Below are positions 1 to 64,000 of a stretch of DNA of 64,000 bases, in pieces. Made by a program: the position numbers and the translations under genes. The DNA comes from Treponema sp. (GTDB taxonomy: Bacteria; Spirochaetota; Spirochaetia; Treponematales; Breznakiellaceae): NCBI GenBank assembly GCA_009787835.1, contig WQSN01000002.1:62001-126000 (forward strand), written 5' to 3'. How positions within the stretch are numbered: position 1 is the first letter of the stretch; every line of letters begins with the position of its first letter. The notes below the pieces were generated by a model. The model had not been told where the DNA came from and searched no databases. It saw only the letters and a program-made list of their open reading frames with translations.

Positions 1-198
1 GAGCTGTTCATATACAATGCCAAGATAAAGCCAGGTCTTTACATTTGCTCCGTCATCCGTGATTGCGTTTTCAAGGAAAGTAACCGCTTCTGAAGGCTTG
101 TTCTGCATAAGCAAATCCTCTCCCCTGGAAAAATTAGATTGACCTGAGACAGGAATTGCCGTTAATACTAATATGTATAAAATAATTTTTTTTATCAA
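1..198 (-). CDS. TPR-type protein with signal peptide, N-terminal part only
   Basis: The minus strand from 198 down to the window edge is open for 66 codons. It begins with a TTG codon preceded by an AGGAAGG Shine-Dalgarno sequence about 6 nt upstream. The product starts with a lysine pair, a hydrophobic stretch of about 15 residues and a VSGQSN-like cleavage region, so it is probably exported. The rest (KPSEAVTFLENAI, then TWLYLGIVYEQL) has the alternating helix pattern of a tetratricopeptide repeat. The C-terminus lies outside the window, so total length and function cannot be given. It is divergent from the phosphoesterase genes to the right. Confidence 0.65.
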   Translation of the reverse strand, partial: MIKKIILYILVLTAIPVSGQSNFSRGEDLLMQNKPSEAVTFLENAITDDGANVKTWLYLGIVYEQL

Positions 199-250
199 AT
201 TGAACCTTCCTGAAACCCCTGTAATAAATTAATATACATTAAGGATAACA

Positions 251-385
251 ATGCCCTGTTTTTATATTATTATCGACAAATTACCGGATGTACATCAGGG
301 TAAAAACCGGGTAATACCCGGCGGTTTTGTAGAAAAAACAGGCATAAAGGTAGAATTTTCATCAGAAAACAGAGGTTTATTTTGA
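251..385 (+). CDS. possible 44-residue leader ORF overlapping the phosphoesterase start
   Basis: An ATG at 251 follows AAGGA with 4-5 nt spacing and opens 44 codons. The stop TGA at 383-385 overlaps the TTG start of the next gene (382-384), the arrangement expected for translational coupling. The product (MPCFYIIIDKLPD...) has no family I recognise, no clear signal peptide and no metal motif. It could be a real micro-protein, a leader peptide that sets translation of the phosphoesterase, or chance. The ribosome site and the stop/start overlap are the only support. Confidence 0.35.
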   Translation: MPCFYIIIDKLPDVHQGKNRVIPGGFVEKTGIKVEFSSENRGLF

Positions 386-1038
386 AAATACTCTGTATTT
401 CCGATCACATCGATCCTCTGGTTTACTCATCGGGCATTAAACAGCGGTTTTCAGACATAGATTTGATACTTTCAGCGGGTGATCTTCCCATGGATTACAT
501 TGATTTTATCGTTTCAAATTTAAATAAACCGCTTTATTTTGTTTTTGGAAATCATCATACAAACGAATTAAAACATTTCAGGAAAATATGGAACAGCGTA
601 ATCATAGAAATTGATAATGAATTTTTCTGCTGCGGCGCGGTACATGCCGGAACAAAGGTAAGGACAGAAGGAAATTTAATAATAGCAGGTCTTGGCGGTT
701 CAATGCGCTACAACGGCGGCTTGAATCAATTTACAGATTTTCAGATGTTTTTTGAAGCCGTAAAGCTTATGCCGCGCCTTTTATGGAACAGGATTTTTCA
801 CGGACGTTATCTGGATATACTTCTGACACACGCGCCGCCAAAGGGCATACATGACAAAAACGATAAATGTCACCTGGGTTTTAAGGCTTTTCTATGGTTT
901 ATGAAAACATTCAGACCCAGGTATCTTGTACATGGCCATATTCATCTGTATGATCTTTCTGATGTACGCTGTACCGATTACGCGGGCACTACTGTTATAA
1001 ACGCGTATAGTCACTATGTTTTTGAATTCGGGGAATAA
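382..1038 (+). CDS. calcineurin-like metallophosphoesterase
   Basis: The 218-residue product carries the conserved blocks of the calcineurin-like phosphoesterase superfamily in order: SDHID near residues 7-11, AGD near 32-34, FGNHH near 56-60, THAPP near 150 and GHIH near 185. These residues normally hold two metal ions. The enzyme therefore probably hydrolyses a phosphomonoester or diester; the substrate cannot be told from sequence. No signal peptide is visible, so it is cytoplasmic. The start is TTG at 382, next to AGAGG. It overlaps the small ORF before it, and the ParB-fold gene follows after a single base, so the pair is likely one transcript. Confidence 0.8.
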   Translation: MKILCISDHIDPLVYSSGIKQRFSDIDLILSAGDLPMDYIDFIVSNLNKPLYFVFGNHHTNELKHFRKIWNSVIIEIDNEFFCCGAVHAGTKVRTEGNLIIAGLGGSMRYNGGLNQFTDFQMFFEAVKLMPRLLWNRIFHGRYLDILLTHAPPKGIHDKNDKCHLGFKAFLWFMKTFRPRYLVHGHIHLYDLSDVRCTDYAGTTVINAYSHYVFEFGE

Positions 1039-1039
1039 G

Positions 1040-1972
1040 ATGGAGATAAGCGCCGTAAGCCAGCAGGCGGAAGATGATTTCTCAAGGGCAAGAGGCAGGG
1101 CAATACTTTCGCATATTCAGCATTTTATGAACACAGATCGCAACAAACTGCTTTCATTTAACGATGTCAAGGATATACTGAAACCAAAGAACGAAGTCTA
1201 CAGGGGAAGCCAGGTAGTGCCGATAGATTTGATCGTCGGCAGCGAAGGGCGTTATCACGATTTTAATAAATATTTTCTTCCAAAGAGAGAACACCTTCGC
1301 AGCCGCTGGAAAAGAGTTGACGAAGCCCATATCAAGGATATAATTCTTCCGCCCATTCAGTTATACGAAATCGGAGGCGCTTATTTTGTCCGCGACGGGA
1401 ACCACCGCGTATCAGTGTCAAAAGCGCAGGGCGTTGAATTTATAGATGCGGTTGTAACAGGTCTTGCGACAGAGATTAATATAAAACCTTCCATGACCAC
1501 CGATGAACTCCGCGAAGCCCTGATTAAATATGAAAAAAATATTTTTTACGAGAAAACAGGCTTCGGCGCCCAGACAGATTATTGGGATCTTAACTTCAGC
1601 TCTCCTGGACGTTATGATGTAATTTACAATCATATACTTGTTCATAAATATTATTTGAATGAAACCAGGGAAGATGAAATCCCCTTTAATGAAGCGCTTG
1701 TTTCCTGGTATAACAATGTTTATAATCCTGTAATAACGATAATCAGGGATGAATGGCACCTTGCCAATTTCCCCGGAAGAACTGAAGCCGATCTTTATGT
1801 GTGGATTATCAAACACTGGGATCTTCTCAAAAGGAAATACGGCGCGTACTCCCTTGTAAATGCCGCGGGAGATTTTTCCAGAAAGTACGGCCAGGAAAAA
1901 GGCAGGTTCAGGCGGCTTCTGGTCATGTTAGCCGACAGAATTTTTAAAGGCAATAAATTTTATAAAAAATAA
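1040..1972 (+). CDS. ParB/sulfiredoxin-fold protein (DUF4032-like)
   Basis: I chose the ATG at 1040 (one base after the previous stop, with GGGGAAT upstream) over an earlier in-frame ATG at 1016 that overlaps the phosphoesterase. The 310-residue product contains YRGSQVVPIDLIVGSEGRY, a DFNKYFLP block and then YFVRDGNHRVSVSKAQG, the helix-turn signature of ParB-like and sulfiredoxin-like domains. The combination resembles DUF4032-type proteins known from other phyla. Such domains can bind nucleotide or DNA, but no activity can be assigned here. The C-terminal 130 residues are basic and helical. The gene is co-directional with the phosphoesterase and pyridoxal kinase. Confidence 0.65.
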   Translation: MEISAVSQQAEDDFSRARGRAILSHIQHFMNTDRNKLLSFNDVKDILKPKNEVYRGSQVVPIDLIVGSEGRYHDFNKYFLPKREHLRSRWKRVDEAHIKDIILPPIQLYEIGGAYFVRDGNHRVSVSKAQGVEFIDAVVTGLATEINIKPSMTTDELREALIKYEKNIFYEKTGFGAQTDYWDLNFSSPGRYDVIYNHILVHKYYLNETREDEIPFNEALVSWYNNVYNPVITIIRDEWHLANFPGRTEADLYVWIIKHWDLLKRKYGAYSLVNAAGDFSRKYGQEKGRFRRLLVMLADRIFKGNKFYKK

Positions 1973-2035
1973 ATTTGTAACCATAAAGCCGCCGGTTTTA
2001 TGGACAAACAAAAAATATTTATTAAAGGGTTTCAG

Positions 2036-2932
2036 ATGGCGGTTCTTTCAATTCAGTCGCATGTGGTTTTCGGTTACGCGGGAAATACCGCAGCAGTTTT
2101 TCCTTTGCAGAGGCTTGGACGGGAAGTTTGGGCGATTAACACTGTAGAATTTTCAAATCATACAGGCTACGGCTCATGGAGAGGAAAAGTCTTGGGCGCA
2201 GAGCTTGTTTCGGATCTTGTAGCGGGACTTGAAGACAGAGGCGTTCTTGGCCGCTGCGAAGCAGTGCTTTCAGGCTACCTTGGAGATGCAGCTTCAGGCG
2301 GAGCAATTATTGACGCTGTAAAAAAAGTAAAAAAAGAAAACCCGGGCTCGCTTTACTGCTGCGATCCTGTAATGGGAGACACCGGCAGAGGTTTTTATGT
2401 AAAGCCCGGTATACCTGACATGTTTAAAAACGAACTCCTTCCGTTAGCTGATATAGTATGCCCCAACCAGTTTGAGCTTGAAGCGCTGACAGACATTAAA
2501 ATAAATTCAGTTAATGACGCAATCAGGGCTGTAAATGTTCTGCATGAAAGGGGAGTATCCATCGCGCTTGTTACAAGTTTCAGGGAGACAGAAGGCAAAC
2601 TGGGAATGATTGTATCAGATAAAAACAATTATTATAAAATTACCACTCCTGAACTGCCATTGGGTTACGGAGCCGCAGGCACAGGGGACATGACCTCGGC
2701 TATATTTTTATCGCGCTATCTTGAGACAAAAGACATTGAAAAAACCCTGGAACTCTGTACAGCGTCCATATATGGAATACTGGAAGCGAGTTACATGGCA
2801 TCCGGTTCAGCAGATTTATTTACAGCGTCTGACACGAATAATAATTTCCGTTTTGAACTGAAAATTATAGAAACCCAAAAAGAACTTGATTCTCCTTCGC
2901 GTCTTTTTAAAGCGGAAAAAATAAATACATGA
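2036..2932 (+). CDS. pdxY: pyridoxal kinase
   Basis: This protein phosphorylates pyridoxal to pyridoxal 5'-phosphate in the vitamin B6 salvage pathway. It belongs to the ribokinase-like superfamily. It opens with MAVLSIQSHVVFGYAGN, the typical PdxY start, followed by NTVEFSNHTGYG. It ends with the ATP-binding anion hole GYGAAGTGDMTSA near residue 225. I prefer the ATG at 2036 (AAAGGG about 8 nt upstream) to the one at 2000, because 2036 matches the family start. The product of 298 residues is close to the usual 285-290. The stop overlaps the start of the M28 peptidase gene by 4 bp, so the two are probably co-translated. Confidence 0.9.
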   Translation: MAVLSIQSHVVFGYAGNTAAVFPLQRLGREVWAINTVEFSNHTGYGSWRGKVLGAELVSDLVAGLEDRGVLGRCEAVLSGYLGDAASGGAIIDAVKKVKKENPGSLYCCDPVMGDTGRGFYVKPGIPDMFKNELLPLADIVCPNQFELEALTDIKINSVNDAIRAVNVLHERGVSIALVTSFRETEGKLGMIVSDKNNYYKITTPELPLGYGAAGTGDMTSAIFLSRYLETKDIEKTLELCTASIYGILEASYMASGSADLFTASDTNNNFRFELKIIETQKELDSPSRLFKAEKINT

Positions 2933-3861
2933 AAATACCAATAAAAAGCCACTGGGCCGAAAAGGGTCCCTATGAGCACTATTTTGATTTTATAGCAGCT
3001 GACGCAGACCGTTATGCGATACTTACCAGTCATATAAAAACACTAAAATTAAATTCGGCCGTTATCACTGCCGCAGGAAACCGTCATATATTTATTTTTC
3101 CGCCGCATCATAAAACATCAGGGTGCGCGGACGGTATTTTCCCGTTCATGGACAGAAGCCCGTATTTGCTCGCGGCCCATTATGACCGCGTATCAGGCAG
3201 CCCGGGCGCGAATGACAACAGCATAGCCGTCTTTCAACTGCTGAACGCCGCATTAATCCTCGCCGAACGGGGAGTTGACCAATGGATTATACTCTTTACC
3301 GACAAGGAAGAACTTAAAGCCGGCGAAAGTTATGAAGACCAGGGCTCATACACTCTGGCGTCTAACTTTAAATCCTGGGGCATTGAAAAGGCGAAAATAT
3401 ATAATTTTGATGTATGCGGCTGCGGCAATTCATTTATTTTTTCGACTACTACAGATCATATATTAAAAAATTCTGATCGCCCAAATATACAAAATGTACG
3501 GGAAAATATTATTAAGTTAAGGGATCACGCCCTTGATACCGCGCAAAACATGCAGCTTGAAAAAGTTCTTCTCGCTCCTACCCCGTTTTCAGATGACATC
3601 GGTTTCCTTCGCGCCGGTCTTGCGGCCCAGACCGTAACAATTCTCCCCGAAAAAGAAGCTGATAAATACGAATCTCTTCTCCGATGCCGCCCGGATTTCG
3701 CGGATATAATCATTTCAGGCGCAATTAAAACACCCGCAGAATACCTCCGCCTCCCTGAAACCTGGAAAAGCCTTAACAGCGCCGCCGACACCCATACGCG
3801 TCTTACACCGCAGCACTTCGAGCAGGTAGTAAGGTTTATGGTGGAGTTGTGCAGGAAGTGA
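2929..3861 (+). CDS. M28-family zinc peptidase-like protein
   Basis: The 310-residue protein shows the five metal-ligand positions of M28 aminopeptidases: AHYD (H84, D86), GANDNS (D96), DKEE (E127 and E128), FDVCG (D161) and a histidine near the C-terminus in ADTHTRL. It is therefore likely a co-catalytic zinc aminopeptidase or a related amidohydrolase such as a glutaminyl-cyclase-like enzyme. There is no signal peptide, so it should act in the cytoplasm. A cluster of cysteines (CGCG) follows the D161 ligand. The start ATG overlaps the pdxY stop (ATGA), which implies coupled expression. The substrate is unknown. Confidence 0.75.
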   Translation: MKIPIKSHWAEKGPYEHYFDFIAADADRYAILTSHIKTLKLNSAVITAAGNRHIFIFPPHHKTSGCADGIFPFMDRSPYLLAAHYDRVSGSPGANDNSIAVFQLLNAALILAERGVDQWIILFTDKEELKAGESYEDQGSYTLASNFKSWGIEKAKIYNFDVCGCGNSFIFSTTTDHILKNSDRPNIQNVRENIIKLRDHALDTAQNMQLEKVLLAPTPFSDDIGFLRAGLAAQTVTILPEKEADKYESLLRCRPDFADIIISGAIKTPAEYLRLPETWKSLNSAADTHTRLTPQHFEQVVRFMVELCRK

Positions 3862-3875
3862 GATAATTCATATCA

Positions 3876-3904
3876 TTGCCCCAACCGGATAAATCTGCTA
3901 ATAT
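3876..3904 (+). promoter_or_regulatory. sigma-70-type promoter for the ThuA/SDR genes
   Basis: TTGCCC at 3876-3881 and TAATAT at 3899-3904 are separated by 17 bp, 30 bp before the ATG of the ThuA gene. A good AAAGGAA ribosome site follows at about 3921. Confidence 0.6.
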
Positions 3905-3933
3905 ACTCCATAATCAACAATAAAGGAATAACA

Positions 3934-4614
3934 ATGAAAATACTTCTAATCTGTGACGATTATTGGCATCCCGGGCAAGTCCCAATCGACGGCATCGCTC
4001 CCTTACGCGCTCAGGGGTTTGAATTTGATATAATCTCCGACGCGAACGATTTTAAACCAGACATGCTTTCAGGTTATTCCGTTGTTCTATTGGTAAAATC
4101 TGATCAGGCAAGCCAGAAGGACGATACAGGCTGGAAAACCGAAGAAGTGCAGAGGGCTTTTGTCTCTTATGTGGAAAACGGCGGCGGACTTTTGGCTGTC
4201 CACAGCGGAATTGTAGCAGGCGGGAAAACGCAGACGCTTGACAATCTTATTGGCTGTAAGTTCATTTATCATCCGCATGACTGCCCGGTTACTGTCCAGC
4301 CCTTAAAACCCCATCCTGTAACAGAGGGAGTGCAGATGTTCTGCGAAACCGATGAGCATTACAGGATTCAAATACTCTCGCAGGACGCGGATATTTTAAT
4401 CGCGTCATATTCGCCCGCGCAGGGAGTTGAAGAAAAATTCAAGGAGGATCCATATAACAATACTCCCGCGTGCATTTGCCCGGCCTGCCTTGTGCGCACG
4501 CAGGGCAAGGGGCGCGTATGCACGCTGACACCCGGCCATTTGCTGCCTGTCTGGCTGAACCCTCAATTTCAGCTAACATTATCCAACGCTCTGCGATGGT
4601 GCGCGGGCGGATAA
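3934..4614 (+). CDS. ThuA-domain protein (trehalose-utilisation type)
   Basis: The 226-residue protein begins MKILLICDDYWHPGQV and has the class-I glutamine-amidotransferase-like fold of ThuA proteins: a D-rich N-terminal strand, a GYSVVLLVKSD block near residue 48, ENGGGLLAVHSG near 86-98, HPHDCPV near 115 and KPHPVTEG near 128. ThuA proteins accompany sugar-oxidation loci in rhizobia, but their reaction is not firmly known. Two tandem SDR genes follow directly and could supply or use a keto-sugar. A good Shine-Dalgarno AAAGGAA and a promoter precede it. No signal peptide is seen. Confidence 0.8.
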   Translation: MKILLICDDYWHPGQVPIDGIAPLRAQGFEFDIISDANDFKPDMLSGYSVVLLVKSDQASQKDDTGWKTEEVQRAFVSYVENGGGLLAVHSGIVAGGKTQTLDNLIGCKFIYHPHDCPVTVQPLKPHPVTEGVQMFCETDEHYRIQILSQDADILIASYSPAQGVEEKFKEDPYNNTPACICPACLVRTQGKGRVCTLTPGHLLPVWLNPQFQLTLSNALRWCAGG

Positions 4615-4636
4615 ATCCGGAAAAAGGAACGTAAAA

Positions 4637-5359
4637 ATGCCGAACGTTGTAATAAGCGGAGCGGACAGGGGGCTGGGGCTATCTCTATGCAGGGAATTTC
4701 TAAAACGCGGCTGGAAAGTTTTCGCGGGTAAATACCTGGAAGATTACAATCTGCTTGATGATCTCCGCAAAGACAATTCAAATCTATATATAATAAAACT
4801 GGATGTAAGTTCTGCTGACAGTATCACCGCTTTCAAAAACGAAGTTTTAAAAATAACAGATTCCATTTCCATGCTGATCTCCAACGCTGCATTAATGGGT
4901 CCTGTTAAATGCGATCTGTATGATCCTCCCATGGATCTGGAAGCTGTGTGGGCATCCTTCAGCGTCAACGCGCTCGGACCTGTATGCCTGACGGAAAGTT
5001 TTCTGCCTTTGATGGACAGAGACGCTTTAAAACGGCTTTGTTATATATCAAGCGAAGTGTCCAGCATAACGCTTATGAAACACCGCGGCGACAGCCCGTA
5101 CCCGTATCCAATGAGCAAGGCTTCCCTTAATATGGGCGTAAGATTACTGCACAATCAGTTATACCCTCAGGGTTATACCTTCCGCCTGTTCCATCCCGGC
5201 TGGATGAAACGCCGAATGCAGGACGGCACGCTCTCTGAAAGCGCTCTTTACGATCCTGATTTTACGGGCGAAATAGCGGCAAGATTCTTTGAAACACCGT
5301 TAGACGACGAGCTAAGGCTTGTAATGGTGGATTATAACGGCTATGAATGGACATTCTAA
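4637..5359 (+). CDS. short-chain dehydrogenase/reductase
   Basis: This is a classical SDR of 240 residues. The cofactor loop GADRGLG lies at residues 8-14, the NAA motif (SNAALMG) near 84-90, the catalytic serine in ISSEVSS near 138, and the YPMSK active-site Tyr/Lys near 155-159. It should oxidise or reduce a carbonyl/alcohol with NAD(P)(H), probably a sugar or polyol given the ThuA neighbour. The ATG follows AAAAAGGAACG. A second, degenerate copy starts two bases after this stop codon, so the pair arose by tandem duplication or fused-function divergence. Confidence 0.85.
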   Translation: MPNVVISGADRGLGLSLCREFLKRGWKVFAGKYLEDYNLLDDLRKDNSNLYIIKLDVSSADSITAFKNEVLKITDSISMLISNAALMGPVKCDLYDPPMDLEAVWASFSVNALGPVCLTESFLPLMDRDALKRLCYISSEVSSITLMKHRGDSPYPYPMSKASLNMGVRLLHNQLYPQGYTFRLFHPGWMKRRMQDGTLSESALYDPDFTGEIAARFFETPLDDELRLVMVDYNGYEWTF

Positions 5360-5360
5360 G

Positions 5361-6017
5361 ATGAAAGATACAGTATTGATTACCTGCTTTAACAAACCAT
5401 TTGACGAAAAACTGGCCGCGGCATTTGTTCAGCGCGGATTCCGCGTTTACGCGATGGGAAGCAAACACGCGCAGGGAGTTACTCTTCTGCCCTGCGCGGC
5501 GGACGAGGCATCCTGCGCGCTCAGGGAAAAGGAAGGGAAACTGGATTTCCTTCTTGACACAACAGACACGGACGAAGAGCAGGATAATTTTACTGTCCGC
5601 TGCGGCATAAACCCGCAAGTAATGGAGCGCGTTTTCAGGCAAAATGTGCTGCGTTCCATGTCATTGCTTGAAGCATTCCTGCCGCTGCTGGATGAAGGCG
5701 AAGGTAAACGCCTCTTTTACCTGACAAGCGCAAAAAGCTCAATAAATGAGACCCGCCGCATCGATCATTTCGGATACAACATGAGCAAGACCGCCCTTCA
5801 CCAGTTCATTCAAATGACACGTAACAAACTTTTTGACAAGGGTTATACATTCCGTGTTTTTGATCCAGTTTATGATGAAGCCGCTCCTGAAGACGCAGCG
5901 CAAAGCGCTTTTAACTATATCACGCGCAGACGGGGGACGGAGAATAACGACCCTAAACGTGATGATGAAGATAACCTTGTCTTCCGCGACGCATTTGGAA
6001 GGCAACACTGCTGGTAA
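5361..6017 (+). CDS. degenerate SDR paralogue without a Gly-rich cofactor loop
   Basis: The 218-residue product (start at ATG 5361, one base after the previous stop) aligns by eye with the preceding SDR: strand-helix N-terminus, LLEAFLPLL, LTSAKSS, YNMSK and the closing KGYTFRVFDP, which parallels QGYTFRLFHP. The dinucleotide loop GxxxGxG is replaced by CFNKPFD, and the NAG/NAA motif is missing. The Ser and Tyr/Lys positions are kept. This suggests a partner or regulatory subunit rather than a normal dehydrogenase, possibly forming a heterodimer with its neighbour. I infer homology from shared motif order only. Confidence 0.65.
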   Translation: MKDTVLITCFNKPFDEKLAAAFVQRGFRVYAMGSKHAQGVTLLPCAADEASCALREKEGKLDFLLDTTDTDEEQDNFTVRCGINPQVMERVFRQNVLRSMSLLEAFLPLLDEGEGKRLFYLTSAKSSINETRRIDHFGYNMSKTALHQFIQMTRNKLFDKGYTFRVFDPVYDEAAPEDAAQSAFNYITRRRGTENNDPKRDDEDNLVFRDAFGRQHCW

Positions 6018-6080
6018 CGCGCGCTTCACCAATTAACTAAATACATGTAATATTAATAAAACAAACTCAAGGAGATTAAT

Positions 6081-6542
6081 ATGAAAGGATTATTAAAAAC
6101 CAGTGAAATTATTCAGGTCGGCATTATTGTAAAAAATATTGAAAAAACAAAAACCAAATGGGCGGATTTTTTCGGCGTCCCGGTTCCGCCGACAGTTGAC
6201 GCAGGCGATTATGAGATTACCCAGACCAAGTATAAGGGAAAAGGAGCGCCAAAAGCAAAATGCAAAATGGCCTTCTTCAGCGCAGGGGCGAACATGCAGC
6301 TTGAATTAATTCAGCCCAATGGCGAAAAAAGCACCTGGCAGGATTTTCTCGACACTAAAGGCGAAGGAATCCACCATATCGCTTTTAAAGTAAAAGATAC
6401 TGAAGCCATTCTTGAAACATGCAGGGAAAAGGGAATTAAATGCGTCCAGCAGGGAAAATACGGCGATGCAAGCGGCGAATACGCGTATCTGGATGCGGTA
6501 AAAGATTTAAAGTGCATTGTAGAAACGCTTGAAAGTTATTAG
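6081..6542 (+). CDS. VOC-superfamily (glyoxalase/epimerase-like) protein
   Basis: The protein has 153 residues, the size of a two-module vicinal-oxygen-chelate protein. The N-terminal module starts IIQVGIIVKNIEKTKTKWADFFG, and the second starts GEGIHHIAFKVKDTEAILE near residue 97. Metal-ligand candidates are Q12, E75 (MQLELIQ), H98 or H99, and E147 near the end. The pattern is closest to methylmalonyl-CoA epimerase and glyoxalase-I-like proteins, but the substrate is unknown. A strong AAGGAG site precedes the ATG. It stands alone between the SDR pair and a hairpin at 6564-6598. Confidence 0.75.
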   Translation: MKGLLKTSEIIQVGIIVKNIEKTKTKWADFFGVPVPPTVDAGDYEITQTKYKGKGAPKAKCKMAFFSAGANMQLELIQPNGEKSTWQDFLDTKGEGIHHIAFKVKDTEAILETCREKGIKCVQQGKYGDASGEYAYLDAVKDLKCIVETLESY

Positions 6543-6563
6543 CCTTCTTCAATATTAATCAGT

Positions 6564-6598
6564 GTCTGTCCACAAAGTCGGTTACTTTGCGGACAGAC
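6564..6598 (+). terminator. strong hairpin without U-tract between VOC and ATP-grasp genes
   Basis: GTCTGTCC (6564-6571) pairs with GGACAGAC (6591-6598), and CAAAGT pairs with ACTTTG inside it, with one A-C mismatch and a 5-nt loop. No T-run follows on the plus strand. It could act as a weak terminator, an mRNA stabiliser or a repeat unit. Confidence 0.5.
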
Positions 6599-6632
6599 CT
6601 TGCATTCCATGGATAAGGCGGAAATTAATAAA

Positions 6633-8384
6633 ATGAAAGAAACCATTATAATCCTTGGCGCCGGCGTAATGCAGGGACCGGCTATCAGAATAGCGAAAGA
6701 ACTCGGCTACTACGCAATAGCGCTGGACGGCAGTTCTTCCGCTCCGTACATTCACATGGCAGACAGATTTGAACAAATCGATCTGAAAGATAAAGAAGCG
6801 ATAGAAACATTCGCACGCTCTCTTCAAAGTGAATGCGTTCATTTGGGAATCATGACAGCAGGAACAGATTTTTCCGCAAGCGTCGCATGGACCGCGGAAA
6901 AATTGGGTCTCCCCGGCATTCCCTACGAAGCTGCTCTGAACGCATCGGACAAGTCAAGGATGCGCGAGTGCTTTAAAAAAAATGGTTTGCCTTCTCCTGA
7001 TTTTTTTACAATCACTGAAGATATATTACGCTCTATTCCGCAGAATGAAATTTCACCACTTGCCCGATTATCACACTCCCTGCTCCCCGCTCCCCGCTCC
7101 CTCTCTTTCCCCCTGGTAATAAAACCAGTAGACAATATGGGAAGCCGCGGATGCAGGCGTGTAGACAGTATCGAAGAATTTTATAAAGCTGCGGAAGTTG
7201 CGATTGGTTTTTCACGTTCAGGGCGGGTTATTGTGGAAGCCTATATGGAAGGACCGGAATTTTCTGTTGACGCGATTGTGTATCATGGAGAAATTACAAT
7301 CTGCGGTCTTGCTGACAGGCATATTTTTTTCCCGCCATACTTTATTGAAATGGGGCATACCATGCCGACTCAAATCAATACTGATAAACAGGAGGCAATA
7401 CTTGATACATTCCGCGCCGGAGTACGCGCTCTTGGGCTTGCGGGCAAGGAAAATATCGGCGCGGCAAAGGGTGATATTAAATTAACGGAGAATGGACCAA
7501 TGATTGGCGAAATAGCCGCACGTTTATCCGGCGGATATATGTCAGGCTGGACATACCCGTATTCATCAGGCGTACAGCCGGTAAGAGCCGCGATTCTTGC
7601 CGCGATGGGCAGAAAACCTGACTGCCTTATCCCTGAAAAAACAGAAACATGCGCTGAACGAGCCTTTATCTCCATTCCGGGAACAGTTAAAGCAATAACC
7701 GGCGCTGAACAGGCTAAAAATCTTCTATATGTAAATGATTTCTTTTTGCGTATTACAGAAGGCGGCAAGGTATCCTTTCCGGAAAACAATGTAACAAAAT
7801 GCGGCAATATCATCGCTTCAGCCCCGGACAGGGAAACCGCGATAAAAGCTGCAGAAACCGCAGCCCGCTCAATTTTAATCAAACTCGATCCCGCAGATCA
7901 GCAAACAGCGAATTTTCTTTCCATATGTAATCTCAATAAAAAAAGCACAGACATAGAGACACAAAGTAAAATTACAAATTCTCCTGAAACTAACAAACAA
8001 GTTTATTCTCAGGATTTCCCGCCGGACGCTTTCCAATTAACAGACGAATTAATAGAAACCCTAAACCAGCTACCAGACCCCCCACTCCCCACTCCCTACT
8101 CCCCATTCCCTACTCCCCACTCCCCACTCCCCACCGCAATCATCACCCCATTCCCTACATTCACTTCATCCGGCCTAACCGATTACATGGGCAGAACTGT
8201 AGAAGAAGCCATTGAAGCTGTCCGGTTACTGACAGGGCTTCCTTTACCTGTAAGTGAAACTATTTGCAATTCGCATGAATTTGCCGAAAATAAAATAATA
8301 CTGGGACGTTCATTCTGGGTCGCGTTTATCCGCGGATCATACCAGGGAGCGATCTACTACATCGAGAATTTGGGAGTAAAATGA
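6633..8384 (+). CDS. ATP-grasp carboxylate ligase with repeat-derived linkers
   Basis: An N-terminal pre-ATP-grasp domain starts KETIIILGAGVMQGP. The ATP-grasp core follows: FPLVIKPVDNMGSRG, a VEAYMEGPEFSVD block, and the metal ligands in KLTENGPMIGEIAARLSGG. These enzymes join a carboxylate to an amine, thiol or similar through an acyl-phosphate. Two proline/serine-rich segments interrupt the fold, just before LVIKP and near residue 500. Both are encoded by 7-bp CTCCCC-type repeats. I chose ATG 6633 because homologues start near KETIII; ATG 6609 is an alternative. The stop overlaps the amidase start (ATGA), linking it to cell-wall genes. Confidence 0.75.
   Translation: MKETIIILGAGVMQGPAIRIAKELGYYAIALDGSSSAPYIHMADRFEQIDLKDKEAIETFARSLQSECVHLGIMTAGTDFSASVAWTAEKLGLPGIPYEAALNASDKSRMRECFKKNGLPSPDFFTITEDILRSIPQNEISPLARLSHSLLPAPRSLSFPLVIKPVDNMGSRGCRRVDSIEEFYKAAEVAIGFSRSGRVIVEAYMEGPEFSVDAIVYHGEITICGLADRHIFFPPYFIEMGHTMPTQINTDKQEAILDTFRAGVRALGLAGKENIGAAKGDIKLTENGPMIGEIAARLSGGYMSGWTYPYSSGVQPVRAAILAAMGRKPDCLIPEKTETCAERAFISIPGTVKAITGAEQAKNLLYVNDFFLRITEGGKVSFPENNVTKCGNIIASAPDRETAIKAAETAARSILIKLDPADQQTANFLSICNLNKKSTDIETQSKITNSPETNKQVYSQDFPPDAFQLTDELIETLNQLPDPPLPTPYSPFPTPHSPLPTAIITPFPTFTSSGLTDYMGRTVEEAIEAVRLLTGLPLPVSETICNSHEFAENKIILGRSFWVAFIRGSYQGAIYYIENLGVK
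7076..7103 (+). repeat. heptanucleotide repeat tract 1 (CTCCCCG-type)
   Basis: Four consecutive 7-bp units CTCCCTG, CTCCCCG, CTCCCCG, CTCCCTC lie inside the ATP-grasp gene and encode part of an LPAPRS-type linker. Because 7 is not a multiple of 3, the unit is read in successive frames without a stop. Confidence 0.8.
8085..8133 (+). repeat. heptanucleotide repeat tract 2 (CTCCCCA-type)
   Basis: Seven units in perfect 7-bp register (consensus CTCCCCA; variants CTCCCTA and TTCCCTA) lie in the 3' third of the same ATP-grasp gene. They encode a Pro/Thr/Ser-rich linker. C-rich flanks extend the tract slightly on both sides. Confidence 0.85.
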
Positions 8385-9439
8385 AAAAAAATATACTTGA
8401 ACTTTTCCTGCTAATAAACTTTTTGATTCTGGCTCCTCAATCCTCATTCATACACGCTCTGTCTCTCGATGAGACCATAACCGCTCTCTCTTCCATATCG
8501 CCAAATACATCCGCGCAGTTCAGGTGGGACCCGCTTCTGCAGGACGGGGTATTTAATTTGGGCGATCATTACGGCGCTTTTTCAACAGCGAAAAAAGAAG
8601 GGGAAACCGGTTATCTAGTAATAAACAACCGTGAAGTTTTTAATGTTCCGCTGCCCTACAATGACAACGGCAGGCTGGTTTTTCCCGATAATTTTGTCGG
8701 CACTTTAAAAGACTCTTTCGCCAGATTACATGAAAATGACGCGCTGCAATTTCGTATAACAACAATTATCATAGATCCAGGGCACGGCGGAAGGGATCCC
8801 GGAGCCATTGGAAGGCCTGTAATTAACGGAAAAACAGTTGAACTGGCGGAAAAAGACATTGTGTTAAAAGCGGGTAATGAGTTAAAAAAACTTTTAAATC
8901 AAAGATATCCTGATAAACGGGTAATAATGACCAGGGAAACCGATGTTTTCCCGACACTTGAGCAGCGCGCAGATATGGCCAACGCGGTGATCGTAAAGGA
9001 TAATGAAGTTGTAATTTTTATATCAATTCACGCCAACTGGGGAGCCAACCCGAACGCCCGCGGTTATGAGGTATGGCATATAACATCAGGTTACCGCCGC
9101 ACTCTCCTGGATGAAACAAGGCACAATTATTCATCAGATGTAATGGCGATACTGAACGCCATGCTTGAAGAAGAATACACAACAGAAAGCATTCTGCTGG
9201 CAGACTCAATACTCATGGGTCTGCAGCAGGAATTCGGAAATTCAGTGCCGTCCAGGGGCCGGAAGGCAAATGACTGGTTTGTGGTAAGGAACTCAAGGAT
9301 GCCGGCGGTATTGGTAGAACTTGGGTTTGTCTCAAACCAGCAGGATGCCATTCTTATGACAAGCGATGACGGCTTGAAAAAATATGTCCGCTCGCTTTAC
9401 AATGGAATAACAAATTTCATCGGAATTATTGAACGTTAA
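8381..9439 (+). CDS. N-acetylmuramoyl-L-alanine amidase (Amidase_3)
   Basis: The enzyme cleaves the amide bond between MurNAc and the stem peptide of peptidoglycan, in the periplasm. An N-terminal hydrophobic segment (ILELFLLINFLILAPQSS) is a signal peptide. The Amidase_3 motifs are TIIIDPGHGGRDPGAIG near residue 127 (zinc His), a conserved Glu in VELAEKD, ISIHANW near 212 (zinc His) and PAVLVELGFVSN near 307 (catalytic Glu). About 100 residues before the catalytic domain may form a targeting or AMIN-like region. GGGAG precedes the ATG. It overlaps the ATP-grasp gene by 4 bp and the GerMN gene by 1 bp, so all three form one operon. Confidence 0.9.
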   Translation: MKKNILELFLLINFLILAPQSSFIHALSLDETITALSSISPNTSAQFRWDPLLQDGVFNLGDHYGAFSTAKKEGETGYLVINNREVFNVPLPYNDNGRLVFPDNFVGTLKDSFARLHENDALQFRITTIIIDPGHGGRDPGAIGRPVINGKTVELAEKDIVLKAGNELKKLLNQRYPDKRVIMTRETDVFPTLEQRADMANAVIVKDNEVVIFISIHANWGANPNARGYEVWHITSGYRRTLLDETRHNYSSDVMAILNAMLEEEYTTESILLADSILMGLQQEFGNSVPSRGRKANDWFVVRNSRMPAVLVELGFVSNQQDAILMTSDDGLKKYVRSLYNGITNFIGIIER

Positions 9440-9957
9440 TGAGAGAGTCTTTTTTAACTATTTTAAAATCTTTCTCCATATTTCTGGTATCAAAACCTGC
9501 GCGCCGTTTCATATTATTAATCCTTCTGGCTGTTGTAGCCTCAGTGGAATTTTACAATTTGGGTCTTGCGCGAAGAACTTTTGTATTCTATACTGTAAAT
9601 GATGGGAGTATAGTTGTTGAAGACCGGATGATAAAACGGTCCTCTTCACGGGAAATAGATATTATCAGGTATACGGAGGAAGTGCTTCTGGGACCGGTAG
9701 CCCCGGATTTACGGCCTCTATTCCCGCGTGAAACTAGGCTAAAATCCTTGTTATGCCGGGATGGAGTTGTATATGCCGATTTTACGGCATCTGCCGAATT
9801 ACCTGCAGAAGGAGGTATAACGGTAGATAACTTCCGGACGCTATATGCCGGTATTTTGAGGAATTTTTCATACGTAAACGACGTTCGGTTCTTTATAGAA
9901 GGCCGGACGGCATATCCGGATGAATTCCAGCCGGAAGTAAGCTTCCTGGGATTATAA
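9439..9957 (+). CDS. membrane-anchored GerMN-domain protein
   Basis: The 172-residue protein has one transmembrane segment (RRFILLILLAVVASVEFY, about residues 22-40). A periplasmic GerMN-type domain follows: YTEEVLLGPVAPDLRPLFPRETRL, then GVVYADFTASAELPAEGG and VNDVRFFIEGR. GerMN domains occur with cell-wall amidases and are thought to bind or organise at the envelope; no catalytic site is expected. The start overlaps the amidase stop (TAATG), so the two are translationally coupled and likely cooperate at peptidoglycan. Confidence 0.8.
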   Translation: MRESFLTILKSFSIFLVSKPARRFILLILLAVVASVEFYNLGLARRTFVFYTVNDGSIVVEDRMIKRSSSREIDIIRYTEEVLLGPVAPDLRPLFPRETRLKSLLCRDGVVYADFTASAELPAEGGITVDNFRTLYAGILRNFSYVNDVRFFIEGRTAYPDEFQPEVSFLGL

Positions 9958-10037
9958 AAAGCTGAAAATACAGCAAAGTTTCTTCTGGAATGATATTCAG
10001 AAAACTTTTAAAAAATGAAGAATTTAATGTTTTGCCG

Positions 10038-10066
10038 TTGACAAAACATTATGATTTTATTAGAAT
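10038..10066 (+). promoter_or_regulatory. near-consensus promoter of flaA
   Basis: A perfect TTGACA (10038-10043) is followed after exactly 17 bp by TAGAAT (10061-10066). The flaA ATG lies 50 bp downstream behind AAAGGAG. This looks like the housekeeping sigma-70 class rather than sigma-28. Confidence 0.8.
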
Positions 10067-10115
10067 TGAAATTGACTAAAATTTTTGTAAGAAGTGCTTT
10101 TTAAAGGAGCTATGC

Positions 10116-11174
10116 ATGAAACGAATGCTAATTCTTGTCGTAATTGCGATTTTGACGGGTCCGCTGTATGCTGATGAAGCTGTTCTTATCGACTTTACAT
10201 TACTCAAAGCGGATATCCATGTAAAAGTAAGCGAAGATGATGAAAATGATAAGCCTAATCAGAATCGCCAAACCATGATGGATTTTTCCCACGTAGCCGG
10301 CGGCAGTTTTACTACCGAACAGAAATCGGTAATGAAAACATCACTTGCCATTGATAACTGGGAAGTCAGTCTGGCTTCTTCCGCCAGATCAGTACAGAAC
10401 ATCTCTCTCAGTTATACCCGGGAAGCGCCTTCCAAACAGTTTGATACTGTACTGGGAGTCAGGATACATTTTCCGGTAGAACCTCACAATTCATGGGCAA
10501 CAATTAAACCGCCATTTGAAATTCCGGCGTATGAACCTGCGGCCGATATTGATGACGAGGGCAACATCAGAGCCTCGCAAGAAGGTGGAAATGGCATAAC
10601 CAGCAGAAGCCGTTTTGAGTCCCAGGAAGATAACGCACCGGCTTACGGTGTTGTAAAGAACATGGGTGTACTTAGATCAGTAGCAGTAAATGTTTACGGT
10701 CTTAATTTTCCTCATGGGCTTTCCACACTGCTTATAGACAATGAGGGAAACACAAAAACAATATTTATGGGTTTCCTAAACTTTGACGGATGGGGAGAGT
10801 TAATCTGGAACAATCCCGCATACATTCAGGAAGTAAGAAACCGCGATCTAAGGCTTTATCCCATGTATCCGGCATCAACGCCTTTCATAAAATTCGGCGG
10901 ATTCATGATTCAACGTGACGCTTCAAAACAAGGCGGAGATTTTATAACATACTTTAAAGATGTCAGAATTATCTACGATAAAGCTGTTCTTGATACAGAA
11001 CGCGATATTGAAGACGAGGCATTGTGGGAAATCATCCTTACACGTGAAACCGCTCGTAAAGTTTGGGAAATGGAACGCTTCGGTCAAAACCAGGTATTAC
11101 GCTATCTGGAAAGCCAGAAGAAAGCCACAGAACTTCCATTCGATCACCCTGATCGGCAGCAGGATCAACGATAA
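10116..11174 (+). CDS. flaA: flagellar filament outer-layer (sheath) protein FlaA
   Basis: FlaA covers the FlaB core of spirochaete periplasmic flagella. The 352-residue product has a Sec signal peptide (KRMLILVVIAILTGPLYA, cleaved before DEAVLID). It contains the FlaA-like middle region with VRIHFPVEPHNSWATIKPPF and VLRSVAVNVYGLNFPHGLST, and the block KDVRIIYDKAV. The C-terminus is basic and helical. It is monocistronic, with its own sigma-70-type promoter, a strong AAAGGAG site and a perfect terminator 40 bp after the stop. This gene is the best single indicator of the host phylum. Confidence 0.92.
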   Translation: MKRMLILVVIAILTGPLYADEAVLIDFTLLKADIHVKVSEDDENDKPNQNRQTMMDFSHVAGGSFTTEQKSVMKTSLAIDNWEVSLASSARSVQNISLSYTREAPSKQFDTVLGVRIHFPVEPHNSWATIKPPFEIPAYEPAADIDDEGNIRASQEGGNGITSRSRFESQEDNAPAYGVVKNMGVLRSVAVNVYGLNFPHGLSTLLIDNEGNTKTIFMGFLNFDGWGELIWNNPAYIQEVRNRDLRLYPMYPASTPFIKFGGFMIQRDASKQGGDFITYFKDVRIIYDKAVLDTERDIEDEALWEIILTRETARKVWEMERFGQNQVLRYLESQKKATELPFDHPDRQQDQR

Positions 11175-11215
11175 GAGTAATAATAACCGGGTAAAGGTAA
11201 TCTTTACATAGCAGA

Positions 11216-11252
11216 AACTGTCTGAAGACGCGTCTTCAGACAGTTTTTTTTT
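11216..11252 (+). terminator. rho-independent terminator of flaA
   Basis: A perfect 15-bp palindrome (AACTGTCTGAAGACG and its complement) is followed by nine T residues. It ends 9 bp before the RelA/SpoT-type gene. Confidence 0.92.
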
Positions 11253-11261
11253 AAGGATTAA

Positions 11262-12590
11262 ATGGAAAACAGAAAAGCGGATAAAACAGAACAACTGGCA
11301 AATATTCCCGCTCAAGCGGTTAATTCCAGGACATTTGTATCTCCTGATCAGAACGCGATGCGGGATGAATATGAAAAATACACGGAAACCCGTCAATTAA
11401 TCGTTAATGATGTAAAATCACGCGTTGAGCAGATACTTGTCATGTTTAACTCAAGACCGGTTATAAGCGGCAGAATTAAGAATTTTTCAAGCTACTATTC
11501 AAAATATATCCGCCTGTTAAGAAGTAATAACGAAGATTTAAAAATTACGGACCTTATGGGAGTTCGGATTATCTGCCCGTTTATTGAGGATCTAAACGCC
11601 TGCGAAGAGCTGATAAAAATAAATTTTGACCTCATAGAAAGAGAGATAAAAGGTCATTTTACATTCAAGGAATTTGGCTATGAATCCACTCATCTATTGA
11701 TAAAAATTCCTCAAAACATCATAGAAAAACGCGGAAACCCTGGCACAGACATTCTGGAAATTCAGATACGAACCATTCTGCAGGATGCATGGGCGGAAGT
11801 TGAACATGAACTTGTCTATAAGGCGGAATTAAACCCGTTTGATGAGCCAATGAAGCGAAAACTTGCCGCGGTTAACGCGAGTCTTACTCTGGCAGACATT
11901 ATTTTCCAGGAGATACGCAGTTATCAGAGAAAATATACAAAGGAAATGGGAAAAAGGCGGGAAAGTTTTTACCAAAAAATTGAAGAATCAACAGATGTGC
12001 TTCTTTTCTCTGAAGAACAGGAACAGAGAACCTTACCGCCGGTTTTTGATATAGACAACCTGGACTCACCTTCCACAAAAAATAATTCCCAATTAAATGA
12101 CAGCGTCTCCATTGATGACCTTCTGGTACAGGCTCTGTCCGCTCATAATCTGAATAATTTCAGCGAAGCGATAAACCTGTATACAAATATTCTTAAGTTT
12201 AAACCAAAGCAAACTATATGCGCTATCATTTTTAAACACCGGGGTATGGCGCATTTCGCGTGTTCACAGTACAACGAAGCAATTGAAGATTTCTGCCTTG
12301 CACTTGAACTTGATGATAAATCCTATAAAGCCGCCTACTACTGTGGCGTTGTCCGCTCTGTTTTAAAACAATATTCACAGGCAATAGACGATTATACTCA
12401 TTCACTTTCCATAAACCCATACCAGTCATTCTGCCTTTTCAGGCGCGGTCAGGCATATTACCATATCGGCGATTACCCGCAGGCCTTATCCGATTGCGAA
12501 GACTCCCTTTTACTGGAACCTGGAAACAAAGCCGCAATAAAATTTAAAGAATTGCTCATCGAAAAGCTAAAAAACATTGATCTTGTTTAG
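11262..12590 (+). CDS. RelA/SpoT-type alarmone synthetase domain fused to TPR repeats
   Basis: Residues about 45-215 form a RelA/SpoT nucleotidyltransferase domain: SGRIKNFSSYYSKYIR, TDLMGVRIICPFIED (catalytic Asp region), FGYESTHLLIKIP, and EIQIRTILQDAWAEVEHELVYK. Such domains transfer pyrophosphate from ATP to GDP/GTP to make (p)ppGpp. There is no HD hydrolase domain. The C-terminal half holds at least three tetratricopeptide repeats (NNFSEAINLYTNILKFKP, QYNEAIEDFCLALELDD, QYSQAIDDYTHSLSINP). A TPR tail in place of TGS/ACT implies control by a protein partner. The ATG follows TTAAGGAT, just after the flaA terminator. Confidence 0.85.
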   Translation: MENRKADKTEQLANIPAQAVNSRTFVSPDQNAMRDEYEKYTETRQLIVNDVKSRVEQILVMFNSRPVISGRIKNFSSYYSKYIRLLRSNNEDLKITDLMGVRIICPFIEDLNACEELIKINFDLIEREIKGHFTFKEFGYESTHLLIKIPQNIIEKRGNPGTDILEIQIRTILQDAWAEVEHELVYKAELNPFDEPMKRKLAAVNASLTLADIIFQEIRSYQRKYTKEMGKRRESFYQKIEESTDVLLFSEEQEQRTLPPVFDIDNLDSPSTKNNSQLNDSVSIDDLLVQALSAHNLNNFSEAINLYTNILKFKPKQTICAIIFKHRGMAHFACSQYNEAIEDFCLALELDDKSYKAAYYCGVVRSVLKQYSQAIDDYTHSLSINPYQSFCLFRRGQAYYHIGDYPQALSDCEDSLLLEPGNKAAIKFKELLIEKLKNIDLV

Positions 12591-12616
12591 TATTGCAGAA
12601 AATTATCACTATTAAC

Positions 12617-12645
12617 TTGCCAAAAATTCAAAAAATTCATATAAT
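12617..12645 (+). promoter_or_regulatory. strong promoter of the tRNA-Arg gene
   Basis: TTGCCA (12617-12622), a 17-bp spacer and a perfect TATAAT (12640-12645) lie 11 bp before the mature tRNA 5' end. This supports active transcription of the interrupted tRNA gene. Confidence 0.75.
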
Positions 12646-12656
12646 AACAGAAAGAC

Positions 12657-12772
12657 GGCCGAGTAGCTCAGTGGATAGAGCAGTTGCCTTCTTCAAGAGA
12701 TTATTAAAGTTGAAAAATCATGTAGTCTTTTGGAGAAGCAACTGGTCGGGAGTTCGATTCTCTCCTCGGTCA
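12657..12772 (+). tRNA. tRNA-Arg(UCU) with a 43-nt insertion in the anticodon loop
   Basis: The acceptor arms are GGCCGAG (12657-12663) and CTCGGTC (12765-12771) with one G-U pair; the discriminator A is at 12772 and no CCA is encoded. The D arm is GCTC/GAGC, the anticodon stem GTTGC (12683-12687) / GCAAC (12738-12742), and the T arm GGGAG-TTCGATT-CTCTC. Without 12693-12735 the anticodon loop reads CTTCTAA, the normal Arg(UCU) loop, and the tRNA has 73 nt. The insert folds onto the loop: 12689-12704 pair with 12722-12737 in 16 consecutive pairs (four are G-U). Known bacterial tRNA introns are group I and far longer. A strong promoter suggests the gene is expressed. Confidence 0.75.
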
Positions 12773-12827
12773 AACTGAAATTTCAGGAATTTTTAAACAT
12801 CCGCCGTTCTGAGCGTTTAACTGGTTT

Positions 12828-13424
12828 TTACTTTTTCGCTAATCCGCTTTTTGCGATTTTTCCTCTTACAACAGCGGAAGTCTGTTGGTCGCCCAGATAA
12901 ACTTGAATCTTCTTAATTTTATTTTTTGTTTCCGGGATTTTCACCTTTTCAAAGAGATTTACACGCTGGGTAGTTGTGCGTAATTCATGATCAAGCCTTT
13001 TACGCTGTTCCTCGACAATCGCCGCTTCAAGATCTAAAAGGAGCGCCTTTTCCATGCTTTCTACAGCACCGTCCAGCCAGGCAGGAGTGCGCGCAAGATC
13101 GTACTCTGATATATCAAACTCTGCGCCTTCAAAGATAGGGATTGGGACGCCTGCGACATTTCCATAGCTTGTTTTAAGGTATTTAATTTTTAATATGTCT
13201 TTTGTAAAAAAACCTTTCTCGCCAAAAACACCAATCCAGGGTTTAAAAGATTCATCCAGAGCGCTTTTAGCGGCTTTTAATTCAGCAAGGCGTATATCTG
13301 TCAGCCGAATCTCCCCCTGTAATTGCTGTTTTTTCAGCATTAATGTCGGAAGATACCGTTTATACATTTTAAGAGAATCTTTTTGTTTTTTCAGCTCGTT
13401 TTTAGTGAGTCTGATTTTTGCCAT
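12828..13424 (-). CDS. atpD: V-type ATPase subunit D
   Basis: Subunit D is part of the central rotor stalk of the V/A-type ATPase. The 198-residue product starts MAKIRLTKNELKKQKDSLKMYKRYLPTL, the conserved N-terminal coiled-coil arm, and has the matching C-terminal helix (ERKRLDHELRTTTQRVNLFEKVKIPETK-type region). The family length is about 200-210. It lies 12 bp after atpB in the operon order E-DUF2764-A-B-D. Usually I and K, the membrane subunits, follow in spirochaetes; here transcription runs toward the tRNA-Arg gene instead and no I or K gene is present. Confidence 0.92.
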   Translation of the reverse strand: MAKIRLTKNELKKQKDSLKMYKRYLPTLMLKKQQLQGEIRLTDIRLAELKAAKSALDESFKPWIGVFGEKGFFTKDILKIKYLKTSYGNVAGVPIPIFEGAEFDISEYDLARTPAWLDGAVESMEKALLLDLEAAIVEEQRKRLDHELRTTTQRVNLFEKVKIPETKNKIKKIQVYLGDQQTSAVVRGKIAKSGLAKK

Positions 13425-13436
13425 AGCCAGCCCTTA

Positions 13437-14735
13437 TTATTCACTCTTGGGCCAGAATTTATTAATCAATTCGGTCCGCAAGCCAGTTTCTTCAGGATTA
13501 AAACAATCAGAAAGTATTTCCCATCCAAGATCAAGCGCTTTTTCAAGGGGAATATTTACTGACAGATCCATCATCTTAGATTCAAATTGCCCTCCGTACT
13601 TTAAAAGCTTGTCATCCCATTTTGTCATAATAAAGCCCATTGCTTTTTTCTCCAATGTTTCACGGAAAGCTGAATAAAGCTTGATCATACCGTCCATAAG
13701 AGCGCGGTGATCTTCGCGGGTTTTACCGTTAACCTGCTGTTTAAGACGTGAAAGGGATCCAAACGGTTCAATACGGCCGTTTTTAAGATAATACTGACCT
13801 TCTGTAATATATCCGGTATTATCCGGCACCGGGTGGGTAACGTCATCGCCGGGCATCGTAGTAACGCCAAGTACAGTGATTGAACCTGCGGTTTCAAAGT
13901 CTACGGCCTTTTCGTACCTGCTTGCCAGCTGGCTGTAAAGATCGCCCGGATAGCCGCGATTGGACGGAACCTGTTCCTGAATAATTGAAATTTCTTTCAT
14001 CGCATCGGCGAAGTTTGTCATATCGGTAAGCAGAACAAGCACATCCTTTCCCTGAAGGGCGAACTTTTCCGCGACTGCAAGAGACATATCCGGTATCATC
14101 AGGCACTCAACTGTGGGGTCGCTTGCTGTATGAACAAACATTACGGTGCGTGATAACGCGCCGCCCGTTTCCAGCGTATCCTTGAAATACAGATAATCGT
14201 CGTATTTTAAACCCATACCGCCAAGAACTATTACATCTACTTCCGCCTGCATCGCGATTCTGGCAAGCAAATCATTGTACGGCTCGCCTGAAACAGAGAA
14301 TATCGGCAGCTTTTGTGAAACAACCAGCGTGTTAAACAGATCGATCATGGGGATACCGGTACGGATCATATTACGCGGAATAATGCGCTGCGCCGGATTT
14401 ACCGACGGACCGCCGATAGGTATCAGGTTTTCATATAACGCAGGACCATTGTCGCGCGGTTTTCCTGATCCGGAAAAAACCCTTCCCATCAGGTTTTCAG
14501 AAAACGGCACCTGCATGGGGCGTCCCAAAAAGCGAACCGTATCGCCTGTTGAAATACCGCGGCCGCCAGCGAAAACCTGCAATGACACAATATCGTTCTG
14601 CAGACGGTTTACCTCTGCCAGCGATGTACCGAATACTGTATCGACCTCGGCTAAATCTCCGTAACGAACACCTTCCGCACGAACGGTTATAACGCTTCCT
14701 GTTATGGACTCTATCTTACTATATACCTTATTCAT
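13437..14735 (-). CDS. atpB: V-type ATPase subunit B
   Basis: This is the non-catalytic nucleotide-binding subunit of the V1 hexamer. The 432-residue product has the beta-barrel N-terminus ([25 protein letters not shown]), [19 protein letters not shown], and the core from [28 protein letters not shown], where the classical P-loop is replaced by [14 protein letters not shown] as expected for B. Later come [18 protein letters not shown] and [26 protein letters not shown] lies before the ATG. It is co-transcribed with atpA (43 bp gap) and atpD. Confidence 0.95.
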
Positions 14736-14778
14736 TTTTACCCTCGCTCCATATATCGATCTACCTATTAATCAACTC

Positions 14779-16539
14779 TTACGCAAGAACTTTCTCAGCA
14801 GCTTTATCTATGCCTTTAGACTGGTTCTTGATTGTCTTCTCTATATACGCTTCAAGGCCTTCAAAACGTTCGCTTTTCCATTCAGAACCATTATAATCCA
14901 GGAACTTCTGCCTGAGTTTGTTAAACCAGTCGCGGGCTTCGTTCTTGTCTGTAAAACTGAACTGAGACGCGAGAACATTAAGCAGTTTGGTAAAAACATA
15001 CTTTTGACGTTCGGGTTTAACAGCCGCGTCTACTATATCGAATGAATTCTGCTGGAAGTATACCGAGTCGATAAGATCGCCCTTCAGGTAAATGATATAG
15101 TCTTCGATACTTGTGCCTTCTTCACCGACAACCTTCATCATCTGTTCTACTTCTGATCCACGCCGCATAAAACCATGGGCGTACGCGACTTTTTCATCAC
15201 TGATAATTCCTTTGTACTTTGACCAGGAGTCAAGAGGATGAATTGCAGGAAATTTACGGGCATCGGAACGCTCACGGGAAAGACCGTGGAAAGCGCCGAC
15301 AACTTTCAGTGTGGCCTGCGTTACAGGTTCTTCAAAGTTACCGCCTGCCGGGCTGACTGTTCCGCCGATTGTGACAGAACCAATACTTCCGTCTCGCAAG
15401 CGAACAATGCCGGCTCTTTCATAGAAGTTGGCAATTGTAGATTCCATATACGCCGGGAAAGCTTCCTCACCGGGGATTTCCTCCAGGCGGCCTGACATTT
15501 CACGCATTGCCTGCGCCCAGCGGCTTGTTGAGTCTGCCAATAACAGAACATGCAGACCCATTTGCCTGTAATACTCAGCCAAAGTTACAGCTGTATAAAC
15601 TGAAGCCTCGCGGGCTGCAACCGGCATTGACGAAGTGTTACAAATAATAATCGTTCTCTCCATTAGAGAGCGGCCGGTTTTTTCATCTTTTAATTCGGGG
15701 AATTCCACAAGGGTTTCGACAACTTCACCCGCGCGCTCACCGCAGGCGGCTACAATTACAATATCAACATCCGCGAAACGGCTGGTAATCTGCTGCAATA
15801 CTGTCTTGCCAGCGCCGAATGGACCTGGGATACAGTAAGTGCCCCCGCGCGCTACAGGGAAGAATGTGTCGATTAGACGGACACGGGTAACCATTGGATC
15901 TACAGGTTTTAGACGCTCTTCGTAGCAGTCTATAGCACGTTTTACAGGCCAGCGGAAACTTAATTTAACAGGGATGGTATTTCCCTTTTCATCAACAAGT
16001 TCCGCTATCGTATCGTGAATTTTATACGGACCCGCGGATTTGATTGAAGAAACGGTATAACTGCCGTACAGGTTAAAGGGAACCATTATGCGGTGGGTAA
16101 AAGAACCTTCCGGCACAATCCCCAGGGTATCGGCGCGAGCAACTTTATCATGAATCTTTGCGATAGGGGTAAATTGCCAGCTTACATCATCAGGCAGCGG
16201 ATCAAGATAAACACCCCTTTCTAGGAAGAACCCGGTCGCCTTTGCAAGCTGCGGCAGGGGATTTTGCAAACCGTCAAAAACCTGTCCCAAAAGCCCCGGA
16301 CCTACTTCAACTGACAACATGTCTCCGGTAAATTCAACATTGTCGCCAACGGTAATACCTTTGGTGACTTCAAAGACCTGGAGCTGGCTTATATCACCCC
16401 TAATCCTGATAACTTCACTTTTTAATTTCTTATCGGCAACATTAACATAACCGACCTCGTTCATGGAGACAATTCCGTCAAAGCGGACGCTTACCATATT
16501 TCCATTAACGGCTACCACCGTTCCTTTTGTTCCGATCAT
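14779..16539 (-). CDS. atpA: V-type ATPase catalytic subunit A
   Basis: The catalytic subunit hydrolyses or makes ATP in the V1 head. The 586-residue product contains the Walker A loop GPFGAGKTVLQ near residue 232, the catalytic GERAGEVVETLVEFPEL block, the Walker B region LHVLLLADSTSRWAQAMRE, and SGRLEEIPGEEAFPAYMES. The length is typical for bacterial/archaeal-type A subunits. AGGAGAG precedes the ATG at 16539. In spirochaetes this enzyme usually couples to Na+ or H+; ion choice depends on subunit K, which is not in this window. Confidence 0.96.
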   Translation of the reverse strand: MIGTKGTVVAVNGNMVSVRFDGIVSMNEVGYVNVADKKLKSEVIRIRGDISQLQVFEVTKGITVGDNVEFTGDMLSVEVGPGLLGQVFDGLQNPLPQLAKATGFFLERGVYLDPLPDDVSWQFTPIAKIHDKVARADTLGIVPEGSFTHRIMVPFNLYGSYTVSSIKSAGPYKIHDTIAELVDEKGNTIPVKLSFRWPVKRAIDCYEERLKPVDPMVTRVRLIDTFFPVARGGTYCIPGPFGAGKTVLQQITSRFADVDIVIVAACGERAGEVVETLVEFPELKDEKTGRSLMERTIIICNTSSMPVAAREASVYTAVTLAEYYRQMGLHVLLLADSTSRWAQAMREMSGRLEEIPGEEAFPAYMESTIANFYERAGIVRLRDGSIGSVTIGGTVSPAGGNFEEPVTQATLKVVGAFHGLSRERSDARKFPAIHPLDSWSKYKGIISDEKVAYAHGFMRRGSEVEQMMKVVGEEGTSIEDYIIYLKGDLIDSVYFQQNSFDIVDAAVKPERQKYVFTKLLNVLASQFSFTDKNEARDWFNKLRQKFLDYNGSEWKSERFEGLEAYIEKTIKNQSKGIDKAAEKVLA

Positions 16540-16552
16540 TAGGCTCTCCTAC

Positions 16553-17206
16553 TCATTTAGGTTCTCCTGATATTCTAGCGCTTTGGCTACTAATACTACT
16601 ATCAATAAACAAAGCGTACAATGCTTTATATTCTGCAAATCCTCTTTCAGTGTTAAATGCCTGATACCGTTCAAGCAATAACAACTTTAAATAATACGCA
16701 AAAACATTATTTCGATGGAAATAATTAATGCCGGTAAGGTTATCTATAACCGTCCAGCGGGCTTTATCTATAATCATCTCCCCATCGAGCGGGGAATCGC
16801 TTCTGTTGACAGCTTTCGCGGCTGCATTTGCGGCATCCTGCGGTGATAATGGAGGTTCAACCAAAATTAAATCTTCGCGTCCTTTTTTAATTGCCCGGTT
16901 TTTTGCGACATTCAACCGTAAAACGCGCTCCCATTCCCGCCAATTATCAATAAACCTGCAGCCGGTAGACGGAGCAGGCTTTGAATATGTCGGTCCACTA
17001 TCTTTTACACTTAACACTTCCTCCTGGAGGCGTTTTTTCTTACCATCAGACAAAGGCTGCGGATCCAGCGAAAGACTCGATATTAAAGCAAAATCACCCT
17101 TGCTTAATTGTGTCTCGGTAAGAGATATAAACGCGGCAGATGTCATTGGCGGCCTCTGTTCATATATCAGATATGGAAGCTGGGCCATAAGATAATAATA
17201 TGCCAC
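16553..17206 (-). CDS. DUF2764-type protein of the V-ATPase operon
   Basis: A 217-residue protein lies between subunits E and A, the usual place of the small DUF2764-family gene in spirochaete V-ATPase operons. The start is GTG at 17206, giving (M)AYYYLMAQLPYLIYEQRPPMT, which matches the family opening; AAAGGATAG is the ribosome site, overlapping the end of atpE. It is soluble and helical. It contains FIDNWREWERVLRLNVAKNRA, probably the family core, which resembles a subunit C-like helix. A role in stalk assembly, perhaps standing in for subunit C, is my inference. Confidence 0.75.
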   Translation of the reverse strand: MAYYYLMAQLPYLIYEQRPPMTSAAFISLTETQLSKGDFALISSLSLDPQPLSDGKKKRLQEEVLSVKDSGPTYSKPAPSTGCRFIDNWREWERVLRLNVAKNRAIKKGREDLILVEPPLSPQDAANAAAKAVNRSDSPLDGEMIIDKARWTVIDNLTGINYFHRNNVFAYYLKLLLLERYQAFNTERGFAEYKALYALFIDSSISSQSARISGEPK

Positions 17207-17212
17207 AGATAT

Positions 17213-17827
17213 CTATCCTTTAGCAGCGGAATTTTTCATTATTTCAGCCAGTTTCGGATTAAGGAATGCGCTAAGCAGACCGGCTACAGCTTCAGAAGAA
17301 AAATCATAATAAACAGAACCTTCTTTATTGGAAATATGGAAACCAGAACTCAGCTTGCGGTTAGATTTTAATTCAACGCCTTTTAAGAATTCATTTGCCA
17401 GATTTTCATTAAAAAAAGCCTGAATCCTGGAAAGTTCGTTTTCCGGAAGAATTACCGCAAGATTATCACCGCTTTTTTCTGACCAGGATTTTAATAATTG
17501 AGGCAGCGCTGCTTTTAACACATCGCCATTATAATTTTCGGCTACGCGCAGTTCAACGATTTTATTCAGTAAAACCTGAACTTCGTCCTTGAATGCGAGA
17601 ATTAGGTTACGGGAAGCCTGTTCCAATGCGGCGATTCCCGCTTTTTCAAAACGTTCCGCATCCTGTTTACCCAAGGCTACGATATCGTCCGCTTCTTTTT
17701 TTGCTGCTTCAATAATGCGATGAGCTTCGGCATCTGCATCCGTCTTGATTCTCGCTGCTTCTTGTGATGCAGTTTCAATCCCGTCTTTTTTTATTTTGTC
17801 AATGAGTTCCTGAACTTGAATATCCAT
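17213..17827 (-). CDS. atpE: V-type ATPase subunit E (peripheral stalk)
   Basis: Subunit E pairs with G/H in the peripheral stalk. The 204-residue product has the long charged N-terminal helix (VQELIDKIKKDGIETASQEAARIKTDADAEAHRIIEAAKK region) and a globular C-terminal domain with SGFHISNKEGSVYYDFSSEA, matching the conserved end of E/H-type stalk proteins. AGAGGAA lies before the ATG, and a consensus promoter is 37-65 bp upstream. It is the first gene of the V-ATPase operon; only 6 bp separate it from the DUF2764-like gene. Confidence 0.85.
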   Translation of the reverse strand: MDIQVQELIDKIKKDGIETASQEAARIKTDADAEAHRIIEAAKKEADDIVALGKQDAERFEKAGIAALEQASRNLILAFKDEVQVLLNKIVELRVAENYNGDVLKAALPQLLKSWSEKSGDNLAVILPENELSRIQAFFNENLANEFLKGVELKSNRKLSSGFHISNKEGSVYYDFSSEAVAGLLSAFLNPKLAEIMKNSAAKG

Positions 17828-17863
17828 GGCTTCCTCTTAAGATACCTAAATTTTTATACATTA

Positions 17864-17892
17864 ATTATATAATATCCGAAATTATTCTGCAA
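17864..17892 (-). promoter_or_regulatory. promoter of the V-ATPase operon
   Basis: On the minus strand TTGCAG (17892-17887) and a perfect TATAAT (17869-17864) are separated by 17 bp, 36 bp before the atpE ATG. Confidence 0.75.
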
Positions 17893-17933
17893 TAGGGCGC
17901 AGCAACTATTATTCATCATGGCTCTACAATGAA

Positions 17934-19448
17934 TTATGATGTACATAAGTGCATAAGCTGAACAAAAAAGTTGATTCTTTTAAAGTCATCAATCATCCTT
18001 TGGGCAATGGGCTCCTTTGAAGCTAAATTAATTTCTCTCCAGTTTACAAGCAACTCGGGATGTTTTTTCTGCACATCGTCAATCAGGTTTTTCATGTGTT
18101 TCCCGATTACGATTAAATCCTGGGCAGCCAGATTTATAATATCCAGCGCCTGGGTATTCAATTTATTAATTATAACGTTAACATACCGCGTTTGAGTAGA
18201 ATCACGGTCTATTCTGAGCATGGCCGCCCTAAGGCGGGAGCCATCTGGGCCGTCATCAGATAAAACTTCATCGATTTCATCAATATCTTTCTCACATGCC
18301 TGTAATTCATGAAACGCTTCGCTCATTTCCCTGGCCATTGTATTATTTGTCCATTGACCTCTGATAAGTAAAATATCACAAAGTTCCTTGATATCCCTTT
18401 CTACATAATCATCCAGGAATGCCTTTAAATAGTTTAGACCCTCGGCATAATAGAAATATTCCAAATCCCTCCTGCGGTAAGGCTCGCTTAGCTGCACGGT
18501 ATAATTTTCAAGCCTTACAAGGTCTGTGGCTTCGAAAATTTGTTTTGTAAGGGCGTTTATTTGGCTGTTTTTCTTGGCATTGTTGATTTTCAATATGTAG
18601 TTATTGGCTTCCATTTTCTTGGATTCAAGCCAGTCTTCCGCGACTGTTTCACGGAAGGTCAGATGTTTCCACTGCCAAACCGGGTTTCTCAAAGTATATT
18701 GCACCATCAGTTCCAATATTCTGGATGTATGTATCTCACGGAGAGTTTTAATCATTGCGATAAAATGTTCCGGAACGGCAAGATCATGACCTTCGCATAC
18801 TCTAAAGAGATATAAAAGGCTATCCCACTCATCTTCCGGTCTGAGAGGCTGAGAAACAGTCAGGAATTCTCCAATTTGATCTATTATTAGTATGGTTTTT
18901 AAAGCCGGAAACCTGGGTTCTACCAAAAAACTTCCATCGGCGAAGTGCGGATCAAATTTCTTGAAAAAACCCGGAAAATTATAGCTCACAAATGTTCCAA
19001 TGGAGGATACCATTTCGTAACGGCGGTTAGCGGCAGCCATCCTGCTGTTATCAAACTGGTTTTCCAGTTCTTCTGTATCCGCCTGGATTGAAGCGATAAG
19101 CTTTTCGCCTTCCATGGTTTTTGATTTAGCGTCAAGGGTTGCATAATCAAGTCTTTTGATGATTTCATTTATGCTGTTATCCAGGCTTGAACTGATTAAC
19201 AGTTCTTTTAATTTGGTTACTTTCCTTTCATCCTGCATAAACAGCTTTATGGGATAAATTGTCTTGTATACGGAAAATAAAAACGATGTAAATGAAGGGT
19301 CAACTTCTTCGGATCTTACCCGGAAAAATCTGGAATATTTACTCTGACTCAATTCCTTTGCAGTGTGTTTAAGCATATTCTGTTTTTCATCGGTCAGACC
19401 GTCACCAGAAAAAAAGGAAAAAACTTTATCCATTAAGTCTTCTGCCAT
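17934..19448 (-). CDS. spirochaete-conserved cytoplasmic protein (DUF5312-like)
   Basis: The 504-residue protein begins MAEDLMDKVFSFFSGDGLTDEKQ. It has no signal peptide or membrane segment and is predicted to be almost wholly helical with acidic and basic stretches. I recognise the type as a spirochaete protein often placed near V-ATPase genes (DUF5312-like, from memory), but its function is not known to me. Distinct blocks are FPALKTILIIDQIGEFLTVSQPLRPEDEW in the middle and MLRIDRDSTQTRYVNVIINKLN toward the end. It lies upstream of the V-ATPase operon on the same strand but has its own promoter-like sequence, and a promoter also separates it from atpE. CAGGAGTG precedes the ATG. Confidence 0.6.
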   Translation of the reverse strand: MAEDLMDKVFSFFSGDGLTDEKQNMLKHTAKELSQSKYSRFFRVRSEEVDPSFTSFLFSVYKTIYPIKLFMQDERKVTKLKELLISSSLDNSINEIIKRLDYATLDAKSKTMEGEKLIASIQADTEELENQFDNSRMAAANRRYEMVSSIGTFVSYNFPGFFKKFDPHFADGSFLVEPRFPALKTILIIDQIGEFLTVSQPLRPEDEWDSLLYLFRVCEGHDLAVPEHFIAMIKTLREIHTSRILELMVQYTLRNPVWQWKHLTFRETVAEDWLESKKMEANNYILKINNAKKNSQINALTKQIFEATDLVRLENYTVQLSEPYRRRDLEYFYYAEGLNYLKAFLDDYVERDIKELCDILLIRGQWTNNTMAREMSEAFHELQACEKDIDEIDEVLSDDGPDGSRLRAAMLRIDRDSTQTRYVNVIINKLNTQALDIINLAAQDLIVIGKHMKNLIDDVQKKHPELLVNWREINLASKEPIAQRMIDDFKRINFFVQLMHLCTS

Positions 19449-19464
19449 ATCTCACTCCTGTTTA

Positions 19465-19493
19465 ATGTTAATGTATTTGTCATATTTTGGCAA
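19465..19493 (-). promoter_or_regulatory. promoter-like sequence before the DUF5312-like gene
   Basis: On the minus strand TTGCCA (19493-19488) and TAACAT (19470-19465) are 17 bp apart, 16 bp before the start codon. Confidence 0.45.
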
Positions 19494-19516
19494 TAGTATA
19501 TAATATACTCGAAATT

Positions 19517-20551
19517 TTACCATTGATCATTGAAAATCGAAGCTTGTTTATATTCATCTATTTCAAATACCCCGTCATTACGAAAACGGTAATATATCCT
19601 TATTTCTTTCATGTTTGCCGGAATATGTCCTGTATACATCATGGTATGGACTAAATTACCTTCCGCTTCCCGAAAAGCCCACATATTATTACCTCTTTCT
19701 CCAACCAGGATGACTCTGCTGGTAAATAATAAATCAGAACCATCGTATTCCAGTGATTTTTTAACGATTTCGCCCATACCAACCCTTTGGTATGTTAAGC
19801 CGTTTTCCAGCGTTATCTCACCCTGGGTGATAAAATTATCAATTCCCAGCAATTTACCTATCGCCCTGTCCGTACCGCGTGCCAGAGCGGAAAGTACCTC
19901 CCCCGCCCTTAAAAGACCTCTGCCTACTACCCCAAGGCCTCTGTTCACCTCCTGAAGCCCCCTGCTCAATCGTGATTGCGGAACATCGAGTTTACCGATT
20001 ATTTCATATTCATCCAAAAAAAATTCACTTATAACCGCAAGACCGTAAGTTTCAGCCTGTGAAACTCTGCGGTTACTAACTGGCGTTGTAACCTGATTCC
20101 GGGGAATATAAACGGGGCGGAAAAAATATCTGTACCTGATTTTAAAAACGGTAAATTTTTCCAAGTCCTTTGAAAAATTGTTGATGTTAATTACCTTCAT
20201 TATAACGGTTCTGGATGGTTTTTCGGTAACAATTAACCCTTCCATATCGCCAATTACGCAAAATTCAATCCCATCCTGCGTATATCCCAAATAAACCGCT
20301 TCAGATTCCAGGAATTCATCAACAGAAATATTATCTTTGTCCGCATTTTGATACCAAAACAGATCAACCGGTTTATAACTTTTGGTCTGAGGATCATAAT
20401 CATCATAAAAATGGGAAATTTTTACATCCTGTTCGGGATCAAGTAAACCATATATGTTCCATCTGCCTTCATTCCATGGTTGAGGAGAGCCTGAACAACT
20501 TAATAAAAAAATAAAACAGAAAAAGATGAAAAACAGGCTTTTATTACTCAT
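19517..20551 (-). CDS. large lipoprotein of unknown function
   Basis: I chose ATG 20551 (MSNKSLFFIFFCFIFLLSCSGS; CAGGAGT 5 nt upstream), which gives a clean lipoprotein signal with lipobox LLSC; an ATG 18 bp earlier is less likely. The mature part, about 325 residues, has repeated beta-rich stretches (YLGYTQDGIEFCVIGDMEGLIVTEKPSRTVIMKV) and a Gly/Arg-rich helical segment (SRLSRGLQEVNRGLGVVGRGLLRAGEVL). It is probably anchored in the outer membrane or on the periplasmic face. No enzyme motif is seen. Its start overlaps the 3' end of hflX by 8 bp, so the two are translationally linked. Confidence 0.7.
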   Translation of the reverse strand: MSNKSLFFIFFCFIFLLSCSGSPQPWNEGRWNIYGLLDPEQDVKISHFYDDYDPQTKSYKPVDLFWYQNADKDNISVDEFLESEAVYLGYTQDGIEFCVIGDMEGLIVTEKPSRTVIMKVININNFSKDLEKFTVFKIRYRYFFRPVYIPRNQVTTPVSNRRVSQAETYGLAVISEFFLDEYEIIGKLDVPQSRLSRGLQEVNRGLGVVGRGLLRAGEVLSALARGTDRAIGKLLGIDNFITQGEITLENGLTYQRVGMGEIVKKSLEYDGSDLLFTSRVILVGERGNNMWAFREAEGNLVHTMMYTGHIPANMKEIRIYYRFRNDGVFEIDEYKQASIFNDQW

Positions 20552-21692
20552 GTTTACTCCTGTCTTCATTATATATCATATTAATAATTCTGTCCTTTAA
20601 CACATCCAGTCCTGTTCCGTTTTTAACTGATACGGGTATACTTCCCGGAAAACGGGCATGTAGTTCCTGAACAGGATTTTCTCCGTTTTCATTTACCTGC
20701 AGGCAGTCGATTTTATTCAACAATGTGATCATGGGAATATCCTGAGCACCATTTTTATTATCTGATAACTCTTTAAGCACTGATAAAGTTGTTTCATAAT
20801 GGGTACCAATTGCGGTATCCGACGCGTCTAAAATATTAATAATAATATCCGCCAAAGCCGCTTCTTCAAGCGTTGAACGGAACGCCTTTATAAGAGAATG
20901 AGGCAGTTGGCGGATAAAACCTACAGTATCGGTAAGCAGAACCTGTACGCCTGGCGCTGGCTGGAAACGGCGGGTAACCGCATCCAGGGTAACAAAGAGT
21001 TTATCCTGAGCTAAAACATCAGCGCCTGTCAGTGCGTTAAGCAGACTGGATTTTCCGGCGTTTGTGTAACCGACAATGGCGCATACCGGCACATTGTTTC
21101 GTTCCCTCTGGCGTCTTTGCATCTGACGCTGTTTACCTACCTGTTCAACTTCTTTTTCAAGCTGTTGGATACGCTTTTCAATTTTTCTGCGATCCGTTTC
21201 CAGTTTTGTCTCGCCTGTTCCTTTTGTTCCGTAACGTCCGCCTCTTTGACGTGAAAGATCTATATACTTATGGCTGAGGCGCGGTAATGAGTAGGATAAT
21301 TCGGCTAATTTTACCTGTAATTCAGCTTCCCTTGTGTTGGCCCTTTCCGCGAAAATACGAATTATTAGTTCCTGCCTGTCCACAACAGGAATTCCTGAAA
21401 GCTCTTCCCAGTTTCTCTGCTGAGATGGAGTTGGATTCCAGTCAAAAACAAATAAATCCGCATCTATTTCTGCGGCTTTTTGCGAAAGTTCCTCGACTTT
21501 CCCGCTTCCCATGCCATACTTTGCGTTTTTTTCCCTGACACGAATCTTTTCATGGGCTGCAATTTCCAATCCAAGGCTTTCTGATAAACCATGTAATTCA
21601 CGGCATGAAGCCTCATTATAATCCTTGCCATTTATTATGCTGACCAATAAAGCTCTTTTGGGTTTATCCTGCGTATCATAGACTTTCTGCAC
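20544..21692 (-). CDS. hflX: ribosome-associated GTPase HflX
   Basis: HflX is an Obg-like GTPase that binds the 50S ribosome and splits or rescues stalled ribosomes. The G1 loop GYTNAGKSSLLNALTGAD, G2-side TLDAVTRR, G3 DTVGFIRQLPH and G4 LLNKID are all present, preceded by the HflX domain (VSIINGKDYNEASCRELHGL). The start is probably GTG at 21692 (VQKVYDTQDKPKRALLV), because homologues begin about there. A TGCTATAAT extended -10 ends only 6 nt before it and no Shine-Dalgarno exists, so the mRNA may be leaderless. An in-frame TTG at 21743 is the alternative. It overlaps the lipoprotein gene downstream. Confidence 0.9.
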   Translation of the reverse strand: MQKVYDTQDKPKRALLVSIINGKDYNEASCRELHGLSESLGLEIAAHEKIRVREKNAKYGMGSGKVEELSQKAAEIDADLFVFDWNPTPSQQRNWEELSGIPVVDRQELIIRIFAERANTREAELQVKLAELSYSLPRLSHKYIDLSRQRGGRYGTKGTGETKLETDRRKIEKRIQQLEKEVEQVGKQRQMQRRQRERNNVPVCAIVGYTNAGKSSLLNALTGADVLAQDKLFVTLDAVTRRFQPAPGVQVLLTDTVGFIRQLPHSLIKAFRSTLEEAALADIIINILDASDTAIGTHYETTLSVLKELSDNKNGAQDIPMITLLNKIDCLQVNENGENPVQELHARFPGSIPVSVKNGTGLDVLKDRIINMIYNEDRSKHE

Positions 21693-21727
21693 AAAAATAT
21701 TATAGCATAGCCCTGTTTTACTTACTA

Positions 21728-21757
21728 TTGACAATACCTTCAAAAAAATGTTAGTTT
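21728..21757 (+). promoter_or_regulatory. promoter-like sequence before the zinc-ribbon micro-gene
   Basis: TTGACA at 21728-21733 is followed after 18 bp by TAGTTT (21752-21757), 30 bp before the ATG. It overlaps the far upstream part of hflX on the other strand. Confidence 0.5.
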
Positions 21758-21787
21758 ATCAGTAAATTACCGCAAGGAGAAAAAACC

Positions 21788-21958
21788 ATGGCACAGGCCA
21801 GTAAAAACAGCCGTACCGCGAGCGCGACGCAAAAATTTTTATGTACATGCGGGGGGGAAATAAAAATGAAAACCCTCTTTGAGAGCGGAAAGGTAAAAAA
21901 TGTCGCGGAATGTGACAAATGCAAACGGCTCGAAAGACGCCCGTCAGATTTCAAATAG
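21788..21958 (+). CDS. 56-residue zinc-ribbon micro-protein
   Basis: ATG 21788 follows AAGGAG by 8 nt and a promoter-like sequence. The product reads MAQASKNSRTASATQKFLCT, then CGGEIKMK, then a CDKC pair. Four cysteines in a CxC...CxxC arrangement make a compact zinc ribbon. The lysine/arginine-rich flanks suggest RNA or ribosome binding. It lies between hflX and rpsT, a translation-related neighbourhood. I cannot name a family. The strong ribosome site, the promoter and the cysteine spacing argue that it is real despite its size. Confidence 0.75.
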   Translation: MAQASKNSRTASATQKFLCTCGGEIKMKTLFESGKVKNVAECDKCKRLERRPSDFK

Positions 21959-21960
21959 AT

Positions 21961-22025
21961 CTGTAAAAGTAATTTAAACATCGTTTACAGGCATGGATTT
22001 CATTTTAAACAGATAGCTTTTACAG
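21961..22025 (+). promoter_or_regulatory. possible alternating-hairpin leader upstream of rpsT
   Basis: CTGTAAAAG (21961-21969) can pair with CTTTTACAG (22017-22025; 9 bp) or, through its first seven bases, with TTTACAG (21984-21990). The two hairpins exclude one another, as in an attenuator. The region follows the zinc-ribbon stop directly and lies before the palindromic repeat and rpsT. Confidence 0.35.
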
Positions 22026-22060
22026 ACATCCTTATCAGGGCGCAGTAAAAGCGAATAATT

Positions 22061-22132
22061 GAGGTTGCTGTTCCAAAAACACAAACCTTCGGTTTGAAAG
22101 TTTTGGAACAGCCTCAGTTTTTATTTTTTTTT
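22061..22132 (+). terminator. palindromic repeat copy 1 with T-tract (terminator-like)
   Basis: This is a 55-bp hairpin. GCTGTTCCAAAA pairs with TTTTGGAACAGC, the inner stem is CAAACC-TTC-GGTTTG, and the ends are GAGG/CCTC. A run of about 14 T with one A follows at 22117-22132. Two further copies of the same sequence occur at 28695-28746 and 44755-44807. Here it would terminate the micro-gene transcript or attenuate rpsT, whose ribosome site begins at 22133. Confidence 0.75.
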
Positions 22133-22145
22133 GGAGGGTTATTCT

Positions 22146-22418
22146 TTGGCAAAGAAGATTAGTTCCGCAGAAAAGCGGCATCGAAAAAGTGAAGAGCGCC
22201 GTTTGCGCAATAAATCGGTAAAAAGTTCAGTCAGGACAAGCGTTAAGAAATTTGTTACTCTCGCGCAGAAAAAAGATCCGAATACAGAAACAGCGTTAAA
22301 GGAAATGATAAAAAAACTTGATACTGCCGCTGGAAAGGGTATTATATCCAAAAACGCAGCAGCTCGTAAGAAATCAAGGATGCAGCGATTCTATAATAAC
22401 AACAAAGCGGCTCAATAA
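22146..22418 (+). CDS. rpsT: 30S ribosomal protein S20
   Basis: The product binds 16S rRNA early in 30S assembly. The start is TTG at 22146, 7 nt after GGAGGG. It gives (M)AKKISSAEKRHRKSEERRLRN, the typical S20 opening; an upstream in-frame TTG at 22131 would include the ribosome site and is rejected. The 90-residue length and the ISKNAAARKKSRMQRFYN ending fit the family. It sits directly after the terminator-like repeat and 26 bp before the HU gene. A TTG start is a known device for S20 autoregulation in other bacteria. Confidence 0.93.
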   Translation: MAKKISSAEKRHRKSEERRLRNKSVKSSVRTSVKKFVTLAQKKDPNTETALKEMIKKLDTAAGKGIISKNAAARKKSRMQRFYNNNKAAQ

Positions 22419-22444
22419 TCTGCTTCTTTAAACAATAAAAATAT

Positions 22445-22756
22445 ATGCCGGCAAAAAAAATAACAAAGGCTGACATAATAGACGCTCTTTATGAAAAAAC
22501 AGGAATGAACCGCAATGAAATCCGCAGCGCTGTTGATTTATTTTTAAATGAAATGAAAGAGGCTCTGATACGCCGTCAGGTGATTGAGCTCAGAGGTTTT
22601 GGGACATTTGAAGTAAAAACACGGAAAGCGCGTCCAAAAGCGCGTAATCCCAGAACCGGCGAAAGCCTTGTTATCCATTCCCACGGAACGGCGGTTTTCC
22701 GTTCCGGCCGTGAACTGAAACAGGCTGTATGGAATATAAATAATAATGAAGCGTGA
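22445..22756 (+). CDS. HU/IHF-family DNA-binding protein
   Basis: The 103-residue protein has the full HU fold: KADIIDALYEKTGMNRNEIRSAVDLFLNEMKEAL (dimer helices), then the beta-saddle IELRGFGTFEVKTRKARPKARNPRTGE (arm with the conserved RNPRTGE) and the closing AVFRSGRELKQAVW. It bends DNA in the nucleoid. No strong Shine-Dalgarno precedes ATG 22445, so it may be translated from the rpsT transcript or from a weak site. Its end overlaps lnt by 11 bp. Confidence 0.92.
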   Translation: MPAKKITKADIIDALYEKTGMNRNEIRSAVDLFLNEMKEALIRRQVIELRGFGTFEVKTRKARPKARNPRTGESLVIHSHGTAVFRSGRELKQAVWNINNNEA

Positions 22757-24539
22757 TAAAGAAAAAAATCATAAAGTAATACAGCAGAATCTGCTAAATC
22801 AAGAACGGTCAGACAACTGGTATAAAATAATAATTAAAAACCTGGGACTTGTATTTTTGGCGTCCTTGCTTTTTTCCGCTTCTTTTCCAAATCTTGTTAT
22901 TGAAAACGGCATTCCTTTTTTTGCCTGGTTTGCCTATATTCCAATACTGATAGTTATAGGCAAATGCAGCCTGTTGGCCTGTATTGGCTGGGGCGCTGTT
23001 TATGGTTTCCTCTCTTATGGGCTTTTTAATTATTGGCTGGGAACTTTTCATCCAATGGCCGGAACAATTGTATACTCTGTTTATCTTTTTTACCTTGCGG
23101 TTGTTTTTCTGTTTTTTAAACTGGCAGATATTTTATTTCCTAAAAGATCATACCTGGTTCAATGGTTCATCTGGCTCGCATACGAATACTTATGTACGCA
23201 GGGATTTTTAGGATACTCCTACGGAGTTACAGGTTATTCGCAGTGGCGGATAATTCCCCTGATACAAATTGCAGGTATTACAGGCGTTTGGGGTGTCTGC
23301 GCTCTTGTAACATTCCCCTCTTTCTGGCTGGCGGGAGCGTTCAAGGAACGGGGAACAGATGCAAAAGGATTAAATTTACAACAAACTACGCAAACCAGCG
23401 CAAGCTCTCTATCCAATTTATTTTCCATTATTCGTGATGTTTTGTACCGGTTCGTGAAAAATAAATTATCTGTTTTTTTAAGGAAGGAAACTGTATCTGC
23501 CATAATCTGGGCTATTGCCCTTGCCGCGGCATTTACTTTTGGATTTATCACAAACAAGGATTTTTCTTCTTATCCGTCCGCTAATATTACGCTCATTCAG
23601 CACAACACAGATCCATGGGAAGCTTCCAAAGCGCCAACATCCATGCAGGTGCATGAAGCATACCGCAATGATCTTACAATATTGAAACGGCTCTCCGATG
23701 AAGCTTTGGCGTCGCGGTCTGACACTCAGCTTGTTGTGTGGCCGGAAACTGCATTTGTTCCGCGTATTTACTGGCATTATACATACCGCGACGATCCTGA
23801 ATCGTGGATTACTGTCAGGGAGTTATTGAATTATCTATCCGCACAGAGCATCCCATTTTTGATCGGTAATGATGACGCGCGGATGGATTCGGCAAAAAAC
23901 CCAAATTCAAATGACAAACATAGAATCGATTACAATGCTTCGCTGCTCTTTGAAAAAGATCAGATCACAAATGTTTACAGAAAACTGCATCTTGTGCCAT
24001 TTACTGAACATTTTCCCTATGAAAAACAGCTTCCATTTATGTATAAGGCTCTGAAAGAAGCGGACACCCATTTTTGGGAAAAGGGCGATGAAGAGACCGT
24101 GTTCCAGGCGCAGGGTTTTACCTTTTCTACGCCGATATGTTTTGAAGATACGTTCGGTTATTTGTCAAGGAATTTTATACGCAGGGGCGCTGATATATTG
24201 GTTAATATTTCAAATGACGCGTGGTCAAACAGTTTACCAGCTCAAAACCAGCATCTCTCCATGGCGGTTTTCAGGGCTGTAGAAAACCGCCGTTCTATGG
24301 TGCGTTCCACCGCTTCAGGCCAAACCTGCGCGATTGATCCTGCCGGAAGAATTATCGCAATGGCTCCTCCATTTACAGAAGCATGGCTGAATGTATCGGT
24401 TCCGGTTATGAAGGGAGAAACGATTTACACGCTCTGCGGCGATTATACCGGAATTACTTTTACAGCCATAGCCGCCGCTCTGTTGCTTTTTGGGATGGTT
24501 TTATGTATAATTAACAATCTTAAAAAGGTAAGGAAATAA
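22746..24539 (+). CDS. lnt: apolipoprotein N-acyltransferase
   Basis: Lnt adds the third acyl chain to the N-terminal cysteine of lipoproteins in the inner membrane. The 597-residue product has about six to seven hydrophobic segments in its first 250 residues and then a periplasmic nitrilase-like domain. The catalytic triad is visible as WPETAF (Glu near 335), YRKLHLVPFTEHFPYE (Lys near 415) and PICFED (Cys near 464). An extra loop near residues 205-245 contains a charged, Ser/Thr-rich stretch. It starts inside the HU gene and its stop overlaps the response-regulator start (TAATG). Confidence 0.92.
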   Translation: MKRDKEKNHKVIQQNLLNQERSDNWYKIIIKNLGLVFLASLLFSASFPNLVIENGIPFFAWFAYIPILIVIGKCSLLACIGWGAVYGFLSYGLFNYWLGTFHPMAGTIVYSVYLFYLAVVFLFFKLADILFPKRSYLVQWFIWLAYEYLCTQGFLGYSYGVTGYSQWRIIPLIQIAGITGVWGVCALVTFPSFWLAGAFKERGTDAKGLNLQQTTQTSASSLSNLFSIIRDVLYRFVKNKLSVFLRKETVSAIIWAIALAAAFTFGFITNKDFSSYPSANITLIQHNTDPWEASKAPTSMQVHEAYRNDLTILKRLSDEALASRSDTQLVVWPETAFVPRIYWHYTYRDDPESWITVRELLNYLSAQSIPFLIGNDDARMDSAKNPNSNDKHRIDYNASLLFEKDQITNVYRKLHLVPFTEHFPYEKQLPFMYKALKEADTHFWEKGDEETVFQAQGFTFSTPICFEDTFGYLSRNFIRRGADILVNISNDAWSNSLPAQNQHLSMAVFRAVENRRSMVRSTASGQTCAIDPAGRIIAMAPPFTEAWLNVSVPVMKGETIYTLCGDYTGITFTAIAAALLLFGMVLCIINNLKKVRK

Positions 24540-25270
24540 TGAACACCCAAAAAAAGATATTGATAGCAGATGATGAAACCATTAGTCTTGATTTCTTTGA
24601 AGTAATGCTGTCAAAGCTTGGTTTTGTAGTAGAGAAAACCGCTGACGGCGGCGAAGTCATTGATAAGGTCAAAAAATTTCTTCCGGATTTAATACTTCTG
24701 GATAATATAATGCCGGGAATGACTGGTAAAGAAATTACTAAAATTCTGAAAAACGATGTAAATTTCCGCAATATATCAATAATTATGATATCAGCGCTTG
24801 ATGATGTTAAGGATAAAGTCAGTTGTTTTGAAGCGGGAGTAGACGATTATATAACAAAACCATTTAATTTTTCTGAAGTATTGGCGCGGATGAACGCTGT
24901 TTTGCGTAACCGAGAACTGTTTGCCCAGATTAAAGTCAGGGAAACGCGCCTTGCGCTCGCCGAAGAATTAAACCAGGATTTAAAAGATAAACTTTGCGCC
25001 TTTGTAGGAAGCATTGATGAACTTGACAAGGCGATTGCGTTGATCTGTGAAAATACAGCGGAAACTGGAGAAAATTCAAACCAAGAAGATCTGTCAAATC
25101 TCATTAAACCGGTAAGCGCGAAAATAATGTCTGTCCGAAAACACATAGCCAGCCTGGACGCGAGGATTGAAAAAACAATAAATGAATGGGATAATTTAAA
25201 AAAAGATGAAATAGGACTTTCAGTTCTGGAAAACCAAATACGAAAATTCCTGCATCAGGAGCAACAATAA
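24539..25270 (+). CDS. response regulator: REC domain plus helical tail
   Basis: The N-terminal receiver domain is complete: acidic pair in IADDETISLD (D11, D12), phospho-acceptor Asp in LILLDNIMPG (near 54), MISA switch Ser (near 83) and YITKPF Lys (near 105). The C-terminal 110 residues form a charged helix or coiled coil (RETRLALAEELNQDLKDKLCAFVG...) with no DNA-binding or enzyme domain. It likely acts through protein contact. It starts at the lnt stop and ends at the bactofilin start, both as 1-base overlaps, so it belongs to an envelope/cytoskeleton operon. The cognate kinase is not nearby. Confidence 0.85.
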   Translation: MNTQKKILIADDETISLDFFEVMLSKLGFVVEKTADGGEVIDKVKKFLPDLILLDNIMPGMTGKEITKILKNDVNFRNISIIMISALDDVKDKVSCFEAGVDDYITKPFNFSEVLARMNAVLRNRELFAQIKVRETRLALAEELNQDLKDKLCAFVGSIDELDKAIALICENTAETGENSNQEDLSNLIKPVSAKIMSVRKHIASLDARIEKTINEWDNLKKDEIGLSVLENQIRKFLHQEQQ

Positions 25271-25686
25271 TGCCCAAGCGCGAAGGCAGAAGAAAAGACA
25301 ATTCACAGATTGTAGTGTTAGGCAAAACCACAAGCTTTACCGGTATACTGAAATTTGATTCGACATTGCGCATTCAGGGAAGTTTCAGGGGAACCATTGA
25401 CGCGGCCGGCGCCCTGATTGTCGATAAAGACGCGGTTGTCGAGGCAGATCACATAACGGTAAGCTCTCTTACAGTTTACGGCAGCATAACAGGCACTGTG
25501 CAGGCGCTGGATAAAGTTGATATGATGAGTGGCGCGAAAGTTCACGGCGATGTAAGCGCCGCGAGATTACGCATCGCGGACGGAGTGTTCTTTGACGGCA
25601 AGTGCAGAATGACAAGCGTAGACAAAGATATAGAAATTTTTCATCGTCCTACAGAAGAAATAAAAGCTGAACTGCAGCGTACCTGA
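25270..25686 (+). CDS. bactofilin (polymer-forming cytoskeletal protein)
   Basis: The 138-residue protein has the right-handed beta-helix core of bactofilins: GKTTSFTGILKFDSTLRIQGSFRGTI, AGALIVDKDAVVEADHITVSSLTVYGSITGTVQALDKV and the capping repeats GAKVHGDVSAARLRIADGVFFDG. Short basic (KREGRRKDNS) and acidic tails flank it. Bactofilins self-assemble into filaments that position cell-wall or motility machinery and help set helical shape. The start overlaps the response-regulator stop (TAATG), which suggests that the receiver domain may regulate or bind it. Confidence 0.9.
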   Translation: MPKREGRRKDNSQIVVLGKTTSFTGILKFDSTLRIQGSFRGTIDAAGALIVDKDAVVEADHITVSSLTVYGSITGTVQALDKVDMMSGAKVHGDVSAARLRIADGVFFDGKCRMTSVDKDIEIFHRPTEEIKAELQRT

Positions 25687-25733
25687 TGTATAACCCAGGG
25701 CGGCTGTTTACGCCCGGAATTATGAATGTGTAA

Positions 25734-26267
25734 ATGGAAGAATTTGAATTAATAAATGAGCTAAAAATCCGCGCAGAAAAAACCGCGCGGAAAGTGATAC
25801 AAAAATTAAGCTGGTTATCCCTTACCGCGGCATTGGCTGAATCATGCACTGCAGGTCTTGTATCAGCATACATGGCGGACACACCCGGCGCTTCAGGGGT
25901 ATTGTGGGGTTCTTATGTGTGTTATACAAAAGAAGCGAAAATATCCATGCTTGGCCTTGACGGCGGTTTGCTTGATGTTAATGGTCTTGTAAGCAGGGAA
26001 ACCGCCATATCAATGGCAGAAGGGGCGTTAAAAAAAAGCGGCTCGGATATAGCGGCGTCTGTAACCGGTCTTGCAGGACCGGACGGCGATGGCAGCGACA
26101 CTCCGGTCGGGACAGTCTGGATAGCGGCCGCTATACAAAATGGACAGACAACAGCAAAGGAATTTCATTTTACCGGTTCCAGAAATGTAATTAGAATCCT
26201 TGCCGCTGTTGAAGTAATGGAATCTATTTATGAATTGAATATTAACCTGACGAAAATTCCTTCTTGA
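25734..26267 (+). CDS. CinA C-terminal-type amidohydrolase (PncC-like)
   Basis: The 177-residue single-domain product matches the C-terminal domain of CinA, which hydrolyses nicotinamide mononucleotide to nicotinate mononucleotide in NAD salvage. Diagnostic blocks are LAESCTAGLVSAYMADTPGAS (residues about 31-51), SYVCYTKEAKISMLG, VSRETAISMAEGAL and VTGLAGPDGDGSDTPVGTVWIA. The N-terminal MPT-binding domain of full CinA is absent, as in many PncC proteins. No clear Shine-Dalgarno precedes the ATG at 25734. The promoter for rho lies over its last codons. Confidence 0.85.
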   Translation: MEEFELINELKIRAEKTARKVIQKLSWLSLTAALAESCTAGLVSAYMADTPGASGVLWGSYVCYTKEAKISMLGLDGGLLDVNGLVSRETAISMAEGALKKSGSDIAASVTGLAGPDGDGSDTPVGTVWIAAAIQNGQTTAKEFHFTGSRNVIRILAAVEVMESIYELNINLTKIPS

Positions 26268-26292
26268 CATAGTCAGGTTAAAATATTAAATT
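26264..26292 (+). promoter_or_regulatory. promoter of the rho leader
   Basis: TTGACA (26264-26269) and TAAATT (26287-26292) are 17 bp apart. The -35 box overlaps the end of the CinA-type gene. It leaves a leader of about 95 nt before rho. Confidence 0.65.
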
Positions 26293-26315
26293 AGGAGTAT
26301 CCTGTCGAAATTCAT

Positions 26316-26390
26316 ATGATTAAAAATAAAGAGCAGATCCTGTTTGTTTCCGGAGCTTCTGTCCGGAGATGGCAATCCAATAGGTGGTAA
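26316..26390 (+). CDS. possible rho leader peptide (24 residues)
   Basis: ATG 26316 opens 24 codons ([20 protein letters not shown]...). Its stop TAA (26388-26390) sits inside the gap between the rho ribosome site AGGTGG and the rho ATG at 26393. The leader also contains TCCGGA (26350-26355) repeated as TCCGGA (26363-26368), which makes a 6-bp hairpin. Leader peptides before rho are known in enteric bacteria. The only nearby ribosome site, GGAG at 26294, is too far from this ATG, so translation is uncertain. Confidence 0.35.
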
Positions 26391-26392
26391 AA

Positions 26393-28201
26393 ATGGCATT
26401 GGTACGAAGAGGCAGAAAGCCTTCGGTTTATGAAAACGCTGAAACTGAAAACAGCGAAGAAATTGAAAAACCGCAAAATAATGATTCTGATACGGAAAAC
26501 AGAAATACGGAAAATCAATCAGAAAATAAAACCGATAACAGGGAAAGGCTGGGGCGTGTTGTAGTGCGCGCTCCGAATGAAGGCGACGCTTCGAATCAAA
26601 GGTATACAAATTACAGGAACAGCTCGGCAATTGCCGGAAACGGATCAAACGGAAACAACCGGCCTTCCTCTTTTCCATCAGGTTCTGCGGGAGAGGGCGA
26701 TGCTTCCGGCCAAAGATATGCGAATTTCAAAAGCTCAGTGAAACCAGGCGCAGTAAGAAGGAAGATGCATCCGGATTATGAAGGTTCTGAAATGAGACAG
26801 GGCGATGATGAAACAGAAACACAGGAAAGCGCTCCTGTCAGTTTACCCGCATTACCCAAGCTGCCTTCCATGCCCGATCTTTACGGTAAACCAATACCGC
26901 GCCAGGATCAGGATAATTCAAAACCCAGGTTAACAATTAATGAATTAATCAGACTGAACATGATAGACCTGCGCGAACTTGCCGCGTGTTACAGTATCAC
27001 GCATGATGATATGGTAACGTTAAAAAAACAGGAAATAGTTTTCGCCATATTAAAAGCGCATACGGAAAGGGGCGGTATTATTTACGCCTACGGCTCTCTG
27101 GAAATTCTTCCCGACAGTTATGGTTTTTTACGCAGCCCGCAGAATTCATATCTACCGGGTCCTGATGATATTTATATCAGTCCAAGCCAAATTCGGCTTT
27201 TCGCGCTGAAAACAGGCGACACTGTTTACGGTCAGATTCGCAGTCCCAAAGAGGGAGAGCGTTTCTTCGCCATGCTGCGGGTAGAAACGGTGAATTACGA
27301 TGATCCCACAGTCGCTCAAAGCCGAATACCATTTGACAACCTTACCCCGCTGTACCCTAACCAAAAACTCGACCTTGAAAATTCTACCGAAGGAATTAGC
27401 GAAAGATTCATCAACCTGTTCTGCCCCATCGGTAAAGGACAGCGCGCGTTAATTGTCGCACAGCCCAGAACCGGAAAAACCATCATGATGCAGAAAATCG
27501 CAAACGCGATAACGAAGAATCATCCGGAAGTTTACTTAATTGTCCTGCTAATTGATGAACGTCCTGAAGAAGTGACAGACATGGAACGCACCGTGCGCGC
27601 GGAAGTAATCTCTTCTACATTTGATGAACAGGCAACCAGGCATGTTCAGGTTACCGAAATGGTTCTGGAAAAAGCGAAACGGCTCGTTGAACATAAAAAA
27701 GACGTAGTGATTTTACTTGATTCAATTACACGCCTTGCGCGCGCGTATAACCAGACAGTCCCGACATCGGGAAAAATTCTTTCAGGCGGCGTTGATTCAA
27801 ACGCGCTCCATAAGCCAAAACGCTTTTTCGGCGCGGCGCGTAATATAGAAGAAGGCGGCAGCCTTACAATTATTTCCACTGCATTGATTGAAACAGGCAG
27901 CCGCATGGATGAAGTAATTTTTGAGGAATTTAAAGGCACAGGCAATATGGAAATCAACCTTGACAGGCGCATTTCCGACCGCCGCCTGTTCCCGGCGATT
28001 AATATTAAAAAATCCGGAACCCGCAAGGAGGAACTTCTGCTTACGGAAGAAGAGCTGCAGAAAATCTGGATATTGCGAAAAGTTGTTAACCCCATGGATG
28101 ACATCGAGATTATCGAGTTCCTGGTTGACAAGATGAAAAAAACCAAGAATAATGAAACATTCCTGAAATCCATGAATACCGGTTCAGCCGGAATGGATTA
28201 A
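26393..28201 (+). CDS. rho: transcription termination factor Rho
   Basis: Rho is the hexameric RNA helicase that ends untranslated transcripts. I start it at ATG 26393 behind AGGTGG; the GTG at 26384 lies on the ribosome site. After a roughly 170-residue, low-complexity N-terminal extension rich in Asn, Glu and Ser (with two EGDASxQRY-xN repeats) come the Rho_N domain ([22 protein letters not shown]), the RNA-binding cold-shock domain ([16 protein letters not shown]), the P-loop [18 protein letters not shown] and [12 protein letters not shown]. The extension is longer than in E. coli Rho. Rpm-E follows 90 bp later. Confidence 0.95.
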
Positions 28202-28203
28202 TC

Positions 28204-28270
28204 AGGAGGGAACCTTCGCAAACCTGCGCTGCGCCCGGTAGATGTTCCTAAACCCTGAAATGAGAATTGG
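28204..28270 (+). promoter_or_regulatory. structured leader of rpmE
   Basis: Between rho and rpmE, GGAAC near 28207-28212 pairs with GTTCC near 28239-28244, enclosing CGC/GCG and G+C-rich sequence. Ribosomal protein L31 leaders that bind L31 are known in several phyla. This one matches no model I know; pairing was done by eye. Confidence 0.3.
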
Positions 28271-28291
28271 ATAATTTTTTGGAGGATATAA

Positions 28292-28495
28292 ATGAGAAAT
28301 GGCATTCATCCCAGATATGAAAATACAACAATAACCTGCGCCTGCGGGAATGTAATAGAAACCCGTTCCACTATCAGGGACATCAAAGTTGAAATTTGCT
28401 CCGCCTGCCATCCTTTCTTTACCGGCAAGCAAAAACTTGTTGACACAGCAGGCCGCATTGAACGGTTCAGGAAAAAATATAATATAAAGGAATAG
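28292..28495 (+). CDS. rpmE: 50S ribosomal protein L31
   Basis: The 67-residue product is a zinc-type (C+) L31: [11 protein letters not shown] supplies two cysteines and [29 protein letters not shown] supplies the CxxC and the L31 signature. TTGGAGG precedes the ATG. Genes for Rho and L31 are adjacent in many bacteria, so the order rho-rpmE is conserved. As a zinc form it may be exchanged for a non-zinc paralogue under zinc limitation; no such paralogue lies here. Confidence 0.95.
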
Positions 28496-28530
28496 TCAGA
28501 AACCTCTTTTACCTAAATCTTTTACGATAT

Positions 28531-28828
28531 TCAGGTAAATGCCGGGTATATCATTTCCAGATATTTTCCGTTTTTAATATCAATAATTTCCGCGTGTGAA
28601 ATATTTTCAAGTTTTATAATATTATCGCTCCACCGGGCGGAGATTTCGCTGACCATTCCGTCATTTGCTCCGCTGATATTTTTTATATATAAATGAGGCT
28701 GTTCCAAAAACGCAAACCTTCGGTTTGAAAGTTTTGGAACAACCTCACTCATTAATTGATTTATCAGGCATATTAACACAGCCAAAAAACGCGATTGATA
28801 ATACCAATATTATAAAATATTTTTTCAT
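28531..28828 (-). pseudogene. small lipoprotein gene interrupted by the palindromic repeat
   Basis: From ATG 28828 the minus strand encodes MKKYFIILVLSIAFFGCVN, a clear lipoprotein signal with lipobox FFGC. It then hits TGA at the very edge of the palindromic repeat (28695-28746). Beyond the repeat, another frame continues with LYIKNISGAN and ends in KYLEMIYPAFT at 28531. Deleting exactly the 52 bp of the repeat joins both parts in one frame and gives an 81-residue lipoprotein. It lies 8 bp after the RlmK-like gene on the same strand. The product would be periplasmic and of unknown function. A recent insertion is the simplest explanation. Confidence 0.7.
28695..28746. repeat. palindromic repeat copy 2, inside the lipoprotein pseudogene
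   Basis: This 52-bp imperfect palindrome has ends GAGG/CCTC, arms TGTTCCAAAA/TTTTGGAACA and core CAAACC-TTC-GGTTTG. It is nearly identical to copies at 22061-22115 and 44755-44807. No obvious target-site duplication is visible apart from ambiguous single bases. Confidence 0.85.
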
Positions 28829-28836
28829 AATAACGT

Positions 28837-29889
28837 TCACTTCTCTATCATAAAAGCTTTTGGAATTTTCCTGTCCTTAAAATCTTCATCAGTTATTTTT
28901 CCGCTTAAATCTGTTACGCGAACATTTTCTGCGTAATGCGCAAGCTGTTCTTCCAAATTCGCTGCCGTTACCGCGCAGCGGCGCATATTAACGCTCAGGA
29001 ATATTTTTCCGCCTGCGGAAAGCAATGCCAGGCATTTTTCCAGTAATATTGTTAAATCACGCTGCAAGTCAAAGTTATCTGTCATTTTTTTTGAATTGGA
29101 AAAAGCTGGCGGATCCGCGATTATAATATCCCAGCGTATCCTGGCGGCAATTGCCATGTCAATAAAATCCAATACATCAGCGCGAATGAGCCTGTGCCCG
29201 CCCTTCTCCTGTCTTACTCCGCGTTCCGCAAATGAATTATTCTTCAGGATACCAGCAGAATACCCGTTAAGCGAAAAATTTTCCCGCGCCCAGGAAAGGT
29301 ATGTATTTGATAAATCCACAGAATCGGTAGAAACAGCGCCGCCTGATGCAGCGTATACTGAAAAAGAGCCGGTATAAGAGAACAGGTTCAAAACTTTTTT
29401 ACCGGCAGATTCGTCTCTTACAATTGCACGTAAAAGCCGCCGGTCAGGAAAGAGGCCGGTATCAAGGTAATCGGATAAATTTACCTTAAAGGCAAGGCCG
29501 CCTTCGCTTACTATTTTCACATAACGCTCTGATGAAATTTTTTCATATTGGGAAATTCCCTTCTGTTTTTGGCGGCGCTTTAAAAATATATGAACAGGAT
29601 CAAAATCAAGCGCGGAGGCTGCGCTGTCCTTCATTACAGACAGCCAGCGCTCTTCATCATCCGCGTCTTTTTCATAGGGACGTTTATAAAGAGCGCCGCA
29701 AAGACAGGCGTCCTGCATCTGAAGCGGTTCGCCGTAATAATCCAGTACGAGAGGTATTTCCGGTATGTCACGATCATAAAGCCTGAAAGCTCCAACGCCT
29801 GTTCTATGCGCCCACTTTTTTAGATGACGGAAACGTTTTTGCAAACGGTTAGCGAACATCTGCGCCTGCGATGAGGTTTTATCAATCAT
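28837..29889 (-). CDS. RlmK-like 23S rRNA methyltransferase
   Basis: The 350-residue product resembles the C-terminal half of RlmKL (RlmK), which makes m7G2069 in 23S rRNA. The opening MFANRLQKRFRHLKKWA and LYDRDIPEIPLVLDYYG are typical, followed by the SAM-binding motif LNLFSYTGSFSVYAA and the catalytic-type motif IIADPPAFSNSKK, then LSAGGKIFLSVNMRRC. The RlmL/THUMP half is missing, so the enzyme is single-function. It starts 13 bp after the GH4 gene with no clear Shine-Dalgarno, probably in the same transcript, and the broken lipoprotein follows it. Confidence 0.8.
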   Translation of the reverse strand: MIDKTSSQAQMFANRLQKRFRHLKKWAHRTGVGAFRLYDRDIPEIPLVLDYYGEPLQMQDACLCGALYKRPYEKDADDEERWLSVMKDSAASALDFDPVHIFLKRRQKQKGISQYEKISSERYVKIVSEGGLAFKVNLSDYLDTGLFPDRRLLRAIVRDESAGKKVLNLFSYTGSFSVYAASGGAVSTDSVDLSNTYLSWARENFSLNGYSAGILKNNSFAERGVRQEKGGHRLIRADVLDFIDMAIAARIRWDIIIADPPAFSNSKKMTDNFDLQRDLTILLEKCLALLSAGGKIFLSVNMRRCAVTAANLEEQLAHYAENVRVTDLSGKITDEDFKDRKIPKAFMIEK

Positions 29890-29902
29890 GTGTACAGGCG
29901 TT

Positions 29903-31228
29903 TCAGTCCAAATCTGAATATTTTGGCAGAAAATCCGCGTTTTGCTTAAACATTTTTTTTGTCATTTCTTTTATCTCCTGTATGCCCAGTACCGCCGAGG
30001 TAAGGGGATCAAAAGCAATGGCTTGATATATCTTTCGCGCATCTTTTGCCAGCGCGCCTTCAACCGCCAGTTCCTCACAAACAGAACTGGTATGCACCAA
30101 AGCCGCCAATTGATCGGGAAGTTTGCCAACCTTTATCGCTTCAAATCCGTGAGGGGACGCAAGCACAGGCACTTCCACACACGCGCTTTGCGGCAGGTTA
30201 TCAATCAAACCGTTATTCAGAACATTGCCGTTAAATTTAAACATGATCCTGTCTCCGAACATCGCGTTAAATATATAAGCCGCATATTCCTGTCCGCGGT
30301 TCAAATCGGTATCACTTTCCTTTAACCAGTCTTCAATTTCAATGTGCCATGTTTCTTTTCTGCTCATGTACTCATTCAGAATATAGGCGTAAGCGCCGGG
30401 ATTCCAGCCTGTTCCGTAAATGCAGAATTTTTCGATCAAGTCCGGCCGTTTGCGAAACCATGCATTGTACTCCGAATTATGGCCTGATGATTCTGTGGGA
30501 TAATAATCCAGAAGCATAAACATTTCGTTACGCACAATTTCTTCATTGTAAATTTTTGGATCTTTCATGGCTTCTTTAAGCAGAGGGTACGCGTCTTTGC
30601 CTTTCCATCTGTAATCAAGATAAAAAGCCTGATGATTAATGCCTGCGCATGTATAGGTGACATCCTCATATTTCGCTCCTATCCAGTTCGCGAGCATCCA
30701 TGCTGTCCCCTGCACGCTGTGGCAAAGCCCTGTAATCTTCAGCTTCGGAAACCGGCTTTGCATCGCCCGGCACAGCATCGCCATGGGATTGGTATAGTTC
30801 AGAAACACAGCATTTGGACAATATTTTTCTATATCTTTACAAATATCAAGCATTACAGGAATTGTTCTTAGAGCGCGGAAAATTCCCGCAGGTCCCCGTG
30901 TGTCGCCCACATTAATATCAACGCCGTATTCTTTTGGTATCTCTATGTCATAACGCCAGATATCGACATCGCCGTTTAAGATTGTACAAAGAACCCCATC
31001 GGCTCCTTCCAGAGCTTGCGCGCGGTTTTTTGTAGAAATTATTTTAGCGCCGTAATTTCCCGCATTGATAATCTTTTGCACCGCTTTGGTAATATAATCA
31101 AGCCGCTCATCATCAATATCCATAAGAGCGATTGTAGCGTCCTTAAACGCGTCAAATGTCAGAATATCCCTGACCAATGTCCTTGTAAAACCAAAACTTC
31201 CGGCGCCGATAAACGCGAACTTTGCCAT
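29903..31228 (-). CDS. melA: GH4 alpha-galactosidase (MelA-like)
   Basis: Family GH4 enzymes use NAD+ and Mn2+ for a redox-elimination hydrolysis of glycosides. The 441-residue protein begins with the Rossmann motif [20 protein letters not shown]. It carries [17 protein letters not shown], the [13 protein letters not shown] block and GLCHSVQGT, whose Cys and His hold the metal; the His of NHQAFYL completes the site. The CHSVQGT form points to alpha-galactosidase rather than 6-phospho-glycosidase. No signal peptide is seen, so the sugar is cleaved in the cytoplasm after uptake. AAGGAG lies before the ATG. No transporter gene is adjacent. Confidence 0.85.
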
Positions 31229-31330
31229 GTTTTTCTCCTTGCTTTAACTCGTAATCTGTTATACTTTCTTTATCAGCAAACTGATGAAACCACTTGTTTT
31301 TGAAGATTCTCACTGTTATACAATAACATA

Positions 31331-31383
31331 AAAAAAAGCGGGAAACAAGTTAAAAATATATTGGCGGGTGTTACACTTTCCCG
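31331..31383 (-). terminator. terminator-like hairpin after the XRE regulator
   Basis: On the minus strand CGGGAAA (31383-31377) pairs with TTTCCCG (31345-31339) across a loop of about 31 nt, followed by seven to eight T residues. It separates the XRE gene from the GH4 gene. Confidence 0.55.
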
Positions 31384-31392
31384 TTATAAAAA

Positions 31393-31740
31393 TTAAGGGT
31401 GAAATTCCTGCTCAAGCTGTAAACACTCATTGATTTTTTTTAATACAAATATCCGCATCTCAGGGGATAATTTACGGAACATTTCTAAAAGCTTTTTTTC
31501 ATCATCATTTTTTGGCTTTGTAGTTGTGTTAAACATTTCCCCTTTGCCGGTACGCAGCCACGATTCGTTGACATTGAAAATTAGGCATATTAGCTTTAGG
31601 TTTTGCTCTGTTAAAGTATTTTCCCCTGTCTCTACTTGTGAATACCCGCTTTGAGCCATGCCAATTTTTCCGGCAAATTCCGATTGATTTATTTTTAAAG
31701 CTTTTCGCGCTTCTTTTAAACGTTTATTAATCACTTCCAT
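31393..31740 (-). CDS. XRE-family repressor, phage CI/Cro type
   Basis: The product of 115 residues (ATG 31740; an upstream TTG/ATG region is less likely) has an N-terminal helix-turn-helix, LKEARKALKINQSEFAGKIGMAQSGYSQVETGENTLT, followed by LICLIFNVNESWLRTGKGEM, the typical end of prophage-type HTH_3 domains. A short C-terminal segment, KKLLEMFRKLSPEMRIFVLK, may serve dimerisation. The gene is divergent from a 54-residue protein that shares this last segment. The promoter region between them holds repeated AAGGATA sites. It is probably a self-regulating repressor of a small accessory unit. Confidence 0.85.
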   Translation of the reverse strand: MEVINKRLKEARKALKINQSEFAGKIGMAQSGYSQVETGENTLTEQNLKLICLIFNVNESWLRTGKGEMFNTTTKPKNDDEKKLLEMFRKLSPEMRIFVLKKINECLQLEQEFHP

Positions 31741-31762
31741 GGACAATTTCAAACTATTAAAT

Positions 31763-31850
31763 AAAGGATAAATAATCAAGGAATTTATTACAAAGGGATA
31801 AATTTACTTGACAAATATCCTTATATAATATTAAATATTGTTTAAGGATA
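31763..31850. promoter_or_regulatory. divergent promoter with candidate XRE operators
   Basis: On the plus strand TTGACA (31808-31813), 17 bp and TTAAAT (31831-31836) face the mini-protein; on the minus strand TTGTCA, 18 bp and TAATAA face the XRE gene. TATCCTTA (31816-31823) and TAAGGATA (31843-31850) form an inverted repeat around the plus -10. Direct copies AAAGGATA (31763-31770) and AAGGGATA (31793-31800) lie on the XRE side. Confidence 0.55.
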
Positions 31851-31867
31851 CAATAAAAAGATTAAAT

Positions 31868-32032
31868 ATGAGCAATCAGGAAAAGGAATTATTGGAAGGT
31901 TATCGTAAACTCAAGCCGGAATCCAGGCAAATAATCATGTCAATAATTGCCAAGGCAGCCGAGCCTGTCATAAATACACAGCAAGTACAAAAACAGCAAA
32001 TATCTGAGAGTAAGCAGGATACGAATGAATAG
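31868..32032 (+). CDS. 54-residue HTH-less partner of the XRE repressor
   Basis: ATG 31868 gives MSNQEKELLEGYRKLKPESR, continuing with QIIMSIIAKAAEPV and a Gln-rich tail. The segment EKELLEGYRKLKPESRQIIMSIIAKA lines up with EKKLLEMFRKLSPEMRIFVLKKINEC of the divergent XRE protein at matching spacing. It has no HTH. It may therefore be an antirepressor or dominant-negative dimer partner, or simply a second protein with the common phage-regulator tail. The ribosome site is weak: AAGGATA lies about 18 nt upstream. An in-frame TTG at 31838 would give a longer product. Confidence 0.55.
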   Translation: MSNQEKELLEGYRKLKPESRQIIMSIIAKAAEPVINTQQVQKQQISESKQDTNE

Positions 32033-32073
32033 CGCATTAAATAATAATATTTAAATAAACAGAAGGAGTTTTT

Positions 32074-33591
32074 ATGAAAAAATTATCATTAATTACTACA
32101 TTATTTTTCTTTCTTTTGATTATTGGATGTTCAGATTCTCCTGGTAATAATATTAACAATGCACAAGTAAATTTTTCTCTCGAATCTCTCAGTTTGTTAA
32201 CCAGAGATATAAAATCAATTTATCTTGGAAATCTGTCACCGACTAATAACGAGAGATCAACAATTAATTCAAGCATTACAACCCTTGCCTATGTTACATC
32301 CGCCGGGCAAAACGCGCCGATTCTTTTTAATACATCTTCAGGATATAATGTAGCTTTAAGTGTTACAAATTTGGAACAACTGGATTTTCAACGTATCCCT
32401 GTAAACTTTGATGGTTATTACTTGATCACGGATGTACAGGGGGGAGGTTATACAATAAGCACTCTGGAAGATTTTAATGGCCGTGCGCTAATTGATATGA
32501 AAACAGGCGTAATATATGATTTTTCAAATTTTCATGGAATACAATTCATACAGGATGATTTAATGCTGCTCATTATGAATTCTACATTATACAAAATTGA
32601 TCTAAAAGCTGCATCTTTACAGGCTGTCGCCTTAAATAATGGAAATTTTCTACCTCTTAGCGGGATATATCTCCCATTTATAAGTAATAATAAAGTTATA
32701 GCTATACGAAATGAGACAGTAATGTTAAATGAAATTCCATATACTGAAATTCGGGCTTTTTATCATATTGTAGATATGAATACTGGAATAAACACTCAGC
32801 CAATAGATATTCCGAATTACCCAATGATGGTTAGTAATATTACTTCTCCGATGGTAGTAGTTAATTGGGGTCCTGCTTTTGATTTTCCAGAATTTAACGC
32901 TGGAATTAATATTGGTATTTTATTGCAAGATCTGTCAGGAAAACCTTGGATGTATAGTAATTATGATGATGGTGGAGTTGGTTTCTGGACTGGTGTTAAT
33001 TCAGGTCAAAAATATCTTACAACTAGCATTAACATAAATGAATCAGAACAACTTATAGGAGAGTCAATACAAAAAGACATTCTTTCATTTAGTCCAGGTT
33101 CCAGAAAAGAATTTATCTATTTTAATTCCGGAAATATTTTACGAACCTCTGATATTAATAATTCTGTATCTTACCGCAGTAATGGTGTAATGATTATTTA
33201 TGATTATGGTTTTGTTCAGCTTACAAGAAAAGCTATTGGAATAAATGTTGAATCCGTAGCTCTTATTTTTCCATCTGTTACTGCGGAAAAATCGTTTATT
33301 AACAGTGATAATTACCTCTTTTGGCTGGATAGTAAAACTATTAAACGGCTCTGGCTTGGAACCGGAGGCACAGAAGAAATAGTATACACAAATAGCCGGA
33401 TCATAGATAATGCCCCAAACCGGAATTTGTTAACTGCATCCGGAAGAAACATGATTTTTTATCAGTACGCGGAAGGTTCTGTTACGGAGGTCTATACTTA
33501 TTCAATAGATATGTACAATCCTGACGCTCAGCCAATTATTCTTGATTCTAATGATATGGAGATAATTAACATAATAGAGCTTGATTTTTAA
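32074..33591 (+). CDS. AT-rich gene for a large surface-type lipoprotein
   Basis: GAAGGAG precedes ATG 32074. The product of 505 residues begins with KKLSLITTLFFFLLIIGCSDS, a lipoprotein signal with lipobox IIGC. The mature part is rich in Asn, Ser, Ile and beta-strand patterns, with recurrent short motifs (ALIDMKTGVIYDF, LYKIDLKAASLQ, YHIVDMNTGIN) that resemble blades of a propeller. No enzyme motif is seen. The codon use is clearly more AT-rich than that of the genes on either side, which fits horizontal acquisition together with the XRE gene pair upstream. Confidence 0.7.
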   Translation: MKKLSLITTLFFFLLIIGCSDSPGNNINNAQVNFSLESLSLLTRDIKSIYLGNLSPTNNERSTINSSITTLAYVTSAGQNAPILFNTSSGYNVALSVTNLEQLDFQRIPVNFDGYYLITDVQGGGYTISTLEDFNGRALIDMKTGVIYDFSNFHGIQFIQDDLMLLIMNSTLYKIDLKAASLQAVALNNGNFLPLSGIYLPFISNNKVIAIRNETVMLNEIPYTEIRAFYHIVDMNTGINTQPIDIPNYPMMVSNITSPMVVVNWGPAFDFPEFNAGINIGILLQDLSGKPWMYSNYDDGGVGFWTGVNSGQKYLTTSININESEQLIGESIQKDILSFSPGSRKEFIYFNSGNILRTSDINNSVSYRSNGVMIIYDYGFVQLTRKAIGINVESVALIFPSVTAEKSFINSDNYLFWLDSKTIKRLWLGTGGTEEIVYTNSRIIDNAPNRNLLTASGRNMIFYQYAEGSVTEVYTYSIDMYNPDAQPIILDSNDMEIINIIELDF

Positions 33592-33897
33592 ACTAAACCA
33601 TGCAGAAATATATGCTTTATTAGCTTGAAAAAACCATTACAAGGCGAGGCGAGGCGCAAAGCCATTCCGGTGGCATCGGTGTGGATCACTATAATGCCAC
33701 ACCAAAGTGTGTGTTGTATAAGGCCGAAGCTGTAAGGAGCCGGTATGTCCGCAGGAAGAGAGACACCCTCAAGAGCACTGTAATATGACATGTAAGTATT
33801 TTTATAAGTATTGTTTTTAAACCTTATGATTCAAATTTTGGAAATGTTTCTATATCTGTCCTTGAAAAAAAAATCAACATAATGTACATTAATATAA
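33592..33897 (+). other. intergenic stretch with a GC-rich, hairpin-rich core
   Basis: No convincing gene lies here. The core at about 33640-33790 is much richer in G+C than the AT-rich flanks and contains GGCGA repeats. It can form three mutually exclusive hairpins: GTGGCAT (33670-33676)/ATGCCAC (33694-33700), GGTGTGG (33678-33684)/CCACACC (33697-33703), and CACAC (33698-33702)/GTGTG (33707-33711). It might be a small RNA, a mobile-element remnant or a repeat. Confidence 0.4.
33862..33890 (+). promoter_or_regulatory. promoter placed for a leaderless mRNA
   Basis: TTGAAA (33862-33867), 17 bp and TACATT (33885-33890) end 7 nt before the ATG at 33898, so the first transcribed base would be at or next to the start codon. 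Confidence 0.55.
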
Positions 33898-34725
33898 ATG
33901 ACGCTAAACATTACCCCTGTAACAAACCACCGGGAGCGGGAAAAAGGAAACATCGTATACCCTGTTTATTCAAGGCGATCCGGCGGTTTATCTGTTGGGA
34001 TCAACCTGTTCCCAGATAAAAAAAAATGCGAATTTGACTGCCCCTATTGCGAAGTGTTTCCGTTTTCAGGTAACGGCGAATTTTCTCTGGAACAGATGGA
34101 AACCGATCTTCGCTCTGCCATAACCGCCGCGCTTGAACAGAATGTACCTGTCATGGATATTTGCTTTTCAGGTAACGGGGAGCCTACGCTGTCGCCTTAT
34201 TTTGACGAAGCGTTAAAGCTTGCAGGCGGTATCCGCGCAGAGACGGCGCCTTCAGCGGAACTGGTGCTTATAACAAACGGTGCCGGGTTATTACAGCCAC
34301 AGATTTTTTCCGCGCTGCAAAATGCAGCTAACGGCCATATTGCGCTTAACATCTGGCTGAAACTGGACGCCGGTACATCAGACTGGTATCAAAAAATGAA
34401 CCGCACAAGTATCTCCTTTGAAAAACTTATTTCAAAGATAAAAGATTTTACCTCCTGCGCGCCTGTTACAATACAGACAATGCTCTGCGCGATTAACAAA
34501 GAGCCGCCGTCCTCTGAAGAAGCGCAGGCATGGGAGACTATAGTATGTAATGCGGCTTCAGGTAACAATATCCGCAAGGTGCAAATATACGGTAAAGCCC
34601 GCTCTGCTCCCGAAGATCCGCTTTCCTCTCCCCTGCCCGCTTCCTTTCTTGAAGACAGAGCTGCGTCATTACGCCGCGCGTTTGCGGAAAAAGTCATTAC
34701 AACATTGGTAGAAATTTACTTGTAG
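33898..34725 (+). CDS. radical SAM protein
   Basis: The 275-residue protein carries the CxxxCxxC cluster motif as CEFDCPYC (residues about 43-50), which binds the [4Fe-4S] cluster that cleaves S-adenosylmethionine. ICFSGNGEPTLSPYF near 90-104 is the GGE-like SAM-binding region, and VTIQTMLC lies later. There is no C-terminal cluster domain, and the substrate is unknown; similar short proteins are annotated only as radical SAM. No Shine-Dalgarno precedes ATG 33898 and the -10 box ends 7 nt before it. The gene stands alone. Confidence 0.8.
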   Translation: MTLNITPVTNHREREKGNIVYPVYSRRSGGLSVGINLFPDKKKCEFDCPYCEVFPFSGNGEFSLEQMETDLRSAITAALEQNVPVMDICFSGNGEPTLSPYFDEALKLAGGIRAETAPSAELVLITNGAGLLQPQIFSALQNAANGHIALNIWLKLDAGTSDWYQKMNRTSISFEKLISKIKDFTSCAPVTIQTMLCAINKEPPSSEEAQAWETIVCNAASGNNIRKVQIYGKARSAPEDPLSSPLPASFLEDRAASLRRAFAEKVITTLVEIYL

Positions 34726-34748
34726 AATTTAATATTTTTAATACAATT

Positions 34749-34777
34749 TTGATTGTAACCTTGAATTTAATTACAAT
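34749..34777 (+). promoter_or_regulatory. promoter of the iorB-paaK unit
   Basis: TTGATT (34749-34754) and TACAAT (34772-34777) are 17 bp apart. The predicted start of transcription leaves only about 12 nt before the iorB ATG, without a Shine-Dalgarno sequence. Confidence 0.6.
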
Positions 34778-34796
34778 TTAAGCAATACTTACCCTC

Positions 34797-35384
34797 ATGA
34801 ATTACGATGTAATTTTGGCAGGCGTTGGGGGACAGGGAGTTTTATCCATCGCCTCAATTATTACCCATGCGGCTCTGAGTGAAGGGCTGGAAGTCCGCCA
34901 GAGCGAAGTGCATGGGATGGCGCAGAGAGGCGGCGCTGTTTTAGCCCACATGCGCATTGCAAACAGAAAGATCGCGGGCGACCTTGTTCCAAAGGGCGGC
35001 GCGGATATGATCATTTCCATGGAGCCTCTGGAAAGCCTTCGGTATATATCGTATTTAAAACCGGACGGAATCCTTGTTACCGCAGCTGAACCGTATAATA
35101 ATATTTCCAATTATCCCGATATCGAAGGAATTCATTCATTAATAAAAAGCCTGCCTGAATGGCGGATTGTACAGGCTGCGTCTCTGGCAAAAGAAGCCGG
35201 TTTGGCAAAAGCGGTAAATACTGTCATGGTAGGAGTAGCTTCATGCTTCCTTCCGGTAAAAACCCGGAGTCTGGAAAAAATTATTGGTGAAGTATTTTCA
35301 AAAAAAAATGAAGCGGCTGCAGCGGCAAACGCAAGAGCTTTTCATCTTGGGCAAGCCGCGGCTAAAGTAACAAAGACAGGATAA
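34797..35384 (+). CDS. iorB: indolepyruvate ferredoxin oxidoreductase beta subunit
   Basis: IorB is the gamma-type catalytic subunit that, with IorA, oxidises aryl pyruvates to aryl-acetyl-CoA with ferredoxin as acceptor. The 195-residue protein begins NYDVILAGVGGQGVLSIASIITHAAL, then QSEVHGMAQRGGAVLAHMRI, both diagnostic for the POR-gamma fold. It is followed 4 bp later by paaK, as in many anaerobes. The usual upstream gene iorA, with the TPP and ferredoxin domains, is absent; a radical SAM gene stands there instead. IorA must be elsewhere, or this subunit serves another 2-oxoacid enzyme. Confidence 0.88.
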   Translation: MNYDVILAGVGGQGVLSIASIITHAALSEGLEVRQSEVHGMAQRGGAVLAHMRIANRKIAGDLVPKGGADMIISMEPLESLRYISYLKPDGILVTAAEPYNNISNYPDIEGIHSLIKSLPEWRIVQAASLAKEAGLAKAVNTVMVGVASCFLPVKTRSLEKIIGEVFSKKNEAAAAANARAFHLGQAAAKVTKTG

Positions 35385-35388
35385 AAAG

Positions 35389-36702
35389 ATGAATTATCAG
35401 TATTGGGATCCACAAATTGAAAAAATGCCAAGAGCGGAGCTTGAAGCTTTGCAATTACAGAAACTTAAAACGGAAATCAGATGGGCTCTGCGCGCTCCAT
35501 TTTACAAGGAGAGGCTTTCAAAGGCCGGCATTAGCTGTCATGATGACATAAAAAGCCTTGATGATCTTAAACGATTTCCTTTTACAACAAAAAATGATCT
35601 AAGGGACGGTTTTCCGTACGGATTTTTATCAATTCCGAAAGAAGATGTTGTGCGCCTTCACGCATCCAGCGGAACCACCGGCATTCCCACAACAATTTAT
35701 TTCAGCCGTGACGATATTAAACGATGGGCCGGTTATATGGCGCGCTGCATTTACGGAACGGGCTGCGATAAGAACGATGTTTTTCAGAACATGATAACAT
35801 ATGGTCTTTTTACAGGCGGCCTGGGTCTTCATCAGGGCGGCGAAGAAGTTGGCATGCTGGTAATTCCTGCGGGTGCGGGCAACACCGCGCGCCAGTTTAA
35901 AATGATGCAGGATTACGGGACGACTGTGTTACACGCAACGCCGAGTTTTCTTCTTCACCTTGAAACAAAAATGAAGGAAGCCGGAGTTCAGAGGGAAAGC
36001 CTTTCGCTGAAACGCGCGTTTGCCGGTGCGGAACCTTATTCCGAAGACACAAGGAGGCGCATAGAATCGCTTTTAAAAATTGATGTTTACAATTCTTATG
36101 GCCTTTCGGAAATGAACGGCCCTGGCGTCGCTTTTGAATGCCAGTGCAAGGAAGGACTGCACATCTGGGAAGACGGTTACATTGCAGAAATTGTTAATCC
36201 CGACACTCTGGAGCCTGTAAAAGAAGGCGAAACCGGCGAACTAATTCTTACAATATTGTGCCGCGAGGCCACGCCAATCCTCCGTTACCGTACCCGCGAC
36301 CTTACGTCCTTTTATAATGAACCATGCAAATGCGGCAGAACCCACCGCCGAATGAGGCGCATAACAGGCCGCAGCGATGATATGCTCATCATCAACGGGG
36401 TGAATGTCTTCCCCAGCCAGATAGAAGAAGTAATAATGAGCATGAAGGAAGTCGGCAACAATTATTTAATCGTGGTTGAAAAAGACGGCGCACTGGACAG
36501 GCTGACCGTTAAAACCGAAGTAAGCACCGAAATTTTCATGGACGACTCCCGTCCGTTAAACGCGTTAAAAGAGAAAATAAAAGAAACATTACAGGCATCA
36601 ATCTCGATAAATCCCAAAGTAGAACTCCACGAAAGCGGCAGCCTGCCAATATCCGAAGGCAAAGCAGTAAGAGTAAAAGACACCAGGCCAAAAGATGTTT
36701 AA
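35389..36702 (+). CDS. paaK: phenylacetate-CoA ligase
   Basis: PaaK activates phenylacetate, or a related aryl acid, to its CoA thioester with ATP. The 437-residue product shows the PaaK form of the adenylate-forming family: LHASSGTTGIPTTIYFSRDD (P-loop), NSYGLSEMNGPGVAFEC, a Cys-rich zinc-type stretch around CKCGRTHRR, and the hinge GRSDDMLIINGVNVFPSQIEE. Paired with iorB it may act in the oxidation of aromatic amino acids, either producing aryl-acids with ATP gain or the reverse. AGGAT lies before the ATG. Confidence 0.9.
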   Translation: MNYQYWDPQIEKMPRAELEALQLQKLKTEIRWALRAPFYKERLSKAGISCHDDIKSLDDLKRFPFTTKNDLRDGFPYGFLSIPKEDVVRLHASSGTTGIPTTIYFSRDDIKRWAGYMARCIYGTGCDKNDVFQNMITYGLFTGGLGLHQGGEEVGMLVIPAGAGNTARQFKMMQDYGTTVLHATPSFLLHLETKMKEAGVQRESLSLKRAFAGAEPYSEDTRRRIESLLKIDVYNSYGLSEMNGPGVAFECQCKEGLHIWEDGYIAEIVNPDTLEPVKEGETGELILTILCREATPILRYRTRDLTSFYNEPCKCGRTHRRMRRITGRSDDMLIINGVNVFPSQIEEVIMSMKEVGNNYLIVVEKDGALDRLTVKTEVSTEIFMDDSRPLNALKEKIKETLQASISINPKVELHESGSLPISEGKAVRVKDTRPKDV

Positions 36703-36713
36703 ATAATTTTTAC

Positions 36714-36742
36714 TTGACAATACATCTAAACACCTGTATAGT
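36714..36742 (+). promoter_or_regulatory. consensus promoter placed for a leaderless mRNA
   Basis: A perfect TTGACA (36714-36719), 17 bp and TATAGT (36737-36742) end 6 nt before ATG 36749. Transcription would start at the start codon. Confidence 0.7.
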
Positions 36743-36748
36743 TATCAC

Positions 36749-38095
36749 ATGGGACTGCAGGATCTGCACGAAAAAATATCGATACTATCAGGCGCAGCGA
36801 AATACGACGCTTCCTGCGCAACTTCAGGCAGCAGCGGCTTTAACAACTTCAACAGTAAAAATAAAAAAAAATTGGGCACGGCTCTGCCAACCGGAGTTTG
36901 TCATAGCTGGACACAGGATGGCCGGTGCGTAAGCCTTTTAAAAGTGCTTTATTCCAATGTATGCAAATACGACTGCGCTTACTGCGTAAACCGCGCGTCG
37001 GCGGATATTAAACGCAGCAGTTTTACAGTTCAGGAACTGGCGGAACTTACATGCGAGTTTTACAAACGTAATTACATCGAAGGGCTTTTCCTGTCTTCGG
37101 GGATATTCGCCGACCCTGATATAGTCATGGAAAAATTAACAGAAACCGCCAAAACGCTCAGAACAGAAATGGGTTTTGGAGGATACATCCATTTAAAATT
37201 GATTCCCGGTACCGGGGAGACAATGATCCGCGAGGCGGGAAAATGGGCGGACAGGCTCAGCGTAAACATTGAACTGCCGACAGAAAAAAGTTTAATAACC
37301 CTCGCTCCTGAAAAATCAAAAAAAGCGATTATAGGCGCGATGAATGATTTTTCCGATATAAGCTGCGATATAGAAGAAAACCGCCGCAAGCCGAAATTTT
37401 TACCTCAGGGAAAAACAGCATCGCAGTGGTTCGCGCCCGCAGGACAGAGCACCCAGCTTATCGTCGGCGCAACAGGCGAAGATGACAGGCAGATTATAAA
37501 CCTGACAAGCTCGCTATACAATAAATTTTCCTTAAAACGGGTATACTATTCCGCTTTTATCCATCCGGGTAGTTACGCGCAAAAAGAAAATCACGCGGGC
37601 ATGACACATAACGTCACTAACAGCGGCGCGGAACTTTTCAGCGATCCCAGACTGCCTGAAGGCATCGGCCCTCCCCTTGTGCGGGAACACCGTTTGTACC
37701 AGGCGGATTGGCTCCTGCGTTTCTACCATTTCAGCGCCGGGGAAATTTTAAGCGAGAGCGAGCCATTCCTTGACGCTCACATCGATCCTAAAACCGCGTG
37801 GGCGCTGAAAAACATGGATTATTTCCCCGTCGAAATAAACCGCGCCGATTATGAAACACTTTTGCGCATCCCCGGTATCGGCGCAAAAACCGCCCGGCGC
37901 ATAATAGAAACACGGCGTTCGCGCAGCTTAAGCCTTGACAATCTTCGCCGCATGGGCGCAGCCCTTAAACGCGCCCGCTATTTTATAACTGCGGGAGGCG
38001 CGTACATCGAACGCCCAGACGATCCTGTACGCATCCGCCGCCTGCTCTCAGACACCGACGGCGCGGGTTTGCAATTGCCTCTTTTTGATTTTTAG
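36749..38095 (+). CDS. radical SAM protein of the DNA modification/repair type
   Basis: The 448-residue protein has CKYDCAYCVNR as its radical-SAM cluster motif (near residues 74-84), GLFLSSGIFADPD, and a C-terminal helix-hairpin-helix, LLRIPGIGAKTARRIIETRR, that can bind DNA. This combination is known as the putative DNA modification/repair radical SAM family (TIGR03916-like), normally linked to the gene that follows here. An Asn/Lys-rich stretch near residues 28-42 is likely a loop. No Shine-Dalgarno precedes ATG 36749 and the -10 box is 6 nt away, so the mRNA is probably leaderless. The reaction is unknown. Confidence 0.85.
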   Translation: MGLQDLHEKISILSGAAKYDASCATSGSSGFNNFNSKNKKKLGTALPTGVCHSWTQDGRCVSLLKVLYSNVCKYDCAYCVNRASADIKRSSFTVQELAELTCEFYKRNYIEGLFLSSGIFADPDIVMEKLTETAKTLRTEMGFGGYIHLKLIPGTGETMIREAGKWADRLSVNIELPTEKSLITLAPEKSKKAIIGAMNDFSDISCDIEENRRKPKFLPQGKTASQWFAPAGQSTQLIVGATGEDDRQIINLTSSLYNKFSLKRVYYSAFIHPGSYAQKENHAGMTHNVTNSGAELFSDPRLPEGIGPPLVREHRLYQADWLLRFYHFSAGEILSESEPFLDAHIDPKTAWALKNMDYFPVEINRADYETLLRIPGIGAKTARRIIETRRSRSLSLDNLRRMGAALKRARYFITAGGAYIERPDDPVRIRRLLSDTDGAGLQLPLFDF

Positions 38096-38104
38096 GCAGG
38101 CGGT

Positions 38105-38908
38105 ATGTTTCGCAAACTCAATGAACTGTTCCTGCTCATAAATAACAAAGAGCCTATCAGAAGACAGGAAGATTTATTTGGATTTTCAGAGAATGCCGCA
38201 TCATCCATGCCAGAAGCGGCGCATTTCCAGTATGAGCAGGACGATATTGATCTTATTGCATCCTTTTACTCCGGGATGTTACAGCCTTCAAATCTGCCTG
38301 AACCCACGCGTACGCTTTTTAATCTTTCTGTAAACGCGTTTGAAATTTTCATTCACTCATGGATGAGCGAAATTCCCATAGAAAGGGAATCCGTAATTTT
38401 CGCTAAAAAAATTATCGCTGCTTCTGTTCAGATGAACAGTCAGGAAGAAAAACACCGTGCGGCAGAACAGGTAATAAATGACCGAGGCGACTCGGATACC
38501 CTGACAATGTTAAATGTATCCGCCAGGGTAACGCGGGAGATTCACCGCATGACAGAGCTTTTACGTTTTTCGCCTGACGCGGACGGCGTCTTCATCGCGA
38601 AATGCGCGCCGGATCATCTGGTTCTTCCGGCTCTTGGAATATATTTTACCGCCCGTTTCTCAGAAACTGCCTGGGCAATTATTGATGAAAAACGAAACTT
38701 GTGTTTATGCGGACAAAACGGTAAACAGGCAAAAATCATGATATCCGAAGATATACAGACAGGTTTTAAATCGGAAGGAAATGATGACTGGGAAGCCCTA
38801 TGGAAACACTACCATAGAACAATCAACAATGAGAGCAGAGATAATCCCAATTTACAGCGTCAATTAATGCCCCGGCGTTACTGGAAATACCTTCCGGAGA
38901 AAACTTAA
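38105..38908 (+). CDS. DNA-metabolism partner protein (DUF4130/TIGR03915-like)
   Basis: The 267-residue protein ends with WKHYHRTINNESRDNPNLQRQLMPRRYWKYLPE, the signature of the DUF4130 family that accompanies the radical SAM DNA protein. The central part (VTREIHRMTELLRFSPDADGVFIAKCAPDHLVLPALGIYF) also fits. The N-terminal part (RKLNELFLLINNKEPIRRQED) seems different or shortened compared with what I remember of the family, which often starts with a FDGS-like strand. In other genomes a uracil-DNA glycosylase domain may be fused; none is seen here. AGGCGG precedes the ATG, 10 bp after the radical SAM stop. Confidence 0.8.
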   Translation: MFRKLNELFLLINNKEPIRRQEDLFGFSENAASSMPEAAHFQYEQDDIDLIASFYSGMLQPSNLPEPTRTLFNLSVNAFEIFIHSWMSEIPIERESVIFAKKIIAASVQMNSQEEKHRAAEQVINDRGDSDTLTMLNVSARVTREIHRMTELLRFSPDADGVFIAKCAPDHLVLPALGIYFTARFSETAWAIIDEKRNLCLCGQNGKQAKIMISEDIQTGFKSEGNDDWEALWKHYHRTINNESRDNPNLQRQLMPRRYWKYLPEKT

Positions 38909-39035
38909 AAATCTTCAGCCTGATCAATATATACAGATAACCAATAAAAATTTCAGTTATTATTCAGTCAGTGTAACCTTCTCAATCTATTTTAAATTTA
39001 CTGTATATAGTATTATTCAAAACAGGAGGAGATAT

Positions 39036-40346
39036 CTGCGCCTTAAAATAGTCTTAATTACTGTAATTATATTGATATTTTTACATCTTGATTTGCTTGC
39101 CCAAACAAAAGAGCTTAACCTGGACGAGGCAGTTAAACACGCTCTTGAATATAACCTAAATCTGAAAAAAAATGAAATTGATCTGGCGGCAAGCGGGTAC
39201 TCGGAAAAAAATATATGGTCGGAGATTTTTCCCACTATCAGCGCAAGCGCAAGCATAGGTTACAGAGACGCCCTTTTTGGCCCCTCTCCCAATAACGCGG
39301 GCTTGAATTACAGCGTTGGTTTGGGCTTGAGCCTTGGATTGAACGCGGGAATTCCATATACAATAAAAAATATTAAACTGGCCCATGAAAGCAATATTCT
39401 GCGGTACGAGGATGCTTGTAATCAGCTTTCCATTCAGGTTACAAAAAGATTCTATTCGCTTATCACGGAGAAAAACAATCTTCTGCTTCTTGAGGAAATC
39501 CTGAACCTGTCGCAAAGACAATATGAAAGAAACGAGATCTCCTTTAAAAACGGCCTTGTGGGTGAACTTGCCCTTATGCAGAGCAAACTTGCCGTAGAAA
39601 ACGCGCGCTACAATTTAAACGCGGCGGTTATTAACAACATGAACAGCATGGGAGAATTTCTTGCGATGCTGGGAATGCCTCCTGATGCCAATGTTTCGCT
39701 GTCAGGAGAAATCAGCATTGTCAAAATTGAAGCTGAAGCGGAACTGCTGATTAATCAGCACCTTCCGGGACGGCCTGACATTTTAAGGGCAAAACAGGAA
39801 ATTGACAGGCTTGAAAACGCTGAAACGCAGACAAAAATGCAGAGCCGCGCTCCCTCGATCAATTTATCGGTTGACTGGAGCAGTTCAAATTTCTCTCCTT
39901 TTTCCGACAGCTTCAGCGCGAGCGCGCGCCTGAGCATCCCAATCGATCCATGGATTCCGGGAACTTCAAGAAGCCAGTCTGTCCGCAGGGCAGGCGATTC
40001 AACAGAAAAAGCAAGGATGGATCTTTCTATCGCAGAGGATTCTGCCAAAACGCAGATTCGATCCTTAACAGCGCTTCTGGGAAATTCCTGGAACAGCATA
40101 GAGATTGCCGTTCTGAGCCATGAAGCGGCGGAGCGCAGTTATCAGCTAACGGAACTTGGCTTCAGAAACGGAACTGTGGAATATCTGACGCTTGAAAATG
40201 CACGTAACAACATGGCAAGCACCAGGCAGCGTTTGCTGCAGAGTCAGCTTTCCTACTTCAATATGATATTGGATCTTTCCGCCGCTCTTAATGTGGACTG
40301 GAAAAAATTAATTAATGTCTTTGGGGTTCAAGGTGAAAAAGAGTAA
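39036..40346 (+). CDS. TolC-family outer-membrane efflux protein, CTG start
   Basis: An AGGAGGAG site at 39024-39031 points to a CTG codon at 39036, which gives (M)RLKIVLITVIILIFLHLDLLAQ, a complete signal peptide. The next possible start (TTG 39072) would cut the signal in half. The mature protein (about 413 residues) has two outer-membrane-factor repeats: LDEAVKHALEYNLNLKKNEIDLA...NIWSEIFPTISASAS and a second with LRAKQEIDRLENAETQTKMQSRAPSINLS, then LGFRNGTVEYLTLENA. It forms the channel of the RND pump encoded by the next two genes. It overlaps the following gene by 14 bp. Confidence 0.85.
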   Translation: MRLKIVLITVIILIFLHLDLLAQTKELNLDEAVKHALEYNLNLKKNEIDLAASGYSEKNIWSEIFPTISASASIGYRDALFGPSPNNAGLNYSVGLGLSLGLNAGIPYTIKNIKLAHESNILRYEDACNQLSIQVTKRFYSLITEKNNLLLLEEILNLSQRQYERNEISFKNGLVGELALMQSKLAVENARYNLNAAVINNMNSMGEFLAMLGMPPDANVSLSGEISIVKIEAEAELLINQHLPGRPDILRAKQEIDRLENAETQTKMQSRAPSINLSVDWSSSNFSPFSDSFSASARLSIPIDPWIPGTSRSQSVRRAGDSTEKARMDLSIAEDSAKTQIRSLTALLGNSWNSIEIAVLSHEAAERSYQLTELGFRNGTVEYLTLENARNNMASTRQRLLQSQLSYFNMILDLSAALNVDWKKLINVFGVQGEKE

Positions 40347-41265
40347 AATTATCACTGCCGCCATACTGCTGCTGATTATTCTTTTTGCGGCGCTTATCGC
40401 GATTAATCTTTTCGCTCCTGAACAACAGCGGCGGGGAGCGGGAGGCGCTCCGGGCGCGGGAGGCGGGAGAGCTTCTCGCATCGCAACTACAGTAAGGGTT
40501 ACGCCGGTAGCTCCCGGCACGATAGAAAAAAGCGTAATAATTAACGGCGAAGTGCTTCCGAGAAACCAGGTAACGATCTACCCCACTGTCGCCGGGAAAC
40601 TTACTGAAAGCTTATTCAGTATCGGAAACAGGGTAAACCGCGGCGATGTGGTCGCGATGATTGATCCATCCAGGCCAGGAGAAGTTTTTTCGCAAAATCC
40701 CGTGATTTCCACAGTGTCAGGAACCGTTTTGCAGTCGCCGTACAGTATTGGCGATACATTAACAACACAGTCAGGTATTTATGTGGTAGGAGATCTCGCA
40801 TCACTGTTAGTTGAAACTTATGTGCCGGAGCGCTTTGTAGCATCTCTGCGGCAGGGTCTGCGCGCTGTCCTTAAGTTCGAAGCCATTGCGGGCGAAACAT
40901 TTAACGCAGAAGTAACGGAATTAAGCCCGGTACTCGATCCCGCGAGCCGTACAATGCGCATACGGCTGCGTTTTTTAAATCAGGACTCACGCATAAGGGC
41001 GGGAATGTTCGCAACTGTCAGCCTTGTTACAAACCGCAGGGTAGACGTTCCTGTCATTCCAAGAATTGCCGTAATTAATACCTACGGTTCATGGATTGTG
41101 TTTACTGTCGATGAAAACAATAACGCCATCAGGCGGGAAATTACGCTTGGTATTGATAGCGAAGATTTTGTTGAAGTGCTTTCCGGTCTGGAATTGGGAG
41201 AACGGGTTGTCACAGCGGGGCAGAATTTCCTTTCATCAGGCGATCTTGTCCGCATTGTCGAATAA
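40333..41265 (+). CDS. RND efflux membrane-fusion protein
   Basis: I chose GTG 40333 (GGGG about 6 nt upstream), giving (M)KKSKIITAAILLLIILFAALIAIN, a membrane anchor; ATG 40315 is the alternative. A Gly/Arg-rich linker (RRGAGGAPGAGGG) follows. Then come the lipoyl/barrel-sandwich domain (VINGEVLPRNQVTIYPTVAGKL...VNRGDVVAMIDPS), the beta-barrel (LLVETYVPERFVASLRQGLRAVLKF) and the membrane-proximal domain. The coiled-coil hairpin is very short, as in many spirochaete and Bacteroidetes members. It bridges the inner-membrane pump and the TolC-type channel. Confidence 0.88.
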   Translation: MKKSKIITAAILLLIILFAALIAINLFAPEQQRRGAGGAPGAGGGRASRIATTVRVTPVAPGTIEKSVIINGEVLPRNQVTIYPTVAGKLTESLFSIGNRVNRGDVVAMIDPSRPGEVFSQNPVISTVSGTVLQSPYSIGDTLTTQSGIYVVGDLASLLVETYVPERFVASLRQGLRAVLKFEAIAGETFNAEVTELSPVLDPASRTMRIRLRFLNQDSRIRAGMFATVSLVTNRRVDVPVIPRIAVINTYGSWIVFTVDENNNAIRREITLGIDSEDFVEVLSGLELGERVVTAGQNFLSSGDLVRIVE

Positions 41266-41276
41266 CGGAGAAAAAA

Positions 41277-44200
41277 ATGGGCATTGCGGAATATTCTGTC
41301 AGGCGTCCTGTTACAATTGTAATTATTTTCGCTCTTATTATTGGCATTGCTGCGACAATGGTTGTTAATCTCGCCGTAGACCTTTACCCATCAGTGTCGC
41401 GCCCTGTAATGTCGGTGTCTACCCGTTTCCCGGGTGCGGGACCAACTGACGTTGAACGCAATGTAACAGAGCGTCTGGAAAGATCCCTGATGTCTTCAAG
41501 GGGGCTTGTTAACATGACAAGCAGTTCATCGTTTGAGTCCAGCAGTATCAATCTTGAGTTTGAGTACGGAACCGATATGGACAAGGCGATAAACGACGCC
41601 CAGACTCTTTTAAACAGGCTTGCCAATTCCCTGCCTGACGGCGTTTCAACTCCCACAGTCCGCCGCTTTGACATGAGCGCCATGCCGATAATGCGCCTTG
41701 TCGTTATGGGAAATTATCCCCCCGATCAGCTCCGTATTTTCGCCGAAGATGAAATTCAATCGTCAATTGAACGCATTGAAGGCGTCGCGGCGGCGGATGT
41801 AACTGGAGGCACAACGCAGGTTATCAGGGTTGAAGTTTCACTTAACCGCCTCGCGGCTTTTAACCTGACGTTAAGCGATATATCAAATTCTCTCAGAGGC
41901 CAGAGCGTTCTCGCATCCGGCGGAAACCTGAGGCGCGGCACACGTGAATACCAGATAATGACTCAGGAAGAACTGGTCAGCATTGAGCAGATAAAACGGC
42001 TGGTCGTAAAAACGGTAAGCATTACAGGAACCGGCCAGTCAGGCCGTTATCAGACAATACGCCTTGAGGATGTCGCCGATATATCGCTTGGATATAACGA
42101 TAACGCTTCAAGGGTTCAGATAAACGGACAGAGCGGAGTTTATATTCAGGTAACGGCCGAAAGCGGCAGCAATCAGGTAAAGGTATCCGACAATGTTCAG
42201 GCGGCGTTAGCTGATATCAACGCTTCGCTCCCCCAGGGCATTACTCTTCAGATACTCTCAGATAACACAACAATGATTCGTTCCACTATGAGCCAGGTTT
42301 ACACTAACGCCATCCAGGGTGCAGCCCTTGCCATGATCATCCTGCTTCTGTTTTTACGCAACATCAAGGCGACTTTAATTATCGGCCTTTCCATTCCAAT
42401 TTCAATCCTGTTAACTCTTATGTCCATGTCAATATTCGGCTTTACGTTGAATCTCCTGACCATAACAGGCCTTATAATGGGCATGGGACTGACTCTGGAT
42501 GCGTCCATCGTAATACTGGAAAATGTCCACACATACCGCCAGCGCGGAGCAAAGGCTGCAACAGCGGCAATTCTGGGCAGCCGCGAAATGTTACGCGCAA
42601 TTATTACGTCAACTACAACATCAATATGCGTATTTATTCCGATGATTATATATAAAAATGATTTAAAAGAAATGGGAATAATGTTCAGCGATCTTATTTT
42701 TACTGTTGTAATATCCCTAAGCGTTTCCCTTATAGTAGCGGTCACTCTTGTGCCCAGCCTGTCAGGCGCCATTCTTCCGCTTAATACAAGGGTTCAAAAA
42801 CCAATAAAAACGCGGTTAATACGCTTTTTTGACGATAAAATCGAAGCTTTATTACGCCTTACGGAAAACGGTTACAGGACAGCCCTGGATTACTGCCTTT
42901 CTCACAGGTTAATAATTATTTTGCTTGTGCTTCTGATTTTTGTTTATTCAATGCTTCAGTTCAGCGGCATTGGAATGAACATGTACATGCGCATGCGCAC
43001 CGATGACAATGTTACCCTTAGTTTATCACTGCCCAGAGGAACCGCGATAGATGTTACCGAAAGGATGCTCTTTGATTTGGAAGATATTATTAAACGCGAA
43101 GTGCAGGGTTATAAAAATTTAATTTTAACAGCTTCACGCAGCGGAACAAATCAGGGATCAATTCAGATTACATTGCCTCCTCCTGCGGAACAAATCGATG
43201 ATCCAGATGCCATTATACGCAAACTTTCGCCTTACTTTAACTCCATTCCGGGCGCGCAGGTAAGCTTCCGCGCAGGACGCAGCATGGGAAGCACATCCGC
43301 CGTTGAAATCGCAATCAGCTCCAGAAATTACGACGCACTTATGGCCACAGCCGAGGAAATTCAATATATAATGATTAACCATCTGCCTGAAATTGAGAAC
43401 CCGATAATCAATGTTGATGAAGGCGCTCCTCAGCTTCAGATTGAAATTGACCGCGACCGCGCGGCAGCTTTCGGGCTTTCGCTTACGGCTATCGCATCTG
43501 AAATACGCACAGCCATAGACGGAAATACCGCTACAACAATGAGCCAGGGAAGCCGTATGCTGAATGTGCAGGTAAGATTAAAGGATGAAGACCGCCAGGG
43601 ACTTCCCAATCTTGACGCGATTTCCGTAATAAGCCGCAGCGGCGCGCGAATCTCGCTTTCAAATGTCGCGACAATTGTAGAAGGACGCGCTCCCACATCA
43701 ATCCGGCGGGAAAGACAGGAACGTGTAATTCGCGTAACGGGCGGGCTTTCAGGCGGAATTGCCGTCACGGAAATGCAGAATCGTCTTGAAGAGACAGTCA
43801 AACAGTACCTTGTTCCCCGTGAGGGTGTAACGGTCCGCTATCTCGGCGAAGCGCAGGAAATTCAGTCTTATACATCGCAATATATATTTATAATTTTTAC
43901 CGCAATTATACTGATATTGGGAGTCATGGCAAGCCAGTTTGAATCATTTATTGATCCGCTGATTATTTTCTTCTCGATACCTCTTTTGTTTATAGGAGTA
44001 ATATGGATATATAAATTCAGTGGAGAGGCCATGTCATTATTTTCCATGGTAGGAATTATAGCCTGTGTAGGAGTTGTAATAAACAACGGCATAGTGCTGG
44101 TTGATTATACAAACACCTTGTGCGCCCGCGGTTATAAAGTGCGGGAAGCCTGTCTTGAAGCCGGCAGAAGACGCCTTCGCCCGATTTTAATGACAAGCCT

Positions 44201-44387
44201 TACCACGATTCTTGGTATGGCGCCCATCGCGTTCTTCCCCGGCATAGGAGCGGAAACCATTCAACCAATCGGAAAAACCTTTGTCGGCGGCCTTTTTGTC
44301 AGCACCTTTATGACAATCTTTGTCACTCCAATAATGTATTCGATATTGAATTCAAGACGCGACAGGAAGACGGAAGTATCCGTGTAA
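41277..44387 (+). CDS. RND multidrug/solute efflux transporter (AcrB/MexB type)
   Basis: The 1036-residue inner-membrane pump has the usual repeat: a first transmembrane helix (RRPVTIVIIFALIIGIAATMVV), a large periplasmic porter domain, then TM2-6, with LDASIVILENVHTYR in the position of the conserved TM4 acidic region. A second half follows after about residue 540. The ending ETIQPIGKTFVGGLFVSTFMTIFVTPIMYSIL is typical of HAE-type RND proteins. ACGGAGA precedes the ATG. Its stop codon is part of the 25-bp sequence that is repeated at tRNA-Pro. Substrate is unknown; no regulator gene is adjacent. Confidence 0.92.
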   Translation: MGIAEYSVRRPVTIVIIFALIIGIAATMVVNLAVDLYPSVSRPVMSVSTRFPGAGPTDVERNVTERLERSLMSSRGLVNMTSSSSFESSSINLEFEYGTDMDKAINDAQTLLNRLANSLPDGVSTPTVRRFDMSAMPIMRLVVMGNYPPDQLRIFAEDEIQSSIERIEGVAAADVTGGTTQVIRVEVSLNRLAAFNLTLSDISNSLRGQSVLASGGNLRRGTREYQIMTQEELVSIEQIKRLVVKTVSITGTGQSGRYQTIRLEDVADISLGYNDNASRVQINGQSGVYIQVTAESGSNQVKVSDNVQAALADINASLPQGITLQILSDNTTMIRSTMSQVYTNAIQGAALAMIILLLFLRNIKATLIIGLSIPISILLTLMSMSIFGFTLNLLTITGLIMGMGLTLDASIVILENVHTYRQRGAKAATAAILGSREMLRAIITSTTTSICVFIPMIIYKNDLKEMGIMFSDLIFTVVISLSVSLIVAVTLVPSLSGAILPLNTRVQKPIKTRLIRFFDDKIEALLRLTENGYRTALDYCLSHRLIIILLVLLIFVYSMLQFSGIGMNMYMRMRTDDNVTLSLSLPRGTAIDVTERMLFDLEDIIKREVQGYKNLILTASRSGTNQGSIQITLPPPAEQIDDPDAIIRKLSPYFNSIPGAQVSFRAGRSMGSTSAVEIAISSRNYDALMATAEEIQYIMINHLPEIENPIINVDEGAPQLQIEIDRDRAAAFGLSLTAIASEIRTAIDGNTATTMSQGSRMLNVQVRLKDEDRQGLPNLDAISVISRSGARISLSNVATIVEGRAPTSIRRERQERVIRVTGGLSGGIAVTEMQNRLEETVKQYLVPREGVTVRYLGEAQEIQSYTSQYIFIIFTAIILILGVMASQFESFIDPLIIFFSIPLLFIGVIWIYKFSGEAMSLFSMVGIIACVGVVINNGIVLVDYTNTLCARGYKVREACLEAGRRRLRPILMTSLTTILGMAPIAFFPGIGAETIQPIGKTFVGGLFVSTFMTIFVTPIMYSILNSRRDRKTEVSV

Positions 44388-44409
44388 TTTGTCGGAGAGG
44401 GGGGATTTG
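44385..44409. repeat. direct repeat, left copy of the tRNA-Pro 3' end (att-like)
   Basis: These 25 bp are identical to 44589-44613, where they cover the last 18 bases of tRNA-Pro plus 7 bp beyond it. The left copy includes the stop codon of the RND gene. Duplication of a tRNA 3' end at this distance is what integrase-driven elements leave behind. Confidence 0.8.
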
Positions 44410-44532
44410 CCTGAAAACCCACAACATCCTGTTTCGGGCTTTCAGGCCGCCTGCGCGCTCTCAGGCGCCAGCCTTTATTTTCGCAAGGCTTACGCCTTGA
44501 ATTTATTCAAGAGCGCTCCGGTTCAAATCCCC
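44401..44532 (+). other. hairpin cluster closed by a 9-bp stem
   Basis: GGGGATTTG (44401-44409) pairs perfectly with CAAATCCCC (44524-44532). Inside lie GCCTGAAAACCC (44409-44420)/GGGCTTTCAGGC (44436-44447), CGCCTG (44448-44453)/CAGGCG (44462-44467), CAAGGC (44484-44489)/GCCTTG (44494-44499), CTTGAA (44496-44501)/TTCAAG (44506-44511) and the palindrome GAGCGCTC (44511-44518). Some pairings are alternatives. The right end repeats the T-loop sequence of a tRNA in inverted form. It could be a non-coding RNA or the body of a tiny integrated element. Confidence 0.5.
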
Positions 44533-44588
44533 GGATCTTTTAGTAATAAATAAATTAAATAAAAAACATTAATTTTTTTCACCAATAT

Positions 44589-44613
44589 TAATTTGTCGGA
44601 GAGGGGGGATTTG
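44589..44613. repeat. direct repeat, right copy over the tRNA-Pro 3' end (att-like)
   Basis: This is the second copy of the 25-bp sequence at 44385-44409, in the same orientation, 204 bp away. It forms the 3' end of the intact tRNA-Pro gene. Confidence 0.8.
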
Positions 44614-44668
44614 AACCCCCGACATCCTGGTCCCAAACCAGGCGGAATAGCCGCTATCCAACCCTCCG
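44596..44668 (-). tRNA. tRNA-Pro(UGG)
   Basis: On the minus strand the acceptor arms are CGGAGGG (44668-44662) and CTCTCCG with a C1-G72 pair typical of tRNA-Pro, discriminator A at 44596 and no encoded CCA. The anticodon stem CCTGG/CCAGG encloses the loop TTTGGGA with anticodon TGG, and the T arm is GGGGG-TTCAAAT-CCCCC. A good promoter lies about 30 bp upstream. Confidence 0.93.
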
Positions 44669-44697
44669 AAGAATAATCGTTATCAGACGATGACCAT

Positions 44698-44726
44698 ACT
44701 ATAGCTGCTATTCATTTTTTATTCAA
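44698..44726 (-). promoter_or_regulatory. promoter of tRNA-Pro
   Basis: On the minus strand TTGAAT (44726-44721), 17 bp and TATAGT (44703-44698) precede the tRNA by 29 bp. Confidence 0.7.
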
Positions 44727-44754
44727 GCGGTTAAAAAAGTGAATTTAAATCTAT

Positions 44755-44807
44755 GGTAGCTGATCCAAAAACGCAAACCTTCGATTTGAAAGTTTTGGAA
44801 CAACCTC
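44755..44807. repeat. palindromic repeat copy 3
   Basis: About 53 bp match the copies at 22061-22115 and 28695-28746, with a few changes on the left arm (GCTGATCC) and one in the inner stem. It lies 9 bp beyond the stop codon of the acetylesterase gene and could serve as its 3' hairpin. Confidence 0.75.
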
Positions 44808-44816
44808 GATTTTCTT

Positions 44817-46802
44817 TTATATTAATTTAATCCTGAACGGAATTGCGGGCAGTCCACCGCTGTTAAATAGCTGCCTGTCACGCGGATTATCCGCCCATGC
44901 GTATAAAATTTTTCGCGGATTTTTTACAGAAGAAATATCAATGGATATTTTATCATGGCTTTCAATTTTTGCGGGTAGACGAAAATGACCTTCTTCTCCA
45001 ATAACGGTAACAAAAATATTACCTGATATTTCTTCCTGCGGTTCTGCAGTTAATCCATCGCCATAATTGTCAAAGTAAAGAAAAATCTTCCCATTTATCA
45101 TTTCTAACTTTTCATTTTTTACTTTATTTAAAACAGGACCTGGCGATGAATTATCAATGCCGTTTAACAATTTTTCCGCCGCCAGGAACAGGCGGTATCC
45201 GATATCTTTTTTATTAATGGGATGTAAATCGTTCCATTCGCCCAGATCCAGCGCAGCGGCCATTCCGGTTGCCGGAAGAGAGAGAGAAAACATTTGCGTC
45301 TCACGGATCAAAGCCCATGGAGCGTTCTCATCATTGGCTGCAGCTGCTCTCCAGATTGGAAGCTGAACAAACAAAAACGGAAGCTCGCTGCCCTCTTCTG
45401 TTTTCTCCTTGTTCTCTTTTATCTGTTCATTGATCTTCGCTCTATGTTCACGATACTTCATCCGCCAATCCTCAATCATTGAGCGGAATAAAGCAGCGTA
45501 TTCGCCTGGGTTTGTCTCGTTTGATTCGCCCTGATACCAGATTACTCCCTTCAGCGGGAATTTTAAAACAGGAGCTATCATGGCGTTATACGGTCCTGTC
45601 GGCTGCCGCTGAAAAAAAAATTCATCGGGGCGGGCGCAGGGAAGCGATGCGCCTGTTTTATATTTCCAGATACCGGAAAGCTCCGCGCAGGCGTTATCAG
45701 AAAATATTTTAAAAGGCTTTCCCGGAGTAATACCGCCTTCGCCGTTATTGCAGATAACTCTTATAACTATCCTGTTCTTTCCCCGTTTGATTAATCCGGC
45801 GGGTATTTTATATTTTCGCGGCGGATAACGGTAATCGGTGTTTCCGGTTTCCGTACCGTTTATAAAAACTTTATCGGCGTCTATAATCGTACCAAGCCAG
45901 ATAAGGCATGAATCGGAAGCGACTGTATCATAAAAGGGAAAAACCGTATCCGCGTCAAATTCTTTCGCTAACCAGATAACGCCGTTAAAACCTGAAAGCC
46001 CCGCCTCAGCGAAATATCCCGGCAATGTAATGTCACCCCATCCGCAAATGTCAGTGCGCATCTGATGCCATTCCTCTTTAATGCCGATATCTTCATTGTT
46101 AACGCGTTCCTCCCATCGGCGAATTTCAGAAATGTTTTTCGCGGCGATTTCTTCGCATAACGATGAATCGGCATACTTGCGGGCAAGGGAAATTTTTTCA
46201 GGAAAATCTTTAAGGGCTTCCCTGCTCATCCAGGATTCAACCGGGGTGCCGCCCCAGGCGGTGTTTACAAGACCGACAGGAACGCGGTGTTTTTCATACA
46301 TTTTTTTGGCGAAAAACCAGGCAACGCCTGAAAATTCATCAATGCTTTCAGAAGACGCTTTTATCCATTTTTCGTCTGATAATTCGCTGTGAGGACCTGA
46401 AAAATCCCAGATCTGAGGCACTTTAAAATGCCTAATCTGCGAATAATCAATCCCCCGCTCTTCCAAAGAATTATCTATTGTTTCCCATTCTTCGCTAAAA
46501 TCATCGCGGAGACGCTGCATCATCATCTCCATATTGCTTTGCCCCGAACAGAGCCATACATCGCCTGATAAAATATCATTAATGAAAACAGAACCTTCAT
46601 CAGAAATTATTTCCATTGTGAATGGCCCGCCTGCCTTCACCGGATCAAGAACTGTAAGCCATTTTTTTTCAGCGTCAATATACTGAGCTGTATATTTTTT
46701 ATTCAGAAAGGCGACAACCGCTTTTTTTTCGCTCCATACCGGAAACGGGACATCCCTTTGCATTATCATACTGTTACTTAACATAGACTTATATTCTATC
46801 AT
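44817..46802 (-). CDS. sialate O-acetylesterase-family (acetyl-xylan-type) esterase
   Basis: The 661-residue protein has the SASA-family catalytic block WLCSGQSNMEMMM (Ser near 86), VNTAWGGTPVESWMSRE, FPLKGVIWYQGESNE and the His motif DLHPINKKDIGYRL. A jelly-roll-like insertion (SDSCLIWLGTIIDADKVFINGTETG) sits in the middle, as in GH2-type domains. It removes acetyl groups from sugars; beside aguA and uxuA it probably acts on acetylated (glucurono)xylan oligosaccharides. No signal peptide is seen, so it is cytoplasmic. Its start is divergent from uxuA, with overlapping -10 sequences. TATTAT ends 8 nt before ATG 46802 and there is no Shine-Dalgarno. Confidence 0.85.
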   Translation of the reverse strand: MIEYKSMLSNSMIMQRDVPFPVWSEKKAVVAFLNKKYTAQYIDAEKKWLTVLDPVKAGGPFTMEIISDEGSVFINDILSGDVWLCSGQSNMEMMMQRLRDDFSEEWETIDNSLEERGIDYSQIRHFKVPQIWDFSGPHSELSDEKWIKASSESIDEFSGVAWFFAKKMYEKHRVPVGLVNTAWGGTPVESWMSREALKDFPEKISLARKYADSSLCEEIAAKNISEIRRWEERVNNEDIGIKEEWHQMRTDICGWGDITLPGYFAEAGLSGFNGVIWLAKEFDADTVFPFYDTVASDSCLIWLGTIIDADKVFINGTETGNTDYRYPPRKYKIPAGLIKRGKNRIVIRVICNNGEGGITPGKPFKIFSDNACAELSGIWKYKTGASLPCARPDEFFFQRQPTGPYNAMIAPVLKFPLKGVIWYQGESNETNPGEYAALFRSMIEDWRMKYREHRAKINEQIKENKEKTEEGSELPFLFVQLPIWRAAAANDENAPWALIRETQMFSLSLPATGMAAALDLGEWNDLHPINKKDIGYRLFLAAEKLLNGIDNSSPGPVLNKVKNEKLEMINGKIFLYFDNYGDGLTAEPQEEISGNIFVTVIGEEGHFRLPAKIESHDKISIDISSVKNPRKILYAWADNPRDRQLFNSGGLPAIPFRIKLI

Positions 46803-46809
46803 TTTTTGA

Positions 46810-46816
46810 TATAATA
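46810..46816. promoter_or_regulatory. shared -10 region of the divergent esterase and uxuA genes
   Basis: TATAAT reads toward uxuA on the plus strand (46810-46815) and TATTAT reads toward the esterase on the minus strand (46816-46811). Only one of the two promoters could be occupied at a time. No clear -35 box is present on either side, so an activator may be needed. Confidence 0.45.
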
Positions 46817-46853
46817 TGAAAAGTAAAATAATTTTTTATAGGGCGGATTTTTT

Positions 46854-47927
46854 ATGAAAATGACAATGCGCTGGTTCGGGACTGGTATCGATCCTGTAAC
46901 TCTTGACAAGATAAGGCAAGTGCCAGGCATATACGGGGTAATCACAACATTATACAATGTTCCAGCCGGAGATAAATGGAATATTGAAGAAGTACGCGCG
47001 CTTAAAAAAGAAGTTGAAGAAGCGGGAATGGTTATTGCCGGTATAGAAAGTGTTAATATCCACGATTCAATAAAAACAGGAGCAGGCGACCGGGATAAAT
47101 ATATCAAAAATTACATAACCACTCTGAAGGCGCTGGGAGAAACAGGCATTGATCTTGTGTGTTATAATTTTATGCCGGTCTTTGACTGGACGAGAACCGA
47201 TTTAGCGAAAGTCCGTCCGGACGGAGCTACGGTATTTTCATACAGCCAGAAAATTATTGACAAAATAGATCCGGAAAAAATGTTTGATGTAATTACCGAA
47301 AAAGCAGACGGTTACGCTTTGCCTGGCTGGGAACCTGAACGGATGGTAAAAATCAAAGAACTTTTTCAGATGTACAGCGGCATTGATGAAGAGACATTAT
47401 TCGCCAATTTAAAATATTTTTTATCGGCCATTATGCCTGTTTGTGAAAAATACGGCATTAAAATGGCAATACATCCCGATGATCCGGCATGGCCTGTTTT
47501 CGGTCTTCCGCGCATTATGACCTGCAAAGAAAATCTGCTACGGTTAATTAAGATGGTGGATAATCCATGCAACGGAGTCACACTGTGTACCGGCAGCCTG
47601 GCCACAAATCCTGACAATGATATTCCCGGTATCATTCACAGTTTAAAGGGACGTATACATTTCGCCCATGTCCGTAACGTTAAACACAACGCTCCGGGTG
47701 ATTTTGAAGAAGCCGCGCATCTTTCAGCCGACGGTTCTCTTGACATGTATAAAATAATGAAGGCGTTATGGGAAACAGGATTTAATGGGCCGTTACGCCC
47801 GGATCACGGAAGAAACATCTGGGGTGAAGTTTCCATACCAGGATACGGTTTAAACGACCGCGCCATTGGGTTAAGTTACCTGACAGGATTGCTGGAAGCG
47901 ATAATAAAAAATGAACATGGAGCTTAA
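46854..47927 (+). CDS. uxuA: mannonate dehydratase
   Basis: UxuA converts D-mannonate to 2-keto-3-deoxygluconate in glucuronate breakdown. The 357-residue protein begins MKMTMRWFGTGIDPVTLDKIRQVPG, the typical UxuA opening, and keeps the TIM-barrel metal ligands in IHPDDPAWPVFGLPRI, LCTGSLATNP, HFAHVRNV and RPDHGRN. AGGGCGGA precedes the ATG. It is followed 9 bp later by the alpha-glucuronidase, so released glucuronate can be used. UxuB and UxaC are not in the window. Confidence 0.93.
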   Translation: MKMTMRWFGTGIDPVTLDKIRQVPGIYGVITTLYNVPAGDKWNIEEVRALKKEVEEAGMVIAGIESVNIHDSIKTGAGDRDKYIKNYITTLKALGETGIDLVCYNFMPVFDWTRTDLAKVRPDGATVFSYSQKIIDKIDPEKMFDVITEKADGYALPGWEPERMVKIKELFQMYSGIDEETLFANLKYFLSAIMPVCEKYGIKMAIHPDDPAWPVFGLPRIMTCKENLLRLIKMVDNPCNGVTLCTGSLATNPDNDIPGIIHSLKGRIHFAHVRNVKHNAPGDFEEAAHLSADGSLDMYKIMKALWETGFNGPLRPDHGRNIWGEVSIPGYGLNDRAIGLSYLTGLLEAIIKNEHGA

Positions 47928-47936
47928 GGAGAAAAT

Positions 47937-49976
47937 ATGTTAAATGAATATGACCTCTGGATGCAGAAGAGGAAAATTACCGCGGCGATTAACATTCCGG
48001 AAATTGTTTTCGCGCAGGATGGCGGGGAAATTACGAATCAGGCCGTTATGGAATTTACAAATGGCATACAGAGGCTTTTGGGATTTTCACCCAAAGAAAG
48101 AATAAATATTAACAGCGGACAAACTGAAAGACAAGCGGTTTTCCTTGGCTTATTTCCGGAAATAAAAAAGCTTGTCAGTTTTTCATGCATGGAACCAGGC
48201 GCGGAAGGTTTTGTTATAAAAGTTACTGAAACAAATATTTATATAGCGGGACATGATGAGAGGGGCTTATTGTACGGCGTGTTCCGTTTTCTGTCGCTGC
48301 TGTCATTAGGTCAAATATCATACGGCTTTGAGCTTGGCGATACTCCCGTATCCCCCTTGCGGATAATAAACCACTGGGACAACTTTGACGGCACAATTGA
48401 GCGCGGTTACGCAGGAAATTCTCTTTTTTACAAAGACGGACATTTTGATTTTGAAATTCAGCGTATCGAAGATTACGCGCGTTTTCTGGCTTCCGCCGGA
48501 ATAAACCGCGTCAGTATAAATAATGTTAATGTACGCGCAAACGCGAAACTGCTGATTACCGAAGAATATTTAAAGGAAGCCACAGTATTGGCCGCGGTCT
48601 TCAGGCGTTTCGGGATACGCATTTTTATCAGTATAAATTTCGGCGCGCCTTATTCATTGGGTAAGCTCCCGTCGGCGGATCCGCTTGATCCTGCCGTAAT
48701 AATGTGGTGGAAAAATCGCGCGGCATTAATCTTTAAATACATTCCTGATTTAGCAGGTTTTCTTGTAAAGGCGGATTCAGAAGGAGAGCCGGGGCCTTTT
48801 CAGTACAACCGCACTCACGCGGACGGCGCGAATATGCTCGCAGAAGCGCTTGAACCGTTTGGCGGCGTAGTTATCTGGCGGTGCTTTGTATACAATTGCC
48901 AGCAGGATTGGCGCGATAAAAATTTTGACCGCGCCTGCGCAGCCTACAATAATTTTAAACCGCTGGACGGAAAATTCAATAAAAATGTAATTCTGCAAAT
49001 AAAATTCGGCCCGTACGATTTCCAGGTGCGCGAGCCTGTATCACCGCTTTTCGGCGCATTGAAAAACACGCGCCACATTATGGAGTTGCAGATAACGCAG
49101 GAGTATACCGGCCACCAGATTGATTTATGTTATCTGCCATGGGTATGGGAAGATATAATGAACTTTGATGTCATAAAAACCGGAAATGATGAGAAGAACA
49201 GGTATCGTGTTAGGGATTTAATCGGACCGAACAAGGAAGGAACGGCAAATATTGAAGGGTTAGCGGCTGTGGTGAATGTGGGACTGGACAGGAACTGGAC
49301 AGGGCACACATTGGCGCAGGCAAATCTTTACGGGTACGGAAGGCTCGCGTGGAATCCCTCGCTTACCGCCAAAGAAATCGCAGGTGAATGGAGCGCGCTG
49401 TCATTCGGCGCAAGCCAGGCAGCTCAAAAGATAGAAGAAATTCTTTTAAAATCATATCCGGCGTATGAGAAGTACACTTCGCCTTTCGGTATATGTTTTA
49501 TGGTGACGCCCGGATCTCATTACGGTCCGGGTATTGAAGGTTATGAGTTCAGCCGGTGGGGAACATACCATCGGGCGGATTTACACGCAATCGGCATAGA
49601 CCGTACCGCAAAGGGAACAGGTTTTACAGAACAATTTTCAGCGGATAACGCAGGGATTTTTTCAGATCCGTCAACATGCCCGCAAAACCTTATCCTCTTT
49701 TTTCACAGGCTGCACTACGATTTTATAATGAAAAACGGGCAGACGCTGCTGCAAAATATATACGATACCCATTTTGAAGGATATGATGAAGCCGCGCAAA
49801 TGCTGGAATTGTGGAAAACCTTAAAAGATTCTCTGGAAAGCGATGTATATAAATCTGTACTTTCCCGTTTTGAAAGGCAGCTTGCCAACGCGCGCGAGTG
49901 GAAAGATCAAATTAATACCTATTTTTGGCGGAAAACCGGCATTTCGGACGCAAAGGGCAGAAAAATCTATGAATGA
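47937..49976 (+). CDS. aguA: GH67 alpha-glucuronidase
   Basis: AguA removes (4-O-methyl-)glucuronic acid from the non-reducing end of aldouronic acids made from glucuronoxylan. The 679-residue protein has the GH67 blocks: NTNIYIAGHDERGLLYGVFRFL, ERGYAGNSLFY, the substrate loop GVVIWRCFVYNCQQDWRDKNFDRA, KFGPYDFQVREPVSPLFG and the catalytic-acid region LQITQEYTGHQIDLCYLP. The C-terminal part (GTYHRADLHAIGIDRT) also fits. There is no signal peptide, so it acts inside the cell on transported oligosaccharides. AAGGAG lies before the ATG. Confidence 0.93.
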   Translation: MLNEYDLWMQKRKITAAINIPEIVFAQDGGEITNQAVMEFTNGIQRLLGFSPKERININSGQTERQAVFLGLFPEIKKLVSFSCMEPGAEGFVIKVTETNIYIAGHDERGLLYGVFRFLSLLSLGQISYGFELGDTPVSPLRIINHWDNFDGTIERGYAGNSLFYKDGHFDFEIQRIEDYARFLASAGINRVSINNVNVRANAKLLITEEYLKEATVLAAVFRRFGIRIFISINFGAPYSLGKLPSADPLDPAVIMWWKNRAALIFKYIPDLAGFLVKADSEGEPGPFQYNRTHADGANMLAEALEPFGGVVIWRCFVYNCQQDWRDKNFDRACAAYNNFKPLDGKFNKNVILQIKFGPYDFQVREPVSPLFGALKNTRHIMELQITQEYTGHQIDLCYLPWVWEDIMNFDVIKTGNDEKNRYRVRDLIGPNKEGTANIEGLAAVVNVGLDRNWTGHTLAQANLYGYGRLAWNPSLTAKEIAGEWSALSFGASQAAQKIEEILLKSYPAYEKYTSPFGICFMVTPGSHYGPGIEGYEFSRWGTYHRADLHAIGIDRTAKGTGFTEQFSADNAGIFSDPSTCPQNLILFFHRLHYDFIMKNGQTLLQNIYDTHFEGYDEAAQMLELWKTLKDSLESDVYKSVLSRFERQLANAREWKDQINTYFWRKTGISDAKGRKIYE

Positions 49977-49984
49977 ATAAATAA

Positions 49985-50014
49985 TTGATTTATATTCCAT
50001 TATGATGATATAAT
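49985..50014 (+). promoter_or_regulatory. promoter of the LplBCA transporter genes
   Basis: TTGATT (49985-49990), 18 bp and TATAAT (50009-50014) with an upstream TGA forming an extended -10. The transporter start codons lie 30-45 bp downstream. Confidence 0.65.
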
Positions 50015-50059
50015 TATTGGGAAAATGACTGACTTCCGTTTTTTATGAAGGAGAAAACT

Positions 50060-51061
50060 TTGCAGGTTAAAACCGGCATAAATATCAGTAAAAAAACAGG
50101 CGTGTTTGATAACAGCTATTTTAAACGTTCGTGGATGCTTTATTTAATGCTGATACTCCCAATGGCATTTTTCATTATCTTCCGTTATGTACCAATGACA
50201 AATATTGTAATGGCTTTCAAGAATTACAATATGTTCTTCGGCGTTTGGTCGCCTGGAAACCCCAACTGTCCGTATCTTGAAACAGGCGTCCACATGACAG
50301 GCTGCAGCCACTGGGTAGGGTTTGACTGGTTTCAGAAAGCATTCACGACAAGAGATTTCTGGCTTGCCATGAGAAATACTCTATGGTTAAATTTTCTGGA
50401 TCTTGTCGTTGGCTTTCCCGCTCCCATCATACTCGCGCTTATTTTAAATGAACTGGTTTTAAAAAATTTCAAAAAATTAACGCAAACGGTTATTTATCTT
50501 CCCCACTTCCTGTCATGGATTATTGTATCAAGCATCGCTACAAGACTCCTGGCTCCTACTACAGGCGTGGTAAATATTTTTCTGGTGGAAAATTTCGGCA
50601 TTGGGCCGATTAACTTTCTGATGGATAAGGCAAACTGGGTAGGAACATACATCGCTTTCGGGGTGTGGAAGGAAATGGGATGGGGAACCATTATTTATCT
50701 TGCCGCAATTACCGGAATAAATCCGGAACTGTACGAAGCTGCGGAAGTGGACGGAGCGGGGCGATGGCGCAAATTATGGCATGTAACGCTGCCGGGCATC
50801 AGACCGACAATTGTGGTACTGCTAATAATAAATATCGGCCGTATTTTAGGAATTGAATTTGACCGCCCCTATACAATGATGAATAATATCGTTATAGAAG
50901 TCGCGGATGTTCTTTCGACTCTTGTTTACAGACTTGGCATCAGATCGTTCCAGTTTTCGCTGACAACGGCGATTGGCCTTTTTCAATCTGTAATATGCGT
51001 TATCTTCCTTATTGGAGCCAATACTCTGGCGAAAAAATTCGGCGAACGCGGAATATGGTAG
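50060..51061 (+). CDS. lplB: ABC sugar-transporter permease, LplB type
   Basis: This is one of two inner-membrane channel subunits of a CUT1-type importer. I favour TTG 50060, because AAGGAG stands 7 nt before it; ATG 50045 has no ribosome site and would place the Shine-Dalgarno inside the gene. The product of 333 residues has six transmembrane helices (first: WMLYLMLILPMAFFIIFRY) and the EAA loop YEAAEVDGAGRWRKLWHVTLPGI near residue 230. A Cys-containing insert (NPNCPYLETGVHMTGCSH) is typical of LplB-type permeases. No ATPase gene is nearby, as is common when a shared MsmK-type ATPase is used. Confidence 0.9.
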   Translation: MQVKTGINISKKTGVFDNSYFKRSWMLYLMLILPMAFFIIFRYVPMTNIVMAFKNYNMFFGVWSPGNPNCPYLETGVHMTGCSHWVGFDWFQKAFTTRDFWLAMRNTLWLNFLDLVVGFPAPIILALILNELVLKNFKKLTQTVIYLPHFLSWIIVSSIATRLLAPTTGVVNIFLVENFGIGPINFLMDKANWVGTYIAFGVWKEMGWGTIIYLAAITGINPELYEAAEVDGAGRWRKLWHVTLPGIRPTIVVLLIINIGRILGIEFDRPYTMMNNIVIEVADVLSTLVYRLGIRSFQFSLTTAIGLFQSVICVIFLIGANTLAKKFGERGIW

Positions 51062-51071
51062 GAAATTCAAT

Positions 51072-51983
51072 ATGATTAGATCAAAAAGAACGATATTCGG
51101 AGATATAATCGTAATCCTGATTTGTGTTTTTGTGATATTGCTCTGCATTATGCCGATGTTAAATCTTCTTGCCCAGTCCTTAAGCAGTTCAGCCGCCGTA
51201 ATAAACAACCAGGTAAAGTTCCTTCCGATGCTGCATGATTTTGATACAAATTCCTATAATTTCGGAATTACTTTGGAATCCTACAGGTATGTTTTTCTGG
51301 ATAAATCTTTCGCGCGTTCAATGTGGTGGACCGCTGTTCTCACGATCATTTGCACTTTATTATCCCTTACGATGACAATTTTATGCGCCTATCCTCTTAC
51401 ATACGACTGGTTAAAGGGAAAAAAATTATTAAATACCATTATTATTTTTACCATGTACTTCAGTGCGGGAACAATTCCAAATTATATTTTAATGAAAACC
51501 CTCGGGCTTCTCAATAATCCGCTGGTTTTAATTATTCCCAACTGCCTTTCAGTGTTTAATATGATAATCCTGCGCAGTTTCTTTTATGGAATCCCGGACA
51601 GTCTGCGCGAATCCGCGGAGATAGACGGAGCCAATCCGCTTACGGTACTGATAAAAATTTATCTTCCCCTGTCAGGACCAGTGCTGGCGACACTAGCGCT
51701 GTTTTACGCCGTCGGCAGATGGAACGGATTTGGAGACGCTCTTCTGTATCTCAGCACCGCACCGCAATGGGTTCCAATCCAGTTAAAGCTCTGGCAGCTT
51801 ATTCAAAACATGACTTCAATTGATGTAAGCACCGTAGAAATGGTCGCCGGCAATATCCCGCGCGCATCGGACGCGATGAAAGCGGCAGCGATAATGTTTG
51901 CGACTGTGCCTATTTTAGTAGTTTACCCGTGGCTTCAGCGCTATTTTATAAAAGGCGTTACCATAGGAGCGGTAAAGGGCTGA
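51072..51983 (+). CDS. lplC: ABC sugar-transporter permease, LplC type
   Basis: This is the second membrane subunit. ATG 51072 follows AGGAAAT, 10 bp after lplB; an in-frame ATG at 51012 lies inside lplB and is rejected. The 303-residue product starts with a membrane helix (IFGDIIVILICVFVILLCIMPMLNLLAQSLS), has six helices in total and the EAA loop RESAEIDGANPLTVLIKIYLPLSGP near residue 190. A nested hairpin separates it from the binding-protein gene, which may raise the level of the latter. Confidence 0.9.
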   Translation: MIRSKRTIFGDIIVILICVFVILLCIMPMLNLLAQSLSSSAAVINNQVKFLPMLHDFDTNSYNFGITLESYRYVFLDKSFARSMWWTAVLTIICTLLSLTMTILCAYPLTYDWLKGKKLLNTIIIFTMYFSAGTIPNYILMKTLGLLNNPLVLIIPNCLSVFNMIILRSFFYGIPDSLRESAEIDGANPLTVLIKIYLPLSGPVLATLALFYAVGRWNGFGDALLYLSTAPQWVPIQLKLWQLIQNMTSIDVSTVEMVAGNIPRASDAMKAAAIMFATVPILVVYPWLQRYFIKGVTIGAVKG

Positions 51984-51992
51984 TTATTATTG

Positions 51993-52049
51993 CCATATAT
52001 TCAACCTGATCATTTAATCATAAACCAAGTGATCAGATTGCCTATATGG
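51993..52049 (+). promoter_or_regulatory. nested hairpin between lplC and lplA
   Basis: CCATATA (51993-51999) pairs with TATATGG (52043-52049) and, inside it, CTGATCA (52006-52012) pairs with TGATCAG (52030-52036). Such intercistronic hairpins protect upstream or downstream mRNA and tune binding-protein levels. Confidence 0.55.
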
Positions 52050-52083
52050 AAATATAGACATATATCTTATTTTGGAGGAATTT

Positions 52084-53652
52084 ATGAGGAAAATTTTTCT
52101 GGTTTTAGTCATTGTCATGATGACAACGGCGCTTGTTTTCGCCAGGGGATCAAGCGACACATCAGCCCAGACAGGAGGAGGGGCGATTACTGTAGAGATT
52201 TTTGATCGCGGCACTGACGGCGGCAGATCTCTTGCGTATAACAACGCATGGACCAACTGGATAAAAGAAAAGGTAAAAAGGGATTTAAATCTTGATGTAA
52301 CTTTTGTTCCTGTCGGACGCTGGTCTGAAGAAACAGATTTAGTTAATCTATTCGCATCGGGAAGCGCTCCCGATCTTTGTTATACCTATAACGGAGGCAA
52401 TGTTCAGAACTTCCGCAATCAGGGCGGTCTATTAAACCTGGCGCCCTATATTGATCAGTATCTTCCGGATCTCAAAAGACTGTTGGGCGATGACCCGGCG
52501 ATTACAGGCAAACCTTTTATTGAACGCCAAAAGGATGTAAGAACAGGCGAGATTTATTCAATCCAGTCCGCCCGCGTCGCCCTGGCTCAGAGAAATATCT
52601 GGATTAGAAAAGACTGGCTTGACGCTTTAAGGCTCCCAATGCCGACTACAATTCAGCAGTTCTATACCACCCTGACAGCGTTCAGGACAAGGGCAAATGA
52701 GCTTCCTGGAAACATCGGCACAAGAGTTGTACCTTTAATGACAGGTGATGATGTCCGCTGGAATCTCGCGGATTTTATGAACCATTACATGCAGTCCCAG
52801 ACCGACAGGGAACGCTGGGTTCGCGACATTTATGAAAGCAATTTCTTTGTACCCGGATACAAAGAAGGCGTTCGCGAAATGAACAAGTGGTACAATGAAG
52901 GGCTTATTTATCACGATTTCCCGCTTATGAGAAATGATGAACCCGGTATGGTAAACATGCTGAAATCCGGCGTTGTAGGAGCAATCGCATGGAACTGGGA
53001 CAGCGTTTACAGGGTTGACCACAATATAAATAATGAACTTGCAAGGAATGTATCGGGTGCAGAATTTGTTCCTGTCGATCTTAATCTTAGTAATAAAGCG
53101 ATGATGGACAAATCCGGTCTTTATATGTTCATTCCTGCCTCTTCAAGAAATCCTACAGGAGCGCTCAGATACCTGAACTGGCTTGCAATACCTGAAAATT
53201 ACCGGTTCCTTCAGGTCGGCACGGAAGGCGTTAATCACGTAATTGAAAACGGCGTTCCCAGAATTTTAGCAATGACTCCCAATCATCCATGGTTCCAGAA
53301 TTCAGCACAAAACATTGATATGACAATGCCGATGAACGGCGTACAGATGGGCAGTGACGCGCTTAACTCCAGAGTATTGGCTTTGGGTTACGGCGATGTT
53401 CCATCATCAAAAATTGAGCAGGCATACGCAATATCAGTTAAAAATGCGCGCGCGCCGATGATCTATATTGTCACAACAACTGTGACTCAATATTCACAAA
53501 CACTGACTGATAAACGCAACGCCCTTCTTATTCAGGCCATCGCGGCTCCCGCTGCGCAGTTTGACAGCATTTATGACAATGGTTATCAGGACTGGCTAAG
53601 ATCCGGAGCGCAGGAAGTATATAACGAAAGAGATCGTCTGTACCCCCGCTAG
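52084..53652 (+). CDS. lplA: ABC transporter substrate-binding protein, LplA type
   Basis: The extracytoplasmic receptor of the transporter. ATG 52084 lies 5 nt after GGAGG and gives MRKIFLVLVIVMMTTALVFARGSSD, a signal peptide without a lipobox Cys, so the mature protein may be free in the periplasm rather than lipid-anchored. The 522-residue length fits the large cluster-D binding proteins for oligosaccharides. LDVTFVPVGRWSEETDLVNLFASGSAPDLCYTYN and WIRKDWLDALRLPMPTTIQQFY are typical. In this context it likely binds aldouronic acids from xylan. A strong terminator follows. Confidence 0.9.
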   Translation: MRKIFLVLVIVMMTTALVFARGSSDTSAQTGGGAITVEIFDRGTDGGRSLAYNNAWTNWIKEKVKRDLNLDVTFVPVGRWSEETDLVNLFASGSAPDLCYTYNGGNVQNFRNQGGLLNLAPYIDQYLPDLKRLLGDDPAITGKPFIERQKDVRTGEIYSIQSARVALAQRNIWIRKDWLDALRLPMPTTIQQFYTTLTAFRTRANELPGNIGTRVVPLMTGDDVRWNLADFMNHYMQSQTDRERWVRDIYESNFFVPGYKEGVREMNKWYNEGLIYHDFPLMRNDEPGMVNMLKSGVVGAIAWNWDSVYRVDHNINNELARNVSGAEFVPVDLNLSNKAMMDKSGLYMFIPASSRNPTGALRYLNWLAIPENYRFLQVGTEGVNHVIENGVPRILAMTPNHPWFQNSAQNIDMTMPMNGVQMGSDALNSRVLALGYGDVPSSKIEQAYAISVKNARAPMIYIVTTTVTQYSQTLTDKRNALLIQAIAAPAAQFDSIYDNGYQDWLRSGAQEVYNERDRLYPR

Positions 53653-53675
53653 CAACGGATTGTTTTAGTTTTAAA

Positions 53676-53706
53676 AATGGCGTCGTATTCCGGCGCCATT
53701 TTTTTT
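53676..53706 (+). terminator. rho-independent terminator of the lpl operon
   Basis: AATGGCG (53676-53682) pairs with CGCCATT (53694-53700), followed by eight T residues. Confidence 0.85.
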
Positions 53707-53740
53707 GTATAAAAAAATTCATGGTGAATCCATGGAATTC

Positions 53741-53767
53741 TTGACCCCTTTTCCCTTGTGTTATAAA
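53741..53767 (+). promoter_or_regulatory. promoter of parC, close to the start codon
   Basis: TTGACC (53741-53746) and TATAAA (53762-53767) are 15 bp apart (16 if the -10 is read one base later). The ATG follows 8 nt after the -10 without a Shine-Dalgarno sequence. Confidence 0.5.
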
Positions 53768-53775
53768 GTAAAAAT

Positions 53776-55713
53776 ATGGCATTTATTAAAAACCTTTTCG
53801 ACCGTAATTTTCTGGAATACGCGTCATACGTTATCAAAGACCGTGCTATTCCCGATTTGGAAGACGGTCTGAAACCTGTACAGAGGCGCATACTTCATTC
53901 GCTGTTCGAGATGGACGACGGTAAGTTCCATAAAGTCGCCAATGTTACAGGCCACTGCATGAAGTACCACCCCCACGGGGAAGCTTCCATTAACCCGGCG
54001 CTTGTTGTACTCGCGAATAAGGAACTGTTTATCGACAGACAGGGAAACTTCGGCAATCTGTATACGGGCGATGATGCGTCCGCGCCGCGCTACATAGAAT
54101 GTCGCGTAACGCCTCTTGCAAAGGATATTTTTTATAATCCCAAACTGACACAATGGGCGGACTCCTACGACGGCCGCAACAGGGAACCGGTGCTGTTTCC
54201 CGCGAAAATACCTGTGGTGCTTGTCATGGGCGTGGAAGGAATCGCAGTCGGCATGTCCACAAAGATTCTGCCGCACAATGTTCTTGAAGTTATTGAAGCG
54301 GAGATTGCCTGCCTTTCCGGAAAAAAGTTCGAGCTCTTCCCGGATTTTCCGACAGGAGGTTATGTTGATGTTTCAGAATACCGTGAAGGGAACGGAAAGG
54401 TTTTAGTGCGCGCTAAACTTGATACATCAGATCCAAAACGTATTCTGATAACAGAACTTCCGTTCGGCTCCACGACAGAAAGCATCATAAACAGCATTGA
54501 CGCGGCTGCAAGAGCCGGAAGAATCAAAATACAGGGCATAAATGATTTTACAACCGATAAGGTAGAAATTGAGGTTAAACTTGCCCGCGGCATATACGCA
54601 CAGGATACCATAGACGCGCTTTTCGCCTTTACAGAATGCGAACAGTCAATTTCAGTAAACCTGCTTGTGATAAAGGACGGGCTGCCGGCTGTAATGGCAG
54701 TCAGCGATGTGATAAAGTACCACGCGAAACAGCTTGTAAAAATTCTTACAAAGGAACTGGAACTGGAGAAAAAGGAACTGCAGGATAAACTGCACCTGCG
54801 CACCCTTGAAAGAATATTTATTGAAGAGCGAATCTACAAAGGCATCGAAAAGATGAAAACGGCTAAAGGCGTGCAGGAGGCCGTTATCGCGGGTTTTAAA
54901 CCTTTTATGAAGGAAACAGGGCCGCGCGGCGTTTCTGAAGACGATGTGGAACACCTGCTGCGAATCCCAATCCGCAGAATATCGTTATACGACATCAACA
55001 AAGCGCGCGATGAAATGGAACAGATAAACGCCCGCATAAAGGAAATTAACGCTCATCTTAAAAACATTGTCGCTTACTCAATTTCCTGGCTGAAGGGAAT
55101 CATAGTTAAAATAAAAAACAATGAAGAAATCGGCAGGGGCGCGCGGAAAACAATTGTCGGCGCATTTGACAAGGTTATAGCGAAAGAAGTTGTTAAACGC
55201 GATGTTGAGTTAAAGTACGACAGTAAATCAGGTTATCTTGGTACGAATGTGTCGGGCGTAAAACACTGCGAAGTCTCTCCCTATGACCGTATTCTGGCGG
55301 TCAGAAAAAACGGAATGTACACAGTCATGGATCTTCCCGAAAAGGCGTTTGTTGGAGCCGACGCATGGTGGATTTGCGTCGCGGACAAGGAAACGCTTTC
55401 TCAAACCATTTTCACAATTATATACAAGGATAAAGAATCAGGTTTCCCGTGCATCAAACGCTGCATAATAGAAGGCTGGATTATAAACAAGGATTACTTC
55501 CTTGTCCCGGACGGCGCTTTGGTTCTTCATGTGGACACGCGCGAAAAATTCGCTTTTACGGTAAAATATAAACCCAAACCCAGGCTGAAAGTTCTTTCCG
55601 AAGATTTTAAAGCCCATAACTACAATGTACGGGGTCTTAAAGCCGGCGGCATTAGATTATCCGCGAAAGAGGCGGAGAAGGTGAAAGTTAAGGGAAAAGA
55701 TGATGAAAAGTGA
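53776..55713 (+). CDS. parC: topoisomerase IV subunit A-like protein (ParC type)
   Basis: The type II topoisomerase A subunit breaks and rejoins DNA. The 645-residue product opens NRNFLEYASYVIKDRAIPDLEDGLKPVQRRILHSLFE (winged-helix region), has TGHCMKYHPHGEASI and the catalytic tyrosine in SAPRYIECRVT near residue 110, then GIAVGMSTKILPHN. It is shorter than GyrA and has only a rudimentary C-terminal DNA-wrapping region, as in the ParC variants of spirochaetes and Bacteroidetes. The parE gene is not adjacent. A promoter lies directly upstream. It overlaps the coiled-coil gene by 14 bp. Confidence 0.85.
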   Translation: MAFIKNLFDRNFLEYASYVIKDRAIPDLEDGLKPVQRRILHSLFEMDDGKFHKVANVTGHCMKYHPHGEASINPALVVLANKELFIDRQGNFGNLYTGDDASAPRYIECRVTPLAKDIFYNPKLTQWADSYDGRNREPVLFPAKIPVVLVMGVEGIAVGMSTKILPHNVLEVIEAEIACLSGKKFELFPDFPTGGYVDVSEYREGNGKVLVRAKLDTSDPKRILITELPFGSTTESIINSIDAAARAGRIKIQGINDFTTDKVEIEVKLARGIYAQDTIDALFAFTECEQSISVNLLVIKDGLPAVMAVSDVIKYHAKQLVKILTKELELEKKELQDKLHLRTLERIFIEERIYKGIEKMKTAKGVQEAVIAGFKPFMKETGPRGVSEDDVEHLLRIPIRRISLYDINKARDEMEQINARIKEINAHLKNIVAYSISWLKGIIVKIKNNEEIGRGARKTIVGAFDKVIAKEVVKRDVELKYDSKSGYLGTNVSGVKHCEVSPYDRILAVRKNGMYTVMDLPEKAFVGADAWWICVADKETLSQTIFTIIYKDKESGFPCIKRCIIEGWIINKDYFLVPDGALVLHVDTREKFAFTVKYKPKPRLKVLSEDFKAHNYNVRGLKAGGIRLSAKEAEKVKVKGKDDEK

Positions 55714-57367
55714 TGAAATTATTATAGATTCCAAATCGGGGATATCCGTTGAAGAGCAGAAAGAAATACTGTCAGAAATTAACGGAATTGCCGAAAGCAA
55801 CAGACGCGCGTTAGCTGAAAGCCAGGGCGAAAAAAAAAGCGGAAAGCCGGTCATAAAGGCGAAGAGAAGCACCGCCATATTCCCCCTGATTGTGAATATC
55901 GCGGCTGTCGCCATTCTGGCAGGCGGCGGTTTTTTTCTTGTGTCGTTAAACGAAACAAAGGACGCGCAGATCAGAACCGGAAGCGCTGTTTATAATCATA
56001 TGGAACGGGCGCTCATCGAAGAAATCCGCAGTGATACAGCGGCGAAAATCGCGGCAAAGGAAAGCGAAATAACATTGATCAGTTCCCGCCTGCAGGAAGT
56101 AGATACAGAACTTATACATCTTTTTTCCCTGCATCAGGAACTGACCGCAGAACAACTTGCCGCACAGGAGAGACTGCTGTCTTTGCAAAACACATACCGC
56201 TCAGACCTTACCAATTTAAGGGATGAACGTTCTCAGATACTGGAAGATTCCCGTTCAAGGGAAGCGAGGCTTCGTACCCAGCTTGAAGAACGAACTAAAG
56301 AATTTACCGCCGCCGAGGCGAAAGCTTCAGGAGAACTTGATTCTGTAAAAAGCGAACTTGGGCGTTTAACCAGCGAGCAGGACAGAATCGCGTCCATAGA
56401 CGCGCAGCTTGCTGGCAGTCTTCCCGCCGTCAGCGCACTAATTCAAAACGGAAACTATAATCAGGCGGCGCAGGCTGTCAGTAATATGAAACGCTTGTTC
56501 AGCGACAGCGCGTTTTCATCCGCCCGCGCGTATCAGTCAAAGAGGGAATTCTACAACTCGGCGATTAATTTTATGGAACTTGTGATTAATGAAGGTGAAA
56601 AAAATTCAATCAGTTTCGCGATTACTTCACGGAATCTGCAATCGCAGAACACCCAACTGGAAGGCACAATAACAGAAATGCAGGGAGCCATAGAATCAAT
56701 CAGCGCCGACAGCGAGAATCAGGCGCGGCGTATCGCGGACCTTGAACAAACGGTATCGTCCCTGCGCGCAACAAACGCCACTCTTCAGTCAAATGTCTCT
56801 TCCATGCGTACGGCAAATACAGCGCAGCAAGCTACCATAACAGAACTTAATGAAACAGTCAGGGATTTTCGCGGTACGAATGCTACTCAGCAGGCAGAGA
56901 TATTGCGGCTTACCCAGCTTAACACAACGCAGCAGGGAGAAATATCGCGCCTTACCCAAACCAGTACAACGCTTACCCAGACCAATACAACACAGCAGGG
57001 AGAAATATCACGCCTTACCCAGACCAATGCAGCACAGCAGGGAGAAATATCGCGCCTTACCCAGACCAATGCAGCACAGCAGGGAGAAATATCGCGCCTC
57101 ACCCAGACCAGTGCAGCACAGCAGGTTGAATTATCGCGCCTTACCCAGACCAATACAGCTCAGCAGGGAGAAATATCGCGCCTTACCCAGACCAATGCAG
57201 CACAGCAGGGAGAAATATCGCGCCTTACCCAGGCTAACACGACGCAGCAGGAAGAAATATCACGCCTTACCCAGACAAACTCAAGATTACAGGCAACCAA
57301 TAACTCCCAGGCGCAGGAAATTGCAAATATTCGCAAACAAATAGATGACTTACGCGAAATACAATGA
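55700..57367 (+). CDS. membrane-anchored coiled-coil protein with 14-residue repeats
   Basis: The 555-residue protein has an acidic N-terminus, one transmembrane segment (IFPLIVNIAAVAILAGGGFFLVSL, about residues 59-82) and then a long coiled coil. From about residue 395 it contains roughly nine copies of a 14-residue unit (consensus QTNAAQQGEISRLT), one interrupted by a 7-residue half unit. Fourteen residues equal two heptads, so the repeats extend a rod. It likely spans the periplasm or cytoplasm as a spacer, but no function can be assigned. It starts inside parC, so the two are co-translated, an unexpected pairing. Confidence 0.8.
   Translation: MMKSDEIIIDSKSGISVEEQKEILSEINGIAESNRRALAESQGEKKSGKPVIKAKRSTAIFPLIVNIAAVAILAGGGFFLVSLNETKDAQIRTGSAVYNHMERALIEEIRSDTAAKIAAKESEITLISSRLQEVDTELIHLFSLHQELTAEQLAAQERLLSLQNTYRSDLTNLRDERSQILEDSRSREARLRTQLEERTKEFTAAEAKASGELDSVKSELGRLTSEQDRIASIDAQLAGSLPAVSALIQNGNYNQAAQAVSNMKRLFSDSAFSSARAYQSKREFYNSAINFMELVINEGEKNSISFAITSRNLQSQNTQLEGTITEMQGAIESISADSENQARRIADLEQTVSSLRATNATLQSNVSSMRTANTAQQATITELNETVRDFRGTNATQQAEILRLTQLNTTQQGEISRLTQTSTTLTQTNTTQQGEISRLTQTNAAQQGEISRLTQTNAAQQGEISRLTQTSAAQQVELSRLTQTNTAQQGEISRLTQTNAAQQGEISRLTQANTTQQEEISRLTQTNSRLQATNNSQAQEIANIRKQIDDLREIQ
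56884..57281 (+). repeat. 42-bp tandem repeats within the coiled-coil gene
   Basis: About nine copies of a 42-bp unit (typical start GGAGAAATATCGCGCCTTAC) follow each other at 80-100% identity, with one 21-bp half unit near 56970. High identity suggests recent copy-number change. Confidence 0.85.
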
Positions 57368-57392
57368 GCTGTGAATCATGTCTTGTTTAAGC

Positions 57393-58913
57393 TTACATCC
57401 CGCGTTGACGTCTAACGGTTTCCTGGTTTGATAACAGCTGGCGGTCATTGGGAAATTCGGCAAGTCCTTCGTTCAGTATGCGTTCTGCTTCATCATAATT
57501 TCTTCTGTTCCACGCGGCCGCGAAACGGTTGTGATAATCCGCCGCGATATTGCTGCGGTAGGTTTGCAGCGATTGTTCAAGCTCGTTTACAGGCAGATCG
57601 CCTTTCTCGCCGAAACGGGAGAGGGCATTTTCAATGTACAAGGCTGCGGCCCTCCAGTCTCTGGCAGGAGCGGCGCTAAGGGCAGCCGCTGTTTTCTGAA
57701 CGGCGAAAATAATCAGATCGGATGCGCGTTTTTGCTCTATTCTGCCGCTCAGCATGGCCTGTTCAACAGCGTCAACTGTCATGCTTCCTTCCTGCGCGGT
57801 GCGGATTTTATTGGCGCTGCTTAACAGTTCCGAATAAACAAGCGATGTGTCAAATTGCGCGTAATCGGTTTCAGTTAACAGTGTTTTATTGTTTTCAAGA
57901 AAAATTCTGGCTTCTGTTATTTTATTGGCTCTTGATAATTTGGTAATGTTATTGTTTACAGCAGCCAAGGTAAACTCCTGCCACCTGTCTGTATCGGGGT
58001 ACATGGGAGATGCGGCGGCGGCCCAGCGAAGGCAGTCTTCTTCCCTGCCCGCCTTCAGCAGCATGGCTCCGTAATTAAAAATTCTGTCCATCATGCTGCT
58101 GAACGGATTTTCAAACAGCGGACCCGGCCATGCGCTCTCATCATTGACAGCTAATGTGTTTCCCGTAAGCAAGGCCGCCATGTCAACCGCGACAGGGACT
58201 GCGTCTCCAAAACGGTTTTGCCTTTCGTGATCGGCTATCCTGTTGTTTAAAATCAGGGATACAAGTTCTATCTGGCTGATTGTCTGCCTGTCGCGGTAAT
58301 TCTGGGCCGGCACATAAGAAATCCCTGTCAGGTTTCCTACGCTGTCAAAAAATTCCTTTTTATTGCCGGGATCAAATCCGTAGGGATTGGTTGTCTCGAC
58401 ATCAATATCAAAATCGTCTGAGTGTACCATCGCAAACGCGTGTTCTTTTGTCATAACTCCGCTTGTTGGGACACCGGCGGACTTGCAGAGGATTATATAA
58501 AGAATCGCCGAAGAAACGCAGTTGTACCTGCCGTTTGTAAAGATTGTGTCAACCCTGGTTTGGTAGAGAGAATAGGATCGCAGAATATTTTTATGCATGA
58601 AACCAAGGATATACTCCGCCCTTTCCCTGCAGTCTGCCGGAAGCTCAGGGGAACTGTTCAGTGTTTGAACGGCTGAGCGGATTCTTCCCAAACCGGAAGC
58701 TGAAATGTCTCCGGACGCCCAAAGGCTGATTACGGCGAGTTCTTCCCATGATAAACCGGTATCTTTACAGGTAAGGTTATAGAATTCAAGCGCTTTTGGA
58801 TCAGGGTCAAGGCGTGGAAAAACCTGAGCTCTTGTCTGCGCATGGGCGATTATCAATGAATTCAGGAATATTAATAATAATAATGTTAAATTTATTGACG
58901 GTTTCTTAATCAC
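57393..58913 (-). CDS. exported transglutaminase-like protein with TPR-like tail
   Basis: The 506-residue product has a signal peptide (INLTLLLLIFLNSLIIAHAQ). The catalytic Cys-His-Asp arrangement of a transglutaminase-like fold is visible as GRYNCVSSAILYIILCKSAGVP (Cys near 132), KEHAFAMV (His near 157) and DVETTNPYGFDP (Asp/Asn near 170). The second half is helical with TPR-type pairs, ending RRNYDEAERILNEGLAEFPNDRQLL. It may act as a cysteine peptidase or a structural fold in the periplasm. It converges with the coiled-coil gene and is divergent from trxB. The start ATG lies at 58913. Confidence 0.7.
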   Translation of the reverse strand: MIKKPSINLTLLLLIFLNSLIIAHAQTRAQVFPRLDPDPKALEFYNLTCKDTGLSWEELAVISLWASGDISASGLGRIRSAVQTLNSSPELPADCRERAEYILGFMHKNILRSYSLYQTRVDTIFTNGRYNCVSSAILYIILCKSAGVPTSGVMTKEHAFAMVHSDDFDIDVETTNPYGFDPGNKKEFFDSVGNLTGISYVPAQNYRDRQTISQIELVSLILNNRIADHERQNRFGDAVPVAVDMAALLTGNTLAVNDESAWPGPLFENPFSSMMDRIFNYGAMLLKAGREEDCLRWAAAASPMYPDTDRWQEFTLAAVNNNITKLSRANKITEARIFLENNKTLLTETDYAQFDTSLVYSELLSSANKIRTAQEGSMTVDAVEQAMLSGRIEQKRASDLIIFAVQKTAAALSAAPARDWRAAALYIENALSRFGEKGDLPVNELEQSLQTYRSNIAADYHNRFAAAWNRRNYDEAERILNEGLAEFPNDRQLLSNQETVRRQRGM

Positions 58914-58966
58914 AATTTATTATAATATAAAATAATGGAAAAAGCGAACCATATTAAGGAGTACCA

Positions 58967-59950
58967 ATGCCCGGTTTAGACGCTGACCTGATAATTATAG
59001 GCGCGGGTCCCGCGGGGCTTACCGCATCTCAGTACGGCGCCAGGGCAAATTTAAAAGTCTTGGTTATTGAACAGTTTAATCCCGGAGGACAGGCGCTTCT
59101 TATTGACACGCTTGAAAATTATCCCGGCAATGTCAGGCTTCTGGATGACGCCGGAAAAGTTATAGCGCCTCCTAAAACAGGTTATGAGTTTGTAATGGAT
59201 ATGCACTACCAGGCTGAATCTTTCGGCGCGGCGTTTATAACCGTTTCTGTTATATCGTTAAAAAAAGAAAATAATATTTTTTATCTCAGCCTGTCAGACG
59301 GAAAAACGCTTGCTTCAGCGGCTGTAATTTTGGCTACAGGCGCAAAACCCAGGCTATTGAACATACCGGGAGAAAATGAATTTAAAGGGAAGGGAGTTTC
59401 ATACTGCGCTACCTGCGACGGTAATTTTTTTAAAGGCAAAAAAATATTTGTTGTCGGCGGAGGGGACGCGGCCTGTGATGAAGGACAGTACCTTTCCCGA
59501 CTTTCAAATAAAATTGTGTTGATTCACCGCCGAGGCAGTTTACGCGCACAAAAAGCCCTGGCGGAAAGGATTTTGAAAAACCCCGGTATCGAAGTGCGGT
59601 TTAACACGGTATTAAAGGAAATACGCGGAGGCGGCGCCAACGCCGTTAAAAAGGTAAAATCTGTCATTCTGGAGGATGTTAATAGCGGCAGGGTTTACGA
59701 AGAAGAGACAGACGCGGTTTTTATATTCGCTGGAACCGTCCCGCAGGTTTCACTGGTTTCAGATAACGCATTAAAAGTTAACCTTGACGAAGACGGCTAT
59801 ATCATCACCGATCATAAAATGGCGACTAACATTGCCGGTCTTTACGCCGCAGGCGATGTCAGAAGCGGCGCGTTCCGCCAGGTAGTGACAGCCGCATCTG
59901 ACGGAGCGGTAGCGGCTCACAGCGCTTCGGAGTATATAGATGGCATATAA
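58967..59950 (+). CDS. trxB: thioredoxin reductase
   Basis: TrxB reduces thioredoxin with NADPH through FAD and a redox disulfide. The 327-residue protein has the FAD loop IIGAGPAGLTASQYGARA (residues 9-26), the active site CATC at 147-150, the NAD(P) loop VVGGGDAACDEG near 162-173 followed by HRRGSLRAQ, and the C-terminal FAD motif AAGDVRSGAFRQVVTAASDG. Low-potential variants exist, but this one looks standard. AAGGAG lies 7 nt before the ATG. It overlaps the GH3 gene by 11 bp. Confidence 0.93.
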   Translation: MPGLDADLIIIGAGPAGLTASQYGARANLKVLVIEQFNPGGQALLIDTLENYPGNVRLLDDAGKVIAPPKTGYEFVMDMHYQAESFGAAFITVSVISLKKENNIFYLSLSDGKTLASAAVILATGAKPRLLNIPGENEFKGKGVSYCATCDGNFFKGKKIFVVGGGDAACDEGQYLSRLSNKIVLIHRRGSLRAQKALAERILKNPGIEVRFNTVLKEIRGGGANAVKKVKSVILEDVNSGRVYEEETDAVFIFAGTVPQVSLVSDNALKVNLDEDGYIITDHKMATNIAGLYAAGDVRSGAFRQVVTAASDGAVAAHSASEYIDGI

Positions 59951-61604
59951 TTTCCCAAAAATTACGTTATGCGCAATCCTGATGTTTTCCTCTTTTACGG
60001 TCTTCTCCCTGGATTTTAATGACACAGGCTCACCAAAAGAGCTGGCCGCCGCTATTGAAATGGCCATGACCGATGAGCAGGCGCTGGCCCAGGTGTTTAT
60101 GCTGGGCTGGGTTGGAGCGGAGCCGTCTCCCCTTATTCTGGATTGGATACGGCAAAGAAACATTGGCGGGGTTAAAATTTTCGGCTGGAATACCGCTGAT
60201 ACCCAAAGACTCGCGAGAACGGTAGGCGAACTTCAGGAAATAAGTCTTGCGGGAGCTTTCAGGATTCCGCTTTTGATAGCCACAGATCAGGAAGGCGGAT
60301 GGATACGCCATGTCAAGGGAAGCACCAGTGAAACCCCCGGCAACATGGCCATCGGCGCGTCAGGTTACCCAAGAGACGCGTACCTGTCAGGTTATTACAT
60401 AGGGAAAGAACTCGCGCTGATTGGGATTAACATGAACTTCGCGCCTACTGTTGATCTTTTTACAAACCGCGATTCTGAACTGATAGGTCCGCGCGCTTTT
60501 GGAAGCGATCCTGTAAGAGCAGGAATTCTGGGATCGGCTTTTGCCAAAGGTCAGCTTGCCGCGGGGGTAATTCCTACCGCCAAGCATTATCCGGGACACG
60601 GAGGGACAGACCTGGACTCGCACGGCACATTGCCAGAAATAAACGAGCCCATAAATATTATCTGGGACAGGGAATTGATTCCTTACAGGATGCTTACAGC
60701 GGAAGGACTGCCTGCCATTATGAGCGGACATATCGCCTTCCCGATGACTGAAGCCGAGCGCACTCCTGCGTCATTATCATCATGGTTTTTAAAAGACATG
60801 CTGCGCGGAAAAATTGGCTTTAACGGAGTTGTCATAACAGATGATTTAATGATGATAGGCGCAATATCTCATCTTGGTTCACTTCATCAAACTGCAAAAC
60901 AGGCCTTAATTGCAGGTAACGACATAATTCTTTTGTCCAGTACTCCCTATCTCAATGATCAGGTATGGACGCTTTTAATTGAATCCATGAGAACAGAAGA
61001 AGGTTTTCGCCGGGTAGTGAGAAGTTCCGCCCGCAGAATACTGGAATTAAAACTGCAGTATTTGCGCGGCAGCAACAGCATCCCCTATGTTCCGGATTTA
61101 AAAAAGGTGGAGACAGATCTTCCCGATTCTGAAGGTTCCGCTTTCTTCCTAAATCTCGCCGCGCGAAGCGTCACAATATTAAAACCAACTCAGGCAGGTT
61201 CAGTCTTTCCGATAAAAAGGGAAGAAGCGGGCAGAGTTCTTTTGGCGGGCAGATACAACGATTTTTTTACTTATGGCAATATCGCCTTCCCTGGCGCGGA
61301 TGTTTACAGATATACATACACAAACAGGCTGAATATTAATGATATTGTAACGCGCGCCAATAACGCGGACACAATAATTTTCTGCCTTTCTGATACATTT
61401 GATCTGCGCCTTCTGAACAATCTGGAGCAATTAGGCAAAAAAGTTATAGTTCTTTCCGTATTAAGTCCCGTTCATGTTGAAAATGTTCCATGGGTTACAG
61501 GCGCCGTGGCCGTATACAGCTACGCGCCTGAATCTTTCGCTTCCGGATTTTCCGCCATACTGGGAAAAATACCGGCAGAAGGAACGCTTCCGTATGAATG
61601 GTGA
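59940..61604 (+). CDS. GH3 beta-N-acetylhexosaminidase-like protein, exported
   Basis: The 554-residue protein has a signal peptide (KITLCAILMFSSFTVFSLDF) and a GH3 N-terminal domain of the NagZ type: LIATDQEGGWIRHVKG, NMNFAPTVDLF, TAKHYPGHGGTDLDSHGTLP (the His/Asp acid-base loop) and GVVITDDLMMIGAI (nucleophile Asp). A C-terminal domain of about 180 residues follows, absent from short cytoplasmic NagZ. It should remove N-acetylglucosamine from cell-wall fragments or chitin-type sugars outside the cytoplasm. The start lies within trxB and the stop overlaps the GNAT gene, so the three genes form an operon. Confidence 0.88.
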   Translation: MAYNFPKITLCAILMFSSFTVFSLDFNDTGSPKELAAAIEMAMTDEQALAQVFMLGWVGAEPSPLILDWIRQRNIGGVKIFGWNTADTQRLARTVGELQEISLAGAFRIPLLIATDQEGGWIRHVKGSTSETPGNMAIGASGYPRDAYLSGYYIGKELALIGINMNFAPTVDLFTNRDSELIGPRAFGSDPVRAGILGSAFAKGQLAAGVIPTAKHYPGHGGTDLDSHGTLPEINEPINIIWDRELIPYRMLTAEGLPAIMSGHIAFPMTEAERTPASLSSWFLKDMLRGKIGFNGVVITDDLMMIGAISHLGSLHQTAKQALIAGNDIILLSSTPYLNDQVWTLLIESMRTEEGFRRVVRSSARRILELKLQYLRGSNSIPYVPDLKKVETDLPDSEGSAFFLNLAARSVTILKPTQAGSVFPIKREEAGRVLLAGRYNDFFTYGNIAFPGADVYRYTYTNRLNINDIVTRANNADTIIFCLSDTFDLRLLNNLEQLGKKVIVLSVLSPVHVENVPWVTGAVAVYSYAPESFASGFSAILGKIPAEGTLPYEW

Positions 61605-62472
61605 GAACTCCCGCGATACTGAGTTCACAGGGGCGCTGAAATGGCGGAAAATAAAAAACAGGGACATACCTTCCGTTAAAACGCTGTTACTCGCCATGGA
61701 AGAAAATTATGTCAGCGCGTGCGCGAGATTTCTTGCAAGGAATCCGCTAAAGGATCCAGCATGGGCGTTATGCACAAAGGATAATAAAATTGCAGGACTT
61801 CTGGTCAGTTCAAGAAGCACGCTGATACCTGTGTTATGCGAAAGAAAAGACATTCCAGCGCCGCGTTTCCTCGGAGGCGTTTTCCGCAAAAAGAGAATTC
61901 ATTCCGTGCAGGGATTAAAAGAAGAAGTTTTAATTTTCGCGGACGCGCTGGAACAGACGGGAAAAAGATCCGCGGATATTTATGACTATGATCTTATGAG
62001 CCTTGACAGCCGGCCTTCACAGCGCAGGTACTCATCAGGACCTGATGAACTTATACTGCGCGTTCCGCAAATGACGGATATTGACGAAATAGCGGCCCTT
62101 CAGGCGGCATACGAACAGGAGGAGGTGATACCCTCAGGCTCGGTTTTCAGCCCTTCCGCAAGCAGGGTGAACGCGGTTAATATCATATCAGGCGGGCAGA
62201 TACTGGCCGCCCAGATTAACGGAAAGCTGGTAGGAAAGATAAACATAAACGCGGTTTCATTTACCAGGTATCAGGTAGGAGGAGTTTATGTTCGCCCCGA
62301 TTTCCGCGGTCATGGGATTGCCAGCCGTATGGCCGCAGAATTTACAGGTTCGCTCATTTCCCGCGGAAGGGGAGTTACCCTTTTTGTAAAAAAATCCAAT
62401 ATCGCCGCGCGCAGATTATACTCAAATCTGGGTTTTACGGTAAAAGGCGATTACAGAATTACCTATTATTAG
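61594..62472 (+). CDS. GNAT-family N-acetyltransferase
   Basis: I chose ATG 61594 (AAGGAA about 10 nt upstream, 11-bp overlap with the GH3 gene), giving 292 residues. The N-terminal 140 residues resemble a degenerate GNAT or accessory domain. The C-terminal domain shows VGGVYVRPDFRGHGIASRMAAEF (acetyl-CoA pyrophosphate loop) and NIAARRLYSNLGFTVKGDYRI, the GNAT ending. It transfers an acetyl group from acetyl-CoA to an unknown amine. Translational coupling to a hexosaminidase hints at an amino-sugar or peptide substrate, but that is speculative. Confidence 0.82.
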   Translation: MNGENSRDTEFTGALKWRKIKNRDIPSVKTLLLAMEENYVSACARFLARNPLKDPAWALCTKDNKIAGLLVSSRSTLIPVLCERKDIPAPRFLGGVFRKKRIHSVQGLKEEVLIFADALEQTGKRSADIYDYDLMSLDSRPSQRRYSSGPDELILRVPQMTDIDEIAALQAAYEQEEVIPSGSVFSPSASRVNAVNIISGGQILAAQINGKLVGKININAVSFTRYQVGGVYVRPDFRGHGIASRMAAEFTGSLISRGRGVTLFVKKSNIAARRLYSNLGFTVKGDYRITYY

Positions 62473-62528
62473 GATGTGGAATTCATCATAAAAATATGCA
62501 ATTTTACTAGCCAATAACCGTATACCGC

Positions 62529-62537
62529 TGTTATAAT
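62529..62537 (+). promoter_or_regulatory. extended -10 promoter before the PHP gene
   Basis: TGTTATAAT is an extended -10 (TGnTATAAT) ending 8 nt before GTG 62546; no -35 box is evident and no Shine-Dalgarno lies between. Confidence 0.5.
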
Positions 62538-62545
62538 AAATTATT

Positions 62546-63337
62546 GTGGCTTATTTATACGAAACTCATCTCCATACGGCAGGTGTCAGCAGATGCGCAA
62601 TTTCATTTGGCGCAGATTATATCGCAGGTTATATAGACAGCGGGTACTCAGGTCTAATTGTAACCGATCATTTTTACAATGGAAATTCCGGTTTACCCAA
62701 AAATCTGCCGTGGAAAGAATGGGTCAACAGGTTTTGCAAGGGGTATGAACACGCCAGAGAAGAAGGCGAGCGCCGGGGTTTTGGCGTATTCTTCGGATGG
62801 GAGGAAACATTTGACGGCTTTGACGATTATCTTGTTTACGGTCTTGATAAGAACTGGCTTTATGATCATCCTGAAGTGCGCAACTGGACAAGAGGCGAAC
62901 AATACAGGGCGGTAAAAGAAGCGGGCGGCTGCGTTGTCCAGGCTCATCCGTTCAGGCTGCGTCACTATATTCAGCGCATTGTTCTTTCAACAGGATGCGT
63001 GGACGCAGTTGAAGTCGCGAACGGAGGCAATGATGAATTCTCTGACAGCCTTGCGTATCGTTACGCGAAAAATATCGGCAAACCAATGACTGCGGGAACT
63101 GATATTCACGACGCGTCCCTTATTGACGGCGGAGAGATATTCGGGGTTTATCTTGATAATAAACTGAACAATATAAAAGATTATGTTAAAATAATATGCA
63201 ATAATGAGATAAGAGATATTAAAACCTACAAGTCGCACATAGAATCTATTAATAAAAAACCCGTTAATATTCCTGTAGATATACGCGATGAACGCGATAA
63301 AATAACAGGCAGAAACTGGAAGGAACTTGTAAAGTAA
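62546..63337 (+). CDS. PHP-domain phosphoesterase-like protein
   Basis: The 263-residue product starts (M)AYLYETHLHTAGVSRCAI with the PHP motif HLHT at residues 8-11. It continues with LIVTDHFYNG, a GWEETF metal-ligand region near 88, VVQAHPFRLRH near 130 and GTDIHDA near 179, so the metal ligands of a PHP hydrolase are present. These enzymes cleave phosphoesters such as histidinol phosphate or nucleotide 5'-phosphates. The start is GTG 62546 with no ribosome site and an extended -10 eight bases upstream. Confidence 0.82.
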   Translation: MAYLYETHLHTAGVSRCAISFGADYIAGYIDSGYSGLIVTDHFYNGNSGLPKNLPWKEWVNRFCKGYEHAREEGERRGFGVFFGWEETFDGFDDYLVYGLDKNWLYDHPEVRNWTRGEQYRAVKEAGGCVVQAHPFRLRHYIQRIVLSTGCVDAVEVANGGNDEFSDSLAYRYAKNIGKPMTAGTDIHDASLIDGGEIFGVYLDNKLNNIKDYVKIICNNEIRDIKTYKSHIESINKKPVNIPVDIRDERDKITGRNWKELVK

Positions 63338-63397
63338 AATTTATTTGTAAAGCGGCCGTATTATGGCAGGACTAATCTGAAAACCAGGGCAGTAATC

Positions 63398-63946
63398 ATG
63401 AATGAAAAACAAACGTTAATTCCGCAGCGCATCAGGGAATTAAGGGAAATTCTTGAAGTCAATATTACAGATATGGCCAATGATACAGGCATCCCTTTTG
63501 AAATATATGAAAAATATGAAGAAGGAGATCAGGATATACCCATAAGCGTTTTATATAAAATCGCGAACAGGCTTAAAGTAGACATAACTGTGCTTTTGAC
63601 GGGAGAAGAGGCAAGGATGGACAGCGCATCTGTGTGCCGCAGCGGCAAGGGCGTGCAGATTGAACGCTATCCCGGTTATGAGTTTTCAAGTCTTGCGTAT
63701 AACTTCAAACACAGAACAATGGAACCCATTCTTGTGCGCCTCGATTCTTCAAAACCCGCCGCGCCGCATGTGTCCCATTCAGGGCAGGAGTTCAACTATG
63801 TAGTTGAAGGTCAGGTAGAAGTAACCGTAGGAAAGAACGAACATCTCCTGCGCTCAGGCGATTCAATTTATTTTGACGCGCGCCTTCCCCATGGTCAGCG
63901 GGCGGTAAACGGATCCGCGCAGTTTATCACGATAATTCAGGAATAA
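63398..63946 (+). CDS. XRE-cupin transcription regulator
   Basis: The 182-residue protein joins an N-terminal XRE helix-turn-helix (RIRELREILEVNITDMANDTGIPFEIYEKYEEGDQDIPISVLYKIANRL) to a C-terminal cupin: PHVSHSGQEFNYVVEGQVEVTVGKNEHLLRSGDSIYFDARLPHGQRAV. Cupins in this class sense small metabolites. Such regulators often stand next to acyl-CoA synthetase genes, and the next reading frame, cut by the window end, may be one. No strong Shine-Dalgarno precedes ATG 63398. Confidence 0.9.
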   Translation: MNEKQTLIPQRIRELREILEVNITDMANDTGIPFEIYEKYEEGDQDIPISVLYKIANRLKVDITVLLTGEEARMDSASVCRSGKGVQIERYPGYEFSSLAYNFKHRTMEPILVRLDSSKPAAPHVSHSGQEFNYVVEGQVEVTVGKNEHLLRSGDSIYFDARLPHGQRAVNGSAQFITIIQE

Positions 63947-63949
63947 TAA

Positions 63950-64000
63950 ATGAATGAAATACTTTCACGTTTCTGCCCGCGCATAGATTTTGACAGTTAC
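63950..64000 (+). CDS. start of an unidentified gene, possibly an AMP-binding enzyme
   Basis: ATG 63950 opens MNEILSRFCPRIDFDSY and runs past the window end. It starts 3 bp after the XRE-cupin stop, with AGGA upstream, so it belongs to the same operon. The FDSY-type opening resembles acyl-CoA synthetases found after such regulators, but 17 residues are too few to be sure. Confidence 0.5.
   Translation, partial: MNEILSRFCPRIDFDSY

Follow-up and report, generated by a model that had tools for sequence, protein, structure and literature searches.

A short hairpin insert between positions 36 and 37 of tRNA-Arg(UCU) in Treponema and phages is probably a third sort of tRNA intron

How can a tRNA gene serve translation if its transcript buries its own anticodon in a helix? 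The question is raised by the tRNA-Arg(UCU) gene at 12657..12772 (forward strand) of the window, i.e., the whole 64,000-nucleotide stretch of Treponema sp. DNA analysed here, which belongs to a 3.08-Mb draft genome of 143 contigs (G000; 96% complete, 8.4% contamination). This gene matches positions 1-71 of the 71 of the Rfam tRNA model (RF00005, 54.6 bits), with every arm intact and CCA not encoded; ARAGORN did not call a tRNA-Arg(UCU) at 12657-12772. Its 5′ exon (12692 being the last base of 12657..12692) ends in U36, the third anticodon base, its 3′ exon (12736..12772) begins with A37, and 43 nt (12693..12735) lie in between, all on the forward strand. As the earlier note had claimed, excising this insert leaves a 73-nt tRNA with the anticodon loop CTTCTAA. 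The pairing of the insert with the anticodon loop, described in the same note, was reproduced by the fold: U33-U36 and insert nt 1-12 (12689..12704, +) face insert nt -14 to -1 and A37-A38 (12722..12737, +; negative numbers count back from the 3′ junction) in an uninterrupted helix of 16 consecutive pairs that runs through both junctions and for which the covariation described below also argues. The interrupted tRNA folds at -48.4 kcal/mol, whereas 200 dinucleotide shuffles gave -28.2 +/- 3.3, none of them folding as well, and this unspliced fold hides the anticodon. A promoter had also been noted, and a promoter-like -35/-10 site is indeed present upstream (TTGCCA-17-TATAAT, 12617..12645, +), assigned by its match to 11 of the 12 consensus bases; with three such sites in the region versus 1.0 in shuffles, it is by itself weak evidence of expression.

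The boundary of the insert is fixed at 36/37 because relatives of the same genus have the uninterrupted gene. In ten of their genomes (G003, G005, G010-G014, G024, G031, and G032), the query matches in two parts that directly abut, 1-36 and 80-115/116; the anticodon loops of these empty sites read CTTCTAA. The boundary in the window is unique, since no base at the junctions (5′ exon ...CTTCT, insert T...G, 3′ exon AAG...) lets the insert slide. The gene is flanked by that of a RelA/SpoT-domain protein with TPR repeats (11262..12590, +). Of 20 loci from the genus, 19 have a homologue of this protein no more than about 1.5 kb from the tRNA, so that this is one orthologous locus found with and without the insert. 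At one further locus (L005, G033:C41, 328-364), only the 3′ half of a tRNA-Arg(UCU) follows unrelated sequence carrying a partial copy of the anticodon stem; its 5′ half was not found in draft genome G033, and the locus is perhaps the integration site of a mobile element.

Does the same insert recur in other spirochaetes, as the earlier note had wondered? When 390 genomes of the order, a sample drawn from a larger group, were scanned with a pattern, 11 matched, and the insert was present in three Treponema only: the window genome (43 nt), Treponema sp. Co191P3bin32 (G022, WQSW01000005.1; 43 nt), and Co191P1bin45 (G027, WQRT01000017.1; 28 nt), the remaining eight matches being chance or intact tRNAs. 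Co191 designates the termite Cornitermes sp. in the relevant part of its source (PMC7024585). A narrower pattern run against the collection of named genomes matched 13 stretches, among which only the two Treponema metagenome-assembled genomes (MAGs) Co191P3bin32 and Co191P1bin45 were of the insert type and two (L099 and L106) were archaeal tRNAs with inserts; this pattern demanded GGATAGAGC, a RAG end, and GG and thus misses divergent members. Chance or an assembly artefact was rejected as the origin of the insert, given three genomes with differing insert sequences at a common site and with a common helix. In the tree of the flanking protein, the three insert-bearing treponemes group together in 0% of 200 bootstrap trees, good support being confined to 4 of the 16 inner branches; with a tree of such low support, patchy loss or lateral gain may lie behind the distribution. 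A second interrupted copy in the window genome assembly (G000:C109:1675-1775, L029) sits in a fetched locus identical to that of G027 over 3,101 of 3,101 nt, and its contig was treated as a contaminant from a co-occurring species and left out of the counts.

A second, intact tRNA-Arg(UCU), which the earlier note had named as the finding to speak against an intron, was sought in the three drafts; none was detected. In G000, all 49 tRNA matches were accounted for, with Arg anticodons GCG, TCG, CCG, and CCT next to the interrupted TCT gene, and the same four without an intact TCT were found among the 38 tRNAs typed of 45 matches in G022 and the 37 typed of 40 in G027. These inventories scored 150 of 160-192 first-look candidates per genome, and the matches left untyped in G022 and G027 were the lowest scoring, outside those listed, or ones whose sequence was not retrieved; the intact tRNA-Arg(UCU) of the relative G013 scores 69.8 bits, and the tRNAs listed go down to 52. 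Moreover, a whole-genome DNA similarity search found an intact tRNA-Arg(UCU) in many relatives and none in the G000, G022, and G027 drafts, and all 16 matches to the pattern GAGCN6YTTCTRA in these three do not fold as tRNA. AGA accounts for 17 of the 125 Arg codons in five genes of the window. With AGA in use and no other tRNA for it detected, the interrupted tRNA-Arg(UCU) seems to be needed for AGA, barring an intact copy in the missing few per cent of these draft MAGs (94-96% complete). The suggestion that the RNA is not a translator is, for the same lack of a second detected tRNA for AGA, unlikely to hold for Treponema.

The insert is also carried by phages. A viral scan set up without any condition on the 3′ end of the insert returned nine stretches, comprising four interrupted tRNA-Arg(UCU) genes (L113, L128, L147, and L317, all interrupted at 36/37 and with inserts ending in AG), three intact ones, and two that did not fit (L313 and L316). 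A wider viral scan, in which a RAG end was required, yielded 58 stretches and 15 clean interrupted tRNAs (score of at least 18 with at most one mismatch, all other fits scoring 8.2 or less). One more viral tRNA-Arg(UCU) (L356, 1-90) has a 29-nt insert whose visible part is like that of L344/L371; the stored locus lacks its 5′ end, and it was left out of the count. These phage inserts measure 25-38 nt and occupy the same 36/37 site of tRNA-Arg(UCU).

Several carriers are isolated phages, and the class is therefore open to direct test. L113 is the isolated Aeromonas phage PX29, and L380 and L362 are Aeh1 and Ah1 by tRNA sequence match. In the isolated Aeromonas phages PX29, Aeh1, Ah1, AsFcp_4, and phiWae14, and in avDM12-TAAL, the interrupted tRNA lies between two tRNA-Leu genes and gp57B, with one extra gene within this neighbourhood in phiWae14, and phiAS5 has an uninterrupted tRNA there, i.e., an empty site. 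Ahp1_CNU-2021 also has an interrupted tRNA-Arg(UCU). An intron class would explain how these genes have been annotated: as tRNA-Lys in two pieces in PX29, as tRNA-Glu(UUC) in Aeh1, and not at all in Ah1 and avDM12-TAAL. Accessible sections of the Aeh1 genome paper list a tRNA-Glu UUC and no tRNA-Arg UCU, and mention no such intron (PMC1524935). In L320-L326, a short inverted repeat, AACACATTG ... CAATGTGTT, encloses the tRNA-Arg of the Aeromonas phages, and the tRNA body inside it differs strongly between phages, as if whole tRNA genes had been swapped.

What do these inserts have in common? The set comprises 20 distinct inserts of 25-43 nt (18 plus those of Ahp1 and L617), 3 from Treponema and 17 from phages. 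U33-A38, U34-A37, and U36-A(-2) can pair in all 20 and C35-G(-1) in 19, letters that the search pattern demanded for most members, the A opposing U36 not being demanded for the window. The next pairs were not demanded: between nt 1-8 and -3 to -10, 135 of 160 cells pair in register, against 35-46% when slid by one to three. Among 12 lineage representatives, 82 of 96 cells pair, whereas 3′ strands dealt anew among them averaged 49 and peaked at 72, none of 20,000 trials reaching the observed value; this surplus argues for a helix kept by compensating changes. The first insert base is C or U in all 20, the first insert pair is C-A in 3 of 20, and nt 5-9 are unpaired in L349/L353. A RAG end was demanded by most of the searches that found members; where it was unforced, it appeared in 4 of 4 members from the nine-stretch viral scan and in 3 of 3 found by homology (AsFcp_4, phiWae14, and Ahp1), and the insert of L617, which came from the Lys anticodon scan, ends in A.

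A second shared element lies inside the helix. AG stands at -12,-11, separated from the 3′ junction by 10 nt, in 17 of 20 inserts (the exceptions being CG in L344 and L371 and GA in L128) and in 10 of 12 lineages, whereas shuffled interiors gave a mean of 0.7 lineages and never more than 5 in 20,000; any dinucleotide at any tested offset reached at most 7 lineages in 2,000 shuffles. Facing the AG, U9 is found in 13 of 18 inserts and U10 in 15 of 18. The spacing is common to Treponema and phage inserts, their tRNA bodies differing. The window insert has all of these features, namely, the 36/37 site, a pyrimidine as first base, the covarying helix, and AG at -12,-11, within a TAG at 12723..12725 (+) followed by 10 nt to the junction.

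Such constancy bears on whether the insert leaves the RNA at all. If it stayed, the product would be an RNA with a masked anticodon. Phages might, for example, use it as a decoy for anticodon nucleases, and in treponemes the gene would be dead and an intact copy would have gone unassembled. The unspliced fold does hide the anticodon and the genomes are drafts, but all three lack a detected intact copy while relatives have the intact gene at the same locus, the tRNA body and helix are kept, and the 36/37 site and AG spacing are constant over many lineages, so that we regard retention of the insert as improbable.

The restriction of the hairpin insert to the UCU anticodon is provisional: in scans for Glu(UUC), Lys(UUU), Gly(UCC), and Arg(CCU), at most three loci (L235, L864, and L917) resemble the UCU class among the matches listed. 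The specific test covered 80 loci of the 120 stretches listed by the Glu scan and 80 of the Gly scan, and a generic test covered 810 loci. On a viral contig, L235 (8549-8647) is a tRNA-Glu(UUC)-like sequence whose 27-nt hairpin insert is built in a similar way but lacks the AG spacing. On viral contigs of 368 and 350 kb, L864 (542-640) and L917 (1313-1410) are tRNA-like, with 27- to 28-nt hairpin inserts that follow CTCCT and pair one register off the UCU class. Seven further viral loci (L202, L215, L253, L262, L267, L599, and L641), several with Lys anticodons, carry short anticodon-loop inserts that look like bulge-helix-bulge (BHB) introns by eye and are perhaps introns of archaeal viruses.

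Which kind of element is this insert? A decayed group I intron was among the readings of the earlier note, and a miniature one may be considered with it. The 36/37 site is shared by the group I introns of tRNA-Ile(CAU) and tRNA-Arg(CCU), and the U before the insert and G at its end recall their splice sites. The likeness proved superficial: the region 12560-12860 gave no group I match up to E=10, only the tRNA model reaching its cut-off; 25-43 nt leave no room for a catalytic core; and the hairpin pairing is kept by compensating changes across lineages. Moreover, U36 faces A at -2 and not G in 20 of 20 inserts, so the G.U splice-site pair with an internal guide is not formed. The group I reading was rejected for the window and is very improbable for the class as a whole. 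What stood of the earlier readings is the new type of short tRNA intron, for which the only detected tRNA-Arg(UCU) in three drafts, the empty sites, the covariation, and the phage members all speak. As far as sequence comparison can tell, the insert is thus likely a spliced intron of a new class, met to date in tRNA-Arg(UCU) of a few treponemes from termite guts and of a number of phages. As such, it is probably a third sort of tRNA intron, one excised by proteins, in organisms whose known tRNA introns had all been self-splicing.

The geometry of the helix points to a candidate nuclease. In the window, insert nt 1 faces -3, and both junctions lie inside the uninterrupted helix; cuts at both junctions would therefore give hairpin and tRNA alike 2-nt 3′ overhangs. 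Overhangs of 2 nt at the 3′ end are the product geometry of RNase III, whose 3′-OH/5′-phosphate ends are substrates of classical RNA ligases. The complementary ends, the long stem, and the 2-nt 3′ stagger are all present, as read from the pairing. Genes for RNase III are present in G000, G022, and G027, as well as in insert-free G013, the G000 enzyme having both the catalytic and the double-stranded-RNA-binding domains. It was not found in eight phage records, several of which are fragments; a phage-encoded RNase III was thus set aside as the nuclease, and in phages without a detected gene the host enzyme would act. In the consulted portion of one source, RNase III cuts stem-loops and removes intervening sequences from rRNA, and for the Escherichia coli enzyme a 12-bp stem with a tetraloop is enough for single-strand cleavage, no double cut being stated there (PMC8708148).

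Candidate ligases are at hand in the same genomes. PF09511 (Rnl1-type) occurs in G000, G022, and phage PX29; the G000 protein aligns with the solved T4 RNA ligase 1 and scores 73 bits with the NCBIfam model, whose cut-off is 242. PF09414 ligases occur in G000, G022, and G027 and score 152, 140, and 131 bits, respectively, with the DRB0094 model (cut-off 151, passed by G000 only), and the G000 protein is close to the solved Naegleria ligase. PX29 encodes both kinds. When the loci of the DRB0094-type gene were compared (L189 463-2685, L192, L190, and L191), it adjoined the gene of the CCA-adding enzyme in G022 and an open reading frame (ORF) with the C-terminal domains of that enzyme in G000, lay one ORF from RNase III in G027, and adjoined RNase III in insert-free G013. 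Hence, G000, G022, and G027 each have RNase III and at least one ligase. No ligase, on the other hand, follows the insert distribution exactly: PF09511 was not found in G027, yet G012 and G013, which are free of the insert, have it; PF09414 occurs, too, in four of nine genomes without a detected insert; neither was found in the 147-kb phage record of L317, nor PF09414 in the 120-kb record of L366. The search for other enzymes that the earlier note had in mind thus turned up these ligases and, among the three insert-bearing genomes only in G022, RtcB. RtcB was not found in G000 and G027 and, present in one of three insert-bearing genomes, was rejected as the ligase common to insert carriers. 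No homologue of the splicing endonuclease (PF01974) was found in 10 records (3 draft genomes and 7 phage records), the four archaeal controls being positive, and EndA was set aside.

We propose a model in which the ends of the insert would pair with the anticodon loop to form a continuous helix of about 14-16 bp that sits atop the anticodon stem and ends in a loop; the conserved UU/AG pairing would lie roughly a helical turn away from the junctions. Both strands would be cut, between U36 and insert nt 1 and between G-1 and A37, by an RNase specific for double strands, the RNase III of the host being the most likely one, which would leave 2-nt 3′ overhangs and release the hairpin. The tRNA would be left nicked in its anticodon loop with 3′-OH/5′-phosphate ends, and an ATP-dependent RNA ligase of the T4 Rnl1 or DRB0094 type would close the nick. 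For this course, with RNase III as the nuclease (an assignment drawn from geometry) and a ligase of either type, we see even odds; because no ligase follows the insert exactly, we put the enzymes forward as a hypothesis. For the proposal as a whole, that bacteria and phages would share hairpin introns of 25-43 nt at 36/37 of tRNA-Arg(UCU), and that RNase III together with an ATP-dependent RNA ligase would remove them, we estimate a probability of roughly 45%.

The same new class of intron could instead be spliced by another nuclease, a host or phage enzyme reading the AG/UU loop motif, together with another ligase. The AG-N10 spacing and the U.G/U-A pairs near the loop resemble a specifically recognized motif, something that plain RNase III may do without, and no known ligase follows the distribution of the insert; the 2-nt 3′ stagger nevertheless fits RNase III, and neither RtcB (in G000 and G027) nor PF01974 (in 10 records) came to light. 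We see this course as possible, though clearly the less likely one. Nicked anticodon loops inactivate tRNA, and a cut at 36/37 splits the anticodon loop of a tRNA beside which no other for AGA was detected in three genomes. Both points argue against a variant in which RNase III would excise the insert as an intervening sequence, the halves never being rejoined and the nicked tRNA still working or serving as a source of fragments; excision of such sequences does fragment rRNA in the part of the source that treats it (PMC8708148), and we nonetheless consider unjoined halves quite unlikely.

If the proposed RNase III and ligase pathway holds, bacteria would have a protein-catalysed tRNA splicing that does without the archaeal/eukaryotic endonuclease, the intron would move between phages and hosts, and Rnl1- and DRB0094-type ligases would have an everyday substrate. 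The intron class would point to a physiological function of RNA ligases that bacteria and phages encode and that are known mainly from repair. Short introns that are neither ribozymes nor of the BHB kind, present both in a bacterial tRNA that seems essential and in T4-like phages in culture, would be a third kind next to those treated in the available parts of PMC3400036 and PMC8450103. Short introns in bacterial or phage tRNA are not reported in the accessible portion of the open-access literature, and one source, in the part at hand, places all phage introns observed up to 2014 in protein-coding genes, even though phages have many genes for tRNA (PMC3984707).

Each of the known systems shares something with the hairpin insert. 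Group I introns of tRNA-Leu(UAA), -fMet, -Ile(CAU), and -Arg(CCU) are alike in their anticodon-loop site, the U before them, and the G at their end; they are, however, ribozymes, mostly >200 nt in bacterial tRNA according to the excerpt of PMC8450103, whereas the insert at 25-43 nt is without space for a catalytic core. The BHB introns of archaeal and eukaryotic tRNA are likewise short, protein-spliced, and helix-guided, at 16-44 nt in archaea as given in the corresponding section of PMC3400036, but their canonical site is 37/38 and they depend on a bulge-helix-bulge and PF01974, whereas the hairpin insert sits at 36/37 in a continuous helix; the BHB reading was rejected given the 16 consecutive pairs through the junctions in the window and PF01974 in none of 10 records. 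Intervening sequences that RNase III excises from 23S rRNA resemble the insert in forming an additional stem, as described in the available text of PMC8708148, but they are 100-200 nt long and the rRNA stays fragmented, whereas a tRNA anticodon loop should need rejoining to decode. Closest on the side of sealing is the repair of PrrC-cut tRNA-Lys by T4 Pnkp/Rnl1, in which a phage RNA ligase seals an anticodon-loop nick (PMC3400036, in the part covering this repair); that pathway mends damage and removes no insert, and PrrC ends need Pnkp, whereas RNase III ends would not.
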